DNA from: Actinomycetota bacterium
GTDB lineage: Bacteria; Actinomycetota; Coriobacteriia; Anaerosomatales; Anaerosomataceae
Direction of reading: 5' to 3'
Length of the DNA stretch: 64,000 nt
Assembly (NCBI GenBank): GCA_004348925.1
Contig: RCMX01000006.1
Span: 491,443-555,442 of the forward strand
Under the pieces are notes generated by a model. It saw only the letters and a list, made by a program, of their open reading frames with translations. It made no database searches and was not told where the DNA came from. This document shows positions 1 to 64,000 of the stretch, one piece after another (the first letter of the stretch is position 1; the number at the start of each line of letters is the position of its first letter). A program made the translations under genes and the position numbers.

Positions 1-937
1 CGACCACCGTCGAGGTGTTCTCTAGCACCGTTACACCCTCAAGACCGGCGAGCGCACGGGTGACCGCCGGCGAGTCATGGTTGCCCGGCACGAATACAAG
101 CGGCCGGGACTCATCGAGCGCTGCGACCGCGGCCGAAGCCTCAAAGGAGGTTCCATACACGTTGATGTCCCCGGTGTGGAGCACGAAGGCGACATCGAAC
201 GCCTCGGCAAGCTGGATGGCGAGCTCGCCGCCGACGGGGTCAAGGTGCGTGTCCGAGATGTGCAGCACGCGAACGGTGCCCGGCATCGCCCCGCCCGAAG
301 CGAAGACCTGCGACGTGCCATAGTACGACGCCAGGTCGCCGGCGACAGCACGAACGGTATCCCGCAGCTCGCCGACGTTGATGAGACGCTCCTGCACCGT
401 CGATACGAATCCCGGCGCGTAGGTAAGCGCTCCCCGATACGTCGGCTGCGCGAATGCGCCCTCGTCGAAGGCAAGCGCTCCCCACACGCCGACCAGCACC
501 AGTGCCGAGACGAGCGTGCCGACGACCAGAGCCGCCCGCCTGGGCTTCATCCGAGACGCGAGAAGCATGAGTCCGCAGGTGAGCGCAGCGGCGAAGACCC
601 CGAGCGCGTATGTGAGCCTGAGGCCCGACATGAGTTGTGAGCGCAGCGTGTCGATCGTGTCGCCAGTGGGAACTCCCTCGGCAACCCAGCGCTGGATCTC
701 CGAGATAGCGACGTCTTCCAGCCGCAACTCCACCTGCATTGGCGCGTCGTGCGTGCGTGCATCGACGGAGCCGAAGGGTGGCAGCGCGAGCGTCGTGCGG
801 CCCACGCCGGGATGAAACGCGGCGCCAACCGTCACCGGCCCGACCGAGAACGAGGAGTGCGCGGCCAACGCGAACGCGACCAGCGCCAGGCCGACCGCAG
901 CGGCGATCACCAGCAGCTGTCGTACGCGCTTGAGCAC
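1..937 (-). CDS. Membrane-anchored metallophosphoesterase (C-terminus outside window)
   Basis: Calcineurin-like metallophosphoesterase, probably acting outside the cytoplasm. The GTG start has GAGGAG four bases upstream. Hydrophobic segments lie near residues 7-26, 107-128 and 135-157. The metal-binding core follows: 'HISDTHLD' (about 227-233), 'LHTGDINVYG' (253-262) and 'FVPGNHDSPA' (282-291), the DxH, GD and GNHD motifs of the fold. The remaining metal ligands lie beyond base 1, so only about 312 residues are seen. The substrate cannot be inferred. It follows the hcp group on the same strand after a 61-bp gap and may be a separate unit. Family assignment is firm; function beyond phosphoester hydrolysis is unknown. 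Confidence 0.88.
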   Translation of the reverse strand, partial: MLKRVRQLLVIAAAVGLALVAFALAAHSSFSVGPVTVGAAFHPGVGRTTLALPPFGSVDARTHDAPMQVELRLEDVAISEIQRWVAEGVPTGDTIDTLRSQLMSGLRLTYALGVFAAALTCGLMLLASRMKPRRAALVVGTLVSALVLVGVWGALAFDEGAFAQPTYRGALTYAPGFVSTVQERLINVGELRDTVRAVAGDLASYYGTSQVFASGGAMPGTVRVLHISDTHLDPVGGELAIQLAEAFDVAFVLHTGDINVYGTSFEASAAVAALDESRPLVFVPGNHDSPAVTRALAGLEGVTVLENTSTVV

Positions 938-998
938 GTCACTCCTCGGCCGAGACGAACAGGTGCCTCCAGCTTACACCGCGGTCCCGCCCATCGCG

Positions 999-1325
999 CT
1001 AATGACAGGTGAAGCAGTCGCGGATGTGCCGCGTAGCGTGCTGGGCCTGGAGCACCGGGTCGTCGCTGTGGCAGACGCACCCGGGGATCGGCACGACGAG
1101 CGCACGCTCGAGAGCAGGCTGCTGACCGCTTGCGACGAGCTCGCTGTACGCCGAGCGCATCTCGGGCGTGCGCACCCACATGCCACCGAAGAGGTACAGC
1201 ACGATGCCGAGCGCCGCAAGCGCAGCCACCGTCCATCCGATGCCGAGCAGCACGCGCCGGAGGATCCGGCGGCCCCGCGAAGGGGCCGCCGTCTCCGGAG
1301 TCGCTACTGGTTCGAGCTCGCTCAC
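999..1325 (-). CDS. Small membrane protein ending in a CXXCH haem motif
   Basis: A 108-residue protein with one transmembrane helix (about residues 24-48) and a short outer domain carrying 'CVCH' (83-86) and, as its last five residues, 'CFTCH' (104-108). CXXCH is the covalent c-haem attachment motif, so one haem, or a metal site built from both Cys pairs, is likely. The GTG start overlaps the hcp stop codon by four bases (GTGA), so the two are translationally coupled, and the protein may pass electrons to or from Hcp. It is too short to be a complete NrfH-type cytochrome. The sequence resembles no family I can name. The coupling is seen directly; the electron-transfer role is inference. Confidence 0.75.
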   Translation of the reverse strand: MSELEPVATPETAAPSRGRRILRRVLLGIGWTVAALAALGIVLYLFGGMWVRTPEMRSAYSELVASGQQPALERALVVPIPGCVCHSDDPVLQAQHATRHIRDCFTCH

Positions 1326-2959
1326 GCCGCGCCGAGGATCGTTGCGAGGTCCTCGGCAGCCGTGGCACCGATCGGCTTGATATCGAACGTGTCCACGAGC
1401 ACCTGCAGCACTGCGGGCGTGATGAACGCCGGCAGGGTGGGCCCGAGGCGGATGTCGGTGATGCCGAGGTGCAGGAGCGTCAGCAGGATCGCCACGGCCT
1501 TCTGCTCGTACCACGACAGGATCATCGAGAGTGGCAGCTCGTTCACGCTGACTTCGAATGCCTCGGCGAGCGCGACAGCGATCTTGATTGCCGAGTAGGC
1601 GTCGTTGCACTGGCCCACGTCGAGCAGGCGCGGGATGCCGCCGATATCTCCCAGCTGCTTGTCGAAGAAGCGGAACTTGCCGCATGCGAGCGTGAGCACG
1701 ATCGTGTCGGCCGGTGCCTGCTCGACGAACTCGGTGTAGTAGCTGCGACCCGGCTTGGCGCCGTCACAGCCGCCTACCAGGAAGAAGTGCTTGATCGCGC
1801 CGGACTTCACGGCGTCGATGACCGTCGGGGCGACGGAGAGCACGGCGTTGCGGCCGAAGCCGACCATCACAGAGCCGCCGTCGAACTCCTCGGTGAAGCC
1901 GGGAAGCGCGAGCGCGCGGTCGATGACGGCTTTGAAGTCGCCGTTTTCCACATGCACGGCCCTGGGGTGCGCCACCCGGCCGGTCGTGAAGATGTTCTCG
2001 GCGTACGTGTCTTTGGGGAGCTGGATGCAGTTGGTCGTCATGAGGATCGCGCCCGGGAAGGCGTCGAACTCCTTGCGCTGGTTCTGCCACGCGGTGCCGT
2101 AGTGCCCGTAGAAGTGCGGGTACTTCTTGAGCTCCGGGTAGCCGTGTGCCGGCAGCATCTCGCCGTGCGTGTAGATGTCGATGCCGAGGCCTTCGGTCTG
2201 CTCCAAGAGCTCCTTCAGGTCCTTGAGGTCGTGTCCCGAGACGACGATCGCCTTGCCGGGCCGATGACCGAGCGGAACCGAGGTGGGAACCGGGTGCCCG
2301 TAGCTGCCGGTGTTCGCGGCATCGAGCAGCTCCATGACCCACAGGTTGACCTCGCCGGTCTTGAGCGCGAGCGCCACCCATGCGTTCAGGTCGAGGCTCG
2401 TGTCCGAGAGCGCGGCCAGCAGCTCGTGCATGAAGGCGTACACGTCCGGATTCTCGTGGCCGAGGACGCGCGCGTGGTCCGCATACGCGGCGATGCCCTT
2501 GAGCCCGTAGACGGCGGTCTGCTGCAGCGCCTGCACGTTCTCGTCACGCCGACGATCCGAGAAGAGCCCGACGGCTTCACCTTGTGCCACAAGCTCCGCA
2601 AGGTCGCTTGACGGTCCGAACGCGACCGCCGGATCGCTCGCATCAACGACGCCGCCTGCGGCTTCGACCTTCGCGAGCAGCGAAGCTTTCACGGCCGCGC
2701 CTTCGCGGATGACGCCCGCCAGGTGCTCGGCATCGAAGTCGACGTTGGTCACGGTCGTGAAGAGCGCCTGCGTGGTGTACACATCGGCATCATGATCCAC
2801 GACACCGACCTTCGCGCCGGCGACCGCTACGGCCGCGATCCCCTTGAGCTGATGCAGCACGAGGTCCTGCAGCGCCGCCACCTCGGCGGTCTTTCCGCAC
2901 ACCCCGACGGTAGTGCACCCAACGCCCTTGTTGGCCTGCTCGCACTGGTTACAGAACAT
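1322..2959 (-). CDS. hcp: Hydroxylamine reductase / hybrid cluster protein, class I
   Basis: Hybrid cluster protein of 545 residues, the usual family length. It detoxifies nitric oxide and hydroxylamine in the anaerobic cytoplasm. The N-terminal Cys pattern is C3-x2-C6-x8-C15-x5-C21, which marks the class I (anaerobe-type) cubane cluster. Hybrid-cluster ligand motifs are visible further on: 'SGHDL', 'HGEMLPAHGY', 'TTNCIQ', 'GGCDGA', 'ACGKFRF', 'VGQCND' and 'SWYEQKAV'. A good ribosome site (AAGGAG, nine bases) precedes the ATG. Upstream on the same strand lie ferredoxin and ygbA-like genes, and divergently a Crp/Fnr regulator. The 207-bp leader holds a large foldable inverted repeat. Very sure of identity. 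Confidence 0.97.
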   Translation of the reverse strand: MFCNQCEQANKGVGCTTVGVCGKTAEVAALQDLVLHQLKGIAAVAVAGAKVGVVDHDADVYTTQALFTTVTNVDFDAEHLAGVIREGAAVKASLLAKVEAAGGVVDASDPAVAFGPSSDLAELVAQGEAVGLFSDRRRDENVQALQQTAVYGLKGIAAYADHARVLGHENPDVYAFMHELLAALSDTSLDLNAWVALALKTGEVNLWVMELLDAANTGSYGHPVPTSVPLGHRPGKAIVVSGHDLKDLKELLEQTEGLGIDIYTHGEMLPAHGYPELKKYPHFYGHYGTAWQNQRKEFDAFPGAILMTTNCIQLPKDTYAENIFTTGRVAHPRAVHVENGDFKAVIDRALALPGFTEEFDGGSVMVGFGRNAVLSVAPTVIDAVKSGAIKHFFLVGGCDGAKPGRSYYTEFVEQAPADTIVLTLACGKFRFFDKQLGDIGGIPRLLDVGQCNDAYSAIKIAVALAEAFEVSVNELPLSMILSWYEQKAVAILLTLLHLGITDIRLGPTLPAFITPAVLQVLVDTFDIKPIGATAAEDLATILGAA

Positions 2960-3042
2960 AGGTCTTCACTCCTTCTTCCACCCTGGATGGCATGTGTGTT
3001 TGTGTCATCTGTTGCTAGGCGCCGGACCCGACAAGGTCCGCC

Positions 3043-3148
3043 GCGAGTTCCGCAGCCCGAGCGACGATTTGCGGTGTCGGTCTCTGGCGAGTTCCGCAGC
3101 CGGGGCAACGCCCCGGCGAGGACTGTCTGAGCCAGAGACTGATACCGC
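3043..3148 (-). promoter_or_regulatory. Structured leader upstream of hcp (nested inverted repeats)
   Basis: Between the ferredoxin gene and hcp an 18-base arm at 3071-3088 pairs with 3131-3148; its two non-identical positions become G-U pairs in RNA. Inside it sits a perfect 8-bp hairpin, 3099-3106 with 3110-3117. A 15-base direct repeat (GCGAGTTCCGCAGCC) occurs at 3043-3057 and 3087-3101. Wobble-compensated arms suggest an RNA structure in the hcp 5' leader, but a mobile palindromic repeat is an alternative. No U-tract follows it, so it does not look like a simple terminator. Confidence 0.45.
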
Positions 3149-3166
3149 GAAGCGTCGCCCCAAGCC

Positions 3167-3553
3167 TTACCCGTGGATCAGCGACGGCAAGCATCGCGTG
3201 CACACCCAGGTGCTCGTCCCTTTGGTGCGCACCGGCAACAACGGCGCGTGATCCTCGTCCGTTCCGCAGATGTGACACACCTGCGGGATGTACGTCTTGA
3301 GCTTCTCGGCGATGATCTCCTCGGCGGCTTCGTGGTCGAAGGGCACCGTTTCGCGGGTCTCGATGGTGAGCGCGCCGGTGGGGCACACGCCGAGGCAGAA
3401 CCCGGCGCCGTCGCAGAGCTCCTCGCGGACGACCTTCGCTTTGCCGTTCTCGATGACGATGGCGCCCTCGGCGCACGGCGACACGCAGAGGCCGCAGCCG
3501 GTGCAGAGCGCTTCATCGATGTGGACGATCTGTCGGGTGATGGTGGTGGTCAT
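3167..3553 (-). CDS. 2x[4Fe-4S] ferredoxin with C-terminal Cys4 ribbon
   Basis: A 128-residue electron carrier. The first cluster motif is 'CTGCGLCVSPC' (about residues 17-27). The second is 'CDGAGFCLGVCPTGA', spaced differently from classic bacterial ferredoxins. After a short helix, 'CHICGT' and 'CTRC' form a probable zinc or rubredoxin-like ribbon at the C-terminus. The ATG overlaps the stop of the upstream ygbA-like gene by one base (TGATG). Position suggests it is the electron donor to Hcp, as ferredoxins are in other anaerobes. Domain reading is firm; the partner assignment is inference from neighbours. Confidence 0.9.
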   Translation of the reverse strand: MTTTITRQIVHIDEALCTGCGLCVSPCAEGAIVIENGKAKVVREELCDGAGFCLGVCPTGALTIETRETVPFDHEAAEEIIAEKLKTYIPQVCHICGTDEDHAPLLPVRTKGTSTWVCTRCLPSLIHG

Positions 3554-3999
3554 CAGGATTCCTTCCTCGCGCCGGACTCGCCGGCCTGTTTGCGGTACTT
3601 GCGCGCCTCGAGCGCGTGTTTAATGCCTTCGATCGCGTAGCCGTGCAGCGCCGAGCGGGGTCCGCTGTAGCGCATCATCTGCCGCTGCCATGCGCGCTCG
3701 TCGGAGTTGTAGCAGTGCGTGTCGCAGTGCGCGCAGAACGGCTTGGGGTCCTTGGGACAGTACGCGCGGCGCTTCTCGGCATAGCGAAGGTGCTCTGCGC
3801 ACTCGTCGCACAGCACCGGCAGCCTGGAGCCGTACACGCCGAGAGAGGCGGCGTCGCTGACGAGCGGCGTGCGAATGCGATCCGCGTGATCGCCCCTGCA
3901 GTAGATGCCGACGAAATCGCCAAGGGTGCGCGTGTCTTTTCGGACCTGCCGGTCCGCCATGCGTGCCCGGAACTTCTCGGCCATGCTGGATTCCCCCAC
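3553..3999 (-). CDS. Nitrous-oxide-stimulated-promoter family protein (YgbA-like)
   Basis: Member of the small Cys-rich family that includes E. coli YgbA, which is induced by nitrosative stress; the biochemical role is not established. Family marks seen are 'IYCRGDHAD', 'LCDECAEHLRYAEKRR', 'CPKDPKPFCAHC', 'HCYNSDER' and 'MMRYSGPRSA', with seven Cys able to bind metal or a cluster. I chose the GTG at 3999 because GGAAAGGA lies just upstream; an ATG at 3984 is possible. It heads the operon ygbA-like, ferredoxin, hcp, and is divergent from a Crp/Fnr regulator across a 98-bp gap holding an Fnr-type palindrome. NO-responsive expression is therefore likely. Confidence 0.85.
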   Translation of the reverse strand: MGESSMAEKFRARMADRQVRKDTRTLGDFVGIYCRGDHADRIRTPLVSDAASLGVYGSRLPVLCDECAEHLRYAEKRRAYCPKDPKPFCAHCDTHCYNSDERAWQRQMMRYSGPRSALHGYAIEGIKHALEARKYRKQAGESGARKES

Positions 4000-4053
4000 A
4001 CGGTTTCCTTTCCTCGACTGGGCAGACTGTACCCTCGCGGTTCGCGGCGAACC

Positions 4054-4067
4054 TTGACTCATGTCAA
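4054..4067. promoter_or_regulatory. Crp/Fnr-type operator TTGAC-N4-GTCAA
   Basis: A TTGACTCATGTCAA palindrome in the gap between the divergent ygbA-like operon and the crp/fnr gene. Arms are perfect and the 4-base spacer is that of Fnr-type boxes (TTGAT-N4-ATCAA). It probably binds the adjacent regulator and controls one or both promoters. Confidence 0.75.
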
Positions 4068-4097
4068 AATCGGCAGGTGACTTTGCCGAGGAGGCCC

Positions 4098-4814
4098 ATG
4101 GTGCCGAGCGAAACCCCCCGACCCGACGTACTGGCTGCGTTCACCGCGTGCCGGCTGTGGCGTGCCGCAAGCGCCGATGCGATCGCGCGACTCGCGCGTG
4201 CCGCGCAGGTGCAGCAGGCGCCGCGCGGGACGCAGCTCGCGGCCGAAGGTGAACCCGCTGGCCGACTTGGCGTGATCGTCTCGGGGAAAGCCCGCGTCTT
4301 CCATCTGCAGGCGGATGGCCGCAGCATCACCCTCGAGACCGTGGAGTCCGGCGAGCCGTTCGTGGCCGTGGCCGCGCTCGCCGGCGGTCGCAACCCCGCA
4401 AACGTCGAGGCCGCCACAGACGCGACCGTCGCCTGGCTCGATCGCGAGACGCTCTTCGCCCTCATGGCCGAGGAACCCGTGGTCGCCCGCAGCCTCATCG
4501 CCGACCTCGCATCTCGGGTCGTGAACCTCACGGCCGTCGTGCAGACCCTCGCACTCGATGTACCCGGTCGCCTCGCACGCTACCTCTTCCAGCGTGCGCT
4601 CGCCGTCGGCGAAGCGACCCCCGAGGGGCTGAAGGTCTCGCTCGGCATGAGCAAGGCCGAGCTGGCGGCGTCGCTCGGCACGGTTCCCGAGACGCTCTCA
4701 CGTGCATTCGCCCGCCTACGCGACGATGACGTCGTCGCCGTGAGAGGCGCCGACGTCATCGTGTTCGATGTGGGTGCGCTTGCGCGCCTTGGAAGCGGTT
4801 ACGAAGAGGGCTGA
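4098..4814 (+). CDS. Crp/Fnr family transcriptional regulator
   Basis: A 238-residue regulator with an N-terminal cyclic-nucleotide-type sensor barrel ('GRLGVIVSGKARVF', 'GEPFVAVAALAGG') and a C-terminal winged helix whose recognition helix reads 'ELAASLGTVPETLSRAFARL'. The sensor region has a single Cys and no Fnr-style N-terminal Cys cluster, so an oxygen-sensing [4Fe-4S] site is unlikely; haem or NO sensing as in DNR/HcpR-type relatives would fit. The ATG at 4098 has GAGGAG four bases upstream. It is divergent from the hcp operon, which it probably activates through the palindrome at 4054-4067. It overlaps the convergent membrane-protein gene by 16 bp. Confidence 0.9.
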   Translation: MVPSETPRPDVLAAFTACRLWRAASADAIARLARAAQVQQAPRGTQLAAEGEPAGRLGVIVSGKARVFHLQADGRSITLETVESGEPFVAVAALAGGRNPANVEAATDATVAWLDRETLFALMAEEPVVARSLIADLASRVVNLTAVVQTLALDVPGRLARYLFQRALAVGEATPEGLKVSLGMSKAELAASLGTVPETLSRAFARLRDDDVVAVRGADVIVFDVGALARLGSGYEEG

Positions 4815-5542
4815 TCCGCCGCTCGACGCGCCTTGATCGCCTCGGCGCCCTTCTGCAGCGTTCCTGCCTTCAGGAAGCCCCAGAGCAACAGTGCGGATGC
4901 AACCATCTCACCCGGGTACAGTCCCACGGTCTGCCCGGCGCGTGCCATAGAGCCGGCACCCGCGATGATGAGCGTCCCCACGAAGATGAGCACGTTCGCC
5001 CATGAGCGGTAGCGGTACTCGGGCTTGGGCCAGAACTTCACGACCGACCACGCCGACCCACCCAGCAGCAGGAGCGATCCCGGGATGTTGAACGCGAAGC
5101 TCATCGCACGCGGGAACGACATGCTCTCGCCAAGCGCCGAGCCGCCCACGGTGATGCCGGCGACCAGGTTCTCGGTGATGAGCGTGGTCGTGAAGACGCC
5201 GTAGAGGAACACGCCGAGTGCAACCAGGTTGAAGACCAGGTAGATGTTGCCGAGCGTCTTCTTCTTGGTGATGAGATAGAGCGTGCCCAGGCCGAGGAAC
5301 CCGACCATCGAGGCAGCCAGCACCATGTAGATGCGATACACGGTGGGATCCCACGTCCCGGTCAGCTCGGAGACCGCCTCCATGACGGCCGCAACGGCGT
5401 AGAACAGGAAGCCGACTGCCCAGGCCAACTGGTGCGGCTTGCGGCGCTCGTACCACTGCTTCGCAAGTAGACCGACGTAGACGAACCCGAGCGTTGCTGT
5501 TAGAGCCGGCCACCACCATGCGGACCAGAAAGCCGTGTCCAT
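4799..5542 (-). CDS. Seven-helix integral membrane protein, unknown function
   Basis: A 247-residue, very hydrophobic protein with about seven transmembrane helices, short charged loops ('QWYERRKPHQLAW', 'ITKKKTLGN', 'WPKPEYRYRSW') and a Lys/Arg-rich cytoplasmic tail. The start at 5542 follows GAGGAGG. Trp and Tyr cluster at the membrane edges. I do not recognise the family. Its 3' end overlaps the convergent crp/fnr gene, and the next gene upstream on the same strand is an Ala-rich anchored protein 31 bp away, so they could be co-transcribed. No cofactor ligands are evident. Confidence 0.75.
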   Translation of the reverse strand: MDTAFWSAWWWPALTATLGFVYVGLLAKQWYERRKPHQLAWAVGFLFYAVAAVMEAVSELTGTWDPTVYRIYMVLAASMVGFLGLGTLYLITKKKTLGNIYLVFNLVALGVFLYGVFTTTLITENLVAGITVGGSALGESMSFPRAMSFAFNIPGSLLLLGGSAWSVVKFWPKPEYRYRSWANVLIFVGTLIIAGAGSMARAGQTVGLYPGEMVASALLLWGFLKAGTLQKGAEAIKARRAADQPSS

Positions 5543-5573
5543 GCATCCTCCTCGTTTGTCTACGCGCAGCGTG

Positions 5574-6527
5574 TCACTGCGCGGCTGCGGCCTTGACCCG
5601 GTCGTCCGCCGCACGCGCGGCGTCACGCGCCTCGAAGTACCGCGCGATCGCGTCTTTCGTGAGCGTCTCGTACGCGGCGGCAAGCGCGCCCGCCGGTGTC
5701 GTGGTAAGTGCCGTTGCCTGGGCCACGACCTTCTTCTCCTCGGCGTTGTACGCATCCAGGAGCTTGTTGGCGTCCTCGACCTTGCCCGACAGCCATGTCG
5801 CGTCTATCTTCCGCGAGCTGTCGAGAAGCTTGAGCCTCGCGTCGATGTAGCTCGTGAACGGCGACATGTCCGCCTCGGGGAATCCCGCCGTCACGGTATC
5901 GAGCAGCGAGCGGGCCGCTTTGAGCTTCGCGGTTGCCTCGTTCGAAGCCTTGGTAGACGCTTCGACGCCGGCCTTGGTGTGCTTGTTGTACTCGGTCGCA
6001 GCGTTCACGGTGAGCGTCCCTGCTTCGGCTGCAAGCGTCCACGCGTCGCGAGCGGCATCGAGCACTGCGCCAGCGCGCATATCGACCTTCAACACGCTGT
6101 CGGCCTCGGAGAGCATCGACTTGCGAGCGAGCACCGCGTCTCGAACCGCGGCAGCCAACACCGCATCGCCGTTCGAGAGCCCTGAGACCGCTTCATCCAG
6201 GTACGCCAGCGCGTCATTGAGGTCGCTACTAGCCGCTGCCGACACGTCAAGCGCCTCGGTAGAGGCCGGAACAAGCGCCGAGGTGATCTCGCTTCGTACG
6301 GCGTTGTCCACCTGTAGCACGCCCGGTTCGGCAGCCGAGAGCTTCTCGATGGCGCTGTCGAGATCGCCGCGCGCACTGCTCGCGCTGGACAGCCGCCCCA
6401 CACCAATCAGGGCGGCAGCGCCCACGACGGTGACGGCGACCAACACCAGTGCGACGCGCAGCGCCTTGCGTGGCTTCCGTGGTTGGACCGAAGCGCCTGG
6501 AGCCGTCACACCATCGTCGATTTCCAT
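5574..6527 (-). CDS. Membrane-anchored, Ala-rich helical extracellular protein
   Basis: A 317-residue protein with a short cytoplasmic N-terminus, one transmembrane helix (about residues 24-46) and a long Ala/Asp/Lys-rich, almost Cys-free domain predicted to be all alpha-helical or coiled coil. No catalytic motif is visible, so a structural or sensory role outside the membrane is possible. Its start lies inside the 3' end of the upstream histidine-kinase-like gene (22-bp overlap), so the pair is translationally coupled and may work as a signal pair. Family not recognised. Confidence 0.75.
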   Translation of the reverse strand: MEIDDGVTAPGASVQPRKPRKALRVALVLVAVTVVGAAALIGVGRLSSASSARGDLDSAIEKLSAAEPGVLQVDNAVRSEITSALVPASTEALDVSAAASSDLNDALAYLDEAVSGLSNGDAVLAAAVRDAVLARKSMLSEADSVLKVDMRAGAVLDAARDAWTLAAEAGTLTVNAATEYNKHTKAGVEASTKASNEATAKLKAARSLLDTVTAGFPEADMSPFTSYIDARLKLLDSSRKIDATWLSGKVEDANKLLDAYNAEEKKVVAQATALTTTPAGALAAAYETLTKDAIARYFEARDAARAADDRVKAAAAQ

Positions 6528-8050
6528 CGCTCCTCCTCAGCAGGGCCGAGCGGCATATGTGCGGGCAGTTCGAGCTTGAACGAGGAGAACGGGGCCGCGG
6601 GCACGACCGTGAGCGTGCCCCCGTGCGCCTCGGCGACCAACCTGGCCACCTGCAGCCCAAGACCCTCCTCGCCGGTGCGCTCGTGATCGATCAAGTCCTC
6701 GAGGCGCTCGGCGAGATCCGCTGCCGCTGCGGCATCCGGTTCGCGGAGGTCGACATGGACCGTCGTGGTAGTGCCGTTCGTCGAAACTCGGAACTCTACG
6801 TTAGCGTCGGTGCTGCACTGCTGTGACACGCACCGCAGCAGACCGCGTACGGATGCCTCGGCACTCCGGCGATCGGCTCTCGCCAGCCCTTCGCCAAGAA
6901 CGGCCGTCGCCCTCGCGCGGGCATCACGGTTCTCGGCGGCATCGCGGGTGACAAGCGTCCGACAGAGCTCGGCCAGGTCGATGACCTCGGGCTCCAGCGT
7001 CTTGCCGCCCAGGCGCGAGAGCAGCATGAAGTCTTCGAGGAGACGGGCGAGCTCCTCGCACCGGGAGCGCAATCCACGGGTGACACGCGCGCGCTGCTCG
7101 GCGTCCTCCTGGATGGCAGAACGGGAGAGCAGATCGGCATAGCCGATGACGGCGGTGAGCGGACCCGTGATCTCGCGCACCATCACGTCGGTCAGATCGG
7201 TTTCAGCCGTGCGACGACCATCACTCCCGGCGGGGTGCCCGGACAGCCGTGCGATCGCCACCACCGAGCTGGCGTTCCCGGTCTCATCAAGAAGCGGCAG
7301 CAGGGTCATGCGAACAGGGAGCCGCGTGCCGTTCTTGTCGCACTGGATCATCTCCCGCTCCGAAGAGCGACCATCGAGCGCGGTCTCGCGGATCCGACTC
7401 CTCGCGAAGCGGGTCCATCCTGCGTCGAGCGTCGACACCGACTTGCCGACGACTTCATCGGCACTCCACCCGTACAGCTGCTCGGCGGCGGCGTTCCACC
7501 GGCGTATCACGCCATCCAGATCGATCTGCACGACCGCGTCCGATGTGGACGCGAATGCCGCTTCAAGCAGCGCACTCAGTTGCTCGAGCATGCCGAGACG
7601 AAGCAATTCTGAGGCGAAGAACCGCTCGGCCGCGATACGTGAGCCGACCGAGGCGCCGTGAGCAGCCGCCAATCTGAGCGCTACCGCATCGGGAATCTGA
7701 TCGACGACGGCAAGCGCTGCTCCAACGGGACCTTCCTCGGACCACCAGGGCACAAGAAGCGCTGAACATTCCGGGTAGTCGGGGTCGGACCATGTCTCAA
7801 GAACACCGGCGGCGCCCTTGCACAGTATCGAGACGGATTCCGGGTGGTCCTTGGGGGCGATGTTCGCTGGTCGCGGGCGCCCAGGCGGCGACACGGCAAC
7901 ACCGTGCAGTTCGCCGTCGCGCCCCAACGAGAACCCGTGAACGACGCGTGCACCGAGCGCCTCGCGAAGCGTGTCGACCGCGGCCTGAAGCATCCGTTCG
8001 CTCCGGTCCGGTTGGCTCTCGATGATGCGCTTCACAACACGACGTCTCAC
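6506..8050 (-). CDS. GAF/PAS histidine-kinase-like protein without phosphoacceptor His
   Basis: A 514-residue soluble protein: GAF-like N-terminal domain (about 20-145), PAS domain (about 160-270, 'AVVQIDLDGVIRRWNAA'), then a HisKA-like helix and a degenerate ATPase domain. The H-box reads 'VREITGPLTAVIGYADLL': Arg292 sits where His is expected in 'HELRTPLTAIIGY'. The N-box Asn motif and the DxGxG G1 box are not recognisable, although a G2-like 'GEEGLGLQVARLVAEAHGG' survives. It is therefore probably a signalling pseudokinase or scaffold. GTG start with AGGGGG upstream. It is coupled to the anchored helical protein downstream, with no response regulator nearby. Confidence 0.85.
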   Translation of the reverse strand: MRRRVVKRIIESQPDRSERMLQAAVDTLREALGARVVHGFSLGRDGELHGVAVSPPGRPRPANIAPKDHPESVSILCKGAAGVLETWSDPDYPECSALLVPWWSEEGPVGAALAVVDQIPDAVALRLAAAHGASVGSRIAAERFFASELLRLGMLEQLSALLEAAFASTSDAVVQIDLDGVIRRWNAAAEQLYGWSADEVVGKSVSTLDAGWTRFARSRIRETALDGRSSEREMIQCDKNGTRLPVRMTLLPLLDETGNASSVVAIARLSGHPAGSDGRRTAETDLTDVMVREITGPLTAVIGYADLLSRSAIQEDAEQRARVTRGLRSRCEELARLLEDFMLLSRLGGKTLEPEVIDLAELCRTLVTRDAAENRDARARATAVLGEGLARADRRSAEASVRGLLRCVSQQCSTDANVEFRVSTNGTTTTVHVDLREPDAAAAADLAERLEDLIDHERTGEEGLGLQVARLVAEAHGGTLTVVPAAPFSSFKLELPAHMPLGPAEEERWKSTMV

Positions 8051-8162
8051 ACGCGGTTCCCCCTATCCTTTGTCCCCCTGTCTGTTGTAGCGTGCCGCCG
8101 TTCGTACAGCAAGCCTGTGCTTTTCTTAACGAACGGTATGGAAACTCTGGCACCTGTGTTGC

Positions 8163-8168
8163 TACGAT
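8163..8168 (+). promoter_or_regulatory. Possible -10 box for the 6C RNA
   Basis: TACGAT matches the -10 consensus well and would start a transcript near 8175, just before the first C-loop hairpin. No clear -35 hexamer is seen at 17 bases. Weak on its own; supported by the RNA and terminator downstream. Confidence 0.35.
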
Positions 8169-8174
8169 GCGGTA

Positions 8175-8277
8175 CGAGGGTTGTGCGACCTGTCCGCTCC
8201 TCCCCCCTCATGGACAGGGAATCGCCGATTCTCACTAACGAGGTGCGCTCCCCCCGCGCACCTCGTCCTCTTTTCTC
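8175..8277 (+). ncRNA. 6C small RNA
   Basis: Two hairpins, each with six consecutive C in the loop, as in the 6C RNA family found in actinobacteria. Hairpin 1: CCTGTCC (8189-8195) pairs with GGACAGG (8212-8218), and its loop holds CCTCCCCCC. Hairpin 2: CGAGGTGCGC (8239-8248) pairs with GCGCACCTCG (8256-8265) around TCCCCCC, followed by a U-rich tail that makes it an intrinsic terminator. No protein is encoded here. C-rich loops are expected to pair with G-rich ribosome sites of target mRNAs. The 5' end is estimated. Confidence 0.8.
8239..8277 (+). terminator. Intrinsic terminator (second hairpin of the 6C RNA)
   Basis: Perfect 10-bp stem, 8239-8248 with 8256-8265, a 7-base C-rich loop, then TCCTCTTTTCTCC. 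It insulates the WYL regulator genes downstream from upstream transcription. Confidence 0.8.
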
Positions 8278-8348
8278 CGGCAGTTTCCGCACCGGCGTCG
8301 TGGGCGGTAGAATCGGATAGTCCGCTTCACCGACCACGTGGAGGAACC

Positions 8349-9317
8349 GTGTCTGATCCCGGTGAGCGCCTCGTAAACCTGGCGCTCTTTCTTGCCAAGA
8401 CGCCGCGCTTCGTCTCAGCCGAGGAACTTCGGGCTGAACGTCTCGGCTATCCCGACGACCAGGACGACGCAGCGTTCCTCCGCATGTTCGAACGCGACAA
8501 AGAGGCGCTTCGCGCGGCAGGCATCGCCATCGAGGTGGACGAGTACGAGTCGTATCGCATCGATCGTGCCGGCACATTCGCCACAGCCGTAACGCTCTCC
8601 GCCGAGGAGACGGCCACGGTCCGCACCGCCGTCGCGGCGCTTGCGACCGACGAGGCGTTCCCGTTCGCCGAGGACCTCACAATCGCGCTCGCCAAGCTCG
8701 GCCAGGGCGCTCCGGCTCCCGTCGCTGTCGCAACGGCGCTCGCCGATGAGGACCCACGCGCGCAAGGCTCCTCGGCGGCTGTCGCAGCCGAGGGAATCGC
8801 GGCGCGCAAGCTCCTGACCTTCGACTACACGAATGCCCGTGGCGAGTCGCGCCTTCACGAGGTCGCTCCGTACGGCATCTTCTTCCGAGAAGGCCGCTGG
8901 TATCTTGCGGGGCTCGACACCTCGATCGGTGAGATCCGCGTTTACGCGCTCAAGCGCGCCGAGCGCGTCCGGATGAATCCACTGCAGCCCAAGACACCGG
9001 ATTTCGAGCGCCCCGACTGGTTCGCGGTCGCCGACTACTCGCTCCATCCGTTCCAGTACGGCGCAGAACCGTTCGAGGCCGTCGTGCGGTTCTCGGCCGA
9101 AGATGCATGGCGAGCGCCGAGACTCGCCGGTGGCACGGGCGAGATCGAGGTGCAGCCAGACGGCACCGCGCTCTGGCGTGTCCAAGCCGCGGACGCGCGT
9201 GGGTTGGCGGCGTGGTGTGTGGAGCATGGACCCGGCGTGGTGCCTTTGGAGCCGCAAGCAGTGGTCGACACATTCCGCATGGGACTTCAGGAGGTGCTTG
9301 CACGCCATGAGCGCTAG
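8349..9317 (+). CDS. WYL-domain transcriptional regulator (PafB-like, first of pair)
   Basis: A 322-residue regulator. The N-terminal winged helix ('RLVNLALFLAKTPRFVSAEEL') is followed by a helical linker and a WYL domain ('HEVAPYGIFFREGRWYLAGLD', about residues 170-195), then a WCX-type C-terminal extension. In actinobacteria, overlapping WYL pairs of this layout are PafB/PafC, which activate DNA-damage genes independently of LexA. The GTG at 8349 has GAGG upstream. It overlaps the next gene by 11 bp. The WYL domain is sure; identity as PafB rests on the pairing. Confidence 0.88.
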   Translation: MSDPGERLVNLALFLAKTPRFVSAEELRAERLGYPDDQDDAAFLRMFERDKEALRAAGIAIEVDEYESYRIDRAGTFATAVTLSAEETATVRTAVAALATDEAFPFAEDLTIALAKLGQGAPAPVAVATALADEDPRAQGSSAAVAAEGIAARKLLTFDYTNARGESRLHEVAPYGIFFREGRWYLAGLDTSIGEIRVYALKRAERVRMNPLQPKTPDFERPDWFAVADYSLHPFQYGAEPFEAVVRFSAEDAWRAPRLAGGTGEIEVQPDGTALWRVQAADARGLAAWCVEHGPGVVPLEPQAVVDTFRMGLQEVLARHER

Positions 9318-10260
9318 GAAGAACACCGCGATGCACACGCGTCGCATGCTGGCGCTGCTGCCGTACCTCAAGCAGGGTTCCACGCTCAAGCTTTCCGATC
9401 TGGCCGCCTCCGTCGGGGCCACGGTAGCCGAGGTCGCGGCCGACCTCACTGCGCTTTCCTACTGTGGCGTCCCGCCGTTCACGCCCGACGAGATGATCGA
9501 CCTCGCAATCGATGACGACACCGTCACCGTCTACGTCGCGCCCCCGGCGCTCGATCGCCCGGTGCGGCTTGCCCCGCGTGAGGCGCGCGCGCTCGTCGCA
9601 GCCCTCGAGGCCGCCGGCTACGCAGCCGACGACCCGCTCGTCGGGAAGCTGCTCTCGGCCGCGTCGGCGGAGCTTGACCCGGCCGAGCTTGCCGCGACGC
9701 TGCGGGCTGGCGACGCAAGCGCGCCTGTCGCCGGCATCTACGCGCTTCTTGCCGAGGCGATCGAGTCCGGCACGAAGGTGCGCATCGGGTACTTCTCGGC
9801 GGGAAGCGGCGTGCACTCCGAGCGCGTCATCTGCCCGTATGCGCTCGCGAACGAGCGCGGCGCGTGGTACGTGAACGCGCATTGCGAGAGCGCGGGCGAG
9901 GTGCGCACGTTCCGCCTCGACCGCATCCGTGATGCCGAGAACACCGGCGAGCACTTCGAGCGTCCGGCGGCGGTCAGCGCTAGCATCACACCCGGAGGCG
10001 AGGGACTGCCGCTGGCTGTGCTGCGGCTCTCGCCCGTTGCGCGCCACACCGAGGAGCGCGACTGGCCGGGTGCGGCGTTCAACATGAAGGAGAACGGCGC
10101 GGTCTTCGCCGAAGTGCCGTACTCCTCGGCAACGTGGGTGGCACGCAGGGTGGCGGCAGGCCTCGGCACGATCGACGCGATCGAGACCGAGGAAGTGCGC
10201 GCGGCGGTTCGCGAGGTCGCGCAGGGAGCGCTCGGGCAGCTGGGCTGCCCGGAGAGCTAG
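9307..10260 (+). CDS. WYL-domain transcriptional regulator (PafC-like, second of pair)
   Basis: A 317-residue paralogue of the preceding gene. The N-terminal helix-turn-helix ('[20 protein letters not shown]') precedes a WYL-type domain where the core reads '[19 protein letters not shown]', with the Arg-rich ligand-binding strand '[10 protein letters not shown]'. A C-terminal WCX-like segment follows. The start codon lies inside the preceding gene, so the two are translationally coupled and likely act as a heterodimer. The stop overlaps the convergent copper-ATPase gene by four bases. Confidence 0.87.
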
Positions 10261-12227
10261 CGGAGCCGAAGCGTGCGGGCGTTCACTGCGACGATCACGG
10301 TGGATGCCGACATGAGCAGCCCGCCTACCGCCGGGCTGAGCACGATACCGGCCGCCGCGAGCACGCCCGCGGCAAGCGGAATGGCGATGACGTTGTAGCC
10401 GGTCGCCCATGCGAGGTTCTGTCGCATCTTGCTGTACGTGGCGCGCGACAGCTCGATGATGGCCGCAACGTCGGCCGGGTTGCTGCGAACGAGCACCACG
10501 TCGGCAGCCGCAACGGCGACATCGGTTCCCGCGCCGATCGCTATGCCAACATCCGCCGACGCCAGAGCCGGCGCGTCGTTCACGCCATCGCCTACCATCG
10601 CCACAATCTTGCCCTCAGCTTGTACGCGCTGGACGGTGGCGGCCTTCTCGGCCGGAAGCACGCCGGCGAAGTAGCGTTCGATGCCGAGGCCAGCGGCAAC
10701 ACGCGCGGCCACCGTCTCGGTATCGCCGGTGAGCATGATCGGCTCGACGCCCATCGCGCGCAAGCGCTGGACGGCACACGCAGACTCCGGTCGTACGACA
10801 TCCGAAAGCGCGATTGCGCCGGCAATCTCTCCGCCGAGCACCACGAACACGACCGTCCTGCCATCCCCGAAGTCGCCGTCGGCGCCGCTCGGCGATGGGA
10901 TGCCAGACTCGGCGAGGTATCCAGGGCTCACGACAGAGACGTGGATGCCGTCCACAGTGGCGCGCGCGCCCTTGCCTGGCAGCGCCTCGAAGTCACTGAC
11001 ATTCGCACGTGGCGACGCCGCGGCGACGATCGCCCGGGCTATGGGATGTTCCGAGTACTGCTCCACCGACGCCGCCAGTCCGAGGATCTCCTCGCGGGTT
11101 GCGTCGGCAAAGAGCAGCACGTCGCTCACGCCGAAGCGCCCTTCCGTAAGCGTGCCGGTCTTGTCGAATATGACGGCGTCGATCAAGCGTGCATTCTCGA
11201 ACGCGACGCGGTCGCGCACGAGAAGTCCGCCGCGTGCCCCCAGCGCGGTCGAGACTGCCACGACAAGCGGGATGGCCAGGCCAAGCGCGTGCGGACACGC
11301 AATCACCATCACGGTCACAGCGCGCTCCATCGCGTACGAAAGCGGCCGACCAAGTGCCATCCACGCCGCGAAGGTGAGGGTTCCGCCGCCAAGCGCCACG
11401 AACGTGAGCCACATCGCGGCGCGATCGGCCAGGTCTTGCGTCTTGGATTTCGACATCTGGGCTTCTCGGACAAGATCGACCACTTGTGCGAGGAACGACT
11501 CGGCTCCCGTACGCCGGACGGTAACCACCAGCATGCCCTCGCCATTCACGGCACCGCCGATGACTTCGTCACCCGCGCCCTTGGGCACCGGCACCGATTC
11601 GCCGGTGAGCATGGACTCATCCACCGAGGAGGCACCCTCCAGAACGTCGCCATCGGCCGGAATCTTCTCGCCGGGCCGCACGACCACGATGTCGCCAGCC
11701 GAGAGCAGATCAAGCGCCACATCCCGCGTTCCGCCGTCGGCATCGCGAAGGTGCGCCTCGGAGGGCATGAGTCTGGCAAGCGACTCGAGCGCCTTCGAGG
11801 CCTCACCCACCGATCGCATCTCGATCCAGTGTCCCAACAACATGATGTCCACGAGCGTGGCGAGTTCCCAGAAGAACGGCATGCCCTGCACGCCCAACAC
11901 CGTCGCGGAACTGTACAGGTACGCAACGCTGATCGCGACCGCGACGAGCGTCATCATCCCCGGCGTGCGTTCCCGCAGCTCTCGCACCATGCCGAGGAGG
12001 AACGGCTTGCCGCCGAAGACGTACAGGAACGTCGCCAGTGCGAGCAAAACCCAGGCGGACCCGGGCACCGAGACAAGCTGCCCGCCGGGAATGAGCGGTA
12101 GGTTCGGCGAGATGAGGATGACCGGAACCGTCACCGCAAGGCTGATCCAGAAGCGGCGCCTGAAGTCTGCTACCGAGTGCCCGGCGTGGCGCCCGCCTTG
12201 GCGCTGGTGCGCCGAATGATCTTCCAT
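10257..12227 (-). CDS. copB: CopB-type heavy-metal P1B-ATPase (CPH motif)
   Basis: A 656-residue metal-exporting ATPase. A short His-rich N-terminus ('[18 protein letters not shown]') replaces the usual CXXC metal-binding domain. Marks in order: actuator '[11 protein letters not shown]', membrane metal motif '[11 protein letters not shown]' (CPH, typical of CopB/P1B-3 pumps for Cu or Ag), phosphorylation site 'DKTGTLTEG', 'SEHPIARAI' (HP motif), and hinge '[12 protein letters not shown]'. About eight membrane helices. It is last in a cytochrome-SHOCT-ATPase operon, three bases after the SHOCT gene. Export of copper from the cytoplasm is expected. Confidence 0.93.
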
Positions 12228-12230
12228 AGA

Positions 12231-12518
12231 CTACCCGCCGAGCGCGGTCATGATCTCGTCGTACTGCTCCTTGGTGATTTCACCGGTGGCGAGTCGGCGC
12301 TTCGCGATAGCAACTGCTTCGTCGTGGCCCACGGATGAACCCGAAGTGAATCCCGGTCCCATCGGCCCTGTGCCCTGGCTGTGCGAGCTGCGAACGGCCC
12401 ACACAATGAGCACCACGATGCCCGCCACGACCAGAGCTCCGAAGGCGAGGAAGAGAATCTCCCCCAAGCCGATTCCGCCAGCCATGCCGCCCCCGTAGCC
12501 GTATCCCTGGTTCATCAT
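12231..12518 (-). CDS. SHOCT-domain small membrane protein
   Basis: A 95-residue protein: Met/Gly/Tyr-rich N-terminus ('MMNQGYGYGGGMAGG'), one transmembrane helix, a linker, and a C-terminal SHOCT motif ('AKRRLATGEITKEQYDEIMTAL'). Such proteins commonly accompany copper-handling genes; the Met-rich N-terminus may touch metal (inference). The start lies two bases after the cytochrome stop, with its ribosome site inside that gene's last codons. It is followed three bases later by copB. Confidence 0.85.
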   Translation of the reverse strand: MMNQGYGYGGGMAGGIGLGEILFLAFGALVVAGIVVLIVWAVRSSHSQGTGPMGPGFTSGSSVGHDEAVAIAKRRLATGEITKEQYDEIMTALGG

Positions 12519-12520
12519 GT

Positions 12521-13006
12521 TCAGCCCAGCTCCTTCAAGTACGCGATTACCGCGTTCATGTCGTCGTCGGTCATGTCCCACCTCGGCATGAATGCGTCGA
12601 GTGATTCGCCGTTGGGCTCTACCCCGTCGCGAATGGCGCGCGCGATGTCGGCATCAGTCCAAGCGGGTGTGGGTGGGTCATCTTCGGGATGAGGCGAGGT
12701 GAGCGCGGAGTAGCGGATGTCCGGCACCTCGAAGTTGCGCATCATGCCGAACGAGCCACCGGTGCCGGTGGCGCCATGACAGCCCACACACGCGCGAGCC
12801 GAGGCCATGTGAGAGGGCCCCCCAGCGCGCGGAATGGGCCCGGCAGCATCGGCGCCGGTGAAGTAGATCTGCTGCCCCAGCGACGCGAACCCGCCACGTG
12901 GCGCGCTCGGAGCGGCCGGACTCCCAAGCAGCCATACAGCGGTCATACCAGCCAGGCCGAGCCCGATGAGCGCGACGCCGAGAACGAGTGTCGTCCGATG
13001 CTTCAT
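12521..13006 (-). CDS. Membrane-anchored monohaem cytochrome c
   Basis: A 161-residue class I c-type cytochrome: uncleaved signal anchor (about residues 6-26), haem motif 'CVGCHG' and a likely axial Met in 'AFMPRWDMTDDDM', then a C-terminal helix ('NAVIAYLKELG'). It sits at the outer face of the membrane. The ATG at 13006 was chosen because the signal segment starts there. It leads the SHOCT-copB operon, so a role linked to copper stress or respiration is likely, perhaps oxidising Cu(I) or carrying electrons (inference). Confidence 0.88.
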   Translation of the reverse strand: MKHRTTLVLGVALIGLGLAGMTAVWLLGSPAAPSAPRGGFASLGQQIYFTGADAAGPIPRAGGPSHMASARACVGCHGATGTGGSFGMMRNFEVPDIRYSALTSPHPEDDPPTPAWTDADIARAIRDGVEPNGESLDAFMPRWDMTDDDMNAVIAYLKELG

Positions 13007-13110
13007 ACAACGAGCGTTCCCCGCGTGCGCGAGCGCGAAACCCCGTGCTTGCGCGGAGGCCGTCGGTCGCCGAACCTGCGATGGCAACGGAGGGTGCCGC
13101 GGCCGCGAAG

Positions 13111-14772
13111 TTACGGGGCCGGCAACACGAGCGTGAACGTCGAACCTACGCCCGGCTCGCTCTTCACGGCAATGTCGCCTCCCAGTAGATGGGCGAACTC
13201 TCGCGAGATGCTCAGCCCCAGGCCGGTGCCTACAGTCGCTGACGAATCGGTCGTTCTCACCTGCGAGAAGGCCTCGAAGATACGCGGGATCTCCGCTTCG
13301 GCGATACCACGGCCGGTGTCGCTGACAGCAATGCCGAGCGTGCCGTCCAAAGGTCCACGCACAGTCACGGCGATGCGACCCGATTCTGTGAACTTGACAG
13401 CGTTGCCAGCCAGGTTGAGGAGAATCTGGCGGATCTTGTCGGCATCTGAGTCCAGCACGGGAACGGGCCCGTCGATCTCCACTGACACGACGAGGCCCTT
13501 GTTCCCGGCAAGGGGTCCGATGATCTCGACCACGTCACGCACGATGGTCTCGACATCAACAGGCCCGAGATGGAGCTCGGCCTTGCCCGCTTCGATCTTG
13601 GCAAGATCCAGCACGTCGTTGATCAGCCCCAACAGGTGCTTGCCGGAGCGATTGATCATGCCGATCTGTCGTGCCTGTTCATCGGTGAGGTCGCCTGCCA
13701 TGCCTCGGTTCAAGATATCCGAGAAGCCGATGATCGAGTTGAGCGGCGTGCGCAGCTCGTGACTCATCGATGCGAGGAAGTCGCTCTTGGCTGCCGTGGC
13801 CTCACGCAACTCAGCGTTCGCGGCAACCAACTCCGCAGTACGCGCCTCAATAAGCGCCTCAAGGTTCTGGTGTTGCACTTCAAGCTCATTCACCGCTAGC
13901 TGCCGCTCATACTCGGCACTGTCTACACGACCGCCGATACGCGAAGCGGAGCGTAAGACGGCCGCCGTGACAGCCGTGACTGCAAGGATGAGAACGACCG
14001 ATGTCGGAATCGCCGCACGACTCAGCCCGAACCGGATATCCGCGACTCCTAGCAGCGCGAAGGCCAGGGCTGCGAAGGTCACAACGGGGAGCACGGCTCG
14101 CATCAGTTGCGCCCGAACCGTGTCACCCAGGAACAGCGCAAACGGCCACCGATCCAGTCCGAGCGCCGCGATGGACAGTCCGAGGATGAGCACACCGACA
14201 GACGCGAATGCCGCAGGCGGATATGGTGCGAGATCCAGCATCAGCGGAGCGTCGTACGCGTAGCCGACGCAGAGGGTAAGGCCAACGGCAGACACAACCA
14301 TAGCAAGCTTCGCCGCCAACGAGCGTCTCGATACCGACGAGGACTCCAGTAGCATGAGAGCCGACGCCATCATCGCGAAGAGCACAGCAACGACCGGCGA
14401 CATCCTACCGACTTGTTCGCCTTCGGCCATTTGGGCTGCGGTTGCGAACAGCCGGTCGGGCGACACGTGGATCCCGCCGAGGAAGTCCGTCAACTCAAGC
14501 GCGACGACGGACCAAATCGCAACGCCTATTCCGAGAACGAATGCTCGAGCGCGCGGTTTCTGTACGCGTAATCGGAGAAGGACCGTCACGCTCAGCGCAA
14601 GGAAGACGATGGATGTGACCGGCACCATCGCCGGGTACACGCCTGTTCGACCCGCGAGACCGAGATCGTCTACAAGCCAGCCAATGAGGGAGACTGCTGC
14701 GATGCCGCCCATGAGCAGCGCAGCGGCACATTGCATGCCGCGTATCCTGGCGACTGTGTTCGTGACATCCAC
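13111..14772 (-). CDS. Membrane sensor histidine kinase (orphan)
   Basis: A 553-residue hybrid-free sensor kinase. About eight N-terminal transmembrane helices (to about residue 272), a coiled coil, then HisKA with 'MSHELRTPLNSIIGFSDIL' (His338) and a complete HATPase_c: N-box 'QILLNLAGNAVKFTE', G1 'VSDTGRGIAEAEIPRIFEAF', G2 'GTGLGLSISREFAHLLGG'. All catalytic boxes are intact. No response regulator lies nearby. It is 104 bp upstream of the cytochrome on the same strand and might sense a membrane or redox state. GTG start. Confidence 0.9.
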   Translation of the reverse strand: MDVTNTVARIRGMQCAAALLMGGIAAVSLIGWLVDDLGLAGRTGVYPAMVPVTSIVFLALSVTVLLRLRVQKPRARAFVLGIGVAIWSVVALELTDFLGGIHVSPDRLFATAAQMAEGEQVGRMSPVVAVLFAMMASALMLLESSSVSRRSLAAKLAMVVSAVGLTLCVGYAYDAPLMLDLAPYPPAAFASVGVLILGLSIAALGLDRWPFALFLGDTVRAQLMRAVLPVVTFAALAFALLGVADIRFGLSRAAIPTSVVLILAVTAVTAAVLRSASRIGGRVDSAEYERQLAVNELEVQHQNLEALIEARTAELVAANAELREATAAKSDFLASMSHELRTPLNSIIGFSDILNRGMAGDLTDEQARQIGMINRSGKHLLGLINDVLDLAKIEAGKAELHLGPVDVETIVRDVVEIIGPLAGNKGLVVSVEIDGPVPVLDSDADKIRQILLNLAGNAVKFTESGRIAVTVRGPLDGTLGIAVSDTGRGIAEAEIPRIFEAFSQVRTTDSSATVGTGLGLSISREFAHLLGGDIAVKSEPGVGSTFTLVLPAP

Positions 14773-14930
14773 TGCGCCTCACCCATCCGTCACCACCGGT
14801 CTGAACGTGCGCCGGAGCCCGGGGCCCGTGCGTATCGTATACCGAATGAATCCGGGCAGCGATTCTCATGCCTCGGACATGCCCCGAGTGCTACCCTGGC
14901 TCGAAGCGCGTATCGACCATGGGGGGATAC

Positions 14931-15638
14931 ATGTCACGCTCTACCGGGTTGCTCTTCGTCACGCTCGTCGTCTGTTCGATCATGCTTGGCGGCTGCGCGA
15001 AGTCAGCCACACAAGGGCCCGCTCCCGCTGAGACGGGAGCCTTCACAGCGGCCGTCGCCGAAGCCGACGCCGCGATGGCGGCCGGTGATGCGCAGGCGGC
15101 GTTCGACCTCTACATCAAGGCGCTCAAGATGCCCGACGCGTCCGACGCGGACGGCGCGATCGCGGAGCGCCAGGAACTGGCGAAGCACACGTACATCGCG
15201 CGTTCGATTCTCGCCAAACCCGCGGGCGGGTTCCAAGCCACGCCGTACATCACCATCGTGACCGACCACTCTGTGGCAGTGACCGAAACGGTCGAGGCGA
15301 AGAGGCAGATCGTCGAGTTCCTGCGGCTCCAGAGCCGCCAGATGCGAACCGACATCCCCGGTCTACGGAAGACCATCGAGAACGAAGAGTCCTACAAGGT
15401 TCCGATCTCGGCATACATGGTGAGCGAGATGGGCGAGCTGTGGACCAAGGAGTTCGCGCTACTGACCGGCGACTTCGGCGCCCAGACGAACGACGCCCTC
15501 AAGGCGCTGCTCGCGGCAGCGGCCGAGGAGAACCGCGTGACAGAGGAGAAGTGGGTCGAGGATGCCGTGAAGCACCTGGATGCCACGCTCAAGCAGCTAG
15601 ACGCTCTCGACAAGAAGCTCGGCGCGATCAAGATCTAG
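14931..15638 (+). CDS. Lipoprotein, unknown function
   Basis: A 235-residue lipoprotein. Signal peptide with lipobox 'IMLGGC' (Cys22), an Ala-rich helix and a mostly helical, TPR-like body ('AAMAAGDAQAAFDLYIKALKM') with no enzyme motif. The ATG at 14931 was chosen because GGGGGG lies four bases upstream and the signal peptide starts there. It converges with the ABC permease gene, ending eight bases from it, and has no obvious partner. Family not recognised. Confidence 0.82.
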   Translation: MSRSTGLLFVTLVVCSIMLGGCAKSATQGPAPAETGAFTAAVAEADAAMAAGDAQAAFDLYIKALKMPDASDADGAIAERQELAKHTYIARSILAKPAGGFQATPYITIVTDHSVAVTETVEAKRQIVEFLRLQSRQMRTDIPGLRKTIENEESYKVPISAYMVSEMGELWTKEFALLTGDFGAQTNDALKALLAAAAEENRVTEEKWVEDAVKHLDATLKQLDALDKKLGAIKI

Positions 15639-15646
15639 CTGCGGCG

Positions 15647-16306
15647 TTACGGTCGACCGAACGCCAGTCGGCGCTCGAGCACGCGGCTCGTTAGCGAGAA
15701 CACCAGCGTCATGACCAGATACATGAGCGCCACTACGGCGAAGATTTCGAACGCCTGGAATGTCCGCGAGTACACCTGGTTTGCGATGTTCATCATCTCG
15801 GCGATGGCGAGCACCGAGAGCAAGGACGTGTCCTTCAGCATCGAGGAGAACGAGTTAACGAGCGGTGGTGTCGCGATGCGCAACGCCTGCGGCATCACAA
15901 CCCACGTCAAGGTATGCCACCAGTTCATGCCGAGCGCGTGTGCCGCGTCATACTGCCCGCGGTCGATTCCCACAAGCGCGCCGCGAACGATTTCCGAGAT
16001 ATACGAGCCACCGTTGAGGCCCAGTCCGACGACTGCTGCGACCATCGCCGGCATCACGACGCCGACCTGTGCAAGTCCGTAGTAGATGAAGAACAGTTGC
16101 ACCAGCAGCGGTGTGCCCCGAAAGAGCTCAACGTAGAGTGCCAGCACGCGGCCCGGCCACTTGGTGCGGCTGCGGGCGGTTCCAACGATGACGCCGATGA
16201 GCAGGGCGACCCCAAACGACATCGCGGTGACCCTCAGCGTCATTCCAGCGGCGTCAAGAAGCTCCGGTGCCCATTTCGCGATAACCCGCCATTGCAGTGC
16301 GTCCAT
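15647..16306 (-). CDS. Polar amino-acid ABC transporter permease
   Basis: A 219-residue His/Glu/Gln-type permease with about five helices, an 'ELFRGTPLLVQLFFIYYGL' N-terminal signature and the EAA loop ('EIVRGALVGIDRGQYDAAHALGMN', ending 'VMPQALRIATPPL') that docks the ATPase. The binding-protein gene lies 80 bp upstream, with a long hairpin in the gap. No ATP-binding subunit gene is in the window, so an ATPase must be shared or encoded elsewhere. The substrate is probably a polar amino acid. Confidence 0.92.
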   Translation of the reverse strand: MDALQWRVIAKWAPELLDAAGMTLRVTAMSFGVALLIGVIVGTARSRTKWPGRVLALYVELFRGTPLLVQLFFIYYGLAQVGVVMPAMVAAVVGLGLNGGSYISEIVRGALVGIDRGQYDAAHALGMNWWHTLTWVVMPQALRIATPPLVNSFSSMLKDTSLLSVLAIAEMMNIANQVYSRTFQAFEIFAVVALMYLVMTLVFSLTSRVLERRLAFGRP

Positions 16307-16326
16307 GGAGTCCCTCCGCAGACACC

Positions 16327-16359
16327 CCGAGCGGCCCTGGCAAAGCCAAGACCGCCCGG
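16327..16359 (-). promoter_or_regulatory. Intercistronic hairpin between binding-protein and permease genes
   Basis: A 15-bp stem (with G-U pairs) and AAA/TTT loop, 16327-16341 with 16345-16359. Such hairpins protect the upstream mRNA end or partly terminate, giving more binding protein than permease. No U-tract follows, so stabilisation seems more likely than termination. Confidence 0.5.
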
Positions 16360-16386
16360 AGATTCGATTCCGCTACCAAGTCAGTC

Positions 16387-17223
16387 CTACTCGGCGCTGA
16401 GCCACTTCTTCACGAGCGCGTCGTACGTGCCGTCAGCTTTCAGCTCAGCGAGCGCCTCGTTGAAGGCATTGACCAGCGTCGTCGCGCCTTTGGGGAACAC
16501 GCCGACCAGGTCCGCCGAGACCAGCGGCTCCTCCAGCACGACGTAGCTGGGATCGGCCTTCTTCTGTTCCAGCGCGAACGTGTAGCCAGCGAGGACCGCA
16601 TCGATGCGGCCGACCTTGAGGTCGTTCATCGCATCCTGGGTGAGCTTGTACTTCTTCACTTCCTTGAAGCCGACCTCGTCCTTGATCTCATCGGCAAGCT
16701 GCTCGGAGCCTGAACCCAGCTGCACGCCAACGACCTTGCCCTTCAGGTCGACCTTGCCGTTGATGCCCTTCGGGTTGCCCGCGGCGGTGATGATGACGTC
16801 GGGCAGCTGGAAGTAGACATCCGAGAACTCGACGTTAGCCTCGGCAGCCTCCTTCTTCGACATAGCCGAGAAGATGACGTCATAGTCGCCCTTCTCGATT
16901 CCGCCCAGAAGCGCCTGCCACTCAGCTGGCTTGTACGTGGCCTTCACGCCCATCTTCTCGGTGATCGCATTCATGAGGTCGATGTCGAACCCTTCGATCT
17001 CCTTGGTGTCCTCATTCGTCGACTCGAACGGCGCGTAGAATGGCGCCAGGCCCACGACGAGCTCGCCGGCATCCTGCACCTTCTTCAGCGACCCGTCGTC
17101 CGCCTGAGCGACCGGCTCAGCCCCCGCATCGGTCTCGGTTGTCTTGGCCGAGCAACCCGTCAGTGCGAGTGCCGCAACCAGGCTTGCCGCGAGCAGAAGC
17201 GCGATCCATCTCTTACCCTGCAT
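16387..17223 (-). CDS. Amino-acid ABC transporter substrate-binding lipoprotein
   Basis: A 278-residue family 3 solute-binding lipoprotein. Lipobox 'LALTGC' (Cys24), then the fold: 'LVVGLAPFYAPFES', 'GFDIDLMNAITEKMGV', 'WQALLGGIEKGDYDVIFSAMS', 'KVVGVQLGSGSEQLADEI', 'GRIDAVLAGY'. It captures an amino acid outside the membrane and passes it to the permease encoded downstream. It starts 24 bp after the TudS-like gene with GAGGAAAGG upstream. The TudS neighbour hints at a sulfur-containing substrate such as cystine, which is inference. Confidence 0.92.
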   Translation of the reverse strand: MQGKRWIALLLAASLVAALALTGCSAKTTETDAGAEPVAQADDGSLKKVQDAGELVVGLAPFYAPFESTNEDTKEIEGFDIDLMNAITEKMGVKATYKPAEWQALLGGIEKGDYDVIFSAMSKKEAAEANVEFSDVYFQLPDVIITAAGNPKGINGKVDLKGKVVGVQLGSGSEQLADEIKDEVGFKEVKKYKLTQDAMNDLKVGRIDAVLAGYTFALEQKKADPSYVVLEEPLVSADLVGVFPKGATTLVNAFNEALAELKADGTYDALVKKWLSAE

Positions 17224-17247
17224 GCTGTGGTCCTTTCCTCAATATCC

Positions 17248-17769
17248 TTAGGCGTCAGCGACGCCTTCATCCACTCCACGAAACACGACGTCGAGGCCTG
17301 CGTCGGCCAGCAGCGTTCGCAGCACCTCCATGAAGACACCCGCGGTGGGTGCATCGGTGGCGCGAGGCGAGTCTCCGGCCGCGAACAGCGCCTCTATCTC
17401 GCCACCCGCGTACCCGAAGCACGTGCGGGTGACGCCGCAGTTCGGGCTGCCGTCAACGCCGAGCACCACCTCAATCACGCACGTGTCGTCTGCCAGCGCG
17501 ACGAGTGTGTCGATGGTTGGCTCGAGGATTCGTTCGCAATGACGGCGGTACGCGGAGACGTCGTACTGCTCGCGCGTCATCCCCCACCGACGCATACCAA
17601 GGTACGTCGCTTCGGGACACGGGAGCTGCACGATGCCGACGCCAGCCTCCAGGAGCGGAAGCACGACCTCGCGACGCACACCAGCGTACTCGGCCAGGCC
17701 GAGGACCTTGGTGTTGACGTTGAGGTGACAGTGCGCCAGGACTGCCACGCGACGCGAACGCTGAGACAT
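17248..17769 (-). CDS. TudS-related putative desulfidase (DUF523-like)
   Basis: A 173-residue protein of the TudS/DUF523 group, in which three Cys hold a [4Fe-4S] cluster that removes sulfur from thio-compounds. The matching elements are 'LAHCHLN', 'QLPCPEATYLGMRRWGM' and 'GSPNCGVTRTC'. The ATG at 17769 was chosen for its AGGAGC ribosome site; longer starts have no support. It is first in a group with an amino-acid binding protein and permease. Substrate unknown. Domain recognition is good. Confidence 0.83.
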   Translation of the reverse strand: MSQRSRRVAVLAHCHLNVNTKVLGLAEYAGVRREVVLPLLEAGVGIVQLPCPEATYLGMRRWGMTREQYDVSAYRRHCERILEPTIDTLVALADDTCVIEVVLGVDGSPNCGVTRTCFGYAGGEIEALFAAGDSPRATDAPTAGVFMEVLRTLLADAGLDVVFRGVDEGVADA

Positions 17770-17782
17770 GCCGCTCCTGATT

Positions 17783-17802
17783 CTGCTCGGCATACCGAAC
17801 AG
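17783..17802. promoter_or_regulatory. Inverted repeat upstream of the TudS-like gene
   Basis: CTGCTCGG-CATA-CCGAACAG, 8-base arms with one mismatch, 14-33 bases before the TudS-like start. It could be an operator or a hairpin in the mRNA leader. Confidence 0.35.
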
Positions 17803-17836
17803 CATCAGACTAGCATATCGCACCTATCATACAACC

Positions 17837-18397
17837 CTATAGCCGTCGCACGCGCACCCCAAGCTCGGCGATCGCGTCGTGGACGCTGCTCGCCCCGATG
17901 GCGTCTCGGCAGTTGAGCGCGATCCGGGCGCACGCGATCGCGTCAGACGCTGCGTCGTGGTGTTGGAGCTCGATTCCGCAGTGATCGCAGACCGTGGGCA
18001 GTTTGTGGTTGTGCAGGTACGGAAACGCACGACGCGCCAGGGCGACCGAGCACGCGTAGTGCGTGTTCGGCAGCGGAATGCGGTAGTGGTCGTGCACCGC
18101 GCGCAGGACCGAGACATCGAAGCTGGCCGAGTGTGCCAGCACGTGGCGACCGGCCAGAAACGGCTCGATCGAACCGTAGAGCTCGGCGTAGCTTGGCGCC
18201 AAGAGCGTCTGCGACGGCGTGATCCCGTGCACGCCGATGTTGCGAGGGTCGTAGCGATTGCCCGGCGGTCGCATCAGCCATGATGCGGTCGCGGCGACCG
18301 CACCGTCCTCGATGACCGCGATGCCGAGCGCGCATGCCGAGTCCCGCGAAGCCGTCGCGGTCTCGAAGTCGATGGCGACCCACGTGTCGGATGTCAT
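17837..18397 (-). CDS. DnaQ-like 3'-5' exonuclease (DEDDh family)
   Basis: A 186-residue single-domain exonuclease. ExoI is 'VAIDFETATA' (Asp and Glu ligands), ExoII 'LAHSASFDVSVL', ExoIII 'HHDAASDAIACARIAL', with the His and Asp of DEDDh enzymes. A pair of Cys ('CDHCGIELQHH') inside may bind metal. It resembles the proofreading subunit but is stand-alone. Its ATG overlaps the stop of a 57-residue Cys-containing gene by four bases (ATGA), so the two are co-translated. DNA or RNA trimming is expected; the specific role is unknown. Confidence 0.88.
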   Translation of the reverse strand: MTSDTWVAIDFETATASRDSACALGIAVIEDGAVAATASWLMRPPGNRYDPRNIGVHGITPSQTLLAPSYAELYGSIEPFLAGRHVLAHSASFDVSVLRAVHDHYRIPLPNTHYACSVALARRAFPYLHNHKLPTVCDHCGIELQHHDAASDAIACARIALNCRDAIGASSVHDAIAELGVRVRRL

Positions 18398-18567
18398 CCG
18401 ATCGGCCGTCCGAAGAGTTTGCGGATGCGACCAGTGAGCGTGAGTTTGGGTTCGCACGGGCGCGAGTCGGGCGAGCGATTGCTGGCGGGCGAGACGCACA
18501 TGCCCGTGCCGGGCTGGCGATTGCGCTCGGGGTACTTCACGCAGTACTTGCACCAGACCTTGGGCAC
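18394..18567 (-). CDS. 57-residue Cys-containing small protein coupled to the exonuclease
   Basis: Small gene with a GTG start, GAGAGG six bases upstream, and ATGA overlap with the exonuclease start. The protein has 'VWCKYCVKYPERN' near its start, then single Cys at residues 24 and 38, giving a possible Cys4 metal site, and a basic C-terminus ('TGRIRKLFGRP'). The strong ribosome site, coupling and Cys pattern argue it is real. It may bind nucleic acid and assist the exonuclease (inference). No family recognised. Confidence 0.65.
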   Translation of the reverse strand: MPKVWCKYCVKYPERNRQPGTGMCVSPASNRSPDSRPCEPKLTLTGRIRKLFGRPIG

Positions 18568-18803
18568 GTAGGTCCTCTCATCCCGTTGCCTACCACGTCA
18601 GTGTGCTTCAAGCGTATGCATCGCGCCACTGTGCTACGGTCTCCTTGAGGCGGTTCCAACGTCATGCGTTCGATGGCCGAGGGGGAATCGAAGGTGAGGG
18701 ACGTGTCGATACACGGCCCACTCGATTCCGACGCGTTCACCCGGGACATTGGCGAGGTGTACCGCCAGACGCCCAAGGTCGGGCCGTCGCCAGCCGCGGC
18801 TTG
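18568..18803. other. Intergenic stretch without a convincing gene
   Basis: A plus-strand reading frame from about 18691 (GTG after GAGGGGG) gives a protein-like start of some 35 residues but then runs antisense into the membrane-protein gene, so it may be a gene remnant. Nothing else is recognised. Confidence 0.3.
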
Positions 18804-19208
18804 TTACAGGCGCTGCGATCCTCGGCTGATCATGCCCCACACGAACACGAACACCCAAAGCGCCCAGGGCGCCAGAACCCACTTGGCGACCGACGCGTTG
18901 AGCTTGCTGTTGCCATTCGCCAACGCCTGATTGCCCATGATGGCAGCGGCGAGCATGCCGAAGAGCGCCACGAACGCCACAATCGTGTGAAGCAGGTCAG
19001 CCAGCGGCGAGAGGTCGAGACCGCCGGCGGCGATCGCCATCATCGCGGTGGCGAGCACGTCGAACGCAAGACCGATGAACAGGAAGGTCACATTGCGGCG
19101 GCTCACGGCTTTCGAGCGGAACGCCGAGATACTACCGATCGAGTACATGACGAGCGCGACCAGAAGTGCGACGAGTCCGATGACGATGTTGATCGGCATA
19201 GCTCCCAT
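18804..19208 (-). CDS. HsmA-like four-helix membrane protein
   Basis: A 134-residue protein with four transmembrane helices. The layout 'LVMYSIGSISAFRSKAVSRRNVTFLFIGLAFDVLAT' resembles the HsmA family of small bacterial membrane proteins, whose function is not settled. An ATG at 19208 has AAGGGGG ten bases upstream; a second ATG at 19199 is possible. It stands alone, with only the acidic 85-residue gene upstream on the same strand. Confidence 0.72.
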   Translation of the reverse strand: MGAMPINIVIGLVALLVALVMYSIGSISAFRSKAVSRRNVTFLFIGLAFDVLATAMMAIAAGGLDLSPLADLLHTIVAFVALFGMLAAAIMGNQALANGNSKLNASVAKWVLAPWALWVFVFVWGMISRGSQRL

Positions 19209-19327
19209 CAGCGTGAATCCCCCTTCGTGTGCGTGCTGACTGCCCCCTGCGAACGGTGCCGAGATGCGCACCTTGTCGAAGCTTAACCCCAGCACTGGCT
19301 TCTTGTCTCTGGCGGAACCACGCGGCA

Positions 19328-19585
19328 CTAGCGGTCTTCGAGAACAACCTCTGCGTCGCGCTCGCTCCACTCGGCAGGGGCCTCGCCCTCGTCGTACAGC
19401 GAGAGTGTGATGTCGCGGGCGTACTCGGGCTCTACTGGTGCGGGCTCCACCATCTGCACCCGACTGCCCACGTCATCGGTCTGCAGCCCGCGCAGCACGT
19501 CGATCAACTCCTCGATGTCGGTGTGCGTGAGGAAGAGCTCGATGCTGCCGAGCGTGCGGTCGGAATCGGCGTCGTAGATGCGCAT
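19328..19585 (-). CDS. Small acidic protein, unknown
   Basis: An 85-residue, strongly acidic, Cys-free soluble protein ('IELFLTHTDIEELIDVLRGL', 'ARDITLSLYDEGE'). The alternating strand-helix pattern suggests a compact alpha/beta fold. GAAAGG precedes the ATG by eight bases. It is monocistronic between two membrane-protein genes. No family recognised. Confidence 0.65.
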   Translation of the reverse strand: MRIYDADSDRTLGSIELFLTHTDIEELIDVLRGLQTDDVGSRVQMVEPAPVEPEYARDITLSLYDEGEAPAEWSERDAEVVLEDR

Positions 19586-19664
19586 GTGTCGCGCCTTTCA
19601 TGGTTGGTAGCAGATGGCCGAGCAGCGCTGCGCGCCAACACCATTCTAGCGCGCAGCGGCGCTC

Positions 19665-20081
19665 CTACCCGCGCAGCCCCGCAACAGTCACATGCATGCC
19701 GAGAACCGCCCACAGCAGCAGGCCGTCCACGAGCAGTGGCAGAACCGCCCATCCCGAGAGCCATGCGACCTGCAGCACGATCGACGCAGCCGCGCCGCCG
19801 ATGACCAACCACTGGAACCACGACGCCGGCACCAACCAGCCGAAGACCGCGGCGGCGGCGGCGAGAAAGCAGACCGCCGCGGTGATGCCGAGGATCGGCG
19901 TGATCGTGTCACGAAGCGCGCCAGCGTGCAGCAGTCCGCGTGTATCGGCGAAAAACGGCCACAGGAAGCCGCCACCCGTGAAGAGCGGAGGCGGAGCCTG
20001 GCCTGGCGCCGCGGGGACAAGCGCGCTGAGGTTCACCTGCGCACCCACGAGCAGCAGAACGATCGAGAACACCTTGCTCAT
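19665..20081 (-). CDS. Four-helix membrane protein controlled by the TetR neighbour
   Basis: A 138-residue integral membrane protein with about four helices and a Pro-rich first loop ('PAAPGQAPPPLFTGGGF'). GAAGGAG lies eight bases before the ATG. It lies directly downstream of the tetR gene on the same strand, and the gap between them carries a copy of the GGAAAC-N14-GTTTCC element found at the tetR promoter, so it is a likely TetR target. Function unknown. Confidence 0.75.
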   Translation of the reverse strand: MSKVFSIVLLLVGAQVNLSALVPAAPGQAPPPLFTGGGFLWPFFADTRGLLHAGALRDTITPILGITAAVCFLAAAAAVFGWLVPASWFQWLVIGGAAASIVLQVAWLSGWAVLPLLVDGLLLWAVLGMHVTVAGLRG

Positions 20082-20104
20082 TTCAAACACTCCTTCATTG
20101 TGGC

Positions 20105-20130
20105 GGAAACTGTGCGTGCCCTGAGTTTCC
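20105..20130. promoter_or_regulatory. TetR operator copy (GGAAAC-N14-GTTTCC)
   Basis: Arms GGAAAC (20105-20110) and GTTTCC (20125-20130) have the same spacing as the element at 20734-20759. Read on the other strand, the last 15 bases differ from that copy at one position (GCACGCACAGTTTCC against GCATGCACAGTTTCC). Confidence 0.65.
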
Positions 20131-20172
20131 ACAGGGCCTGACAAAGGCCGCGCGCAAACGCGGCCCGTACTC

Positions 20173-20712
20173 CTAGCGGATGAAATTGCCGAGACGCTCC
20201 AGCAGCTCCTCATCCCGGTTGTATGCGGGATCGGCGTTCACCAGCATGAGGTACTCGACGACAACCGCCGTGGCCATCTTCTCGACCAACGCGGCATCGC
20301 CGCTCCTGAACTCGCCGGCGTCCATTCCCCCCTGCACGAGCTCACGCAGTAGGTCGCCCGTCGCCTTTCGGAACACATCCGCGGCGATCTCGTACTCGTG
20401 CAACCACTCATCCGCACTCGTCTCTTCCACGTGTGTGCGGGCCATGTCCAACACCGATCGCATCACCGCCTCCACTCGTGCCGAGAAGTCGGGCAGTGGG
20501 GCGACTGCGGCAGCAAGACGCTTCTTCTCGGCGAGGGCCTGCCGGGCGACAACATGCGCGTAGATGTCGCGCTTGCCATCGAAGTGAACGTAGATGGTCT
20601 TCTTCGAGATCTTGAGGTCGCACGCGATCTCGTCCAGATTCGCCTTGGTATACCCGACGGTGCGGACCTGACGTTCGAAAGCGTCCACGATCTGTTGCTG
20701 TGCTGCGTTCAT
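20173..20712 (-). CDS. TetR/AcrR family regulator
   Basis: A 179-residue repressor. N-terminal helix-turn-helix 'NLDEIACDLKISKKTIYVHF' with 'DGKRDIYAHVV', then an all-helical ligand domain. I prefer the ATG at 20712, because a promoter (TTGACA at 20781-20776 on this strand) and two operators lie just ahead of it. An ATG at 20748 adds 12 residues but would sit inside the operator and at the predicted transcription start. It probably represses itself and the downstream membrane-protein gene. Ligand unknown. Confidence 0.88.
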   Translation of the reverse strand: MNAAQQQIVDAFERQVRTVGYTKANLDEIACDLKISKKTIYVHFDGKRDIYAHVVARQALAEKKRLAAAVAPLPDFSARVEAVMRSVLDMARTHVEETSADEWLHEYEIAADVFRKATGDLLRELVQGGMDAGEFRSGDAALVEKMATAVVVEYLMLVNADPAYNRDEELLERLGNFIR

Positions 20713-20733
20713 GACATCGACCCATTCCCGCTC

Positions 20734-20790
20734 GGAAACTTGCTGCATGCACAGTTTCCTACGCGGAAACTCGTCTGTCAAGCAGTTTCC
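20734..20790 (-). promoter_or_regulatory. tetR promoter with overlapping GTTTCC/GGAAAC operators
   Basis: TTGACA (-35) at 20781-20776 on the minus strand. A perfect palindrome GTTTCC-TACGC-GGAAAC occupies 20754-20770, inside the -35/-10 spacer and -10. A second element, GGAAAC (20734-20739) - N14 - GTTTCC (20754-20759), shares one arm with it. A further GTTTCC is at 20785-20790. Binding here would block RNA polymerase. Confidence 0.65.
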
Positions 20791-21260
20791 TGACGCAGTC
20801 TCCGATTTCCCCGCAGGATGCCAACGATCGATGCCAATGACCCGACTGCAACGAGCACGAGCAGCGCCACCGACTCGGCAAGATAGACGATGCCGCAGTA
20901 CGTGAACACGACTCCAAGCTGCTCGGGCGATCGCACCCCGTAGATGATCGTGCCGAGGAACACCCAGACGGGCACCCACTCGGCAAGCATGACGAGGGCG
21001 AGGATCCGAGCCGCCTTAAGCCACTTCGCGGCAACGCCCCGCCATGGAGCGGCGATGAACGCCACGATCACCGCGGCAACCGGCGCCAGGTCGAAGAGCG
21101 GGACGACAAGCGCTGCAGCCACAAACGCAAGGAGCTGCAGCGCCAGCACGAGCGGCACCGCGCCCAACAACAGCACGAGCACCGCAAGCGGCGCGGGTCG
21201 CAGCTCGACGGGCTCGGCCGGCACCATCGTGGGACCTGCGAACGCGAGTTCATCGGACAT
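20778..21260 (-). CDS. Integral membrane protein, unknown
   Basis: A 160-residue protein with an acidic N-terminus and four or five hydrophobic helices ('LAVLVLLLGAVPLVLALQLL', 'ALVVPLFDLAPVAAVIVAFI' and others), ending in a basic tail. The ATG at 21260 has AGGGGGAG close upstream. Its stop codon lies beside the tetR promoter. It starts 63 bp after the XRE-membrane gene on the same strand. Family not recognised. Confidence 0.75.
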   Translation of the reverse strand: MSDELAFAGPTMVPAEPVELRPAPLAVLVLLLGAVPLVLALQLLAFVAAALVVPLFDLAPVAAVIVAFIAAPWRGVAAKWLKAARILALVMLAEWVPVWVFLGTIIYGVRSPEQLGVVFTYCGIVYLAESVALLVLVAVGSLASIVGILRGNRRLRQETA

Positions 21261-21323
21261 GGCTCCCCCTCTGCCGTCCACCCTACAGAGCAAGGACACC
21301 ACGGCTCGGCGAGGCGCGCAGCC

Positions 21324-22046
21324 TTAGTTGTTGGTGTCGCTGCGCCGACGCCGGGTGATCCCAGCCGCGAACATGCAGCCAGCGATGCTCGCCAGGATGT
21401 CGGTCTTGAGCGCCACACTCGCCGTAACGGCCCCGCCGATTCCCGAGAACTCTATAGCCGGCACACCCACGTACGCACCCCACGCGATCGAAATGCCGGC
21501 CGGGATGAAGAAGACCAGTAGCGGCACCAGCCACAACATGCGCGAACGCGAGTGCGTGAGCCTGGCGATTGGAGCGAGCAGTACGTACGGCACGAACACG
21601 AAGAGTGCCTCGGCAAGTATCCAGGTGATCGCCATGGCCGGGGAGATCCCGATTCCGAAGATCTCGGTGATGTCCTCAACCGTGGAGTGGAGAAGTGGTT
21701 GGGCAACGGCGTAGTAGAAGACAAAGGAGGCTGCTGCGGCGAGGATGAGTGCGATCGTGTCCGCTCGGCGGCCCGAAGGCCGGCTGCTGCTGTCATTCGG
21801 CGCCTCGACTTCCGGCGCAACCGCTGCGACCTCGAGGCCGTTCGCTTCGCGATTGAGCAGCTCGTCGAGCGTGATGCCGTAGAGCTTCGCAAGGGCGATG
21901 AGGTTGTCGGTATCCGGCGCGGTCTCGGCGCGTTCCCAGTTGGAGACAGCCTGCCTGCTCACGCCAAGGCTAGCGGCGAGCTCCTCTTGGGAGAGCCCGC
22001 GCGCGCGGCGGCGTGCCGCTAGGCGCTGACCGATCTCGATGTCCAT
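21324..22046 (-). CDS. XRE-family regulator fused to a membrane domain
   Basis: A 240-residue protein: N-terminal HTH_3 domain ('LSQEELAASLGVSRQAVSNWERAETAPDTDNLIALAKLYGITLDELL', given here as landmarks), a charged linker, then four transmembrane helices. Membrane-tethered XRE regulators couple a membrane signal to transcription. The adjacent downstream membrane-protein gene may be its partner. Starts at 22046. The DNA-binding domain is certain; signal and targets are unknown. Confidence 0.85.
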   Translation of the reverse strand: MDIEIGQRLAARRRARGLSQEELAASLGVSRQAVSNWERAETAPDTDNLIALAKLYGITLDELLNREANGLEVAAVAPEVEAPNDSSSRPSGRRADTIALILAAAASFVFYYAVAQPLLHSTVEDITEIFGIGISPAMAITWILAEALFVFVPYVLLAPIARLTHSRSRMLWLVPLLVFFIPAGISIAWGAYVGVPAIEFSGIGGAVTASVALKTDILASIAGCMFAAGITRRRRSDTNN

Positions 22047-22414
22047 GAATCCGCTCCCCCATGCCGGGCGCCGGTCGGCGCCTACCCTTCATGCGATTCC
22101 TCTGTGAGTATCGGCAGTTCGCGCGCGCTTGCTCTACCCACTCGCGTTGTCACTTCCGCAAGTATCGCTTGCGCACAGCGCGGAGAGAACACCGAGACGG
22201 CCCTCCGCCGGGCCTCTCGCGGCATATCGAAGCGCATCGATGCCTCCGAAAAGGGCACCGGCGGCGGCACCTGTATCGTGTGCGCGCACCACATCGCGCA
22301 TCACCGCAGCACGTCCGGCGCTTTACCCCGCCAACCATCGTGGCTACTGTTGGGGCAGACGGCAGTTCGTCGCCTGGAACGCGCGCAATCACCCCACGTA
22401 CGAAAGCGGGCTGC
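22047..22414. other. 368-bp gap upstream of the radical SAM operon
   Basis: Open in several frames because of high GC, but no frame looks like protein and no clear promoter, terminator or known riboswitch was recognised. It should hold the promoter of the radical SAM operon and perhaps that of the divergent XRE gene. Confidence 0.3.
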
Positions 22415-23782
22415 ATGCTCAGAGACTACGTGTTCCACGACGCCACCCGAAGCTTCTGCAGCGCGTGCCAGGAACTCTGTGACGCCAAGATCATCATCAA
22501 GAACGGGAGCGCATACCTCCTGAAGACGTGCCGCACGCACGGCGAGGAGCTGGCGCTCTTCGAGGAGGACGCGAGCTACCTCTTCGAGAAGCACCGCTAC
22601 GACAAGCCCGGCAACCGCGCGAAGGCCGAGACTCCGGTTCGCGACGGCTGCCCGTACGACTGCGGTCTGTGCCCGGACCACGAGCAGCACACCTGCATCG
22701 GCCTCATCGAAGTCACCCACGCGTGCGACCTCGGGTGTCCTGTCTGCTACGCCAGCTCGGGCACCGGCGAGCACCTGCCGCTCGAGCAGATCGAGCGCAT
22801 GATGGACTTCTATAAGGCGCGCGAAGGCGGCAAGCCGGAGATCCTGCAGATCGGCGGCGGCGAGCCGACCACGCACCCTCAGATCGAAGCGATCCTCACC
22901 CTCGCGAAGCGCAAGCGCTTCAAGTACGTGATGCTCAACACCAACGGCCTGCGCATTGCCGAGGACCGCGCCTTCGCAACGTTCTTGCGCTCGCTCACCC
23001 CCGGCTTCGAGGTGTACCTGCAGTTCGACGGCCTCAAGGAGCGCGTCTATCAGAAGCTCCGTGGCCGTAAGCTCCTCGAGACCAAGCTCGCCGCGATCGA
23101 GAACCTTCAGGCCGCCGAGGTGCCCATCACGCTGGTAGCCACGATCGTCCGCGGCGTGAACGACACCCAGATCGGCGACATCGTTCACTTCGGCATGGAC
23201 TCCGACTACGTGCGCGGTGTGAACTTCCAGCCGGTCGCATTCTTCGGGCGCGGCCCCGCCGAGAACATCGCGAACCGCGTGACCCTCTCGGGCATACGGC
23301 GCGAGATCGAGCGGCAGACGGACAGCCAGTTCAAGCGCGAGGACATCGTGCCGCTGCCATGCGACGTGGACCGCGTCGCCGTCACATACGCGGTGCGCAA
23401 CGGCAACGGCTTCATGCCGGTCACGAGCAAGATCAAGCTCGACAACTACGTGGAGCTTATCGACAACACCATGGATTTCCGTGCCGAGGACCTGGTGAAG
23501 AACGCCATCACGAGGTCGCTCACCAAGGGCATCGCGTGCGACTGCTTCAGGCTCAAAGACGAGATCATGTCGATCCTGCCCGAGGAGTACCTGAAGTGGA
23601 CGCCACGGCAGCGGGCCGACTTCATCGACAAGAACACCTTCCGGATCACCATCTCGTCGTTCATCGACCGCTACAACTTCGACGCGAAATCCATCAAGAA
23701 GGAGTGCGTGCACGTCATCACGCCGGATCTGAAGCGCATCCCCTTCTCGGCGTACAACATGCTGCACCGGAGCCAGACGTGA
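22415..23782 (+). CDS. Radical SAM protein of the tetraether-synthase-like (Tes/MJ0619) type
   Basis: A 455-residue radical SAM enzyme with extra cluster sites. N-terminal Cys knuckle C15-x2-C18-x3-C22 with C39/H42, then 'GCPYDCGLCPDH' (C79, C83, C86) and C94, then the SAM cluster CxxxCxxC at C104/C108/C111 and 'GGGEPTTHP' for SAM binding. The C-terminus has C375/C377 and 'ECVHV' plus 'IPFSAYNMLHR'. This multi-cluster plan matches archaeal MJ0619-type proteins, which join lipid chains. It leads an operon, coupled by a GTGA overlap to a methyltransferase and then to DUF4395-like and Lgt-like genes. Substrate inferred to be a lipid or lipid-linked molecule. The start is the first Met before the Cys knuckle; the ribosome site is weak. 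Confidence 0.85.
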   Translation: MLRDYVFHDATRSFCSACQELCDAKIIIKNGSAYLLKTCRTHGEELALFEEDASYLFEKHRYDKPGNRAKAETPVRDGCPYDCGLCPDHEQHTCIGLIEVTHACDLGCPVCYASSGTGEHLPLEQIERMMDFYKAREGGKPEILQIGGGEPTTHPQIEAILTLAKRKRFKYVMLNTNGLRIAEDRAFATFLRSLTPGFEVYLQFDGLKERVYQKLRGRKLLETKLAAIENLQAAEVPITLVATIVRGVNDTQIGDIVHFGMDSDYVRGVNFQPVAFFGRGPAENIANRVTLSGIRREIERQTDSQFKREDIVPLPCDVDRVAVTYAVRNGNGFMPVTSKIKLDNYVELIDNTMDFRAEDLVKNAITRSLTKGIACDCFRLKDEIMSILPEEYLKWTPRQRADFIDKNTFRITISSFIDRYNFDAKSIKKECVHVITPDLKRIPFSAYNMLHRSQT

Positions 23783-24411
23783 ACCTGCTCGACACGCTCA
23801 AGGACGCACCGCTGCTGTCGCAGCCACCGTTAGCGATTGCGGCGAACGTGGTGACGTTCCTCGCGTTCCTGCTGGTGGGTGCCGCAGTAGTGGCCGACTT
23901 CCGCGCGTACCACCACCAGGCGAAGCAGGTGGAGAAGAGCGACCGCAGCTTCGTGGAAACAGGCAGCATGACCGCGTTCTTCGTCCTCTACTACATCGTG
24001 CTGAAGCTGCAGCTCATCGTCTTTGAGGTGACCGGGCCCGCACGCGAGGTGATGGTCATCGTCGGACTCCTGGTGATCGTCATCGGCGCCGCGTTCAACA
24101 TCTGGGGCCGAGTGGTTCTCAAGTCGCGGTGGGCCAACCAGATCAAGATCTACGAGGGTCACACGCTTGCCACCACCGGTCCGTACGCCATCGTGCGCCA
24201 TCCGCTGTATGCTTCGCTCATCTGGATGTGCGTGGGTGGCTCGATGGTCTACTCGAACGTAGTGTCGCTTGTGCTCACGTTCAGTGTGTTCGTCCCGATG
24301 ATGTACGTCCGGGGCAAGAAGGAAGACGCGCTCTTGCTCGAGGCGTTCGGCGAGCAGTTCGTACGGTACCGGGCCAAGACCGGGATGTTCTTCCCGAGAG
24401 TAGGGGTGTAG
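23779..24411 (+). CDS. Isoprenylcysteine-methyltransferase-like membrane methyltransferase
   Basis: A 210-residue protein with about five helices and the SAM-binding C-terminal signature of the ICMT/PEMT group: 'GHTLATTGPYAIVRHPLYASL' region (about residues 130-155) and a final 'ALLLEAFGEQFVRYRAKTGMFFP'. Such enzymes methylate small or lipid substrates at the membrane. The GTG start overlaps the radical SAM stop (GTGA), so the two are co-translated. Together with the Lgt-like gene downstream it suggests lipid or lipoprotein modification. Fold is clear; substrate is unknown. Confidence 0.85.
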   Translation: MNLLDTLKDAPLLSQPPLAIAANVVTFLAFLLVGAAVVADFRAYHHQAKQVEKSDRSFVETGSMTAFFVLYYIVLKLQLIVFEVTGPAREVMVIVGLLVIVIGAAFNIWGRVVLKSRWANQIKIYEGHTLATTGPYAIVRHPLYASLIWMCVGGSMVYSNVVSLVLTFSVFVPMMYVRGKKEDALLLEAFGEQFVRYRAKTGMFFPRVGV

Positions 24412-24413
24412 TC

Positions 24414-24851
24414 GTGGAGAACGTGACGATCCAGCGCAATGCGTTCCTGTTCTGCCGTTACGGGGTGGCACTCATGGTCTGGGGAGCGCTCTTCTTCGAG
24501 GGCGCACGGGCGTATCTTCTCGGCGGGGTGTTCGTGATCATGGCGCTGTCGTGGGCGCTGAAGGTCCACCGGGCGCCGATGGTATGGATCTACACACAGA
24601 CGTTCGGGCGGTTCATCCCCTCGAAAGACGTCGTGCTCGACGTGAAGGCGATGCGGGTCGCCCACGGCCTCGGCGCGCTTCTGGCGCTCATCTGCCTGTC
24701 GCTCGTGCTGCGCGACAGCCCGCTCGCGATCTACTTCGTAGTCGCCTTCGCTGCGCTCAAGACGGCAAGCGCCCTCGGCGCGTGCCCCGCGTACAAGATC
24801 TACGGATGCCTCGCCAAGGGCGGTTGCTGCGCGATCACGGGAAAGCGGTGA
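24414..24851 (+). CDS. DUF4395-like membrane protein with Cys-rich end
   Basis: A 145-residue membrane protein with about four helices, a middle amphipathic stretch and a C-terminal 'ALGACPAYKIYGCLAKGGCCAI' motif (four Cys over about 17 residues, described here by its ends). The layout is close to DUF4395. A GTG two bases after the previous stop is preceded by AGGGGTG. It is the third gene of the radical SAM operon and overlaps the Lgt-like gene by four bases. The Cys cluster may bind metal or undergo thiol exchange (inference). Confidence 0.75.
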   Translation: MENVTIQRNAFLFCRYGVALMVWGALFFEGARAYLLGGVFVIMALSWALKVHRAPMVWIYTQTFGRFIPSKDVVLDVKAMRVAHGLGALLALICLSLVLRDSPLAIYFVVAFAALKTASALGACPAYKIYGCLAKGGCCAITGKR

Positions 24852-25621
24852 TCCCGGACCTCCATTCACACCCCGACCTGTGGGGTGTGCGGCCCGTGCT
24901 GTTCACGATCGGTGGACAGCCTGTGGCCACGTACTCGTTCTTCGTAACGCTTGGTCTCGTGGTGGCGGTGTTGCTCTACCGCTACAACACCAAAGGCAAG
25001 TCGGTGGGCAACAACGGCCTGTACATCGCCCTGGCAGCGACCGTCGGCGGCATTATCGGCGCTAAGCTCCCGATATGGATCGTGAGTCTGCCGCAGATCC
25101 TCGCCGATCCGCTGCAACCTGCGGTCTGGCTCTCGGGACGCACCATCGTGGGCGGCATCATCGGCGGTGTGCTGGCCGTCTGGCTGGTCAAGCGCAAGCT
25201 GGGCATCAAGCAGCGGCTGGGGAACTACCTGGTGCCGTCGCTCACGGCCGGCATCTTCTTCGGGCGCCTCGGCTGCTTCTTCGCAGGGTGCTGCTACGGC
25301 GTCGCGACGTCGCTCCCCTGGGGCGTGAATTTCGGCGACGGCGTGCTCCGCAACCCGACGCAGCTCTACGAGGCGGTGTTCGTGCTCGGTTTGTTCGTGT
25401 TTGCGCAGCTCATGAAGGATCGCTTCGCGCCGGGCGAGCTCTTCCGCCTCTTCATGATCACGTACTTCGGCTGGCGGTTCCTCATCGAGTTCATCAGGGT
25501 CAATCCCGTATGGATGATGGGACTGACGTATTATCAGGTTGTCTCACTCGGAGTCGTGATTGCGTACGTGCTCAAGGGTGTATACAGGAAAGCAGCCAGT
25601 TCTGCTGGAGGGGGTTCCTAA
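24848..25621 (+). CDS. Lgt-like (prolipoprotein diacylglyceryl transferase family) membrane enzyme
   Basis: A 257-residue, seven-helix protein related to Lgt. Family marks: 'SGRTIVGGIIGGVLAVWL', 'GIFFGRLGCFFAGCCYG', 'SLPWGVNF', 'NPTQLYEAVFVLGLFVF' and 'ITYFGWRFLIEFIRVNPVW'. True Lgt has 'GRxGNFxNGE' where this has 'GRLGCFFAGCCYG', so it is a paralogue rather than the housekeeping lipoprotein enzyme. Lgt moves diacylglyceryl from phosphatidylglycerol, so this relative may handle a lipid made or altered by the radical SAM protein. GTGA overlap with the DUF4395-like gene. Confidence 0.82.
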   Translation: MIPDLHSHPDLWGVRPVLFTIGGQPVATYSFFVTLGLVVAVLLYRYNTKGKSVGNNGLYIALAATVGGIIGAKLPIWIVSLPQILADPLQPAVWLSGRTIVGGIIGGVLAVWLVKRKLGIKQRLGNYLVPSLTAGIFFGRLGCFFAGCCYGVATSLPWGVNFGDGVLRNPTQLYEAVFVLGLFVFAQLMKDRFAPGELFRLFMITYFGWRFLIEFIRVNPVWMMGLTYYQVVSLGVVIAYVLKGVYRKAASSAGGGS

Positions 25622-25622
25622 C

Positions 25623-26048
25623 ATGGACGAGACCAATCTTCCCGAGAACGGAAGCACCCCGGAAACACCGGTACCCGAGCAGCCGATAGCACCGCCGGAG
25701 CCGATGACGTCTCCGATTCCGAATCCTGTGCCCAAGCCCAAGACCGACATCGGTTTCCTCATGCTCGGGCTTGTCACGCCGATCATCGCCTACACCGTGA
25801 CCGGTATGGTCAGCGGTCTGCTCGCAACCGTCATCGGAGATGCGTTCGCGGCGTACTTCAGCATTCTCGGACTCTTCCAGGTGGTGCTCTTCGTCGTCTT
25901 CCCCGTGATGTTCTTCGTGGGTAAGAGCAAGGGCAACGTGCGCATGTGGAGCTTCGGCAAAGGCGGGCTCTTCTTCTACCTGGCCTCGCTCATCATCGGT
26001 CTGCTCGCGTTCGGAACCTGCGCGGTAACGGGCGTCCTCGGCGGCTAG
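25623..26048 (+). CDS. Small membrane protein with Pro-rich N-terminus
   Basis: A 141-residue protein: acidic, Pro-rich cytoplasmic N-terminus ('PETPVPEQPIAPPEP') followed by three hydrophobic helices. The ATG at 25623 has GGAGGGGG eight bases upstream and lies one base after the Lgt-like stop, so it is the fifth gene of the operon. No family recognised. Its place suggests an accessory membrane subunit. Confidence 0.75.
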   Translation: MDETNLPENGSTPETPVPEQPIAPPEPMTSPIPNPVPKPKTDIGFLMLGLVTPIIAYTVTGMVSGLLATVIGDAFAAYFSILGLFQVVLFVVFPVMFFVGKSKGNVRMWSFGKGGLFFYLASLIIGLLAFGTCAVTGVLGG

Positions 26049-26081
26049 CCTGTCGCCGAGAGGTGCCCGCGGCCTTTTCGC

Positions 26082-26103
26082 GGACATCGAAGATCTTCGA
26101 TGT
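26082..26103. repeat. Perfect 22-bp palindrome between convergent genes
   Basis: GACATCGAAGA and its exact complement TCTTCGATGTC, without a spacer, between two convergent stop codons. There is no T-tract on either side, so it is not a classic terminator. It may be an operator or a transcript-end hairpin. Confidence 0.55.
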
Positions 26104-26132
26104 CGCGACAAACGGCATCCCCATGCGCGGCG

Positions 26133-27329
26133 CTAGATGATCGCGTCGAGCGCCTCCAGCACGCGGGCGATATCCTCGGCACAGCTGTACGGAGCCAGGC
26201 CGAGACGAACGCCGCCGGCATCGCCAAGTCCGAGCGCGCGCGACGCTTCAAGCGCATAGAACGAGCCCGCCGGCGCGTTGATGTTGAACTCGGCAAGTCG
26301 CCTGGTGACCTCGATCGGCTCCATGCCGTCCACCGTGAAGAGCAGCGTCGGCGTGCGCACCTGCGCCCGCGAGTAGACGGTGATCCGCGAGTGTTCGGCC
26401 AGGCCAGCCTCAAGCGTGTGACGCAGCGCGTCCTCGTGCGCGGCCAGCGCGGCCATCGCGCTGCGCAGCTGCTCGCGACGCGTCGTCGCCGGCTCGCCGA
26501 AGCTTGCCAGGAAGTCGACAGCCGCCGCCGTGCCCGCCATGAGCTCCCAGGGCGGGGTGCCGAGCTCGAACCGCTCGGGCACGGTGTTCGTCGAAGGCAG
26601 CAGCTTCTCGGGCGAAAGCGTCTCGAGCAGCGCCTGTGACGCGACCAGCACGCCATGGTGCGGGCCGCAGAACTTGTACGGCGAGCACACGTAGACGTCG
26701 GCGCCCATCTCGGCCACGTCCACGAATGCGTGCGGTGTGTTGTGGACGCCGTCCACGTACAGGAGCGCGCCTCGGGCATGCACGCGCTCCGCGATCTCGC
26801 GGATTGCGGGACGCGTGCCGATGAGGTTGGACGCCGCGGTGATGGCGACCAGCCGGGTTCGATCCGAGAGCTGCCGCTCCACATCGTCAGCGGTAACCTC
26901 GCCGGTTGCGGTGTCGAACTCGGCGTAGCGCACGGTCGCGCCAGCGTGCGTCGCCGCGTACACCCACGGACGGATGTTCGCGTCGTGGTCCAGCCGAGAG
27001 ACGACAACCTCGTCGCCGGGCGCCCATGTCTGCGCGAGGGCGCGCGCGAAATCGAAGGTGAGCTGCGTCATACTGCGCCCGAACACGACGCCGCCAGCAT
27101 CCATGCCGAGCAGGTCCGCGATTGCTGCACGCGCGCCTAGAACGATGGCGTCGGTGCGTCGCTCGGCGGGCGTGATCGTGCCTCGCTGGCAGGTCGCCGA
27201 CACCATCGTGTCGCGAACAGCCTCGGCGACGACGGTCGGCATGAGCGTGCCGCCGGGTGCGTCGAAGTGGGCTGCGCCTTCGCGGAGCGCCGGAAACGCC
27301 GCTCGGACCGCGTCTACCTGGAAAGCCAT
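26133..27329 (-). CDS. Cysteine-desulfurase-like PLP aminotransferase (class V)
   Basis: A 398-residue class V PLP enzyme of the cysteine-desulfurase-like subgroup. PLP marks are 'SRLDHDANIRPW' (substrate His), 'YVDGVHNTPHAFVD' (PLP Asp/His) and 'VCSPYKFCGPHHG' with the Schiff-base Lys. The active-site Cys loop of true SufS/IscS is not evident, so it may use another substrate. It is monocistronic and converges with the radical SAM operon. Confidence 0.85.
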   Translation of the reverse strand: MAFQVDAVRAAFPALREGAAHFDAPGGTLMPTVVAEAVRDTMVSATCQRGTITPAERRTDAIVLGARAAIADLLGMDAGGVVFGRSMTQLTFDFARALAQTWAPGDEVVVSRLDHDANIRPWVYAATHAGATVRYAEFDTATGEVTADDVERQLSDRTRLVAITAASNLIGTRPAIREIAERVHARGALLYVDGVHNTPHAFVDVAEMGADVYVCSPYKFCGPHHGVLVASQALLETLSPEKLLPSTNTVPERFELGTPPWELMAGTAAAVDFLASFGEPATTRREQLRSAMAALAAHEDALRHTLEAGLAEHSRITVYSRAQVRTPTLLFTVDGMEPIEVTRRLAEFNINAPAGSFYALEASRALGLGDAGGVRLGLAPYSCAEDIARVLEALDAII

Positions 27330-27394
27330 AGGTGCGTCCTTTGCTCGGGAGTGGTCAGGCTTCAGTCTAACCGCCTGGCGCCCGGAGCGCGCGC

Positions 27395-28255
27395 CTACCG
27401 CATCGGCTGGTCGGTCTCGTAGACGACACCTACCGCCGGTCCCACATGCAGACCGACGACCGGGTGCAGCGGCACGACGAGCACCTCGCGGTCCACGATC
27501 GGCGCAACGACGTCGGCCACGAACCGCTCAGCGTCCTCGCCATCGCCGAAGAACTGCACCGCGACCTGGCGCAGCCCGTACTGCTCAATGTCGCGGCGCA
27601 TCAGCGCACCGATCTTCGCCCACGCGTTCCGGGTGTTCCTCGCCGCGCCGGCCACGCCGGTCGCGCCCTTCTCGGCGGTGAGGATCGGGGCGATTCGAAG
27701 CGCCACGCCAAGCAGGCCTGCCGCAGCCGAGATCCGCCCGCCTCGGCGTAGGTACTCAAGGCTCCGCGGCGTGAAGAGGAAGCGGGTGCGCCGGGTCATC
27801 TCGGTGGCAAAGCGGGCGCACTCATCAAGCGGCTTGCCAGCTGCGGCGGCCTCAGCGGCCGCGAGCACCGCGAAGCCCTCCTCCAGGCTGTTCGAGCGGC
27901 TGTCCACGACCTCGATGGTAGCGTTGGGTCGCTCGGAGCGAACCATGGCAGCGGCCAAGGACGCCGACTGCACCGTGCCGCTCATGCCTGCCGAGATGAG
28001 GACGGCCAGCGCCTCATCGCCCTCATCGACGATGCGACGAAACGCCTCAGCGAAATCCTCGGGAGACGGCTGCGATGTGCGCGGGAGCTCCGGCATGTCG
28101 GCAAGCTTCACGAAGAAGTCCGGCGCGCGCAGCTCTTCCTCGGGAATGGCCCGGCCGTCAACGAACACCAAGAGGGGAATAGTCGTGATGGACAGCCGCT
28201 CGATATCGGCGTCGCTGATGCTGCTGGCCGAGTCAGTCACGATGCGGACCGCCAT
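27395..28255 (-). CDS. DegV family fatty-acid-binding protein
   Basis: A 286-residue DegV protein, which binds a fatty acyl chain for fatty-acid kinase. Starts 'MAVRIVTDSASSIS', with 'TSQPSPEDF', 'VLISAGMSGT' and 'EYLRRGGRISAAAGLLGVAL' in the expected order. The ATG at 28255 was chosen because the family begins at this strand and GGAG lies just upstream. It stands alone, divergent from the DUF1295 gene. Confidence 0.92.
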   Translation of the reverse strand: MAVRIVTDSASSISDADIERLSITTIPLLVFVDGRAIPEEELRAPDFFVKLADMPELPRTSQPSPEDFAEAFRRIVDEGDEALAVLISAGMSGTVQSASLAAAMVRSERPNATIEVVDSRSNSLEEGFAVLAAAEAAAAGKPLDECARFATEMTRRTRFLFTPRSLEYLRRGGRISAAAGLLGVALRIAPILTAEKGATGVAGAARNTRNAWAKIGALMRRDIEQYGLRQVAVQFFGDGEDAERFVADVVAPIVDREVLVVPLHPVVGLHVGPAVGVVYETDQPMR

Positions 28256-28361
28256 GCTCCACCCCGATTCTGAACGACAGGTCGCTTCATAGTAGAGATT
28301 TCCATCCACCGACGGTCGCTAACCTTGAGCAAGGCGGCTCGGCGACCCAGAAGGAGCACTC

Positions 28362-29240
28362 ATGGCCGACAAGCGTGGAACCGCCATAGCAGGCACGGTC
28401 GCAGCCGTGGTGATCGGAGCCGCCATCTCATGGGCGGGCTCGCAGGGGGGCGCCACCTTCGGCGGCGTGCCGGTCTTCGCGACCGCCGTTGGTATCGCGT
28501 TTCTCGTGCAGTGGCTGGTGTTCGTGCCGTCATTCCTCATGCACACCGAGCGCTACTTCGACATTACCGGAGCCGTGACGTACGTCTCAGTTATGGCGTT
28601 CGCTGTGTTCGCGAGCGGAGACGTCGGCGCACGGTCGCTGCTGCTGCTGACGCTCGTGGTCGTGTGGGCAGGACGTCTCGGGAGCTTCCTGTTCCGTCGC
28701 GTGCGTCGCGCGGGCAAGGACGTGCGTTTCGACGCCATCAAGCAGAACCTCCCCGACTTCCTCATGACGTGGACGCTGCAGGGGTTGTGGGTGAGCCTGA
28801 CGCTGGCAGCCGCTCTCGGCGCAGTTACCGGCGGAGCTGGCGGGCTGGATGCGTTCGCAATCGCTGGCCTGTGCGTGTGGGTCATCGGCTTCGGGCTTGA
28901 GGCGACGGCCGATCGTCAGAAGGGCCAGTTCCGAGCCGACCCCGCCAACAAGGGGCGCTTCATCAACTCGGGTCTGTGGGCGCTTTCCCGTCACCCCAAC
29001 TACTTCGGCGAGATCGTGCTCTGGACCGGCGTCGCGATCATCGCCTTCCCCATGCTTGGCGGCTGGCGGTACGCGACCCTCATCTCCCCGATCTTCGTGT
29101 ACCTGCTACTCACGAGAGTCAGCGGCGTGCCGCTGCTGGAGAAGAGCGCCGAGGAGCGCTGGGGCGGCCAGGACGACTACGAGGAGTACAAGCGCACCAT
29201 GCCAGTGCTGGTGCCGTGGCTCGGCCGCAAGGCGAAATAG
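28362..29240 (+). CDS. DUF1295 (steroid-reductase-like) membrane protein
   Basis: A 292-residue membrane protein with about eight helices of the DUF1295 family, related to the C-terminal catalytic part of 5-alpha steroid reductases. Marks: 'WAGRLGSFLFRRV', 'FEATADRQKGQF' region (as 'GLEATADRQKGQFRADPANKG'), 'GLWALSRHPNYFGEIVLWTG', ending 'YEEYKRTMPVLVPW'. It probably reduces or methylates a hydrophobic substrate. Monocistronic. Confidence 0.88.
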   Translation: MADKRGTAIAGTVAAVVIGAAISWAGSQGGATFGGVPVFATAVGIAFLVQWLVFVPSFLMHTERYFDITGAVTYVSVMAFAVFASGDVGARSLLLLTLVVVWAGRLGSFLFRRVRRAGKDVRFDAIKQNLPDFLMTWTLQGLWVSLTLAAALGAVTGGAGGLDAFAIAGLCVWVIGFGLEATADRQKGQFRADPANKGRFINSGLWALSRHPNYFGEIVLWTGVAIIAFPMLGGWRYATLISPIFVYLLLTRVSGVPLLEKSAEERWGGQDDYEEYKRTMPVLVPWLGRKAK

Positions 29241-29257
29241 CGGGCGTCCGTCGGCGC

Positions 29258-29689
29258 TCAGAAGAGCTTCGGCGCTCCACCTCGACCGCTGTTGCGCTCC
29301 ATCCACTCGCGCGCTTCCTGCACCACGCGCGCATCCACACCCGGTCGGCGCCGGTCGGCGCTTCCCGCGCGCAGCTCGTGGCGGCGGATGTCGTCGTACT
29401 CGTCCTCAAGCTCGAGCAAGGCGCCGATGTCGTGTGACTCGCCAGGCTTCTTGTACATGCTGTACGCCATCCCCGCCGGGCGAATCACCTCGTCACCGAT
29501 GAGGCGCATGCCTTCCTCGGGCGCCAGCCTCCCGGACGCGACATCGCCGAGGTAGAGCTCCAGCAACGTCCAAGCCGCCTGGCTGACGCTGGGCAGCGGT
29601 ATCCCGCGCTCGGCGAGGACCGGATCGGGCTCGCAGCGCCCAAGTGCAGCGCGCGCGGCAAGGACATCCAGATCGAGGTTCTCGGTCAC
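29258..29689 (-). CDS. Hypothetical soluble protein
   Basis: A 143-residue, mostly helical protein, rich in Glu, Arg and Leu, with no recognised motif ('VSQAAWTLLELYLGDVASGRL', 'EDEYDDIRRHELR'). I chose a GTG at 29689 because AAGGAG precedes it by nine bases; Met codons lie 17-21 residues upstream. It converges with the DUF1295 gene, 17 bp away. Confidence 0.65.
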   Translation of the reverse strand: MTENLDLDVLAARAALGRCEPDPVLAERGIPLPSVSQAAWTLLELYLGDVASGRLAPEEGMRLIGDEVIRPAGMAYSMYKKPGESHDIGALLELEDEYDDIRRHELRAGSADRRRPGVDARVVQEAREWMERNSGRGGAPKLF

Positions 29690-29784
29690 TCGCGGTCGCT
29701 CCTTGGTGTTGGGCCTGACAGGGGAACGTCGAAGCATGACCATACCCCACAATCGGTGCCGAAAGGAGCGTTGTTCGCTCGCGA

Positions 29785-29955
29785 CTACCTCTTGAATCCG
29801 AGCAGGGAGTGCTCCGCTTTCCCCTTGCGCGGCGTCAGCTGAGGGCGCTTCTTCCTCGCCTCGGCCATCCGTTTGAGCTTCTCAATACCGTCGTCGGTCA
29901 CGCCAAAGGTGTCGCGAAGCTGCCGATCGGTCGCATCGTCGCCACTTGTGATCAT
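29785..29955 (-). CDS. Small basic protein, unknown
   Basis: A 56-residue protein with an acidic start ('SGDDATDRQLRDTFGV') and a basic tail ('RKKRPQLTPRKGKAEH'). GGGGGT lies upstream of the ATG; a GTG at 29970 is possible. It is probably real given the ribosome site and balanced composition. No family recognised. Confidence 0.5.
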   Translation of the reverse strand: MITSGDDATDRQLRDTFGVTDDGIEKLKRMAEARKKRPQLTPRKGKAEHSLLGFKR

Positions 29956-30015
29956 GCCGTTCACCCCCACCTCACGTGTCGCACTACGCGACCATCATGC
30001 ACTTCGGCTCTGACA

Positions 30016-31023
30016 TTATCGCGTGAGTTCGCCCGCGAGATCCTCCTGCATGAGCGCCGCGACCGTTGCCGTGTCGAGCCCTCGGCCAAGCAGCACCGCA
30101 AGCTTCGTGAGCGCGGCCTCGGACGTCATGTCGAAGCCGGGCACCGCGCCCGCGCGCATGAGCGCCGAGCCGGTCGCGTAAGCGCCGGGCCGCACGGCTC
30201 CGCGCACGCACTGCGTCACGACCACCACCACGATGCCCTGCGCCACCGCCGCTTCGATCGCCGAGAGGAACTCGCGGTCGTCGGCGGGGCCGTTGCCCGC
30301 GCCGTACGCCTCGATGATGAGTCCCTGGAGCGGCGGCCGGCAGATGTTCGCCAGGATCGACGCCGAGAACCCCGGGAACAGCCGCACGGCGGCCACTTGC
30401 CCGAGTCGCCCGGCAAGCAGGCCGGGCTCGCCGGCAGGCGCGCGCACGATCGAGCGGTTCACAGCGATCTCGACGCCGATCTCCGCAAGTGGCGGGAACC
30501 TCGGCGAGTCGAACGCGTCAAAGCCTGACGCGTCTACCTTCGTGGCGCGGTTGCCGCGGAGCAGCAGCTCGCCAAAGAGCAGGCTCACCTCGGCAAGCTC
30601 CGGCATCGCTGCCACCTGCAGCGCCGCCACCAGGTTCTGGCGCCCGTCGCTGCGCGCCCGCGAGATCGGGATCTGCGAGCCGGTCACGACCACCGGCTTG
30701 CCGAAGCCTGGCAGCAGGAACGAGAGCGCCGAGGACGTGTACGCCATGGTGTCGGTGCCGTGCAGCACCACGAAACCGGCGTGGTCGTCTCGGCGGTCGT
30801 AGAGCATGCTCGCGATGGTGCACCATGTCTCGGGCGTGGCATTCGAGGAATCGATCAGGCGATCGAGCTCGCAGAACGCGATCGGCGGCAGCTCCCCGCG
30901 CGACGCCTCGACGATTGCCGAGAGATGCGGCGCGAGTGCCTCGGCAGCAGGCGCGTCACCCTCGGGCGTGTCCACCATCCCGATCGTCCCACCCGTGTGC
31001 AGCACAAGTACGCTGTCGCTCAT
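30016..31023 (-). CDS. ansA: Type I L-asparaginase
   Basis: A 335-residue cytoplasmic asparaginase that hydrolyses asparagine to aspartate and ammonia. The first catalytic Thr is in 'LHTGGTIGM' (Thr13), the second in 'VVLHGTDTMAYT', with 'VVTGSQIPISRARSDGRQNL' and 'EAYGAGNGP' following. Its ATG overlaps the stop of the upstream DUF4386 gene (ATGA), making it the last gene of a seven-gene unit headed by an ArsR regulator, an unusual setting for this enzyme. Confidence 0.93.
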   Translation of the reverse strand: MSDSVLVLHTGGTIGMVDTPEGDAPAAEALAPHLSAIVEASRGELPPIAFCELDRLIDSSNATPETWCTIASMLYDRRDDHAGFVVLHGTDTMAYTSSALSFLLPGFGKPVVVTGSQIPISRARSDGRQNLVAALQVAAMPELAEVSLLFGELLLRGNRATKVDASGFDAFDSPRFPPLAEIGVEIAVNRSIVRAPAGEPGLLAGRLGQVAAVRLFPGFSASILANICRPPLQGLIIEAYGAGNGPADDREFLSAIEAAVAQGIVVVVVTQCVRGAVRPGAYATGSALMRAGAVPGFDMTSEAALTKLAVLLGRGLDTATVAALMQEDLAGELTR

Positions 31024-31736
31024 GCGACTCCCACTTCCGTCCTCGCCGACGACACCTTCACGCCCTTCACCAGGAGCCAGAGCGCCAGCCCTACCTCGGC
31101 AACGAAGCTCACGAGAAGTCCGGGGTACGTGATCGCGCGCAGGCCCGGCGCCAGCATACCCTGCAGGAACCAGATCAGGCAGCCGATCCCGTCGAGCATG
31201 AGCAGCACGCCCAGGAACCGCGGCAGGAACTTCGACTTGTAGACGAGATACCCGAGCGGGAACAGCCATGCGCTGAAGAACAGCTGGGCCGAGACGAAGA
31301 CCGTCTTGTACGTGTTGATCGACAGTCGCGCCAGCCCCTCAAGCTGCGCCGCCGAGAACGCCGCCGTGCCACTGGCCGCGTCGCCCTGCAGCAGCGCCGA
31401 GATGAGCGGCAGCGAGCTCAGGCAATGGATGCCAACGCCCACGGCGTTGAGCAGCAAGAAGAGCAGCGCCAGGTTCTTGTCGACCGACCGCAGCAGAACG
31501 TAGAGACCCCACGCGGTCGCGAGGAACAGGAGCGCCGCAAACAGGTTCACGACAAGCCCCGCTCGGAAGGACGCGGGGTTCGTGATGATCGCCTGGTAGA
31601 GCTGCTCCACCGTGCCGCGCCCGATGTGGCCTAGCACGTCGGCCAGAATCATGGCCAGGATGTAGGTGATGTAGAGCCCTCCGGTGATCCTGGCGACGGT
31701 ACGCGGCGCCAGCCGATCGGTGATCTTCGAAGACAT
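31020..31736 (-). CDS. DUF4386 membrane protein (second of two)
   Basis: A 238-residue protein with six hydrophobic helices of the DUF4386 family ('RITGGLYITYILAMILADVL', 'FRAGLVVNLFAALLFLATAW', 'FPLGYLVYKSKFLPRFLGVLLML'). The family has no known activity. A Met at 31736 is chosen as start; a TTG seven codons upstream is possible. It lies between the 46-residue membrane gene and asparaginase, overlapping the latter by four bases. Confidence 0.85.
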   Translation of the reverse strand: MSSKITDRLAPRTVARITGGLYITYILAMILADVLGHIGRGTVEQLYQAIITNPASFRAGLVVNLFAALLFLATAWGLYVLLRSVDKNLALLFLLLNAVGVGIHCLSSLPLISALLQGDAASGTAAFSAAQLEGLARLSINTYKTVFVSAQLFFSAWLFPLGYLVYKSKFLPRFLGVLLMLDGIGCLIWFLQGMLAPGLRAITYPGLLVSFVAEVGLALWLLVKGVKVSSARTEVGVA

Positions 31737-31773
31737 GCGTGTCACTTCCCTCTTCAAGCGAGCCGAAAGCTCG

Positions 31774-31914
31774 CTACCCCATGTACGCTATCGCGGCCAG
31801 AACAGCCGGAACTACCGCCGCACCAAGCAGCACGAGCGCGGCCGGAACTCCGACCTTCCAGTACGCAAACGCCCCCAGCACAAGCAGCAAGACGATTCGA
31901 ACGACCTGGCCCAC
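31774..31914 (-). CDS. 46-residue two-helix membrane peptide
   Basis: Small gene with GTG start and GAGGGA six bases upstream, 21 bp after the preceding small gene. The protein has two hydrophobic helices separated by 'YWKVGVP'. Composition, ribosome site and position between two membrane genes of the same operon support it. Function unknown; perhaps a subunit or stabiliser of a DUF4386 partner. Confidence 0.6.
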   Translation of the reverse strand: MGQVVRIVLLLVLGAFAYWKVGVPAALVLLGAAVVPAVLAAIAYMG

Positions 31915-31935
31915 GGCCGGTCCCTCGGCACGGAA

Positions 31936-32109
31936 TCAAGCGTATGCCGAGAAGGCGATGAGACCGCCGGCCACGAGGGCCACGCCTGCGGAAGCCTGCG
32001 GAGGCCAGGCCTTCACGACCCCGCTTGCCGCGCGAGCGATCAGGTACGCCACCCACGTGCCGAGCCCGCCGAGCATGGTCACGATCGGGACGAAGAATGG
32101 GCTGTCCAT
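31936..32109 (-). CDS. 57-residue two-helix membrane peptide
   Basis: Starts at an ATG that overlaps the upstream DUF4386 stop by one base (TGATG). Two hydrophobic helices flank 'KAWPPQASAG'. With the following 46-residue gene it forms a pair of tiny membrane proteins between two DUF4386 genes. No family recognised. Confidence 0.65.
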   Translation of the reverse strand: MDSPFFVPIVTMLGGLGTWVAYLIARAASGVVKAWPPQASAGVALVAGGLIAFSAYA

Positions 32110-32834
32110 CACACGGCCTCCGGGCTCATATCGAGGCGAGTGGCGGTCGCACGCGGCTGCCGATCCTCGGCGGTGAGCGCGTCTTGGTTGAAGCCCTTCA
32201 CGATGAGCCACACAGCGAGGACCATCTCCTGCAGCCCGAGCGGCACCATCAGCATGTCGAGGTTCAAGCCGGCCATGCGCGCGAGCGGTGCGGTGAGGTA
32301 GAGCGCGGCTCCGACAAGGCCCCAGACCGTGATCCAGCGAGGGACGAGTCGTGCGCGGAAGAGCAACCAGTAGAACATGACCGCTCCGAGCAGGAACGGC
32401 AGCGCTATCAGCTGGTCGAAGATCAGTCCCTGGGCGATCCGCAACGCGCCCGCCACCGGGGCGATGGAGGAGGGCTCCGCACTCAGCGCGACGAGAACCA
32501 GCCAGAGGAATGCGCTCAACACGTACAGCATTCCCTCAAGCGCGCCACGGAAGATCACGTAGCCCATTGAGAGCGCTTCGCTGAAACGGCGGCCGATGGG
32601 ATAGAAGACCGCCGAGAGCGCCGAGAGCGCGAAACCCATGGTGAGCGTGAGGAACGCTCCGGCGATAACGGCGGTGCGGTTCGCGGCCAGCTGCGCGAGG
32701 ATGTCCGAGCCGGTCATCGTCGGCATGATCAGGGCGGCGGCGACTCCCGCGGCGGTTCCAAGGATGTACAGCGAACCAATCATCGTCGCGGCGCGGCGAT
32801 CGCTCATCGCTGCCGCTGTTCTCTTATCCGACAT
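32109..32834 (-). CDS. DUF4386 membrane protein (first of two)
   Basis: A 241-residue DUF4386 protein with six or seven helices ('MIGSLYILGTAAGVAAALIM', 'PIGRRFSEALSMGYVIFRGALEGMLY', 'PRWITVWGLVGAALYL'). It is a diverged paralogue of the gene at 31020-31736. It overlaps the upstream coiled-coil gene by 11 bp. Role unknown; repeated use of the family in one operon suggests a hetero-oligomer. Confidence 0.85.
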   Translation of the reverse strand: MSDKRTAAAMSDRRAATMIGSLYILGTAAGVAAALIMPTMTGSDILAQLAANRTAVIAGAFLTLTMGFALSALSAVFYPIGRRFSEALSMGYVIFRGALEGMLYVLSAFLWLVLVALSAEPSSIAPVAGALRIAQGLIFDQLIALPFLLGAVMFYWLLFRARLVPRWITVWGLVGAALYLTAPLARMAGLNLDMLMVPLGLQEMVLAVWLIVKGFNQDALTAEDRQPRATATRLDMSPEAV

Positions 32835-33093
32835 CTCTCATCATCTTCTCTATCGACTCGACCGACGTGCGTATCGCCGCAAGGTCGGTCTTCATGGCTG
32901 CCTGCGCCTCACGCGTCTCCTGCGCGAGCTTGTTGTACTCGGCGTTGAGCGCTTCGAACTGCTCGCCGCTGCTCGCCTTGATCTCCGCCATCTTGATCTG
33001 GTGCCGGCGATGCGAGGGCATCCCCAGGGATGCGACGGCGAAGAATGCGACGATCACGACAACGAACCCCACCGATCCATCAAGCCATTCCAT
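32824..33093 (-). CDS. Small membrane-anchored coiled-coil protein
   Basis: An 89-residue protein: one N-terminal transmembrane helix ('SVGFVVVIVAFFAVASLGM') and a charged heptad-like helix ('EQFEALNAEYNKLAQETREAQ'). The ATG overlaps the ArsR stop by one base (TAATG). It may oligomerise or tether the operon's products at the membrane. No family name recognised. Confidence 0.75.
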   Translation of the reverse strand: MEWLDGSVGFVVVIVAFFAVASLGMPSHRRHQIKMAEIKASSGEQFEALNAEYNKLAQETREAQAAMKTDLAAIRTSVESIEKMMRDVG

Positions 33094-33428
33094 TACGTGC
33101 TCCTTCCTTGAGTGTCGCTGTCCACGCTGAGGGTCTTCGTCGCGAGCGTGATGCGCTCTGGCGTCAGGTGCTCGTCGAAGTCCGTCACCGTGAAGAAGCG
33201 AAGTGCTTTCCCGTCCTCCGAGATCTCGTGGCGTCCCACCACGAGTCCCGCTTTCTCTAGTACTTGCAGGTGCATGTGGAGGAGCGGCCGGCCGATTCCG
33301 AGTTCGCGGGCCAACTCGCTGACGTAGCTCTCGCGATCCCTCAGTGCCGAGAGGATCCGCAGCCGGTGTGGGTTCGCAAGGGCGCTCAGCATCTGAAGCA
33401 ACTGGTCGCCGGTTCGGTCGTCCGTCAT
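33093..33428 (-). CDS. ArsR/GntR-like winged-helix repressor
   Basis: A 111-residue regulator with an ArsR-type fold: 'LLQMLSALANPHRLRILSAL', recognition segment 'VSELARELGIGRPLLHMHLQVLEKAGLV', and a wing 'EDGKALRFFTV'. It has no Cys, so a metal-thiolate sensor is excluded. It heads a seven-gene operon. A 28-bp perfect inverted repeat overlaps its start region and is probably its own operator. Confidence 0.9.
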   Translation of the reverse strand: MTDDRTGDQLLQMLSALANPHRLRILSALRDRESYVSELARELGIGRPLLHMHLQVLEKAGLVVGRHEISEDGKALRFFTVTDFDEHLTPERITLATKTLSVDSDTQGRST

Positions 33429-33437
33429 GTTTCCTCC

Positions 33438-33481
33438 TCACGTGTCAGTGTATTCTGACACGTGATGTTCCAGTGTGTCAA
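33438..33481 (-). promoter_or_regulatory. Operator and -35 for the ArsR operon
   Basis: TCACGTGTCA (33438-33447) and TGACACGTGA (33456-33465) form a perfect inverted repeat with an 8-base spacer. A perfect TTGACA -35 lies at 33481-33476 on the minus strand. Repressor binding would cover the -10 and start site. Confidence 0.75.
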
Positions 33482-33515
33482 CACCTGATTTCCCGGGACG
33501 TTCGCGGCGCGCAAA

Positions 33516-33544
33516 GACAGGCCGAGCAGTTCGCTCGGCCTGTC
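33516..33544 (-). terminator. Terminator after the ABC exporter operon
   Basis: Twelve-base perfect stem GACAGGCCGAGC / GCTCGGCCTGTC with a 5-base loop, followed on the minus strand by TTTG. Located 57 bp after the permease stop. Confidence 0.75.
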
Positions 33545-33600
33545 GGGCGGTCGTATGTGCTCAGACGCGCGCGGGCGCGATGGCCCGCTCGGCGCTACAG

Positions 33601-34362
33601 CTAGGCGATCTTGCGGCGGTAGATGGTCATGGCAACCGTATAGGCGACGACGAGGATGCCCACGCACCATGCAAGAGCAATCCAGATGTCAGCACCAACC
33701 GGCTGCTGCGCGAAGAGCTCGCGGATCGCGTTCACAATCGACGTCACCGGCTGGTTCTCGGCGAATGCACGTACCGGGCCGGGCATCGTGGCGGTGGGCA
33801 CGAATGCCGAGCTGATGAACGGCAGCAGGATCAGCGGGTAGGCGAACGCGCCCGCGCCGTCTACGGATTTCGCGGACAGGCCCGCGATCACGGCGAGCCA
33901 CGTCAGTGCCAGCGTGAACAGGACCAGGATGCCAACGATCGCGAACCATGCCGGCGCGCCCGCCCCCGAGCGGAAGCCCATGAGGAGCGCCACCAGCACC
34001 ACGACCACGAGCGAGATCAGGTTCGCCACGAGCGAGGTGAGCACGTGTGCCCACAAGACGGACGACCGCGCGATCGGCATCGACTGGAAGCGCTCGAAGA
34101 TGCCGCTCTGCATATCCATGAAGAGCCGGTACGCGGTGTAAGAGATGCCCGACGCGATGGTGATGAGCAGAATGCCGGGCAGCAGGTAGTTCACATACGG
34201 CCCGGAGCCGGTCTGGATCGCGCCTCCAAGCACGTAGACAAACAGCAGCATGAAGGCGATCGGCATGATCGCGGTCGTGATGATAGTGTCCAGGCTACGC
34301 GCGATATGGCGCAGCGATCGGCCGAGCAAGACGCCCGTGTCACTGAAGAAGTGATTGGTCAT
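33601..34362 (-). CDS. ABC-2 type exporter permease (DrrB-like)
   Basis: A 253-residue permease with six helices of the ABC-2 group ('GPYVNYLLPGILLITIASGI', 'MQSGIFERFQSMPIARSSVLWAHVL'). Pairs with the ATPase eight bases upstream. DrrAB-like systems export drugs or lipids. It is the last gene of the DUF2089-headed operon and is followed by a strong terminator. Confidence 0.9.
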   Translation of the reverse strand: MTNHFFSDTGVLLGRSLRHIARSLDTIITTAIMPIAFMLLFVYVLGGAIQTGSGPYVNYLLPGILLITIASGISYTAYRLFMDMQSGIFERFQSMPIARSSVLWAHVLTSLVANLISLVVVVLVALLMGFRSGAGAPAWFAIVGILVLFTLALTWLAVIAGLSAKSVDGAGAFAYPLILLPFISSAFVPTATMPGPVRAFAENQPVTSIVNAIRELFAQQPVGADIWIALAWCVGILVVAYTVAMTIYRRKIA

Positions 34363-34370
34363 CGCTGCCT

Positions 34371-35141
34371 CTATTCGTCCGAGCCGACAAGGGCGAGAAA
34401 GACGTCCTCGAGAGTCGGCTGCTTCTCGACGTACTCGACCTTGGCGGGCGGAAGCAGCCGCTTGAGCTCCGCGAGGGTGCCGTTCACGATGATGCGGCCG
34501 CCGTGGAGGATCGCGATCCGGTCGGCGAGCTCCTCGGCTTCATCGAGGTCTTGTGTGGTGAGCAGCACCGTCGTGCCGCGGCCGGCGAGCTCCTTCACGG
34601 TCCGCCACACCTCGATGCGCGCCTGGGGATCGAGCCCCGTTGTGGGCTCGTCGAGGAAGATCACCGGCGGGTTCCCGATGAGGCTCATCGCGATGTCCAG
34701 GCGCCGACGCATGCCGCCCGAGTACGTCGCGACCTTGCGCGCCGCTGCGTCGGTGAGCGAGAACCTCGCGAGCAGATCATCCGCGACCGCGCCCGGGTCC
34801 TTGAGGTGTCGCAAGCGCGCGACGAGCACGAGGTTCTCCCGCCCGCTGAGAATCCCGTCGACTGCCGCGAACTGCCCCGTGAGGCTGATCGACTGCCGAA
34901 CATCCGCGCCCTGCGCGGCCGCATCGAAGCCGTTGATGGTAGCGGTCCCTGCGTCGGCCTTGAGAAGCGTGGACAGGATGTTCACGACGGTCGTCTTGCC
35001 GGCTCCGTTCGAGCCGAGGAGCGCGAAGATGCTCCCCGGCGTCACGTCGAAGTCGACTCCGCGCAGCACGTGCAGTTCCTTGTACGACTTCTCCAGTCCG
35101 CGCACGCGGATCGCGGGCTCCTGGACGTGATCGGCTGTCAT
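34371..35141 (-). CDS. ABC transporter ATP-binding protein (DrrA-like)
   Basis: A 256-residue ATPase: Walker A 'LLGSNGAGKTTVVNIL', Q-loop 'ISLTGQFAAVD', signature 'ATYSGGMRRRLDIAMSL', Walker B 'PPVIFLDEPTTGLDP', H-loop replaced by Gln ('LLTTQDLDEAEEL'), as is common in DrrA-type exporters. C-terminal 'EKQPTLEDVFLAL' is also DrrA-like. I placed the start at 35141; an upstream Met at 35231 would overlap the preceding gene. Energises the permease downstream. Confidence 0.92.
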   Translation of the reverse strand: MTADHVQEPAIRVRGLEKSYKELHVLRGVDFDVTPGSIFALLGSNGAGKTTVVNILSTLLKADAGTATINGFDAAAQGADVRQSISLTGQFAAVDGILSGRENLVLVARLRHLKDPGAVADDLLARFSLTDAAARKVATYSGGMRRRLDIAMSLIGNPPVIFLDEPTTGLDPQARIEVWRTVKELAGRGTTVLLTTQDLDEAEELADRIAILHGGRIIVNGTLAELKRLLPPAKVEYVEKQPTLEDVFLALVGSDE

Positions 35142-35190
35142 CGCGGTATCCGTTTTCTCACTCGTGTCGTGTCCGTTGTCCGCCGGTGCG

Positions 35191-35637
35191 TTACTCCGCG
35201 TAGACGCGGACCCGCTCGCCATTTGAGCCATCGACGTTCACTTCCATCTCGCGTAGCGCCTCGATGAGCTCGTCGATGTCCTCCGGCTTGAAGTTGTTGA
35301 AGTCGATCGACATGCCGCTCTCGGCCATCTGCGAGTTCAGCTGCTCCATCGCCTGCGGCGGGATGAGCGACGTCAGCTTCAGCCCCGAGCGTACAAGCGC
35401 CAGCGGGATCTTCACGTCGACTTTCTCGCCCTCGTCGCCATCTACTTTCACGTGCAGGAACTTCGGCAGCGCGTTGATCAGCGGAGCGGGGTCGCCCTTG
35501 ATCGCCGAGAGCCCCGGGACTGTCGCGGCCGGTGCCGCGGTGCGGGCGTCGAGTGCGTCGAGCAGCCGCTCGGCCTCCTCGGCGTTGATCTTGCCTTCCG
35601 CCAGCATGTTCAGGATGCGGGCACGGTCTTCACTCAT
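35191..35637 (-). CDS. SHOCT-like/YvlB-N domain protein
   Basis: A 148-residue protein beginning with a helical hairpin typical of SHOCT-like and YvlB N-terminal domains ('ARILNMLAEGKINAEEAERLLDAL'), followed by a beta-rich part ('FLHVKVDGDEGEKVDVKIPLALV') and an acidic end. It sits between a small membrane gene and the ABC ATPase. Such proteins often accompany envelope-stress regulators. AAAGGTG precedes the ATG. Confidence 0.82.
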   Translation of the reverse strand: MSEDRARILNMLAEGKINAEEAERLLDALDARTAAPAATVPGLSAIKGDPAPLINALPKFLHVKVDGDEGEKVDVKIPLALVRSGLKLTSLIPPQAMEQLNSQMAESGMSIDFNNFKPEDIDELIEALREMEVNVDGSNGERVRVYAE

Positions 35638-35652
35638 GGTTCTCACCTTTCC

Positions 35653-35934
35653 TTACACGAGTTCCATATCAACGTTGGTCTTGTCCGATGTGATGTGCAC
35701 GATCATCCCCCGCGTTGCGCCGAGCAGCCCGAAGGCGCGCAGCAGGAGCAGCGTGTAGTGGTGGTACTTCTGGCCGAGAACGAAGAGTACGATGTCGGCC
35801 ACAAGCGCGAGCACCAGCACCAGCACCACAAGCGGGAGCAGTAGCAGCCACACGAGGAAGAGCGGCAGCCAGATTCCGGCACGAGAGCGGTCCGGCGCGG
35901 CGATGCGCAGGTAGAGGAGCATCGGCGGGAACAT
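35653..35934 (-). CDS. Small membrane protein
   Basis: A 93-residue protein with a strongly hydrophobic centre ('WLPLFLVWLLLLPLVVLVLVLALVADIV') and a soluble C-terminus. Its ATG overlaps the DUF2089 stop by one base (TGATG). The cytoplasmic tail could contact the SHOCT-like protein. No family recognised. Confidence 0.75.
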   Translation of the reverse strand: MFPPMLLYLRIAAPDRSRAGIWLPLFLVWLLLLPLVVLVLVLALVADIVLFVLGQKYHHYTLLLLRAFGLLGATRGMIVHITSDKTNVDMELV

Positions 35935-36308
35935 CAGCGCTTCAACCTCTCCGCAGCTTCAGCGGCCGAGATCTCCCCGCGCTCGAGCATGCCGAGCGGA
36001 TCCTCGTCGGTGGCTGGCACCGGTGCCTGCACGACGACCTGCACCGGGCTCAACTGGCCGGCGATGCGGTTCAGCCGGTTCTTGATGGTGGGGTAGCTGA
36101 CGCCGAACGCCTTCTCCATGTCCTTGATCGAGCCGTGGCTGCGCACGAACTCGCTCACGAACACCTGGTCTTCGTACGTCAGGCGAGCAAGCGGCGGAAC
36201 CTCGAACTCGCCTTCGATCGCCACGCCGCTCTTATCGAGCCGAACTCGCGTGATGACGAAGGGTCGATCCCCCGTCAGGTCCGTCAACTCGTGCCATTCA
36301 TTGCCCAT
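35934..36308 (-). CDS. DUF2089 family putative regulator
   Basis: A 124-residue protein of the DUF2089 family: 'PPLARLTYEDQVFVSEFVRSHGSIKDMEKAFGVSYPTIKNRLNRI' is a sigma-like helix-turn-helix, and the end 'MLERGEISAAEAAERLKR' is a SHOCT-like hairpin. The ATG at 36308 has GGAGGTG six bases upstream. It heads a five-gene unit ending in an ABC exporter and probably regulates it. Confidence 0.87.
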   Translation of the reverse strand: MGNEWHELTDLTGDRPFVITRVRLDKSGVAIEGEFEVPPLARLTYEDQVFVSEFVRSHGSIKDMEKAFGVSYPTIKNRLNRIAGQLSPVQVVVQAPVPATDEDPLGMLERGEISAAEAAERLKR

Positions 36309-36340
36309 AGCGTTCACCTCCAGGTAGTACTTTCAAAGGT

Positions 36341-36369
36341 ATCGTAGAGCCGCATATTGATAATGTCAA
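36341..36369 (-). promoter_or_regulatory. Promoter of the DUF2089-ABC operon
   Basis: On the minus strand TTGACA (36369-36364), a 17-base spacer, and TACGAT (36346-36341). This is the best sigma-70-type promoter in the window. CTTTGAAAG, an odd palindrome at about 36330-36338, lies at the expected start and may be an operator. Confidence 0.75.
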
Positions 36370-36477
36370 GTGTCGGCTTCATTATTTCAATCTTCGTGCA
36401 TCGCGCGCTTGAAGATGCCGCCGTTGCGGCCTCGGAGTAGACTTGTCTCATGACGATCACCGACAGAGGTCAACCAC

Positions 36478-38094
36478 ATGCCTGAGGCCCCATGGTGGAA
36501 GCGCGGAGTCATCTACCAGATCGCCGTGTCCAGTTTTGCGGACGCGAACGGCGACGGTAGAGGCGACCTGCGCGGCATCATCGAGCGCCTCGACTACCTC
36601 AACGACGGCACCGACGCGTCGCTCGGCGTTGATGCTATCTGGCTCACGCCGATCAACACGTCGCCGCTCTCGGACTTCGGCTACGACGTGAGCGACTACC
36701 GCTCGATCGACCCGCGCTTTGGCACGATGGAAGACTTCGACGAGCTCATCGCCGAGTGCCACCGCCGAGGAATGCGCGTCGTGATGGACCTGGTGCTCAA
36801 CCACACGTCGATCCACCACCCCTGGTTCGTCGAGTCGCGTTCCTCCCGAGACAACCCCAAGCGCGACTGGTACATCTGGCGCGACGGTCGCGCGCCCGGC
36901 AAGCCGCCGAACAGCTGGGTGGCGGTGGTCGAAGGAAGCGCGTGGGAATTCGACGGGACCACCGGGCAGTATTACTATCACGCGTTCCTCCCCTTCCAGC
37001 CCGATCTGAACTGGCGCAATCCCGAGGTGCGCGAGGAGATGTTCGGTGTCGCCCGCTACTGGCTGGCCAGAGGCGTCGACGGCTTCCGGCTCGACCTCGT
37101 GAACTGCCTGTACGAAGATGCCGACCTGCGGAACAACCCTCCCAAGCTCGGCCCTCGGCCGTATCTGGCGCAGAAGCATCTCCACGACCTCTCGCAGCCG
37201 GAGAACCTGGAGGTCGCGGGCGAGCTGCGCAGCCTCGTCGAGGACTTCGGGGATCGCGTGCTCATGGGTGAAGTGCTCACCCTCACGCCCGACGTCTGCA
37301 TCGACTACCTCGGCGATGGATCCGACCGGCTGCACCTGTCGTTCTACATGGAGTTCGTCCGTACCAAGTGGAGTGCCGAGGCATTCCGCAAATCGGTTGG
37401 ATGGCTGGAGGAGCATGTACCTGCAGACGGATGGCCGTGCTATTACCTCAACAATCACGACCTGAAGCGCTCGTTCACGCGGCTCGGCGGCAGGCACCCC
37501 CGTGCCCGCGCGAAGGTCGCCGCCGCCATGCTGCTCACCCTCCGAGGCACGCCGATCCTGTACTACGGCGAGGAGATCGGCATGCCGTCGAGCCGGATAC
37601 CCCGCACGATGCTTGACGACCCGGTCGGTCAGAAGTTCTGGCCGCTACGCGTGGGCCGGGACGGCTCGCGCACGCCGATGCACTGGAGCGCCGCCGAGAA
37701 CGCGGGCTTCAGCGCGTGGAAGTCCTGGCTACCGGTCGACTCGTCGTATCGCACGCGGAATGTCGAGCATGAGAGCGACCGGCCGACCTCCACTCTCAAC
37801 TGGTACCGCCGGCTGCTCTCGGTACGCAGGGCGAACGCAGCCCTCCACAGCGGCGACTACCACGTGATCGACGGCGTGCCCAAGGGAGTCTTTGCGTACA
37901 CGCGGCAGATTGGGGCCGAGAAGGCCGCCATCTACCTGAACTTCACCGCGCGCGGCCTCGAGTGCCCACCGCCAGACCCGCCAGCCGGGAAGACGTGGCG
38001 GGTGTTGGTGTCGACGCACGATGCGAGCGCGGGTCGCGACCTCTCCCGCATCGTGCTCCAGCCGAACGAAGCACTGCTGCTTGAGGCGACCTGA
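36478..38094 (+). CDS. GH13 alpha-glucosidase / trehalose-synthase-like enzyme
   Basis: A 538-residue alpha-amylase-family glycosidase. Conserved regions: I 'MDLVLNHTS' (Asp104-His109), II 'GFRLDLVN' (nucleophile Asp206), III 'LMGEVLT' (acid Glu265), IV 'YLNNHDLKR' (Asp328), with a beta-sandwich C-terminus. Length and 'GVIYQIAVSSFADANGDGRGDL' fit oligo-1,6-glucosidase, alpha-glucosidase or sucrose-type members; exact substrate cannot be set. No signal peptide, so cytoplasmic. GAGGT precedes the ATG. Monocistronic. Confidence 0.93.
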   Translation: MPEAPWWKRGVIYQIAVSSFADANGDGRGDLRGIIERLDYLNDGTDASLGVDAIWLTPINTSPLSDFGYDVSDYRSIDPRFGTMEDFDELIAECHRRGMRVVMDLVLNHTSIHHPWFVESRSSRDNPKRDWYIWRDGRAPGKPPNSWVAVVEGSAWEFDGTTGQYYYHAFLPFQPDLNWRNPEVREEMFGVARYWLARGVDGFRLDLVNCLYEDADLRNNPPKLGPRPYLAQKHLHDLSQPENLEVAGELRSLVEDFGDRVLMGEVLTLTPDVCIDYLGDGSDRLHLSFYMEFVRTKWSAEAFRKSVGWLEEHVPADGWPCYYLNNHDLKRSFTRLGGRHPRARAKVAAAMLLTLRGTPILYYGEEIGMPSSRIPRTMLDDPVGQKFWPLRVGRDGSRTPMHWSAAENAGFSAWKSWLPVDSSYRTRNVEHESDRPTSTLNWYRRLLSVRRANAALHSGDYHVIDGVPKGVFAYTRQIGAEKAAIYLNFTARGLECPPPDPPAGKTWRVLVSTHDASAGRDLSRIVLQPNEALLLEAT

Positions 38095-38108
38095 ACCCCG
38101 GTCGCACC

Positions 38109-39020
38109 CTACACGAACACGCCGCGCAGCTCCCCTGGACTCAGCGCGACCTCGATGCGCGGCGGCAGCTCGGCGGCCAGTGCCGAGAGGTACTCGCGAG
38201 CGCCCGCATCCTCGATCGCGAGCGCGTCGCAGGTCGCCTGCACGGCCTCGCGCAGCATGCGCTCCCGCTCCCGCGCACTCGCCCGCCCCAGCAGCCGCAC
38301 GAGCTCGGCGCGCTCATCCTCGGCGAATTCGAGCGACGTCGGATCCGTGCCCAGAAGCGCCCGGCCGACCGCGTTCGTCGCGACCGGCTCGTAGAGGTTC
38401 ACGAGCAGCTCGACGAAGTCGGGGCTGCTGCGAGCGAGCACGCGCATGCACGCCTCGGCGGGGTAGCGGCGCAGGAAATCGAACTCCGTGAGCAGACGCC
38501 GCAGGTACTCGTTGATGTACTCCACGCCGAGGAGCGTCTCGGGCACCGGATGGCAGAGCGGGTAGTCGAACATCACCGGGATCTCGTGCGCCATGGAGCG
38601 GAAGTCGTACGCGCGCGGGAAGTCGCCGATGGCCGCGAGCGTGTCGCGGAGCGCGGTGCTCGGGATGGGCGGCATCGCCGCGACGGCGGCCTTCCAGAGC
38701 TCGCCGGCAAGCGCCACCTTGCGCTCGACCTCCGCGAGCCGGCGGCGGAACTCGTCCTCCAGGTTCACGTGAAGCAGCCGCTGCGGCACCTCGGGGTCCC
38801 CAGGATCGATGCCGAGGACGAAGCAGACCGAGAGCAGGATGTCGGCCGCCGTGTGCGCGGGCACCGAGGTGCTGTCGCCCATCGTGTAGATCGCGGTCCG
38901 CCGCTCGAGCAGCCGGAGGAAGGCGCGCTGGAAGGCATCGATCTCGGCAGCCGTCGCGATGCCGTCCGCACTCGTCGCGCGCGACAGCTGCGACGCTGCG
39001 GCCGCGTTCTCGTCGGTCAT
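38109..39020 (-). CDS. DUF6179-like helical protein
   Basis: A 303-residue, Cys-poor, mostly helical soluble protein with 'AIYTMGDSTSVPAHTAADILLSVCFVLGID' near the start (as landmarks) and many Leu/Ala/Arg heptads. It follows the DUF6323-like gene by 10 bp, and the pair occurs together in other anaerobes, which is the main support for this name. Function unknown. Confidence 0.75.
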   Translation of the reverse strand: MTDENAAAASQLSRATSADGIATAAEIDAFQRAFLRLLERRTAIYTMGDSTSVPAHTAADILLSVCFVLGIDPGDPEVPQRLLHVNLEDEFRRRLAEVERKVALAGELWKAAVAAMPPIPSTALRDTLAAIGDFPRAYDFRSMAHEIPVMFDYPLCHPVPETLLGVEYINEYLRRLLTEFDFLRRYPAEACMRVLARSSPDFVELLVNLYEPVATNAVGRALLGTDPTSLEFAEDERAELVRLLGRASARERERMLREAVQATCDALAIEDAGAREYLSALAAELPPRIEVALSPGELRGVFV

Positions 39021-39030
39021 CGGGTGCCTC

Positions 39031-39609
39031 CTATTCGTCGAGCCAACTCGAGCCCTCCCACGGGGGCGAGTACGTCTCGTCCACCCAGTCCGAGACGTTG
39101 TAGCGGTGCTGCGCCAGCGTCGCCGCGTTCATGGCGGCGGTATCGGCATCCGGGTCCGCGGCGTCCGGATCGCCGAGGCTCTCCTCGCGCACGTGCCGGG
39201 CGAGGCCCTCGAGGAGCGCCTCCTCCAGGTAGCCCAGGTCCCCGCTTGCGACGTCATCGAAGAGCGCGCGCATCTTGGCGATGAGCTCGTCGTCGGTAAT
39301 CTGCTCGAGCGACTCGTTCTTGACCTCATAGAAGAGCTCCTGCAGATCGAGCACGGTCTGCACGAACGTCTCCTGCGACACGTACGGCGAGCTCGCGAAC
39401 GACAGCACCAGGTCCTTCGCCACGCCACCGCCGAACTCGATGCGCCCGGCGCTCTTGAGCGCGTCGCGCCGCCCCATCACGAGCGCCTGCGTGTCCTCTG
39501 CCGAGAGAACCAGGCCGTGCTCGGCGATCACCGGGTTGCAGGATTCCAGCTCCTGCAACGCCACCGCGCGCTGCATCTGCGTGGGGTCTTCTCCGAATGG
39601 AATGATCAT
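39031..39609 (-). CDS. DUF6323-like protein
   Basis: A 192-residue acidic protein starting 'MIIPFGEDPTQMQRAVALQ', then 'NPVIAEHGLVLSAEDTQALVMGRRDAL', and an acidic end. The ATG at 39609 has GAGGTG six bases upstream; an ATG two codons earlier is possible. It is co-transcribed with the DUF6179-like gene. The first 50 codons and the upstream region are duplicated at 44758-45024, where the gene is broken. Confidence 0.8.
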   Translation of the reverse strand: MIIPFGEDPTQMQRAVALQELESCNPVIAEHGLVLSAEDTQALVMGRRDALKSAGRIEFGGGVAKDLVLSFASSPYVSQETFVQTVLDLQELFYEVKNESLEQITDDELIAKMRALFDDVASGDLGYLEEALLEGLARHVREESLGDPDAADPDADTAAMNAATLAQHRYNVSDWVDETYSPPWEGSSWLDE

Positions 39610-39733
39610 TCGCATCACCTCGAATACGTTGTTATACACCGCTTCCGAGGCGAATACAGGACTCGAAATCGAGGCCGAATCGTGCTATGGTGTTGGTAGA
39701 GGTCAGGGCATCTGACCTCGTCTTTTGTTTTCT
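39467..39733. repeat. Direct repeat, copy 1 (5' end of the DUF6323-like gene)
   Basis: About 267 bp matched without gaps by 44758-45024 (constant offset 5291), about 88% identical by hand alignment. It covers the first 48 codons, the ribosome site, the upstream region and the hairpin at 39699-39719. Both copies face the same way and bracket the tetR-mmpL-yhgE-like operon. Confidence 0.9.
39699..39733 (+). terminator. Intrinsic terminator-like hairpin upstream of the DUF6323-like gene
   Basis: Perfect 8-bp stem GAGGTCAG / CTGACCTC with loop GGCAT and tail GTCTTTTGTTTTCT on the plus strand. No plus-strand gene precedes it, so it may end an antisense or small RNA. The stem is weaker in the duplicate. 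Confidence 0.6.
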
Positions 39734-39902
39734 GGGGGGGGAATTGCTGACCGCGCTCTCTGGGTCGTGCAATCGAGCACTCTCTGCTGCCGGTGCGGAC
39801 TCTTCCCCGGCGCATCTTCCGGACCAGCCGAAGCAGCCAGCCCGACCACGGACGGCGCGTGCTGGAAGGGCTTGACGTAGCCGAGCCAAGCGACGACTAT
39901 TA
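39734..39902. other. Noncoding stretch before the tetR-mmpL operon
   Basis: Begins with a run of eight G. TTGACG at 39872-39877 may be a -35 for tetR. No gene recognised. Confidence 0.3.
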
Positions 39903-39922
39903 CTGACTGAGCGTTCAGTCAG
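39903..39922. promoter_or_regulatory. TetR operator, CTGACTGA-GCGT-TCAGTCAG
   Basis: Perfect 8-4-8 palindrome 30 bp ahead of the tetR start. Typical placement for autoregulation of the tetR-mmpL operon. Confidence 0.8.
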
Positions 39923-39951
39923 GACAGTCAGATCGACAGCACGGAGCCGTC

Positions 39952-40608
39952 ATGGTCGAAGCACAAGCACAGCCAAACCCCTCCCCGGACACATCGAAGG
40001 TTGCAGCTCGCGACCGCATTCTCGACGCGGCCGCGGAACTCTTCGGCAGCAGGGGGTACGACGCCGTCAGCGTCGCCGAGATCGCATCGGCAGCAGGCGT
40101 TTCCACTGCGCTCATCTACTATCACTTCGCCGACAAAGAGTCGCTACTCAAAGACCTCTTCTTGCGGGCGGGCGCGGTCTTCGAGCCGCTTCTGGAGAGT
40201 CTGGACGCCGGCACAGGCAGCGCCAGGGAGCGGCTTGCTGAACATGTCCACGCCTGGGCCGAGGCGGTCCTCGCGCACGAGGACTTCATCCGCCTTCTCA
40301 TTCGACCGCTCGTCGGCTCGAGCGGACCGCTCTACGCAGAGGTCACGGCCAGGGTCGCCGCCAACATCGAGGCGCTCAGGCGGGTCATTTCCGAAGGGAT
40401 CGAGTCCGGCGAGTTCATCCCGATCGATCCGCTGCTAGCCGCGGAGTGCCTCTTCGCGTTGCTCCACACCCGAGTCCTTGCGGGGTGGCTCAACGCCGAC
40501 CACGGCACCGACGTAGGCCGCGACGCTGATGACGCGGCACAGTTCATCGTAGACGTGTATATCGGCGGGTTGGTCGCAGATACCGTGGCCGAGGAGCCCG
40601 AATGCTGA
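39952..40608 (+). CDS. TetR family regulator of the MMPL operon
   Basis: A 218-residue repressor: 'RDRILDAAAELFGSRGYDAVSVAEIASAAGVSTALIYYHFADKESLLKDL' is the classic TetR DNA-binding domain (quoted as landmarks), followed by a helical ligand pocket. ACGGAG lies before the ATG. It overlaps the mmpL start by seven bases and has a perfect palindrome upstream, so it likely represses the whole three-gene unit and responds to an MMPL substrate. Confidence 0.93.
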   Translation: MVEAQAQPNPSPDTSKVAARDRILDAAAELFGSRGYDAVSVAEIASAAGVSTALIYYHFADKESLLKDLFLRAGAVFEPLLESLDAGTGSARERLAEHVHAWAEAVLAHEDFIRLLIRPLVGSSGPLYAEVTARVAANIEALRRVISEGIESGEFIPIDPLLAAECLFALLHTRVLAGWLNADHGTDVGRDADDAAQFIVDVYIGGLVADTVAEEPEC

Positions 40609-42674
40609 CGCGTGCAGCCTGGTTCATCGTCCGAAACCGAAAAGCCGTGTTCCTGGTTGCCGGGCTGCTGCTCGTCTTCGGCGTGTTCGGCCTGATGAAC
40701 GCGAAGATCAACTACGACATGCTTTCGTACGTGCCTTCTGACCTCGACTCGGTCAAAGGCTTCAACGTGCTGACCGATGATTTCCAGCTGGGAAACACCG
40801 CCCAGGTGATGGTCGTCGGCGCCACGGACACCGACGTGAAGCGGATTGTCGATCAGGTAGCAACCATCGATGGAATCGAAGCGGTGTCCTGGGTAGACGA
40901 TGTCGGCGACCTGTATGTACCTCGGGAATTCTGGGACACCGACATGGGCGAGGCGTTCTTCGCCGGCGACACGACGTTCTTCCAGGCGAGCTTCACGGGC
41001 TCGATGAACGACCCCGAGACCCGCATCGCCATGAACAAGATGCGAGACGTTCTCGGCGATCGTGAGTACTACATCGCCGGAATCCAGCAGATGGAGCTTG
41101 AGGACGTCATCAACGGCGACCGGACCAAGTTCGCTGCGGCCGCGCTGATTCTCGTTGCGATCGCGCTTCTGCTCACCGTGCCCTCGGCCATCGTCCCGAT
41201 GCTGTTCGTTACGACCATCGGGCTTGCGGTCATCTACAACCTCGGACTCTCCTTCTACCTCGGTCAGGAGACGTCATACCTGACGGGCGTCATCGTCCTC
41301 GCCCTGCAATTCGCCGTCACGATGGACTACGCGCTGTTCCTCTACCATCGTTACGAGCAAGAGCGCGCGTTCGCCGACAACGAGACCGCCATGGCCACCG
41401 CGATGGCGGCCACCTTCAAGTCGGTTGCAGGCGCCTCGCTCACAACGATCGCGGGCTTCCTGGCGCTGACCGTGATGCGACTCGGTTTCGGCTTCGACAT
41501 GGGATGGACCCTAGCGCGCGGCGTGCTCATCACCGTCATCGCGGTCCTGACGGTGCTCCCCCACCTACTGCTGATGTTCGACAGCCCGATCCGCCGCTTC
41601 GCGCACAAGGTCCATCTGCCGGACTTCCACCGACTCGGCGGCTGGATCGCCCGCCACGCCGGAGTCGTGACGATCGTGCTCGTGCTCGCCTTCATCCCGG
41701 CCGTGTGGATGAACTCGCAAGTCGAGCTAACGTACAACCTGGACAGCGCGCTGCCTGAGGACCTGCCGTCTCTCATAGCCGCCGACAAGATGGCCGAGAA
41801 GTTCGATCAGGGGCAGACCTTCTTCATCGTTGCCGAGGAGACCGATCAGATCCGCGACCTGGACGCGCTGACGAAAGCCACGGAGGCAGTGCCTGGCGTT
41901 TCGCGCGCCGTATCCTACACCACGCTTGTCTCGCCGCTCATCCCCGCCGAGTTCGTCCCCGAGAAGGCGCGCGAGAACTTCTTCAAGCACGGCATGACCT
42001 ACATCACGGCGGAGGTTCCGTTCGGCTTCGGCGACCCGCGCACCGGCGCCTTGATCGATGACCTTCGAAGTGTGGCCAAGTCGTATCCGGGCACCGCCAG
42101 GGTCACCGGGCAAGGCGTGCTGTTCCGAGACCTTGAGGACACGTCGAAAGGCGACGTGAGCCGAGTGAACATCATCTCCATCATCGCGATCGCAATCATC
42201 GTCGCACTGGTGTTCCGCTCTCTGTCGATTCCAGCGCTGCTGCTCGGCGCGATCGAGCTCGCGATCATCCTCAACCAGGGGATGGCCATCTTCAGCGGCG
42301 GCAAGATGATCTTCATCGCCAACCTCGCAATCGGCGCGATCCAGCTGGGAGCGACCGTCGACTATGCGATCCTCCTTACCGGCCGCTACCAGGAGGAGCT
42401 CTCGAAGCGTCGTGACCGAGAGGCCGCTATGCGCGAGGCCCTCGGCGGCTCAGGCCCATCGATCATCACGAGTGCGAGCACGATGTTCGCCGCCACCATC
42501 GGTCTGGTGTTCCTCTCCAGTGTCTCAACCGTCACGGATCTCACGGCGCTCATCGCGCGTGGCGCCGTCATAAGCTTCCTCGTCGTCATGTTCCTCTTGC
42601 CGGGCGTGCTCGTGCTTGCGCAGCCCGTTCTCGAACGTACGAGCCTCGGTTGGCCGCGTATCCCAAGGAAGTGA
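40602..42674 (+). CDS. MMPL/RND-family membrane transporter
   Basis: A 690-residue transporter with twelve helices in two sixes and two large outer loops (about residues 35-175 and 375-510). The proton-relay region reads 'FAVTMDYALFLYHRYEQE' in the first half and 'LGATVDYAILLTGRYQEE' in the second, as in actinobacterial MMPL lipid or drug exporters. Its ribosome site lies in the tetR 3' end. The next gene encodes a secreted coiled-coil partner. Confidence 0.92.
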   Translation: MLTRAAWFIVRNRKAVFLVAGLLLVFGVFGLMNAKINYDMLSYVPSDLDSVKGFNVLTDDFQLGNTAQVMVVGATDTDVKRIVDQVATIDGIEAVSWVDDVGDLYVPREFWDTDMGEAFFAGDTTFFQASFTGSMNDPETRIAMNKMRDVLGDREYYIAGIQQMELEDVINGDRTKFAAAALILVAIALLLTVPSAIVPMLFVTTIGLAVIYNLGLSFYLGQETSYLTGVIVLALQFAVTMDYALFLYHRYEQERAFADNETAMATAMAATFKSVAGASLTTIAGFLALTVMRLGFGFDMGWTLARGVLITVIAVLTVLPHLLLMFDSPIRRFAHKVHLPDFHRLGGWIARHAGVVTIVLVLAFIPAVWMNSQVELTYNLDSALPEDLPSLIAADKMAEKFDQGQTFFIVAEETDQIRDLDALTKATEAVPGVSRAVSYTTLVSPLIPAEFVPEKARENFFKHGMTYITAEVPFGFGDPRTGALIDDLRSVAKSYPGTARVTGQGVLFRDLEDTSKGDVSRVNIISIIAIAIIVALVFRSLSIPALLLGAIELAIILNQGMAIFSGGKMIFIANLAIGAIQLGATVDYAILLTGRYQEELSKRRDREAAMREALGGSGPSIITSASTMFAATIGLVFLSSVSTVTDLTALIARGAVISFLVVMFLLPGVLVLAQPVLERTSLGWPRIPRK

Positions 42675-42682
42675 GTCGTAGC

Positions 42683-44602
42683 ATGCAGACCTCTCGAATC
42701 CCCAGAGGCGTCCGGGCGTCACTCGCACTGATCGTCGCGGTATGCGTGACGTTCGCCGCGATGACCACCATGGCCGCCGGACCCGGTGCGAGCGTCGACG
42801 GAGCCACCATCCATGATGATGAGACGGTCTACCAGACGGCGTACGCCGACGGCACGCCAAGAGACACGGTGGTGGTGGACTGGATCCGCGTCGACGGAGG
42901 CGGGACGTTCGACGTCCTGGACCCGGGAGCCGTAACGACCGCGGAGGCACTCGAAGACGAGGTCACTCCCACGATGGAGCCTGACGGCGTACGCTGGGCC
43001 CTCAACGTCGATGGACGGCGGGACTTCTTCTACCGTGCCGAGACCGCCAAAGAACTGCCGATCGGCGTGAAGGTCGACTACCGCCTTGACGGCGTCTCGG
43101 TCGAGCCTTCGGCGGTGGCGGGTGCATCCGGGCATCTCGAGATCGACGTCACGGTCACGAACAAGCTCGAACGTTCTGAGCAGCTCGACTTCGTAGATGC
43201 CGATGGCGTGCAGCGCAGCCGAGAGGTGACCTACTGCGTGCCGATGCTCACCCCGGTGAAGATCGACCTGGATGGCACGAAGTTCAGCAACATCGAGGGC
43301 GACGCAACGATCGTGAGTGTGACGGGCTCGACCCGGAGCTACACGTTCATGACGTTCCCCCAGCCCGAGCAAACGATCACGATCGAGATGGACGGCTCCG
43401 ATATCGAGATCGCCCCGATCGTCGTCTCCGTGTTCCCCAAGCTCGCGAGCGAGCCTGACTTCAGTGTGACTGACGGACTGGGCGAGCTGCGCGACGGCCT
43501 GGAGGGACTCTCCAAGCTGTCGTCCGGACACTACCAAGTGGTCGACGGCATCGTCAGCGGGATGCAGGGGCAGGACTACAGCGCTGTGGCCGGCGCTTCC
43601 GAGGGCTTCGCGCAGCTTGCCGAGGGAATGAACCAGCTCCAGGCCGGAACCGACGGCCTCGGTCAGCTGACTGCGGGACAAATCCAGTACCTGGACGGCC
43701 TCATCGCCGGAATCGATTCCGATGACTTCTCGCAGGTCGCCCAATTGCCGACTGCCCTCGACGAGCTCGCCTCTGGCCTCGGCGATCTTAAGACCGGGGT
43801 CGACGGGATGGTGACGCTGCTCGACGGCCAGATCCAGTACCTCGACGGCCTAGCTGCGTCAAATGCCGCTTTGAAGGCGAGCGCGCACCAGATGACCGAC
43901 GCAGCCTCCGACGATGCCACGCTTTCGGCGATGGCTGCCGGCATCGAATATGGGCTTGCGAATGAGGGCGACATGATCGCGGCTCTGCGCGACGGCGATG
44001 AGGCGATGGGGCTTCCGTACGGGCTCACGTACACTCGCGCGCAACTTGCGGCGATCTCCGATGGCCTCGGACAGACGCTGCTCGGCCTGCAGCAGATCGC
44101 GACCGGCGCGCAGGGGCTGACGGCCCTGCCCGGACAGTTCGAGCAGCTGAAGAGCGCGCTCGTGACACTGCGCGACGGCGGCGTGGTCTACGGAACGGAG
44201 ATGCCGGGCCTCGTCACAACGCGCGACAGCCTGTCGGGTATCTCGGATGGCATCGGCCAGGCCGGCGATGGAGTGGAGACGGCCGCCGAGGAGCTCACGG
44301 CGCTTGATGAGTTGCCGACGATGCTTGGCGATCTTGAGAGCACGCTCGTCGCCCTGAAGGACGGCGGACAGCTCGCTGGCGTCGATATGCCGGGGATATC
44401 AACGACGGTCGATGGCCTGACCGCGGCTGCCGACGGCCTAAAGGGCGGTATCGACGACGCGGAGTTCGGTAAGGCCGTCATCGCGCGCATGAAGGAAGCG
44501 GCGGCGACCTACGATACGTTCCTCGGCAAACCCACGGGAGCGACAGGAGCGGTACGCTTCATCGTCCGCATCGACGGCATCGAGAAGCCAGCCGCGAAGT
44601 AG
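42683..44602 (+). CDS. YhgE/Pip-like secreted protein, MMPL partner
   Basis: A 639-residue exported protein. Signal peptide (about residues 10-33), a beta-rich N-terminal domain, then a long helical region of repeating 'LxxGxxxLxxG' units ('GLGELRDGLEGLSKLSSG', 'GLGQLTAGQIQYLDGL' and others), as in YhgE/Pip proteins. No C-terminal membrane helices are seen, unlike full YhgE. It starts eight bases after mmpL and is the probable outer partner of the transporter. Confidence 0.82.
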   Translation: MQTSRIPRGVRASLALIVAVCVTFAAMTTMAAGPGASVDGATIHDDETVYQTAYADGTPRDTVVVDWIRVDGGGTFDVLDPGAVTTAEALEDEVTPTMEPDGVRWALNVDGRRDFFYRAETAKELPIGVKVDYRLDGVSVEPSAVAGASGHLEIDVTVTNKLERSEQLDFVDADGVQRSREVTYCVPMLTPVKIDLDGTKFSNIEGDATIVSVTGSTRSYTFMTFPQPEQTITIEMDGSDIEIAPIVVSVFPKLASEPDFSVTDGLGELRDGLEGLSKLSSGHYQVVDGIVSGMQGQDYSAVAGASEGFAQLAEGMNQLQAGTDGLGQLTAGQIQYLDGLIAGIDSDDFSQVAQLPTALDELASGLGDLKTGVDGMVTLLDGQIQYLDGLAASNAALKASAHQMTDAASDDATLSAMAAGIEYGLANEGDMIAALRDGDEAMGLPYGLTYTRAQLAAISDGLGQTLLGLQQIATGAQGLTALPGQFEQLKSALVTLRDGGVVYGTEMPGLVTTRDSLSGISDGIGQAGDGVETAAEELTALDELPTMLGDLESTLVALKDGGQLAGVDMPGISTTVDGLTAAADGLKGGIDDAEFGKAVIARMKEAAATYDTFLGKPTGATGAVRFIVRIDGIEKPAAK

Positions 44603-44747
44603 GGCGCTCAGGTGCGGGACTCGGGACCTCGAACCTGAACGTGCGAGCCTCTCGGCGAACGGGCGTGATCTTCGGGTCCCATAACCGATTCGGCGGAAAC
44701 CGGTTGCGGAGCTCCCCGAGGCGGATAGCCGGACCCTCGAAGGTCCA
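44603..44747. other. Intergenic stretch
   Basis: No gene, terminator or repeat recognised, apart from an apparent junction with the repeat at about 44758. Confidence 0.3.
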
Positions 44748-44900
44748 TCAGTGGGAGCGCCGCCCCACCACGAGCGCCTGCGTATCCTCTGCCGAGAGAA
44801 CCAAGCCGTACTCGGCGATCACCGGGCTGCAGGATTCCAGCTCCGGCAACGCCACCGCGCGCTGGATCTGCGTAGGGCCTTGTCCGAATGGAACGATCAT
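44748..44900 (-). pseudogene. Truncated duplicate of the DUF6323-like gene
   Basis: The ribosome site and about the first 48 codons match the gene at 39609 ('MIVPFGQGPTQIQRAVALPE'), then the frame runs into unrelated sequence and stops at 50 codons. The rest of the gene is missing. It marks the left edge of the variable region that contains the attC-like array. Confidence 0.85.
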
Positions 44901-45024
44901 TCGCATCACCTCGAATACGTTGTTATGCACCGCTTCAGCGGTGAATACAGGAACGGGGGTCGAGGGTGATTCGTGCCACGGTGTTGGTAGAGGTCGCGGC
45001 ATCTGACCTCGTCTCTTGTTTCTG
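44758..45024. repeat. Direct repeat, copy 2
   Basis: Second copy of 39467-39733, same orientation, no gaps, about 32 mismatches by my count. It ends 19 bp before the stop of the PD-(D/E)xK-like gene. Confidence 0.9.
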
Positions 45025-45042
45025 AGGGCCGTTGCGGTCGGA

Positions 45043-45049
45043 GTCAGGC
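45043..45049 (-). other. Lone R''-like heptamer at the array end
   Basis: GCCTGAC on the minus strand overlapping the TGA stop of the nuclease-like gene, as at 50045-50039. No matching GTTRRRY arm follows; DUF6323 repeat sequence takes over. Possibly a cut attC. Confidence 0.35.
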
Positions 45050-45688
45050 GTGCGGGACGTCGACGAACGCGTCTCTCACATACTCCGGCAGTCTGCCCGA
45101 GACTCCAAGCGCCTCATGCGCGTCTGCGATCACCGCCTGCCACTCCTCGCGACTTGCCGGCCCACGCATGTCGTCATCGCCGACGAAGTACACGAAGACG
45201 AGGGATGCGGACATGTGGTTCAACTCGTTGAGCAAGTACACATGGGCAAGCCGGTTGGCGTACTGGTAGAAGCCCTTCAGCCAGTCATGCGAAGCATCGA
45301 CGCCGAGCGCCGCCTTCGTCTCGTCGAACGCCGCGCTGATCGCGCGCAGACTCGCGGGCGCCGCAGCCGCACACGTCGAGGCCATCTCCGCAGCGTGGGC
45401 CTTTGCTTCGATGAGGACGGGTTGCCCCGACTCCGTCAGCGCAAGGCCGTCCCACACAGGACCGCGAGTCGGCCAGAAAGAGTCCAGCGATCGGACAGTC
45501 TGCTCGATCCAAAGACGCGTAAGGAAACACTCGACGCGGTACTCCGCGTATTCGTCGGTCGCGAGCGGTGACACCCACGTTAGAGGACCGAGCCCGATTG
45601 CGGCGTCGAGAGTCGCAGGGTCCTTCGCGACGAACTCCTGGAGCCACCGTTGCGATCCACGATGCGCCCGAGATTGTGGCTTGCGCAT
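45044..45688 (-). CDS. PD-(D/E)xK-like protein, probable defence gene
   Basis: A 214-residue protein with 'PVWDGLALTESGQPVLIEAKAHAAEM' (landmarks), where Asp and Glu-x-Lys have the spacing of PD-(D/E)xK nuclease cores. The helical C-terminal half has 'DWLKGFYQYANRLAHVYLL'. AGGAGG lies upstream of the ATG, just after an attC-like site. Its stop codon lies in GCCTGAC, like the R'' box of the other cassettes, but the rest of an attC is missing, so the cassette may be truncated. It may act with the reverse transcriptase upstream. Confidence 0.72.
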   Translation of the reverse strand: MRKPQSRAHRGSQRWLQEFVAKDPATLDAAIGLGPLTWVSPLATDEYAEYRVECFLTRLWIEQTVRSLDSFWPTRGPVWDGLALTESGQPVLIEAKAHAAEMASTCAAAAPASLRAISAAFDETKAALGVDASHDWLKGFYQYANRLAHVYLLNELNHMSASLVFVYFVGDDDMRGPASREEWQAVIADAHEALGVSGRLPEYVRDAFVDVPHA

Positions 45689-45713
45689 GAGATCCTCCTA
45701 GGTGGCTATGCTG

Positions 45714-45775
45714 TGGTCAACGTGTTTGCGGATAGCCTGCGAGCGAAGCGAGTCAGGTTGATCCGCGGGTTAGGC
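45714..45775 (-). repeat. attC-like site 4 (3' of the reverse transcriptase)
   Basis: R''-like GCCTAAC (45775-45769) contains the RT stop codon and continues CCCGCGGATCAACC. The partner end is GCAAACACGTTGACC, with GTTGACC (45720-45714) one base off GTTRRRY. Between them GGAT..CCTG pairs with CAGG..ATCC, giving the imperfect hairpin of attC. 62 bp. Confidence 0.72.
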
Positions 45776-47344
45776 GCCACCATCAGCCTTCATGTATGCC
45801 AGAACCGCCTTCTCCAGACAGTTGCCAGCATCCCATTGCCCGCCCGTTCCGCCGGCCTGATTCGCGATAGCCAATCTCTCGTCTTTGGGCAGCCCAGCGC
45901 ACGCGAACAGAATGGCGCGTCGCTCCCAGTCCCGCGCGTCATCCAAAGCCGACTTTGCATCCAGGATGGCCGAACGATCTTCACTCTGCAGCAGGCCAAG
46001 AATCGCCTGCCGACGAACCAGCGCACTGCGCGCCTCTCGGGCAATCTTTCTTAACGCCGTTAGATTGTTCCAGCCAGCCGACTTAGTGAATGGGTCAAGA
46101 AGCCACATCATTTGGAACTCAGGGACGAATACACCGTTCGCTATGTAGTCTATAATCCGCGTTCCAACTGAAACTTGGTTTACATCATCACCGTCGGCGA
46201 CGGCGTCAAGGAACCGGGCTACCCCTTCGCTAAGTGGTGACAGGCGAGGAAGGTTGTCGATCACCAAGTCCGCAAGTTCTGGTCGTTTGAACGCGGCGAG
46301 GAACGAGAGTATGAACCGCACCGTCTTCAAGTCCACTAGATCAGCTTCAAGCGCTTCCTCAAGCATCACCCTTGCGTCTACCGCGTCGATGGCCTCCAGC
46401 TGTTCGTCTGTGAGTTCGTCGATGTCCAACTCATCAGCGTACCAGCTGAGTCCGTCGAGGATGTTGTCGACGATGGCTTGCCGCCATTCTTCCACCGGAT
46501 CCACGCGTCGAAGCACGCCCTCCGCGTAGGAGTCTGTCTTCTGTAGACGCGTCTTAGCAGAGTTGAGACTGAGTCCTTGAGTCTGGTCCAGCCGTTCGCC
46601 CAGGCGGAACAGTCCCGCAATCACATCTTCTTCAGAATCCCCGAAGATGAAGTAGTCATCGACCCACCTCGAGAACTCAACGTCGCAGCTCAGTAGGTAC
46701 TCGTCCACCTCAACGAGCAGAGCCTCCGCGAGGAAGTTCGATGCGTGGGGGCCTGTGGGAATCCCGTAGGAAGTCCCAGCGGACCAACCCTCGACCATCC
46801 GCATGAGCGCTGCAACGGCGAGCTTGCTACCGCTGAGCGCATCCAGGCCGTTCTTGAGTCGATGTAGATAGACGTGGGGGAAGAAGTCGACGATATCGGT
46901 GGTTCCGATGTACGCGAAGCGATCACATCGAGCGGCCAGTTGTTCGCGATGCGTCTCCCAGTCCGAAACGAGCACCTTGCCCGCCGACGCAGTCGCATCG
47001 AAGTGGTACGAGTACACCCTTTCGTCTTGGTATTCGGCGCGGCGGGCTTCGATGGCCGGAGCCAGCCTGAACACAAGGCCGGTGTAGAGAATCGTGTCAA
47101 TCGGGTCTATCAAGTGGACCGGACGGATCAGCGCCCGCTGCTTGGGCGCAGTCATGCGCATGATTGGATGAGGATCCCTCGAAAGCATTTCCGTGGCTTC
47201 AAGTGCGGGACGTACCTTATCCCATGAAGCGCGAATTGCGGCGAGTTCAAGTGGCTGGGGGAACGCGAACGACGCACCCCTCTGCTCAAGGAAGCTCAGC
47301 GCACGATCCAATTCGTCAGCTGTCAGCTTCACGGATGGCGCCAT
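45770..47344 (-). CDS. Abi/UG-type antiviral reverse transcriptase
   Basis: A 524-residue reverse transcriptase with a long helical C-terminal half. Motif A 'GTTDIVDFFPHVY' (Asp150, Asp153), motif B 'GIPTGPHAS' (194-202), motif C 'RWVDDYFIF' (Asp229, Asp230). 'RPVHLIDPIDTILYTGLVFRLAPAIE' and 'VYSYHF' ahead of motif A are typical of the Abi and DRT groups rather than of group II introns or retrons. The C-terminal repeats resemble the alpha-helical scaffold of Abi proteins. Start at 47344 with AGGGGG upstream, right after attC-like site 3. Abortive infection against phage is the likely role. Confidence 0.87.
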   Translation of the reverse strand: MAPSVKLTADELDRALSFLEQRGASFAFPQPLELAAIRASWDKVRPALEATEMLSRDPHPIMRMTAPKQRALIRPVHLIDPIDTILYTGLVFRLAPAIEARRAEYQDERVYSYHFDATASAGKVLVSDWETHREQLAARCDRFAYIGTTDIVDFFPHVYLHRLKNGLDALSGSKLAVAALMRMVEGWSAGTSYGIPTGPHASNFLAEALLVEVDEYLLSCDVEFSRWVDDYFIFGDSEEDVIAGLFRLGERLDQTQGLSLNSAKTRLQKTDSYAEGVLRRVDPVEEWRQAIVDNILDGLSWYADELDIDELTDEQLEAIDAVDARVMLEEALEADLVDLKTVRFILSFLAAFKRPELADLVIDNLPRLSPLSEGVARFLDAVADGDDVNQVSVGTRIIDYIANGVFVPEFQMMWLLDPFTKSAGWNNLTALRKIAREARSALVRRQAILGLLQSEDRSAILDAKSALDDARDWERRAILFACAGLPKDERLAIANQAGGTGGQWDAGNCLEKAVLAYMKADGGA

Positions 47345-47360
47345 CGCTTCCCCCTTGTGC

Positions 47361-47445
47361 GTGTGACGTGTTTGCGCTTGAGCTGCGAACAAGCGCCTGC
47401 CTCAGCCTAGCGCTGTCGTGAGTCAGCTGGAAGCGCCGGTTAGAA
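47361..47445 (-). repeat. attC-like site 3 (3' of the restriction enzyme)
   Basis: R''-like TTCTAAC (47445-47439) contains the stop codon and continues CGGCGCTTCCAGC, very close to sites 1 and 2. The far end GCAAACACGTCACAC keeps the GCAAAYACGT block but GTCACAC is a poor GTTRRRY. GCGCTT pairs with AAGCGC. 85 bp. Confidence 0.68.
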
Positions 47446-48576
47446 TCCGCCACCTGCGTCTTCCTGCGTCATGGTTATCCATACGCCGGACTGTGCTTCG
47501 TCAAGTATGGTCGCGTACTCATCGTCGAAGTCCCAGAAGTTGTTCGACGCTCCATCGCGGAAGCGTTCCATCGCAGCTTCTTGCTCGCCAGGTGGCGCGG
47601 TGGCCCACTGATCCAGCACTGCCGAGGGCACTGGCCACAGCAACCCTTTGTGCATCGCCAGCTTGGGCAGTCGCTGTCGACCGACAGTCAGCCTGGCAGG
47701 GCTGGAGGTAGACGAGAGATGCGCTGCGAGTTCCTCTTCACTGTCGAACTGCCGCGGCATCTGTGTGCTTTTGTTGCCTGTAAAATCGAACCGGACACTG
47801 GCCCTCTCCGGCGATCCTGTCAGCGCATCATTGAGAGTGTGCCAGGACGCAGAGCCTCGTCGCTCCTTCACCATCGCGAAGACCTCGTATTTCACGCGGA
47901 TATCGCGAAGCTCCTTGGGACTGCCGTCGGCATTGTGCATCCACTCATCTGGGATCGAGACTGAGTACACGTAGCTGCCACATGTGGCGGGCGGCGTTCC
48001 CTTGACCCAAGCCTGCCAGAGCAAGTCGTGCATTGATCCCCGGTATGCACCTTCCGCGCTGAAGAAGAGGAGGTCTTCGTCGCGTGGATTTGGTTGGGGT
48101 GTTTGAAACTGCAGTTTCGCGAGGTGGCAGCCAACATACACCTGGGCCTGAACGGCCTCCAGGATTCGCTCTCGGGTGTGGTCAAGGTTCGCCCCCGTGA
48201 GCACCAGTGCGCGCATTCCAACCTCCCGCGCGCGTTCCGCCCCAGTTCTCGTGAACCCGGAGGTCGAGACAAGGATGCTGTGTTGTGTTGGAAGGCCCAC
48301 ATCGAGAAGCTTGCCAATGAATGCGTCGATCTCGGGTGAGCCGACCTTCCTGCGGCGATGCTTGCACTCCACGGGCACGTAAATCCGCTGCCCTGCGACT
48401 GATCCAGTGATCAGCACATCGATATCGCGGCCGTTGCGCTTGCTCGTGCGCCTCCGGACCGAACGGAGCCGCACGTTGCTCGCTACACTCACATCTGGGT
48501 CGTCAAACAGCGCTGCGACGATGTGTTCGACTAGCTTCCATTCCGGATTCTGGTGCTGCCCGTGATCCCCCGACAA
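47440..48576 (-). CDS. Mrr-like type IV restriction endonuclease
   Basis: A 378-residue protein with an N-terminal Mrr_cat-type nuclease: 'DIDVLITGSVAGQRIYVPVECKHRRRKVG' (Asp ... Glu-x-Lys as ECK), then 'HSILVSTSGFTRTGAERARE', the conserved helix-strand pair. The C-terminal part is of unknown fold and may recognise modified DNA. In this sequence the frame opens at a TTG (48576) seven bases after a run of ten G. An upstream ATG (48598) is one base out of frame and would be in frame with nine G, so expression may be phase-variable. Confidence 0.85.
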   Translation of the reverse strand: MSGDHGQHQNPEWKLVEHIVAALFDDPDVSVASNVRLRSVRRRTSKRNGRDIDVLITGSVAGQRIYVPVECKHRRRKVGSPEIDAFIGKLLDVGLPTQHSILVSTSGFTRTGAERAREVGMRALVLTGANLDHTRERILEAVQAQVYVGCHLAKLQFQTPQPNPRDEDLLFFSAEGAYRGSMHDLLWQAWVKGTPPATCGSYVYSVSIPDEWMHNADGSPKELRDIRVKYEVFAMVKERRGSASWHTLNDALTGSPERASVRFDFTGNKSTQMPRQFDSEEELAAHLSSTSSPARLTVGRQRLPKLAMHKGLLWPVPSAVLDQWATAPPGEQEAAMERFRDGASNNFWDFDDEYATILDEAQSGVWITMTQEDAGGGF

Positions 48577-48583
48577 TTGCCAA

Positions 48584-48593
48584 CCCCCCCCCC
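48584..48593 (-). repeat. Ten-base G tract at the restriction gene start
   Basis: Ten G on the coding strand between the ATG at 48598 and the TTG at 48576. It could act as ribosome site for the TTG or as a slippage switch for the ATG. A sequencing error in the homopolymer is possible. Confidence 0.8.
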
Positions 48594-48604
48594 GGCATCC
48601 GTGA

Positions 48605-48682
48605 TTCTAACGTTCTTGCGCTTCTGTGCATTTGAGTCTACCTCTTGCGGGGCGCGCTTTCTGCTAGAAGCGCGGGTTAGAT
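48605..48682 (-). repeat. attC-like site 2
   Basis: R'' ATCTAAC (48682-48676, full match to RYYYAAC) continues CCGCGCTTCTAGC. The other end is GCAAGAACGTTAGAA with GTTAGAA (48611-48605), one base off GTTRRRY. GCGCTTCT pairs with AGAAGCGC. 78 bp. It separates the DUF4238 cassette from the restriction cassette. Confidence 0.8.
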
Positions 48683-48747
48683 GGCCGCATGACCAGCCGG
48701 TGGTGGGTGATACTCTTGGATGCAACTTCCGGTCCTAGGAGTGGCGT

Positions 48748-49938
48748 ATGCCTGGCTACCAGCACTGGCTCCCGAAGTCCTACCTTCGAGGATTCACGAT
48801 GTCGAAAGAATGGTTCGGGGCGCTGAAGCCTCACAACGCCGGCATCAGTCGAGAATCCGTGTTTGTCGCGCGTCTTCCGAACCTCACGAACCCAAGCGAG
48901 TGCAAGCGCCACTCACTCGACTGGGCATTTGCGAACCTGAGCGAGATCGGGGGTAGCAACTCGCTGCATGCAACAGACGAGGCTGATGAGCGGGCAGACG
49001 CCGATCTCGGGGAGTTCGGGCGCATCCTGAAGAGAATTCGCGCAGAGATGAAGGTGCAGGCAAACGAGCCGACGAGCGGCCGCGAGTATGGACGGCCAGA
49101 TGACGTTGAGCTGCCCTCACCGGTACGATCGCTTGGTTCCGTGATTGAGAGGCCCGAAGACGCGGGCATCCTGTTGCGAGCCATAGCTGTCGGCAAGTTC
49201 CGCGGCCCCTACATCTACTGCATCAAGATCCGTGACCTCTTCGAGAAGGTGCTGATGGGCACGATTCCGGCAGAGGAAGTGGAGCTGCACTTTGCTGAGC
49301 CTGGACGACTCAGAGACGATCTGCACTTCCTCCTAGAACTGAGACAGGGATTGCCCGACCCGGACGTCGATCCAAGGCCAACACTCAACGCGGTGATGCG
49401 CACGCTTGAGATGGCGCGCAACTACCTACCAGACGATCGTCTGGCGCACCAATGGCATTGTCTGCAAGGTGACGAAGAAGACATGCTCGACGCCGTCCTG
49501 GCGCTGACATACGGACGGCTCGAGGAGCTGTACCTTCTGAACACGATGGTTCCCTGGACCTGCGACGCCCCCTTCTTCGCGATAGCACCGGCGGAACGGC
49601 CCAGCAGGGGCGCAGGTTGTTCCGCCGTCCGATTCAATGTTGGAGTGCAGCTCTCCTCTGGGATCTACCTGACAAGCAGCAACGCTGATCGATGTGACCC
49701 CGGTGCGTTCTTTGCCGCGGGGAGAGCGAATCCGTTGTATGCGTCTGCGCAGTGGCTTATCTCGCCAGAACCGCTGGAAGAGGTGACTGTGATTGTCTCA
49801 TCGAGGCCGTGGGAGAGACCTGTGCCGGCACCGGGATCGATCGAAGAGTACGCGCTCTCAGTCCACGGGTGGGGGCGTGTTCCAGTGACACTGTACAGCT
49901 CCGGTCAAGCACCTAGACACTGGACTGAAAACAACTGA
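48748..49938 (+). CDS. DUF4238-like protein, reversed within the array
   Basis: A 396-residue protein starting 'MPGYQHWLPKSYLRGFT', the hallmark of DUF4238 ('HHYVPxxYLRxF'). No enzyme motif is seen. Proteins of this kind are frequent in variable and defence-rich loci. It is the only plus-strand gene of the array, lying between attC-like sites 1 and 2 and therefore reversed in its cassette, so it probably has its own promoter. Confidence 0.8.
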   Translation: MPGYQHWLPKSYLRGFTMSKEWFGALKPHNAGISRESVFVARLPNLTNPSECKRHSLDWAFANLSEIGGSNSLHATDEADERADADLGEFGRILKRIRAEMKVQANEPTSGREYGRPDDVELPSPVRSLGSVIERPEDAGILLRAIAVGKFRGPYIYCIKIRDLFEKVLMGTIPAEEVELHFAEPGRLRDDLHFLLELRQGLPDPDVDPRPTLNAVMRTLEMARNYLPDDRLAHQWHCLQGDEEDMLDAVLALTYGRLEELYLLNTMVPWTCDAPFFAIAPAERPSRGAGCSAVRFNVGVQLSSGIYLTSSNADRCDPGAFFAAGRANPLYASAQWLISPEPLEEVTVIVSSRPWERPVPAPGSIEEYALSVHGWGRVPVTLYSSGQAPRHWTENN

Positions 49939-49960
49939 GCGCGTGCGTCCAAGACGGCCC

Positions 49961-50045
49961 ACCTAACGTATTTGCTCATCAGCGGACGCTGAGCGCTCCC
50001 CTGTCAGTGAAGCGTCTGGTGTTCGGCTGGATGCGCGGGTCAGGC
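49961..50045 (-). repeat. attC-like site 1 (3' of the DUF5131 gene)
   Basis: R''-like GCCTGAC (50045-50039) overlaps the stop codon and continues CCGCGCATCCAGC. The other end is GATGAGCAAATACGTTAGGT, with GTTAGGT (49967-49961) a full GTTRRRY match. CATCCAGC pairs with GCTGATG leaving one extra base out of the helix, an attC hallmark. 85 bp; a CAGACGC/GCGTC stem lies inside. Confidence 0.8.
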
Positions 50046-50762
50046 CACGCCGATTGCGGATACAGGCATCTCGCTCCAGACGCGATCATCCAACACACGG
50101 CCAGCAGCCTTCTTACGAGCGCCACCCCACTGCTTGAAGAAGAAGGGCACGCCCGAGTCAGAACAGGCATCCCGAATTGGAACGACCCATTCGTGCTCAA
50201 GCCGCCGCGCACGCGGGCCGGACTCGCCACCAACAATCACCCAATCGATACCGGCGAGATCCAAGTCAGGCAATGGCCCCAGCAACGGTTCAACTGACAG
50301 GAACCGAACGGCGGCAGGAACACTCCTGAGCCTGTCGACACGAGCCAGTCGCTCATTGTCCTCGACAGTCACGCCCATCCAGACGTTGGCCGGCCAATCG
50401 AGCATTGGAGCCAGGTCCGCCATGCGATCAGCGCGCTTCGTGAGCAACTGATAGGTATGGCGCGGAGTGTCCCTCATGACCTCGAAGACGCGCTCTACGA
50501 ACTCGAACGCAATATCCTCGTGAAACAGGTCGCCCATTGAGTTCACGAACACCATACGTGGCTTCGACCACGTTGAGGGCACGCGGAGCATGTGCTCGTG
50601 GGTGCGAGGCGCAAAGCCGTCGCGGTAGTTGGGCTGACCCATCGCCTGAAGCCGCTTTGCCATACGTTCTGCATAGCAGTTGAGGCAGCCAGGCGATATC
50701 TTCGAACACCCCGTGACGGGGTTCCAGGTAACCTCAGTCCACTCAATCGATGTTGCACTCAT
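50040..50762 (-). CDS. DUF5131 / phage Gp37-Gp68 family three-Cys protein
   Basis: A 240-residue protein with the three-Cys motif 'TGCSKISPGCLNCYAERM', followed by 'VFVNSMGDLFHEDI', 'TYQLLTKRADRM' and 'WVIVGGESGPRARRLEHEWV', as in Gp37/Gp68-like proteins related to radical SAM folds. Its ATG overlaps the tcmP stop (ATGA). The two families are linked by name and neighbourhood (three-Cys-motif partner). Probably a nucleic-acid or nucleotide modification pair with a defence role (inference). Confidence 0.9.
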   Translation of the reverse strand: MSATSIEWTEVTWNPVTGCSKISPGCLNCYAERMAKRLQAMGQPNYRDGFAPRTHEHMLRVPSTWSKPRMVFVNSMGDLFHEDIAFEFVERVFEVMRDTPRHTYQLLTKRADRMADLAPMLDWPANVWMGVTVEDNERLARVDRLRSVPAAVRFLSVEPLLGPLPDLDLAGIDWVIVGGESGPRARRLEHEWVVPIRDACSDSGVPFFFKQWGGARKKAAGRVLDDRVWSEMPVSAIGVA

Positions 50763-51670
50763 GGTTGACTCAAATCCTTGACTAGATGATTGGCAATTGC
50801 AAGTGCGGCCTTCTGTGCTGCGGGACTGGGATTCGAGACTCCAAGAACCAGCGCAAACAGAGGGGCCCCTTTGCTGTTCCTAAGCACCGCAGCATCTGAC
50901 ACCGCCGCAAAGACGGTGCTTAGTCGAGTACGGATGTATTCAACCACATGCTGAGTCGATGCATCCTTCAGTAGCTCCGGATCATCAGACTCGAAGAGCG
51001 ATTGCTGGGGGCTGGGTTTGTAGAATTCGTCACGCCAATCATGAGTACCGAATAGCTCATCGAGATGCTGGGACCACAAGTCCGGTATCTGACCATCATT
51101 GGTCATCATGCGGATCACGCCGCCGAGCGGAAAGAGATACCAAACATCACATGCGTGGGTCGCCGCAAGTTCCTCGACCAGGACCCAGTCGACTTCCAGC
51201 CCGTAGGGGTCCAAGAAGACCAGCGTCCTCGTCTTGGCCCAGTCAACAGAACTAATGTAGTCCCGCAATGCTCCGTTGGCATCGCCGCACACAACCTGAA
51301 CGCACCCCGCCGAGGCCGTAAACGCCTCAGCGACGAGAGACTGCAATTCGTCACAAGACGACTGGTCGGCCTCGATGAAGTGGAATCGGTCGAATGAGCG
51401 AGCGGAAGCTTCAGACGCGATCAGGGCTCGAATCGCCGACCCCACGAGAAACTCCTCCGTTTCCACCCTGTCGCTCGCATCACCGAAGAAGTCACCTGGT
51501 TCGGTAGAGGTGCCGGTCGTCTTGAGAGCCTGCTTGCCACGGCCAGCGAATGCGTCGACGTAGTCCAGCCGGCACCAGGTCTGCTTCTGCATCACCTGAA
51601 GATATGCCAGCGCGTACCTTTCGACGCAATCAAGCTTTGACTGACTCCACGCCCCACCGAACTTCTTCAC
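50759..51670 (-). CDS. tcmP: Three-Cys-motif partner protein TcmP
   Basis: A 303-residue TcmP: 'WCRLDYVDAFAGRGK' near the start is a SAM-methyltransferase-like glycine loop, followed by 'FHFIEADQSSCDELQSLV', 'VVCGDANGALRDYI' and 'TLVFLDPYGLEVDW'. It is the obligate neighbour of three-Cys proteins such as the next gene, with which it overlaps by four bases. It is the first gene of the array. Confidence 0.9.
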   Translation of the reverse strand: MKKFGGAWSQSKLDCVERYALAYLQVMQKQTWCRLDYVDAFAGRGKQALKTTGTSTEPGDFFGDASDRVETEEFLVGSAIRALIASEASARSFDRFHFIEADQSSCDELQSLVAEAFTASAGCVQVVCGDANGALRDYISSVDWAKTRTLVFLDPYGLEVDWVLVEELAATHACDVWYLFPLGGVIRMMTNDGQIPDLWSQHLDELFGTHDWRDEFYKPSPQQSLFESDDPELLKDASTQHVVEYIRTRLSTVFAAVSDAAVLRNSKGAPLFALVLGVSNPSPAAQKAALAIANHLVKDLSQP

Positions 51671-51769
51671 GGGTCCCCCTCACCGCGTACCACTTTGCTG
51701 TAAGCATCTGACAGTCGAGTTCCTCTTCGGCATACACAGTCCTCGTAAGCCGCAACCTGTCCCCACCCC
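51671..51769. other. Junction between the array and the dinG fragment
   Basis: About 100 bp without a gene. This is where an attI or a preceding attC would be expected; no convincing GTTRRRY with a partner box was found. Confidence 0.3.
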
Positions 51770-52077
51770 CTACCTCCAAAACCTCCGCTCGATCTCCTCC
51801 ACCACTTCCTCGCTCGGCAGCCGCTCGATATCCCGCACCGGCAGCGCCTCGAGGAACCGCCCGGCGTAGCTCTTCCCGCCCGTCAGCCGCGCATCCGCGA
51901 GCACTAAACACCCCTCGTCGGTGCTCGACCGTATCAGCCGCCCGGCCGCTTGCTTCAGCTCCAGGATCGCCTCGGGCAGGTAGTAGTGCTCCCACCACGC
52001 GCGGTCGCGCTCCTTGCGCTCCTCCAGCACCGGGTCGTTGATCTGGCCGAAGGGCAGCCGCGGGATCACCACGCACC
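51770..52077 (-). pseudogene. Duplicate of the 3' end of dinG
   Basis: 308 bp aligning without gaps to 54533-54840 (offset 2763), with about 22 mismatches (93% identity), most of them silent. It encodes the last 102 residues of DinG with its stop codon ('RCVVIPRLPFGQINDPVLEE' onward) but has no 5' part. Silent divergence suggests it came from a related strain rather than from recent copying. Confidence 0.93.
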
Positions 52078-52098
52078 GAAGCGATGAGCCCTTACGGC

Positions 52099-53340
52099 TC
52101 AGGTGTTCTTGGTGCTCGCGCCGAGACGGGATCGAACCATGCGGTTCCAGCCCAGTAGGTAGCAGCACGGGAGTGCGAGCGACGACACAAGAATCATGGG
52201 TGCGTCCATGGCACCGAAACCGACAACCAGTAGCAGGAACATGCCGACCGCACGCGCCCACGCCGCACGTCTGCGGACTCCAGCGCGTCCGTTCCGGAGG
52301 CCAAACCAGTACGCGAGTCCCCAGACGAGACCGGAAACAAGATACACCGCAATCAGACCGGCTATCGAGCCAGAGCCGCGGCGAGCCGGAACGGTATTCG
52401 CCCCTGTACTTGGCGACCGGTCGGGTTTCTGGTACTCCTCCAATGCCTGGAGGTACCTAACGCTGGCCCAGTCCCTGACTTGGGGGGAGTCTAGCGCGGC
52501 GGTGTACTTGCTGTAGTCCATGCCTTTCATGCCCCTGCCGTGGACGACAGCGAAGCTCCTGACCTCGGTCGAAGATGGGACGGTCCCGTCCATAGGCTTC
52601 TGCTCGTCGGCCGAAAACAGCCCGTCTCCTTTCGTCTCCCCCAATGCATCACCCACGGCGACGGAGCAGAAGGTGTCCTCACGTATCGACGTGGGAATCG
52701 CATTCAACTCCTTGAGAAAGCGGGATCCAGCAACCATGTCCTTGGAGGCCCCGCTCAGAAACCGCATCAGCAAATTTGTGCTCGAACCCTTGTGTGGCGC
52801 ATCGATGGTCATGAACCCGAAGATGTTGTTCTTGTACGGGATAGAGCTGCCATCGTGCGGGTCAACGGCGAGTCCCTCCATGACTGCTCTGGTCATCAGT
52901 CCGCCCTGGCTATGCGCGATGATGTAAACATCGGCAGCCCTTGAGTCCTTGGCAACCACGTCAATTGCCATCGAGAGAATCCCGGCGCTCGGTTTGAGGC
53001 GACCTTTGGCGTCGTGAAAGCCGTGATAGTCGAGCGCATAGACTGGGGCGTTACCAAAGATGCCCGGTGCGACCCCATCGGCGGAAGTTTGGGCGGCTGA
53101 CGCGTAGACCACCCAACCCTCCCCGTGACCTACTTCGCGAAGGTCGTCGGCCATCCAACTCCCTGTAATCCAGTCAGACTTGGCGTTGCCAAAGGCGTCA
53201 TATCCGTGGACCAGGAGGACAGGGAGGACCTGCGGGCTCGCGTACGCGGGTTGCACGGGGATAGACAGTAGGGCATCCAGAATCGCGACCATGATTGCCA
53301 GGCTAACGAGACATGTTCTGATGATTCTGGGACATTCCAT
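52099..53340 (-). CDS. Secreted/anchored alpha/beta-hydrolase (lipase-like)
   Basis: A 413-residue hydrolase. Signal peptide (to about residue 35), 'LPVLLVHGYDAFGN' oxyanion loop, 'YIIAHSQGGLMTRAV' nucleophile elbow (Ser), and 'MTIDAPHKGSS' after it. Two C-terminal hydrophobic helices anchor it. Resembles triacylglycerol lipases and cutinase-like esterases. It lies between the two dinG copies and overlaps no neighbour; the membrane gene is 30 bp upstream. Confidence 0.85.
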   Translation of the reverse strand: MECPRIIRTCLVSLAIMVAILDALLSIPVQPAYASPQVLPVLLVHGYDAFGNAKSDWITGSWMADDLREVGHGEGWVVYASAAQTSADGVAPGIFGNAPVYALDYHGFHDAKGRLKPSAGILSMAIDVVAKDSRAADVYIIAHSQGGLMTRAVMEGLAVDPHDGSSIPYKNNIFGFMTIDAPHKGSSTNLLMRFLSGASKDMVAGSRFLKELNAIPTSIREDTFCSVAVGDALGETKGDGLFSADEQKPMDGTVPSSTEVRSFAVVHGRGMKGMDYSKYTAALDSPQVRDWASVRYLQALEEYQKPDRSPSTGANTVPARRGSGSIAGLIAVYLVSGLVWGLAYWFGLRNGRAGVRRRAAWARAVGMFLLLVVGFGAMDAPMILVSSLALPCCYLLGWNRMVRSRLGASTKNT

Positions 53341-53370
53341 CGCGCAACAACCCCCTGGGCGGTGGGGCAC

Positions 53371-54366
53371 CTATCCGAGATACATCACGCCAAGCAGGCT
53401 TGCGAGGACTAGCGCCAGACCTGTCGCCGCGAAGTAGTGCAGGTGGACCTTGTCTTCTGCATCGCGACCGACCATCACAGCCTCTACGCAATACAGTAGG
53501 TAACCGATTCCAACCACCAGGATCGCGACGTAATTCCGAAACGAATCGTTCTTGAACCACGACAGCCACATGGCCGCCCCGCCCAATGCCGCAGGCGTGC
53601 CAGTGAGAAAGGTTAGATACACCGCCCTATTCCCTCGCGACCATGGACCACCGCAAGCGTATAGGAAGCCAAGCGTGACCACCATCGCAAACGCAACCTG
53701 CAACGACATGGCGAGCGGATGTCCGTCCTTGGCCGCTCGCATCCCAAACGCGACGAGATAGAGAAACGACGTGCTGGCTACGAATGTCACTGCGATGAGA
53801 TGTACAACATTGAGCACCTGGTGTAGGTGGGCCAGAGAGAAGCCCCTGATTGCGGTTTCGCGCTCAGACTCGGGGAGATTGTCGAGGTCAGGACACACGT
53901 CCAGCTGCTGCGAGCGGACGAAAGCGAACACGACGATGCATACGAACGGCAGCATCACATTAAACGCCGCGTTGCGAGGATCCGTGGTGACAAATTGCTC
54001 GAATCCGTCGTAGGAACGGGCAACGCACCAGTACAGAAACGCCGCTAATGCGCCGAGGAGATTGGTCAGGAGGTGACCCGGAACTCGATCTGCCGCAAAG
54101 ACTGCCTGATCCTTCTTGTATCTGTACTTCGCCTCAAGCACGCCCACCAGTGGAGAAAGTGAGCCGAGGACTCCAAGTGCCATAGCGACCACCCACGGAT
54201 GCCACGCAGGATACAGGGCAATGCCGTATACCGTGAACACGACCGAGAACAGCACGATTACATTCTTGAGGATTCTCTGAATCCGCTTAGGATATGCCGA
54301 TGGTGCGCAGTCTTGGAAGACCGCCACGCCCGCAAGCGCCAGGACACTAATCAGTCGTGGATCCAA
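53371..54366 (-). CDS. Multi-pass membrane protein, unknown
   Basis: A 331-residue protein with about nine hydrophobic helices and a central soluble loop ('SQQLDVCPDLDNLPESERE'). No family recognised. It is co-oriented with the lipase 30 bp downstream, and the two form the cargo of the segment between the dinG repeats. Confidence 0.75.
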   Translation of the reverse strand: MDPRLISVLALAGVAVFQDCAPSAYPKRIQRILKNVIVLFSVVFTVYGIALYPAWHPWVVAMALGVLGSLSPLVGVLEAKYRYKKDQAVFAADRVPGHLLTNLLGALAAFLYWCVARSYDGFEQFVTTDPRNAAFNVMLPFVCIVVFAFVRSQQLDVCPDLDNLPESERETAIRGFSLAHLHQVLNVVHLIAVTFVASTSFLYLVAFGMRAAKDGHPLAMSLQVAFAMVVTLGFLYACGGPWSRGNRAVYLTFLTGTPAALGGAAMWLSWFKNDSFRNYVAILVVGIGYLLYCVEAVMVGRDAEDKVHLHYFAATGLALVLASLLGVMYLG

Positions 54367-54532
54367 TTGAAGCCCCCGGTTCGGTTAGGCAAAGGAATGA
54401 CCCTAAGACCGCACGCACAACAGCGGTTCCCGGGGCGCACGGAGCGCGACCCACAGCTCGAAGTTGCAGTGCTCTCCGCACATCCCCCGCACACCCTACC
54501 ACGTCCCTGTCAGCCCCTGACAGCCCGCCCCC
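54367..54532. other. Gap after dinG
   Basis: 166 bp between the dinG stop and the membrane gene on the same strand. No terminator or attachment site recognised. Confidence 0.3.
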
Positions 54533-54840
54533 CTACCGCCCGAACCGCCGCTCGATCTCCTCCACCACTTCCTCGACCGGCAGCCGCTCGATGTCCCTTA
54601 CCGGCAGCGCCTCGAGGAACCGCCCCGCGTAGCTCTTGCCGCCCGTGAGCCGCGCATCCGCGAGCACCAGACAGCCCTCATCGGTGCTCGACCGTATCAG
54701 CCGCCCCGCCGCTTGCTTCAGCTCCAAAATCGCCTCGGGCAGATAGTAGTGCTCCCACCACGCGCGGTCGCGCTCCTTGCGCTCCTCCAGCACGGGGTCG
54801 TTGATCTGGCCGAACGGCAGCCGCGGGATCACCACGCACC
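54533..54840. repeat. Direct repeat copy within dinG (partner of 51770-52077)
   Basis: Same orientation as the fragment at 51770-52077. The two bound a 2.76-kb segment carrying the lipase and membrane-protein genes. Confidence 0.93.
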
Positions 54841-57412
54841 TGAGGGTGTCGCCCTTCGCGTCAAAGCCTTCCCAGAACGACTTCGTGGCGAAGAGCGAGA
54901 CGCGCTCATCGGCCAGGAACTCGTCGGCAACGCGCTTGCGCGACGTCCCGGCGGATTGCACCACCAGGCGCAGGCCCTCGGCCTCAAGCGGACCGGCGAT
55001 GCGGCGGAAGAGCTCCTCCATCTCGCGGCGGTTGGTGAAGAGCGTCAGCACCGAGCCGCCCATGGAGCGATGCACGCCAAGGAGCAGCTGCTCCAGGTCG
55101 TCCAGGTAGCCGCGCGCGCCCGGCTCGGCTATGCCGGTTGGGACGAAGACCGCCATTTGGCGCTCGAAGTCGTAGCTGCTCGCCAGCCTGAGGGTCCGGT
55201 GCTCGGCGCCCGGCAGCCGGTCCAGGCCCACGCTGCGCTGGAAGTGCGAGAAGTCCTCGCCGGTCGCGATCGTCGCGGACGTGAAGACCACCGAGCGCAC
55301 ACGCGGGTAGAGCTGCTCGGCGAGGGTCTCGCCCACGTCGAGGAGCGCGGCGGCGAGCGTCTCGTCGGTCGCATCGCGTCGGCGGTTGGTGGTCACGCTG
55401 TACACCAGGCGGTCGTCCTCGCCGTCGAGCACCGTCACGAGCCCGTCGAGCTGCCCCGCAATGCCCGAGAGCTGCCCAGCCAGGTCCGAGCGCTGGTCCA
55501 CGAACTCCTCGCCGGCCTCCTCGAGCAGCGTCACGACCTCGCCGCCAAGCTTCACCGCGCGCTCCAGGCGCTTCGCGAGCGAGCGCCCCACCGCGGCCGC
55601 GCGGCCCCACTCGGCACGCTCACGCACAAGCGGCGTGAGGCGGATCTCGGTGCGGTCGTAGCTGCTGTCGATGTTCGCGCCCAGGTCCTTCAGGAAGTCG
55701 AAGAACGAGTCCGCTATCACAGCGGCCTCGGCCACCACCTCGCGCATCTCGTCGATCTTGCCGCGCGCGCTCTCGCTGTCGGTCTTCGCCAGACGCGAGC
55801 GGAGCGCATCGAGCGTCCCGCCTCGGCCCTTCGTGTGCAGAGCGCCAAGGGCGCCCTTGCACTCGGCCCAGCTGGCGCCCATCGAGAGCTGGTCGCGGGC
55901 CTCGGCCTCGGCGGCGTGCGCCTCGTCCACGATCCAGTGGCGCACCGGGGGCAGGATGCCGCCGGCCGCAATGAGGTCGCGGAAGAAGAGTGCGTGGTTG
56001 GTCACCACGATGTGCGCCTGCACCGCTCGGCGGCGCTGGCCGTGGAGGTAGCAGAGCGTGGGGTAGAAGCGGCAACGCTTCTTGGTGCAGTCCACGAAGC
56101 TCGCGCCCACCTGCCGCTTGAGGCCTTGCGGCCAGTGCAGGTTCACGGCGTCCAGATCGCCCCAGCTCGAGCGGCTCACCCACGCCAGCAGCATCGCGAT
56201 CGCCGCACGGGTCTCCTCCTCGGCAATGTCGGCGCCATCCAGCACGCGCTGGAACTTGCGTAGGCACAGGTAGTGGTCGTACCCCTTGAGCGCCACGTAG
56301 CGAAGCTTGCCGCCAAGCGCCTTGGAGAGCGCCGGCAGCTCGCTGTAGAGGAGCTGGTCCATGAGCGTGTTCGTCTTGGTGGCCACGCCCACCGCCACGC
56401 GGTTGGTGAGCGCGAGATGCGCGGCCGGCACCAGGTACGCCACGCTCTTGCCAACGCCGGTGCCCGCCTCCACCGCCAGATGCGTGTCCGAGCAAAACGC
56501 CCCCAGAACCGCCTCGGCCATCTTGAGCTGCTCGTCACGCGACTCGAAGCCCGGGTACATCCGCCGCACGGCACCGTCGTCCGCGAACTCCGCGAGGATC
56601 GCCTCGGCCTCCGGCGCTACGAGCTCGAGCTCCGCGGCGTCCACCATCGCCTCGGCGCGCTCATGCCGCAGCCGCTCGTGCCGCAGTGTCTTGAGGTCGA
56701 TGGGCGGCCTCGGGCGCGCGGCCGCGAGGTGCGTGAGCACGCGGCCCGGCCCCCAGCCGTCCCCGCCGATGCGCGCCAGCTCGCCAAGCACCGCGTCCGG
56801 CAGCTCGTCGAGCGCCACCAGCAGCACGCGCCAGAGCGCGGCGAGCACCTCGGTGTCGGTGGTGGCGCGGTGCGCCGGCCCCGCATCGATCCCAAAGGCC
56901 GCCGAGAGGTCCGCCAGCCGATGCGAGCGCAGGCGCGGGAGCGCGATGCGCGCCATATCCAGGCTGTCGATCCAGGTGCCGCGCAGGCGCGTCGGCCCGC
57001 AGCCGCACGCCGCGAGGAAGTCACGGTCGAAGCTCGCGTTGTGCGCCACGATATCGCGCTTGCCGATCGCCTTGGCGATCTCGCTCACCACGGCTTCGAT
57101 CACGGGCGCCTTGGCGACCATCTCGTTGTCGATGCCGGTGAGCTGCGTGGTCTCGTGCGGGATGGGCTTCTCCGGGCGCACGAGCGTGCTCCAGCGCGAC
57201 ACGATCTCGGGCCCACGCGCCACCACCACGGCCACTTCGATGATCTCGTCGTTCCACGGGCTGAACCCGGTGGTCTCCACATCCACGAACGCGATCTCGT
57301 CCTCGAAACCGAAGACCGCATCGCGGGCACGCTCGGCAAACGTCGCGTACGACGCTGCGATGTCCGGATCGGTTCCGGGCTGGAGAAAGCGCGCGAGCGC
57401 ATCGGAAATCAT
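54533..57412 (-). CDS. dinG: DinG-type helicase with N-terminal exonuclease
   Basis: A 959-residue fusion. N-terminal DEDDh exonuclease: 'AFVDVETTGF' (Asp44, Glu46), 'VAHNASFDRDFL', 'AHRATTDTEVL'. Then an XPD-like helicase: Walker A 'EAGTGVGKSVAYL', four Cys of the iron-sulfur domain ('YLCLRK', 'DCTKKRCRFYPTLC'), DEAH box 'WIVDEAHAAEAE', and C-terminal motifs 'FATKSFWEGFDAKGD' and 'LKQAAGRLIRS'. It unwinds DNA structures during repair. Complete here; its last 102 codons are duplicated at 51770-52077. Confidence 0.95.
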   Translation of the reverse strand: MISDALARFLQPGTDPDIAASYATFAERARDAVFGFEDEIAFVDVETTGFSPWNDEIIEVAVVVARGPEIVSRWSTLVRPEKPIPHETTQLTGIDNEMVAKAPVIEAVVSEIAKAIGKRDIVAHNASFDRDFLAACGCGPTRLRGTWIDSLDMARIALPRLRSHRLADLSAAFGIDAGPAHRATTDTEVLAALWRVLLVALDELPDAVLGELARIGGDGWGPGRVLTHLAAARPRPPIDLKTLRHERLRHERAEAMVDAAELELVAPEAEAILAEFADDGAVRRMYPGFESRDEQLKMAEAVLGAFCSDTHLAVEAGTGVGKSVAYLVPAAHLALTNRVAVGVATKTNTLMDQLLYSELPALSKALGGKLRYVALKGYDHYLCLRKFQRVLDGADIAEEETRAAIAMLLAWVSRSSWGDLDAVNLHWPQGLKRQVGASFVDCTKKRCRFYPTLCYLHGQRRRAVQAHIVVTNHALFFRDLIAAGGILPPVRHWIVDEAHAAEAEARDQLSMGASWAECKGALGALHTKGRGGTLDALRSRLAKTDSESARGKIDEMREVVAEAAVIADSFFDFLKDLGANIDSSYDRTEIRLTPLVRERAEWGRAAAVGRSLAKRLERAVKLGGEVVTLLEEAGEEFVDQRSDLAGQLSGIAGQLDGLVTVLDGEDDRLVYSVTTNRRRDATDETLAAALLDVGETLAEQLYPRVRSVVFTSATIATGEDFSHFQRSVGLDRLPGAEHRTLRLASSYDFERQMAVFVPTGIAEPGARGYLDDLEQLLLGVHRSMGGSVLTLFTNRREMEELFRRIAGPLEAEGLRLVVQSAGTSRKRVADEFLADERVSLFATKSFWEGFDAKGDTLRCVVIPRLPFGQINDPVLEERKERDRAWWEHYYLPEAILELKQAAGRLIRSSTDEGCLVLADARLTGGKSYAGRFLEALPVRDIERLPVEEVVEEIERRFGR

Positions 57413-57465
57413 GCACGCAAGCGTAGCACGCGGATGTGACGCATAACGCCCCCGGAAACACGAAC

Positions 57466-57487
57466 GCGGCGCCCCGAAGGGCGCCGC
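57466..57487 (-). terminator. Hairpin terminator with UUCG-type loop
   Basis: Nine-base perfect stem GCGGCGCCC / GGGCGCCGC. On the minus strand the loop reads TTCG, a very stable tetraloop, and GTTCGTGTTT follows. It lies after the anchored NTF2-like gene. Confidence 0.75.
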
Positions 57488-57512
57488 GAGCTTGGTGCGA
57501 AGCAGGTGGTGC

Positions 57513-58064
57513 TTAGCCGCCCATACCCGGGAGGGTGCGCGACTTCACGTACCAGGTGTCGCCGTCCTTCACGAACGTCCAGAGGTACTGGAAGTCGCCG
57601 CCGGCCATGCTGGCCGTCGCGGTGATCTCGGCACCAGTGTCGGTGACCTTAGCGTCGTCGATCGTGAACTTCTGCACGTCGTAGTCGGCAAGCTGCGAGG
57701 CGAACGTGGCCTCATCCTGAGCGGCCTTCTTGTCGAGCGGGAGAAGCGCGTACGCGGTCTTGTAGTCGTCCTTCACCAGAGCGTCGAAGTACGCCTTCAC
57801 GTGCTCTTCAGGCGTAACACCAGCGGCGACCTTCGTTGCGGTGGCCTTGTCGAACGCCACGTCAGCGGCAGGCGCGGACGGGGTTCCACCCATCGCGGTG
57901 GTGCCGGTACCCGTCGTGGGAGCCGTAGCAACCGGCGCGGCGGCGGGCTTCTGTACGAGGATGATCACAACGATCGCGACCAGCAGTACGGCCACAACGG
58001 CCAGAAGTGCTACGACGGTCTTGTTCGGGCCGGCCTTGACCACACCGGTCTCATTGTCGGACAT
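57513..58064 (-). CDS. Membrane-anchored NTF2-like (DUF4878-type) protein
   Basis: A 183-residue protein: short cytoplasmic start, one transmembrane helix (about residues 17-38), a Thr/Ala/Pro-rich linker and a C-terminal NTF2-like domain ('EEHVKAYFDALVKDDYKTAYALL' ... 'DTWYVKSRTLPGM'). Probably binds a small ligand outside the cell or acts as a structural module. The start at 58064 has GGAAGG upstream. Monocistronic and divergent from sdaAB. Confidence 0.8.
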   Translation of the reverse strand: MSDNETGVVKAGPNKTVVALLAVVAVLLVAIVVIILVQKPAAAPVATAPTTGTGTTAMGGTPSAPAADVAFDKATATKVAAGVTPEEHVKAYFDALVKDDYKTAYALLPLDKKAAQDEATFASQLADYDVQKFTIDDAKVTDTGAEITATASMAGGDFQYLWTFVKDGDTWYVKSRTLPGMGG

Positions 58065-58162
58065 AGAGATTCCTTCCTTCTCGCTTGCCTGAACAGCGCT
58101 TACGCGCCCGGAAAGCATACGCCGGGAAACGTCACTTTCACAACATCAACATACCTACACGC

Positions 58163-58168
58163 TACAAT
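58163..58168 (+). promoter_or_regulatory. -10 box of sdaAB (TACAAT)
   Basis: TACAAT lies seven bases before the ATG, so transcription would start at or next to the initiation codon, giving a leaderless mRNA. GCTACAATCGTG also occurs upstream of sdaAA at about 61263. Confidence 0.45.
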
Positions 58169-58174
58169 CGTGCC

Positions 58175-58846
58175 ATGATGCGCCAACGAAGCCTATTCGA
58201 TATCGTCGGACCGGTCATGATCGGTCCCTCGTCCAGCCACACCGCCGGCGCTGCGCGCCTCGGCGCACTTGCTCGAGCTGTCGTGGGCGAAACACCTCGC
58301 TCGGCACACATCACGCTCCACGGTTCGTTCGCAACCACCGGTCGCGGCCACGGCACCGATCTTGCGTTGGTGGCCGGGCTCCTCGGCTACGCTCCCGATG
58401 ACGAACGTCTCCCGCAGGCGCTCATCATCGCACGCGACCAGGAAATCGCAATCACTTTCGCCGAGGAAGATCTGGGCGAAGTGCACCCGAACACCGCACG
58501 CATGGATATGACGGACGCCAACGGACGCGAGTTCGTGGTGCAGGGCTCCTCGCTTGGTGGCGGTGACGTCCTCGTCACGCTTATCAACGACTTTCCGGTA
58601 GAGGTCACCGGAGAGCTTCCAGTCCTTGTGGTCGTTCATCAGGATCAGCCTGGCGTTGTCGCTGCGGTCACCGCGCGCCTTGCTGCCGACGTCATCAATA
58701 TCGCATCCATGCAAGTCGCCCGCGAGAAGCGTGGCGCTCGGGCCCTCATGCTCATCGAGACCGACGAGCCGTTGCCCGAGGAGATAGCGATGTCGATCGC
58801 GGCCATCTCGGGCGTCACCGAAGTCCGGAGCATCCCGGCCGTCTAG
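58175..58846 (+). CDS. sdaAB: L-serine ammonia-lyase, beta subunit
   Basis: A 223-residue subunit of the [4Fe-4S] serine dehydratase that makes pyruvate and ammonia. 'SLFDIVGPVMIGPSSSHTAGAARLG' (landmark) is the family signature, followed by 'GSFATTGRGHGTDLALVAGL' and a C-terminal ACT domain ('LPVLVVVHQDQPGVVAAVTARLA'). No ribosome site is seen. The alpha subunit lies 2.5 kb downstream on the same strand with the feo operon in between on the other strand. Confidence 0.95.
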   Translation: MMRQRSLFDIVGPVMIGPSSSHTAGAARLGALARAVVGETPRSAHITLHGSFATTGRGHGTDLALVAGLLGYAPDDERLPQALIIARDQEIAITFAEEDLGEVHPNTARMDMTDANGREFVVQGSSLGGGDVLVTLINDFPVEVTGELPVLVVVHQDQPGVVAAVTARLAADVINIASMQVAREKRGARALMLIETDEPLPEEIAMSIAAISGVTEVRSIPAV

Positions 58847-59002
58847 CTAGCCGCACTTCTCCTTGCAGGTGCGGCAGCTCCCCATGCACGACACCAGCTT
58901 CACGGTGTTGCAGCGCGGGCAGCGGATCCCCTCGGCGAGCATTCCACACGTGGGGCAGGGCGTCTTGATGTTCGTGACTGTGAGCGCGCCTTTGGTGGTC
59001 AT
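58847..59002 (-). CDS. Cys-rich zinc-ribbon small protein of the feo operon
   Basis: A 51-residue protein with eight Cys: 'CPTCG' and 'RCPRC' make a zinc ribbon, and the end 'SCMGSCRTCKEKCG' may hold a second metal. Its ATG overlaps the feoB stop by four bases (ATGA). It takes the place where FeoC occurs in other bacteria but looks unrelated to the winged-helix FeoC. It may bind iron or regulate FeoB (inference). Confidence 0.78.
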   Translation of the reverse strand: MTTKGALTVTNIKTPCPTCGMLAEGIRCPRCNTVKLVSCMGSCRTCKEKCG

Positions 59003-60864
59003 CGCAACACCTCCAGCAGACGAGTAAGCAAACCGCCTACCAGGAACGCGCCGCTCACGGATGTTACCAACAGACCGGCGAGATACCTCCACCCACGCTC
59101 TTTCAGGATCACCATCACCGAGGCCACGCACGGAACGAACAGTGTGATCGTCACCATCGCCACCAGCAGCTGTGCCGAGGAGAGGTTCATCGTGAAGAAC
59201 CCGGCAGCGCCGAAGTCCCTGCGGACGAAGCCCATCACGAACGCGGTCGCCGCTTCCTTGGGCAGGTGCAGCCAGCCCACGGTCAGCGGCTGCGCCACAG
59301 TCTGAACCCACGTGAGCGCGCCGGTGATATCCAGCACCGATATAAGTGCAGCGCCCGCGAGGAAGAAGACGGCAACTTCCTTCATGAAGTGATAGACCTT
59401 CGTGCTGCTCTTGCGGAGCACGTTGCCCATGCGCGGCACGCGCAGCGGCGGCAGGTCGATGAGCAGGTCGGTGGAGACGCCGGGCGTGAGCTTGTTGAGC
59501 ACCGTGCCCACCGCCACGAAAATGGCCAGCAACGCCGCGAAGTAGCCGAGCGCATACCAGCCGCCAACGCGCGCCATGAGCGCACTGATGACCGCGATCT
59601 GTGCCGAGCACGGCACCGCAATCGCCATGAGCGCCGTCGCGATGAAGCGCTCGCGCTTGCTCCCGAGGATGCGCGTGGTGAGGGTGCCCATCGTCACGCA
59701 CCCCAGTCCGAGAATGAGCGGGATCACCGCTCGCCCATTGAGCCCCAGCGACGTGAGCGAGCGGTCGGCAAGCGCGGCGATTCTCGGCAGATAGCCGGAG
59801 TCCTCGAGGAGCGCCATGAGCAGATAGAAGCCGGCCACCAGCGGCAGGATCACGCCAAGCAGGTACGTCACGGTCATCGTCACCACGCCGAACTCGCCCG
59901 CGAGGAACGTGTAGCCCGCGGACCCTGCGGCGAACACCTTCGAGACGAGCCCACGCATGAACGGCTCGTAGTAGCCGTTCATGAGGGTGCCCTCGGTGAA
60001 GCCGACAACGTCGCCGGCTACCCACTCGCCCAGCACCTTGTACATCAGCCACAGCAGCGCGCCGAGCATCGGCAGGCCGGTGAGCGGATGCATCATCAGA
60101 TAGCTCACGTGCGCGCCAAGGCCCGCGCCCTCGGTGGTGGTCGTGAGCACGTGGCCCACCATGTCGTTCACGCGGGCGCGACGCGCCGTGTACACGCAGT
60201 CCGCCGAGGCGTGCGGCTCGATGCCGTGGCGCTCGGCGATGACCGGGTCGCCTTCAAGCACGAGGATCGCCTCGGCACGTGAGCCGATGCGTGCGGCAAG
60301 CGGCAGCACGTCGGCGTCCAGCGCAGGGTCGGCGTGGCCGGGACGCGCTTCGGGGAGGCGCGCCAGAAGCTCGTCGACGCCCTCGCCTTTGACCGCCACC
60401 ATCTCAACGACCGGCACGCCGAGCAGGTCCTCGAGCAGGTCGCGGTCGATCGCGACTCCCTGCTTGCGGGCCTCATCGGCCATGTTGAGCGCGACGATCA
60501 TCGGCAGGCCCATGTCGATGAGCTGGAGCGTGAGGAACAGATCGCGCTCGGGGTGCACGGCATCGACGATGTTCACGACCGTGTCGGCGGTGAGGATCAC
60601 ATCGCGAGCCACGGCTTCTTCGTCATTCAGGGAGCCCACGCCATAGACGCCGGGTGTGTCGATGATCTCAAGCTCGCCCCGACGGCCACGGAAGATCTCC
60701 ACGGTCGTGCCGGGGAAGTTGCTCACATCCACATACGTGCCGGTGAGCGCTGCGAAGACGACGGACTTCCCCACATTCGGGTTGCCGGCGAGCACGATGG
60801 TCCGCGCTGCCGCGGGTGCGGCCGCATCAGCACGCGTCGGTGTGGGTGTATGACAGGTCGCCAT
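58999..60864 (-). CDS. feoB: Ferrous iron transporter FeoB
   Basis: A 621-residue Fe(II) transporter. N-terminal G domain: G1 'GNPNVGKSVV', G2 region 'NFPGTTVE', G3 'DTPGVYG', G4 'NMAD'. A helical GDI-like domain follows, then about eight membrane helices with Gate motifs ('VPCSAQIAVISALMA', 'FVPCVASVMVI'). The family length is usually 650-770, so it is compact. It starts by TGATG overlap with feoA. An ATG at 60864 is chosen; a GTG two codons upstream is possible. Confidence 0.95.
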   Translation of the reverse strand: MATCHTPTPTRADAAAPAAARTIVLAGNPNVGKSVVFAALTGTYVDVSNFPGTTVEIFRGRRGELEIIDTPGVYGVGSLNDEEAVARDVILTADTVVNIVDAVHPERDLFLTLQLIDMGLPMIVALNMADEARKQGVAIDRDLLEDLLGVPVVEMVAVKGEGVDELLARLPEARPGHADPALDADVLPLAARIGSRAEAILVLEGDPVIAERHGIEPHASADCVYTARRARVNDMVGHVLTTTTEGAGLGAHVSYLMMHPLTGLPMLGALLWLMYKVLGEWVAGDVVGFTEGTLMNGYYEPFMRGLVSKVFAAGSAGYTFLAGEFGVVTMTVTYLLGVILPLVAGFYLLMALLEDSGYLPRIAALADRSLTSLGLNGRAVIPLILGLGCVTMGTLTTRILGSKRERFIATALMAIAVPCSAQIAVISALMARVGGWYALGYFAALLAIFVAVGTVLNKLTPGVSTDLLIDLPPLRVPRMGNVLRKSSTKVYHFMKEVAVFFLAGAALISVLDITGALTWVQTVAQPLTVGWLHLPKEAATAFVMGFVRRDFGAAGFFTMNLSSAQLLVAMVTITLFVPCVASVMVILKERGWRYLAGLLVTSVSGAFLVGGLLTRLLEVLR

Positions 60865-61145
60865 CAGCACGACCCCTGCGGGTCGAGGTGCTCAATGCGG
60901 ATGCGTTGCGCAAGCTGGCGGCCGATCGCGATCTCCTGACGGCCCGAGCGCATCACGAGCGGCCCGGCCGGCACCTTCGTGATGCAGGAAAGCAGCGCGC
61001 CTTCGCCCATCCCGAAGCGGATCGCCTGGCCGCGGGCGCGGTCGTCGTCGATCCCGAGGATGCGACAGTGCTCGCCCCGGCGCATGGTGTCGAGCGTCTG
61101 GGTGCCACCTTGCTGCTTCTTGCGCTGGCCATTTCGCATCTTCAT
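60864..61145 (-). CDS. feoA: Ferrous iron transport protein FeoA
   Basis: A 93-residue SH3-like protein that assists FeoB: 'LDTMRRGEHCRILGIDDDRARGQAIRFGMGEGALLSCI' (landmarks) and 'PLVMRSGRQEIAIGRQLAQRI' match the FeoA core. The N-terminus is Lys/Gln-rich. First gene of feoA-feoB-Cys-rich protein. A palindrome typical of iron-dependent repressors lies upstream. Confidence 0.93.
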   Translation of the reverse strand: MKMRNGQRKKQQGGTQTLDTMRRGEHCRILGIDDDRARGQAIRFGMGEGALLSCITKVPAGPLVMRSGRQEIAIGRQLAQRIRIEHLDPQGSC

Positions 61146-61160
61146 GCCGCCCTACCTGCT

Positions 61161-61190
61161 ATTGTTAGTCTCGTCTAACGTGCTTGTAAG
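61161..61190 (-). promoter_or_regulatory. feo promoter with GTTAG-N6-CTAAC operator
   Basis: GTTAG (61164-61168) and CTAAC (61175-61179) form an inverted repeat like half-sites of the DtxR/IdeR box. On the minus strand TTACAA (61190-61185) and TAACAA(T) form a -35/-10 pair that the palindrome overlaps. Iron-dependent repression is likely; the regulator is not in the window. Confidence 0.55.
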
Positions 61191-61301
61191 CCGTACTCTA
61201 AACGCCATGCATAGCGAAGTCAATGCCATTCGCCGTCACGGGATACGATTGTGTCGTCCCCCGCTGCTACAATCGTGAGCGTCCACACCGGAGGTGCTCA
61301 G

Positions 61302-62159
61302 ATGGCGTACGGATCGTTCCGAGAACTGCTTACCGCCGCTGCCGAGACGGGCTCGCTTGCCTCGGCGGCGCTTGCGCGCGAGGCCGAGGACTCCAACGAG
61401 ACGCCGGCGCAGGTGCTCGCGCGCATGGATGACGCGCTTGCGGTCATGGAGCGCGCGATCGAGCACGGCCTTGCTGGTGACGCGCACTCGCTCTCCGGGC
61501 TTGTGGGCGGCGACGCCAAGCTCGTGGCGAAGAACGCGCCGCGCCTCTCGGGCGACGGGCTCTCCACCGCCATCGCCCGCGCGCTCGCGGTGGGCGAAGT
61601 GAACGCGAGTATGGGCCGCATCGTCGCGGCACCCACGGGCGGCGCCTCAGGCGTGCTGCCCGCCGTCCTCACCACTGTCGCCGAGCGCGTCGGCGCCACC
61701 AGGGAGCAGACCGTGCTCGCGCTCGTCACCGCTGCCGGCGTCGGCGCGGTCATCGCGGCGCGCGCTACGCTCTCGGGTGCGGCCGGCGGCTGTCAGGCCG
61801 AGATCGGCTCGGCGGCGGCCATGGCCGCGGCGGCCGCGACCGAGCTCGCAGGTGGCACTCCCGAGCAGTGCGGCCACGCTGCCAGCTTCGCGTTGCAGGG
61901 GCTGCTCGGCCTGGCGTGCGACCCGGTCGGCGGCCTCGTGGAGATCCCGTGCGTCGCGCGCAACGCCACCGGCACTGCCGTGGCGCTTGCGGGCATCGAG
62001 ATGGCGCTTGCGGGCGCGACGTTCCCGATACCGCTCGACGAAGTGATCGTCGCGATGGGGCTTGTGGGCCGCAGTATGCCGCCGTCGCTAAGAGAGACCG
62101 CCCGCGGCGGCCTCGCTCGCACCCCCACCGGCCAGGCGATCGCCGCGAGATTGGCGTGA
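61302..62159 (+). CDS. sdaAA: L-serine ammonia-lyase, alpha subunit
   Basis: A 285-residue iron-sulfur subunit: 'GRIVAAPTGGASGVLPAVL', 'GGCQAEIGSAAAMAAAAA', 'LACDPVGGLVEIPCVARNA' contain the three Cys expected to hold the [4Fe-4S] cluster. It pairs with SdaAB encoded 2.5 kb upstream. The ATG at 61302 has GGAGGT six bases upstream. Divergent from feoA. The cluster is oxygen-sensitive, fitting anaerobic life. Confidence 0.95.
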   Translation: MAYGSFRELLTAAAETGSLASAALAREAEDSNETPAQVLARMDDALAVMERAIEHGLAGDAHSLSGLVGGDAKLVAKNAPRLSGDGLSTAIARALAVGEVNASMGRIVAAPTGGASGVLPAVLTTVAERVGATREQTVLALVTAAGVGAVIAARATLSGAAGGCQAEIGSAAAMAAAAATELAGGTPEQCGHAASFALQGLLGLACDPVGGLVEIPCVARNATGTAVALAGIEMALAGATFPIPLDEVIVAMGLVGRSMPPSLRETARGGLARTPTGQAIAARLA

Positions 62160-62205
62160 TGTTGCTCTGGCACTGAAGCACCGCTATCGGGTATAGTCCC
62201 GCCCG

Positions 62206-62309
62206 AAGGGGAGTAGCTGCCCGGCGTACGCCGGGAGGCAGGCCGTCATCACGGGCGAGTATCCGCCCCGGCCCTGGCACCGGGTTCGCTCGGCGTGCGA
62301 GACCTTCAG
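62206..62309 (+). ncRNA. yybP-ykoY manganese riboswitch
   Basis: Between the conserved ends AGGGGAGTAG (62207-62216) and GAGACCTT (about 62299-62306) lie CCCGGCGTACGCCGGG, GCCGTCATCACGG and CCCCGGCCC...CGGG stems, the arrangement of the yybP-ykoY family, whose members bind Mn(II). TATAGT at 62192-62197 is a probable -10. It ends 38 bp before a cation ATPase gene and probably switches it on when manganese is high. Confidence 0.9.
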
Positions 62310-62346
62310 GAACAGTCCTATCGTGAACACTGTGCCTGGAGGAACG

Positions 62347-64000
62347 ATGTCTACACCTGCTCCGCTACCTGTCGTACCTGAACGATTCCAGCTCGAAGCG
62401 CCCCACACCCTTGCTGCCGAGGACGTGCTTTCACGTCTTGGCACATCGGCAGACGGGCTTGACGAAACCGAGGCCACATCTCGCCTCGCCGAGATCGGTC
62501 CCAACGCACTACCAGTGGCCGAGACCCGTTCGATTCCGGCGATGATCCTCGACCAGTTCAAAGACTTCCTGATCCTGTTGCTTCTCGGCGCTGCAGTGAT
62601 CTCCGGGCTCCTCGGAGAAGTCGCCGACACGATCGCCATCCTGGTGATCGTCACGCTCAATGCGATCATCGGCGTCGTGCAGGAGTACCGGGCCGAACGC
62701 GCCATGGAGGCGCTGCGCGAGATGGCGGGTGAGACCGCGACGGTCCGCCGTGCCGGCCGCGTGACGGAGATCGCTGCCACCGGGCTTACCGTCGGCGATA
62801 TCGTGCTGCTGGAAGCGGGACGGGTGGTCCCGGCCGACCTGCGGCTCATCGACTCGGCGGGCCTGCGTGCCGCCGAGGCGGCGCTCACGGGAGAGTCGCT
62901 CCCTGTGGAGAAGTCGACCGATGCCGTCGACGACCCGGCAGCCCCGGTCGGCGACCGTAGCGGCATGGCGCACAAGGGAACGCAGATCGTCTTCGGTCGT
63001 GGTGTCGGCGTTGTCACGGGTGTCGGACTCGCCACGGAGCTCGGCCGCATCGCCCATCTGCTCGGCTCGGCTGGCGACGTCAAGACGCCACTACAGAAGC
63101 GGTTGGCCCAGTTCGGGAAGGGCCTCGGTTTCGCTGCGATCGGGCTGTGCACCGTGGTGTTCCTCGTGGGTCTCATCCGTGGAGAAGACCCGCTCGTGAT
63201 GTTCCTCACGGCTGTGAGCCTTGCGGTGGCCGCCGTCCCCGAGGCGCTCCCCGCGGTCGCTACCATCTCGCTCGCCTTCGGCGCGCGCCGTTTGGTCAAG
63301 AACCACACGCTCGTCCGCAAGCTCCCGGCTGTCGAAACGCTTGGCTCGGTGACGTTCATCTGCACCGACAAGACGGGCACGCTCACGCTCAACGAGATGA
63401 CCGTCGAGCACGTCGCTACCGGTACCGCTCACATCGACGAGCTCCCATCGCTCTCCGTGGGCGCACAACCTGAGGGCTGGTCCTGGTTCGGGCGTGCGCT
63501 GGCGCTCTCCAACGACGTCGAGGGCGATGAGAACGCGCTCGTGGGCGATCCGACCGAGATCGCGTTCTGGCGCATCGCCGCGCAGCACGGCTACGTTCGC
63601 TCGGCGCTGGAATCCGAACTGCCCCGGGCGGCCGAGGTTCCGTTCGACTCGGACCGCAAACTCATGACCACTGCACACACGGTCCAGGGTGGTGGGTACG
63701 TCACCTTCACGAAGGGCGCGGCCGAGGCCGTCATGGAACGCGCCGTTGACGCGCTTGGCCCCGACGGGAAGAAGCACCCGCTCGACAAAGCCGCAGCCGA
63801 GGGACTCGTAGAGGGATGGTCGGCGCAGGGATTCCGCGTACTCGCCTTTGGCATGCGTCAACTGGATACGCTGCCCGAGGGTGACTACGACGCCCTGGAA
63901 CGCGACCTCACGATCATCGGGTACGTTGCACTCGTCGATCCGCCGAGACAGGAAGCGTCCGCTGCGGTTGCGGAATGCATCGGCGCCGGCATCGTCCCGG
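62347..64000 (+). CDS. P-type cation ATPase (P2A type), partial at right edge
   Basis: The first 551 residues of a P2-type cation pump. N-terminal cation-ATPase domain, '[14 protein letters not shown]' actuator, membrane motif '[15 protein letters not shown]' (PEALP, as in Ca/Mn pumps), phosphorylation site '[13 protein letters not shown]', and the nucleotide-binding '[13 protein letters not shown]'. The hinge and last helices lie beyond the window. Under control of the manganese riboswitch, so Mn(II) export (with Ca) is likely. GGAGG precedes the ATG. Confidence 0.94.

Follow-up and report, generated by a model that had tools for sequence, protein, structure and literature searches.

A recurrent gene cassette associates a Tes-like radical SAM enzyme and an Lgt-like protein with a small membrane protein ending in a G-x-C motif

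The window, a stretch of 64,000 nucleotides from an Actinomycetota bacterium (contig RCMX01000006.1), carries a tight operon of five genes at 22415-26048, all on the forward strand. The first gene (22415..23782, 455 aa) encodes a radical SAM enzyme (rSAM) of the Tes/TrsS superfamily, as judged from its domains (PF04055 and an HMPTM zinc ribbon), its metal-site motifs, an AlphaFold model and Foldseek. Its stop overlaps, through a GTGA, the start of a gene (23779..24411) encoding an ICMT-like membrane methyltransferase of 210 aa, which matches PF04140, has a RHPLY SAM motif at residues 140-144 and reaches 79.5 bits for a cut-off of 160 against NF040696 (protein-S-isoprenylcysteine O-methyltransferase). 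After a 2-nt gap follows the gene (24414..24851) of a DUF4395-like membrane protein with four TM helices (145 aa; invariant C14, C124, C132, C138 and C139). The DUF4395 assignment (PF14340) is marginal, with 25.0 bits for a gathering cut-off of 24.5, and a fold search with the model of this protein (pLDDT 89.7) found no PDB relative. A further GTGA overlap leads to the gene (24848..25621) of an Lgt-like protein of 257 aa, which belongs to PF01790 over its full length (E 1.4e-38) and was compared residue by residue with Lgt. One nucleotide then separates its stop from the start of the last gene (25623..26048), encoding a small membrane protein of 141 aa, the candidate substrate. The four genes named in the earlier note are thus real and correctly placed; the fifth lies inside the same span and had been left undescribed. 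No lipid-ether genes were seen within the operon, and none of the genes adjoining it could be recognised as a metal or arsenic gene.

The radical SAM enzyme had been proposed to follow the plan of the tetraether synthase Tes (GDGT-MAS; MJ0619 of M. jannaschii; NF045702; PDB 7TOL/7TOM), and this plan was confirmed. The top PDB match is 7TOL (E 6e-71), and the model (pLDDT 86.6) aligns with 7tom over its whole length in Foldseek (E 1e-42, TMq 0.84, 31% identity). Its ligands match those of Tes at three of the four metal sites: a rubredoxin-like site (C15x2C18x20C39x2H42), an FeS-N site (C79x3C83x2C86 plus H89) and the radical SAM cluster (C104x3C108x2C111, i.e. CX3CX2C). The spacing of the extra clusters is exactly that of Tes (C9x2C12x20C33x2H36; C73/C77/C80 plus His; CX3CX2C; PMC9433317). 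These cysteines are invariant among the relatives of the enzyme, while H42 varies in a few members. The C-terminal domain has three near-invariant cysteines (C316, C377 and C431), a candidate cluster site in which C316 aligns with a Ser of Tes.

Membership of the tetraether synthase family itself was not sustained. The enzyme scores 299.7 bits against NF045702 (cut-off 450), Met439 and Tyr459 of Tes are replaced in its family by Ser/Thr414 and Val/Ile434, and the tree places it in a clade separate from M. jannaschii Tes; canonical Tes was rejected on these three grounds. The two residues are strictly conserved in archaeal Tes, yet neither is needed for Tes activity (PMC9433317). The whole-length fold is shared with Tes; the operon is different. 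The phylogeny does not group the enzyme with unrelated radical SAM families. Its top whole-length NCBIfam match is TrsS (NF045646; 343.2 bits, cut-off 490 not reached), compared with 652 bits for a true reference TrsS (L039, in G040) accompanied by a class-I methyltransferase. TrsS is also coupled to a SAM methyltransferase, of DVU_1556 type, but the partner in the window is ICMT-like, with an Lgt-like protein in addition, and the window enzyme is devoid of Sec. Canonical TrsS was rejected on the basis of the cut-off, the conserved residues and the tree; a neighbouring DVU_1556-type methyltransferase is also lacking. An ArsM-related DVU_1556-type methyltransferase is the partner of TrsS-type relatives, which in Halorarius are also accompanied by an arsenate-reductase-like gene. 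The bacterial membrane-spanning lipid synthase Mss, for which a Tes-like catalytic architecture has been proposed (PMC13274423), is another near system. SkfB and SuiB show a secondary structural similarity to the enzyme, in which no recognition domain was found. A defence system was rejected, as only weak viperin-type matches were obtained.

For the Lgt-like protein, the earlier assignment stands as far as PF01790 is concerned, and does not extend to canonical Lgt. The scores remain below the curated cut-offs (77 vs. 119 bits for TIGR00544; 126 vs. 334 for NF000778). The phosphatidylglycerol-binding residues R143, Y235, R239, E243 and R246 of Lgt are kept as R140, Y206, R210, E214 and R217, and the equivalent of Y26 is kept as Y29, but the catalytic residues are altered (His103 to V101, Asn146 to C143 and Glu151 to C149), and canonical Lgt was rejected because of the loss of this trio. 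In E. coli Lgt, His103, Asn146 and Glu151 mutants are inactive (PMC4728403, PMC8689077); ordinary diacylglyceryl transfer to a cysteine therefore cannot be assumed here. The window protein is a paralogue of canonical Lgt, a copy of which (L034), with all catalytic residues present, is encoded elsewhere in the same genome. At least two Lgt homologues were found in each of the 16 host genomes tested.

Wherever a contig reaches far enough to tell, the order rSAM-ICMT-(DUF4395)-Lgt is found again (31 of 31 contigs, spread over at least nine phyla), which also bears out the operon described earlier. Tiny symbiotic lineages are among the hosts, which include CPR bacteria and Gracilibacteria (genes read with code 25). 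The ICMT-like gene adjoins in every complete cassette and the DUF4395-like gene is present in 24 of 31. The grouping is not due to chance, given that this order is repeated across many phyla and that divergence is correlated among the four proteins (r 0.69-0.87). Its distribution is patchy (4 of 61 relatives). Beyond the five genes, no neighbouring family recurs across phyla, the surroundings show no conserved protease or exporter dedicated to the cassette, and a search for DUF4395 in plasmids gave no match. One radical SAM gene (L055) has a stop codon within the FeS-N motif; since this stop is TAA and not TGA, a selenoprotein reading was rejected, and a mutation or a sequencing error is probable.

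The cassette of many phyla, termed type 1, combines the Lgt-like protein, the Tes-like radical SAM enzyme and the small G-x-C protein. A second, diverged Lgt-like/radical SAM pair (type 2) occurs in Actinomycetes with the same kind of small protein, and a third diverged pair, likewise with a G-x-C protein, in Persicobacter (Bacteroidota). Type 2 is devoid of the ICMT-like and DUF4395 genes; 19 of its 21 loci encode a G-x-C protein, none being found at L094 and L096. In the Lgt-like proteins of all three groups, H103 is replaced by V/L/M and N146 by C, while R143, Y235, R239 and E243 are retained. The Cys-Cys pair is absent from those of type 2.

The small type-1 protein ends in a membrane helix closed by a lipobox-like G-x-C in all 30 testable cassettes, compared with 1 of 60 other multi-TM ORFs of the same flanks. 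In the window, this last helix and the motif lie at approximately 25978..26023, with the cysteine 8 residues before the C-terminus (...LLAFGTC-AVTGVLGG). Position -2 of the tail cysteine is G in 27 of 29 type-1 proteins and position -1 is A/G/T/S in 26 of 29. Positive-inside counts (86 K/R in the loop preceding the last helix vs. 3 in the tails) place the cysteine at the outer face of the membrane, where Lgt works (PMC8689077). The resulting layout, with a basic loop inside, a hydrophobic stretch and [F/L/V]-G-[A/G/T/S]-C outside, has the basic loop, the hydrophobic helix and the small residue-Cys at the outer face in common with a lipoprotein signal peptide, but it is C-terminal in a multi-TM protein. 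When compared with the lipobox pattern [LVI][ASTVI][GAS]C at the helix end, position -1 and the topology fit, whereas Gly at -2 falls outside the strict lipobox. A common C-T-G-[LIV]-N-P-x-x-Y characterises the tails of type 2. The gene of the small protein evolves fast. It is duplicated at six loci (L052, L053, L064, L104, L107 and L134), which fits a substrate role, and is single copy in the genome of the window. No paralogue was found elsewhere in the genomes tested; the small protein is therefore dedicated, and a general sorting tag is unlikely. The conserved end cysteine is the likely site of lipid attachment.

We tentatively favour, with somewhat less than even confidence, a dedicated pathway in which an unusual lipid would be made and then attached to, or matured with, the G-x-C cysteine; its substrate, reaction order, product and function are what we infer. 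The cytosolic Tes-fold enzyme would act on the alkyl tails of a membrane lipid, probably of phosphatidylglycerol type, and create an unusual C-C (or C-S) bond there; the ICMT-like enzyme would methylate either this lipid or the protein product. The Lgt-like protein, its lipid-binding residues kept and its catalytic site rebuilt with cysteines, would act at the outer face and link the altered lipid to the small protein's cysteine. The DUF4395-like protein would be an accessory membrane protein whose Cys cluster, probably cytosolic, may serve to dock the radical SAM enzyme or to reduce it.

The model's whole-length match to GDGT-MAS, in which a tunnel contains bound lipids (PMC9433317), argues for such a pathway, as does the recurrence of the Lgt-like, Tes-like and G-x-C proteins in three diverged groups. 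The invariant tail with its outward cysteine, the dedicated and at times duplicated small protein, the substitutions common to the Lgt-like proteins of the three groups, the additional Lgt homologues of the hosts and the co-divergence of the four proteins speak for it as well. The fold match and the recurrence also support the lipid or lipoprotein-anchor theme of the earlier note, of which 'unusual lipoprotein anchoring' is the better half, as it gains a candidate substrate in the product of the fifth gene. Several points argue against the pathway: Tes handles lipids from the cytosolic side while the cysteine is predicted outside, the two half-reactions being linked by inference; type 2 dispenses with two of the genes, and no G-x-C protein was seen at two of its loci; the catalytic trio of Lgt is lost, and Gly at -2 is atypical. 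More doubtful is the full proposal of a novel post-translational modification, in which a coupled or membrane-spanning lipid built by the radical SAM enzyme would be transferred by an Lgt-derived enzyme to a C-terminal TM cysteine of the dedicated small protein. Bacteria would then have a lipid anchor of C-terminal type, which horizontal transfer would have carried across phyla and into CPR bacteria. The cassette as a system seems undescribed so far: no account of it turned up in the open-access PMC literature on Lgt-like proteins with radical SAM enzymes.

A bacterial synthase that couples free lipid tails into membrane-spanning lipids (diabolic-acid or brGDGT type), whose head groups the Lgt-like and ICMT-like proteins would edit, the small protein being only a scaffold, is an unlikely explanation. 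The Tes fold and the three metal sites agree with it, the replaced Met439 and Tyr459 are dispensable in Tes (PMC9433317), and bacterial Tes homologues and Mss, proposed or shown makers of such lipids, provide a precedent (PMC8941075, PMC13274423, PMC11868695). However, the enzyme falls below the Tes cut-off and in a clade separate from M. jannaschii Tes, the operon shows no lipid-ether genes, and the invariant tail and its duplication are left unexplained. Moreover, CPR bacteria, which are thought to import lipids, carry the cassette too. Two further readings, on a par with each other and less likely than the synthase, are a ribosomal-peptide route, in which the small protein would be a precursor whose cysteine or hydrophobic C-terminal helix is cross-linked directly by the radical SAM enzyme before a hydrophobic or lipidated peptide is excised, and the handling of thiols, metals or metalloids at the membrane by the operon. 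A precursor would fit the small size, fast evolution and occasional duplication of the partner gene, its conserved tail, the shared type-2 tail motif and the similarity of the enzyme to SkfB and SuiB, but the cysteine would face outward, away from a cytosolic enzyme without recognition domain, and the neighbourhood offers no conserved protease or exporter.

In the thiol or metal scheme, a relay or a binding site would be built from the conserved cysteines of the DUF4395-like, Lgt-like and G-x-C proteins, with the radical SAM enzyme and the methyltransferase alkylating a metalloid or a thiol. Invariant cysteines in three membrane proteins and the ArsM-related and arsenate-reductase-like neighbours of TrsS-type relatives point in this direction; the absence of metal or arsenic genes beside the window operon, of flanking families recurrent across phyla and of the Cys-Cys pair in type 2 points away from it. 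Very improbable is a role of the genes as ordinary helpers of standard lipoprotein biogenesis, which would account for the Lgt fold but not for a complete Lgt elsewhere in the genome, the three lost catalytic residues or the patchy distribution.

If the lipid-attachment pathway is correct, bacteria would have a second route for lipid attachment to membrane proteins, based on a radical enzyme that can link unactivated carbons. The role of Tes homologues in bacteria that do not make tetraethers is an open puzzle (PMC8941075, PMC9433317). One large group of them now gains a defined set of partners and a candidate protein substrate, so that the question can be put to the test with mass spectrometry on a single small protein. 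If Tes homologues were counted as a sign of brGDGT production, the radical SAM genes of the cassette would be mis-assigned. Finally, that reduced CPR genomes, one of them read with code 25, have the cassette suggests that its function is worth the cost even in a very small genome.

The cassette consists of five head-to-tail genes at window 22415-26048 (+). A radical SAM enzyme (455 aa) is encoded first, followed by an ICMT-like methyltransferase (GTGA overlap with the preceding gene), a DUF4395-like protein (2-nt gap), an Lgt-like protein (GTGA overlap) and, after a 1-nt gap, a small membrane protein (25623-26048). The operon probably comprises exactly these genes, since about 370 bp separate its first ATG from a divergent HTH regulator gene (21324-22046, -) and the next downstream gene, encoding an aminotransferase, lies on the opposite strand. 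The regulator, which has predicted membrane segments, might control the operon. Outside the conserved cassette, 2.3 kb downstream (28362-29240, +), lies the gene for a membrane protein of the DUF1295 family, which has a steroid reductase/ICMT-like fold.

Few relatives of the window genome carry the cassette (4 of 61), but 34 loci were found by scanning GTDB representatives: Actinomycetota, Bacillota, Thermodesulfobacteriota, Acidobacteriota, Omnitrophota, Kiritimatiellota, Hydrogenedentota, Moranbacteria, Peribacteria and Gracilibacteria. As these loci are mostly from MAGs, individual host assignments could still be erroneous. The Gracilibacteria radical SAM gene (L073:8001-9350) is open only under code 25, its 24 TGA codons then specifying Gly; this copy is therefore native to its genome and not a contamination. 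The order rSAM-ICMT-(DUF4395)-Lgt was observed in all 31 loci with a sufficiently long contig, the DUF4395 gene being absent from 7 of the 31 complete cassettes, and the four proteins have correlated pairwise distances (0.69-0.87). The cassette is almost certainly a functional multi-gene system.

The window radical SAM enzyme carries the Pfam domains Radical_SAM and HMPTM zinc ribbon, and reaches 343 bits against the NCBIfam model for TrsS and 300 bits against that for Tes, below the respective cut-offs of 490 and 450. Its top PDB sequence is GDGT-MAS, the tetraether lipid synthase Tes (7TOL, E 6e-71). The AlphaFold model (alignment of 31 relatives, pLDDT 86.6) matches 7TOM/7TOL over its whole length (E 1e-42, TM 0.84; runner-up TM 0.41). 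Compared with the metal-site ligands of Tes (PMC9433317), the spacing of the rubredoxin-like, FeS-N and radical SAM sites is identical. The near-invariant C316, C377 and C431 are probably ligands of the C-terminal cluster. In contrast, Met439 and Tyr459 of Tes are replaced by Ser/Thr and Val/Ile; as Tes activity requires neither (PMC9433317), their loss counts against family membership without weighing against similar chemistry. All cassette enzymes form one group (support 74; 92 once Persicobacter is included) in a quick tree of 59 proteins, apart from Methanocaldococcus jannaschii Tes and TrsS-type proteins; the deep branches of this tree are long and uncertain in their order. The Clostridium lacusfryxellense copy (L055:5150-5290) has an in-frame TAA inside the FeS-N motif, and is probably a pseudogene or the result of a sequencing error.

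The Lgt-like protein is, by its sequence, a diverged Lgt paralogue: at least two Lgt homologues were found in 16 of 16 host genomes tested, the canonical one of the window genome being at locus L034. In all three groups of systems (the cassette, type 2 and Persicobacter), the phosphatidylglycerol-binding residues R143, Y235, R239 and E243 (E. coli numbering) are kept, while His103 is replaced by V/L/M and Asn146 by Cys; in type 1, the cassette, Glu151 is also replaced by Cys. Because mutating His103, Asn146 or Glu151 inactivates E. coli Lgt (PMC4728403, PMC8689077), the predicted chemistry of the Lgt-like protein must differ from that of Lgt, while phosphatidylglycerol binding may be retained. 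A third Lgt-family protein of the window genome (L035:1486-2328; G000:C1 near 450203), with the active-site motif GCFLNGCCFG and His103 replaced by Tyr, is another non-canonical Lgt; its gene adjoins a subtilase-family gene (L035:30-1448).

By BLAST, the window small protein (P0005) matched at three loci only. Nevertheless, a small protein, usually with three TM segments, is encoded directly 3' of the Lgt-like gene in 28 loci and the window, and its last helix ends in a Cys that lies 4-14 residues from the C-terminus; at a 29th locus (L065) its gene sits between the ICMT-like and DUF4395 genes. The Cys is preceded by G at -2 (27/29), A/G/T/S at -1 (26/29), F at -3 (17/29) and L at -6 and -5. 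Lipoprotein signal peptides have this layout, which here stands at the C-terminus instead. Loops preceding the last helix hold 86 K/R against 3 in the tails, which places the N-terminal side of this helix inside and the Cys outside. Among 64 control ORFs with at least two TM segments from the same flanks, 5 had G-x-C near the end, 4 of them being extra cassette small proteins (L052, L053, L064, L065); once such proteins were removed, 1 of 60 remained, not at a helix end. Extra copies of the small protein, and the failure to find paralogues elsewhere in the genomes tested, favour it as a dedicated substrate.

Independent support comes from type-2 loci, a second and diverged type found in Actinomycetes by tblastn of annotated plasmids and genome searches. 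They encode an Lgt-like protein, a single small protein or two, and a radical SAM enzyme of Tes type in which the FeS-N motif is missing; an additional small protein often comes after it. Two are plasmid-borne, in Mycobacterium avium (pS2b, L104:4216-7536) and M. branderi (L107:3346-6539), both with tandem small proteins bearing a CTGLNP tail. G-x-C proteins with a terminal helix, mostly C-T-G-[LIV]-N-P and otherwise G-x-C-[hydrophobic tail], were identified at 19 of 21 type-2 loci, and not at L094 or L096. Many type-2 radical SAM genes also adjoin the gene of another small membrane protein, conserved and with the motif SKC[IF]L[KR]DTRLVLAYLGL (L094:7161-7460, L106:6356-6787; matches at L096, L124, L126-L128, L131, L132 and L134-L138). 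In Persicobacter (Bacteroidota, L102), Lgt-like and radical SAM genes accompany a 59-aa protein ending GTGICGSLLS. Since ICMT-like and DUF4395 genes are absent from type-2 and Persicobacter systems, the core common to all types is the Lgt-like protein, the Tes-type radical SAM enzyme and the G-x-C protein.

The radical SAM enzyme would act on lipid tails from the cytosolic side, and the Lgt-like protein at the outer face, on the same side as the G-x-C cysteine. The simplest link would be that a lipid made or altered by the former is then joined to, or matured with, this cysteine. The ICMT-like enzyme and DUF4395, whose C-terminal Cys cluster beside basic residues is probably cytosolic, would be accessory. 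We put this mechanism forward tentatively, at somewhat less than even chance. Free membrane-spanning lipids as the product are unlikely, and a modified peptide slightly more so. Thiol or metalloid chemistry, as improbable as the peptide, draws on TrsS relatives adjoining ArsM-like methyltransferases: TrsS-type genes lie beside ArsM-related DVU_1556-type methyltransferases in a haloarchaeon (L105:4476-7137), where an arsenate-reductase-like gene is also adjacent, and in Mycolicibacterium (L103:5199-8345), a possible hint of metalloid chemistry in these relatives.

In the open-access PMC literature searched, no described counterpart was found. The components belong to known superfamilies, yet fail family membership tests; the system is real and widespread.
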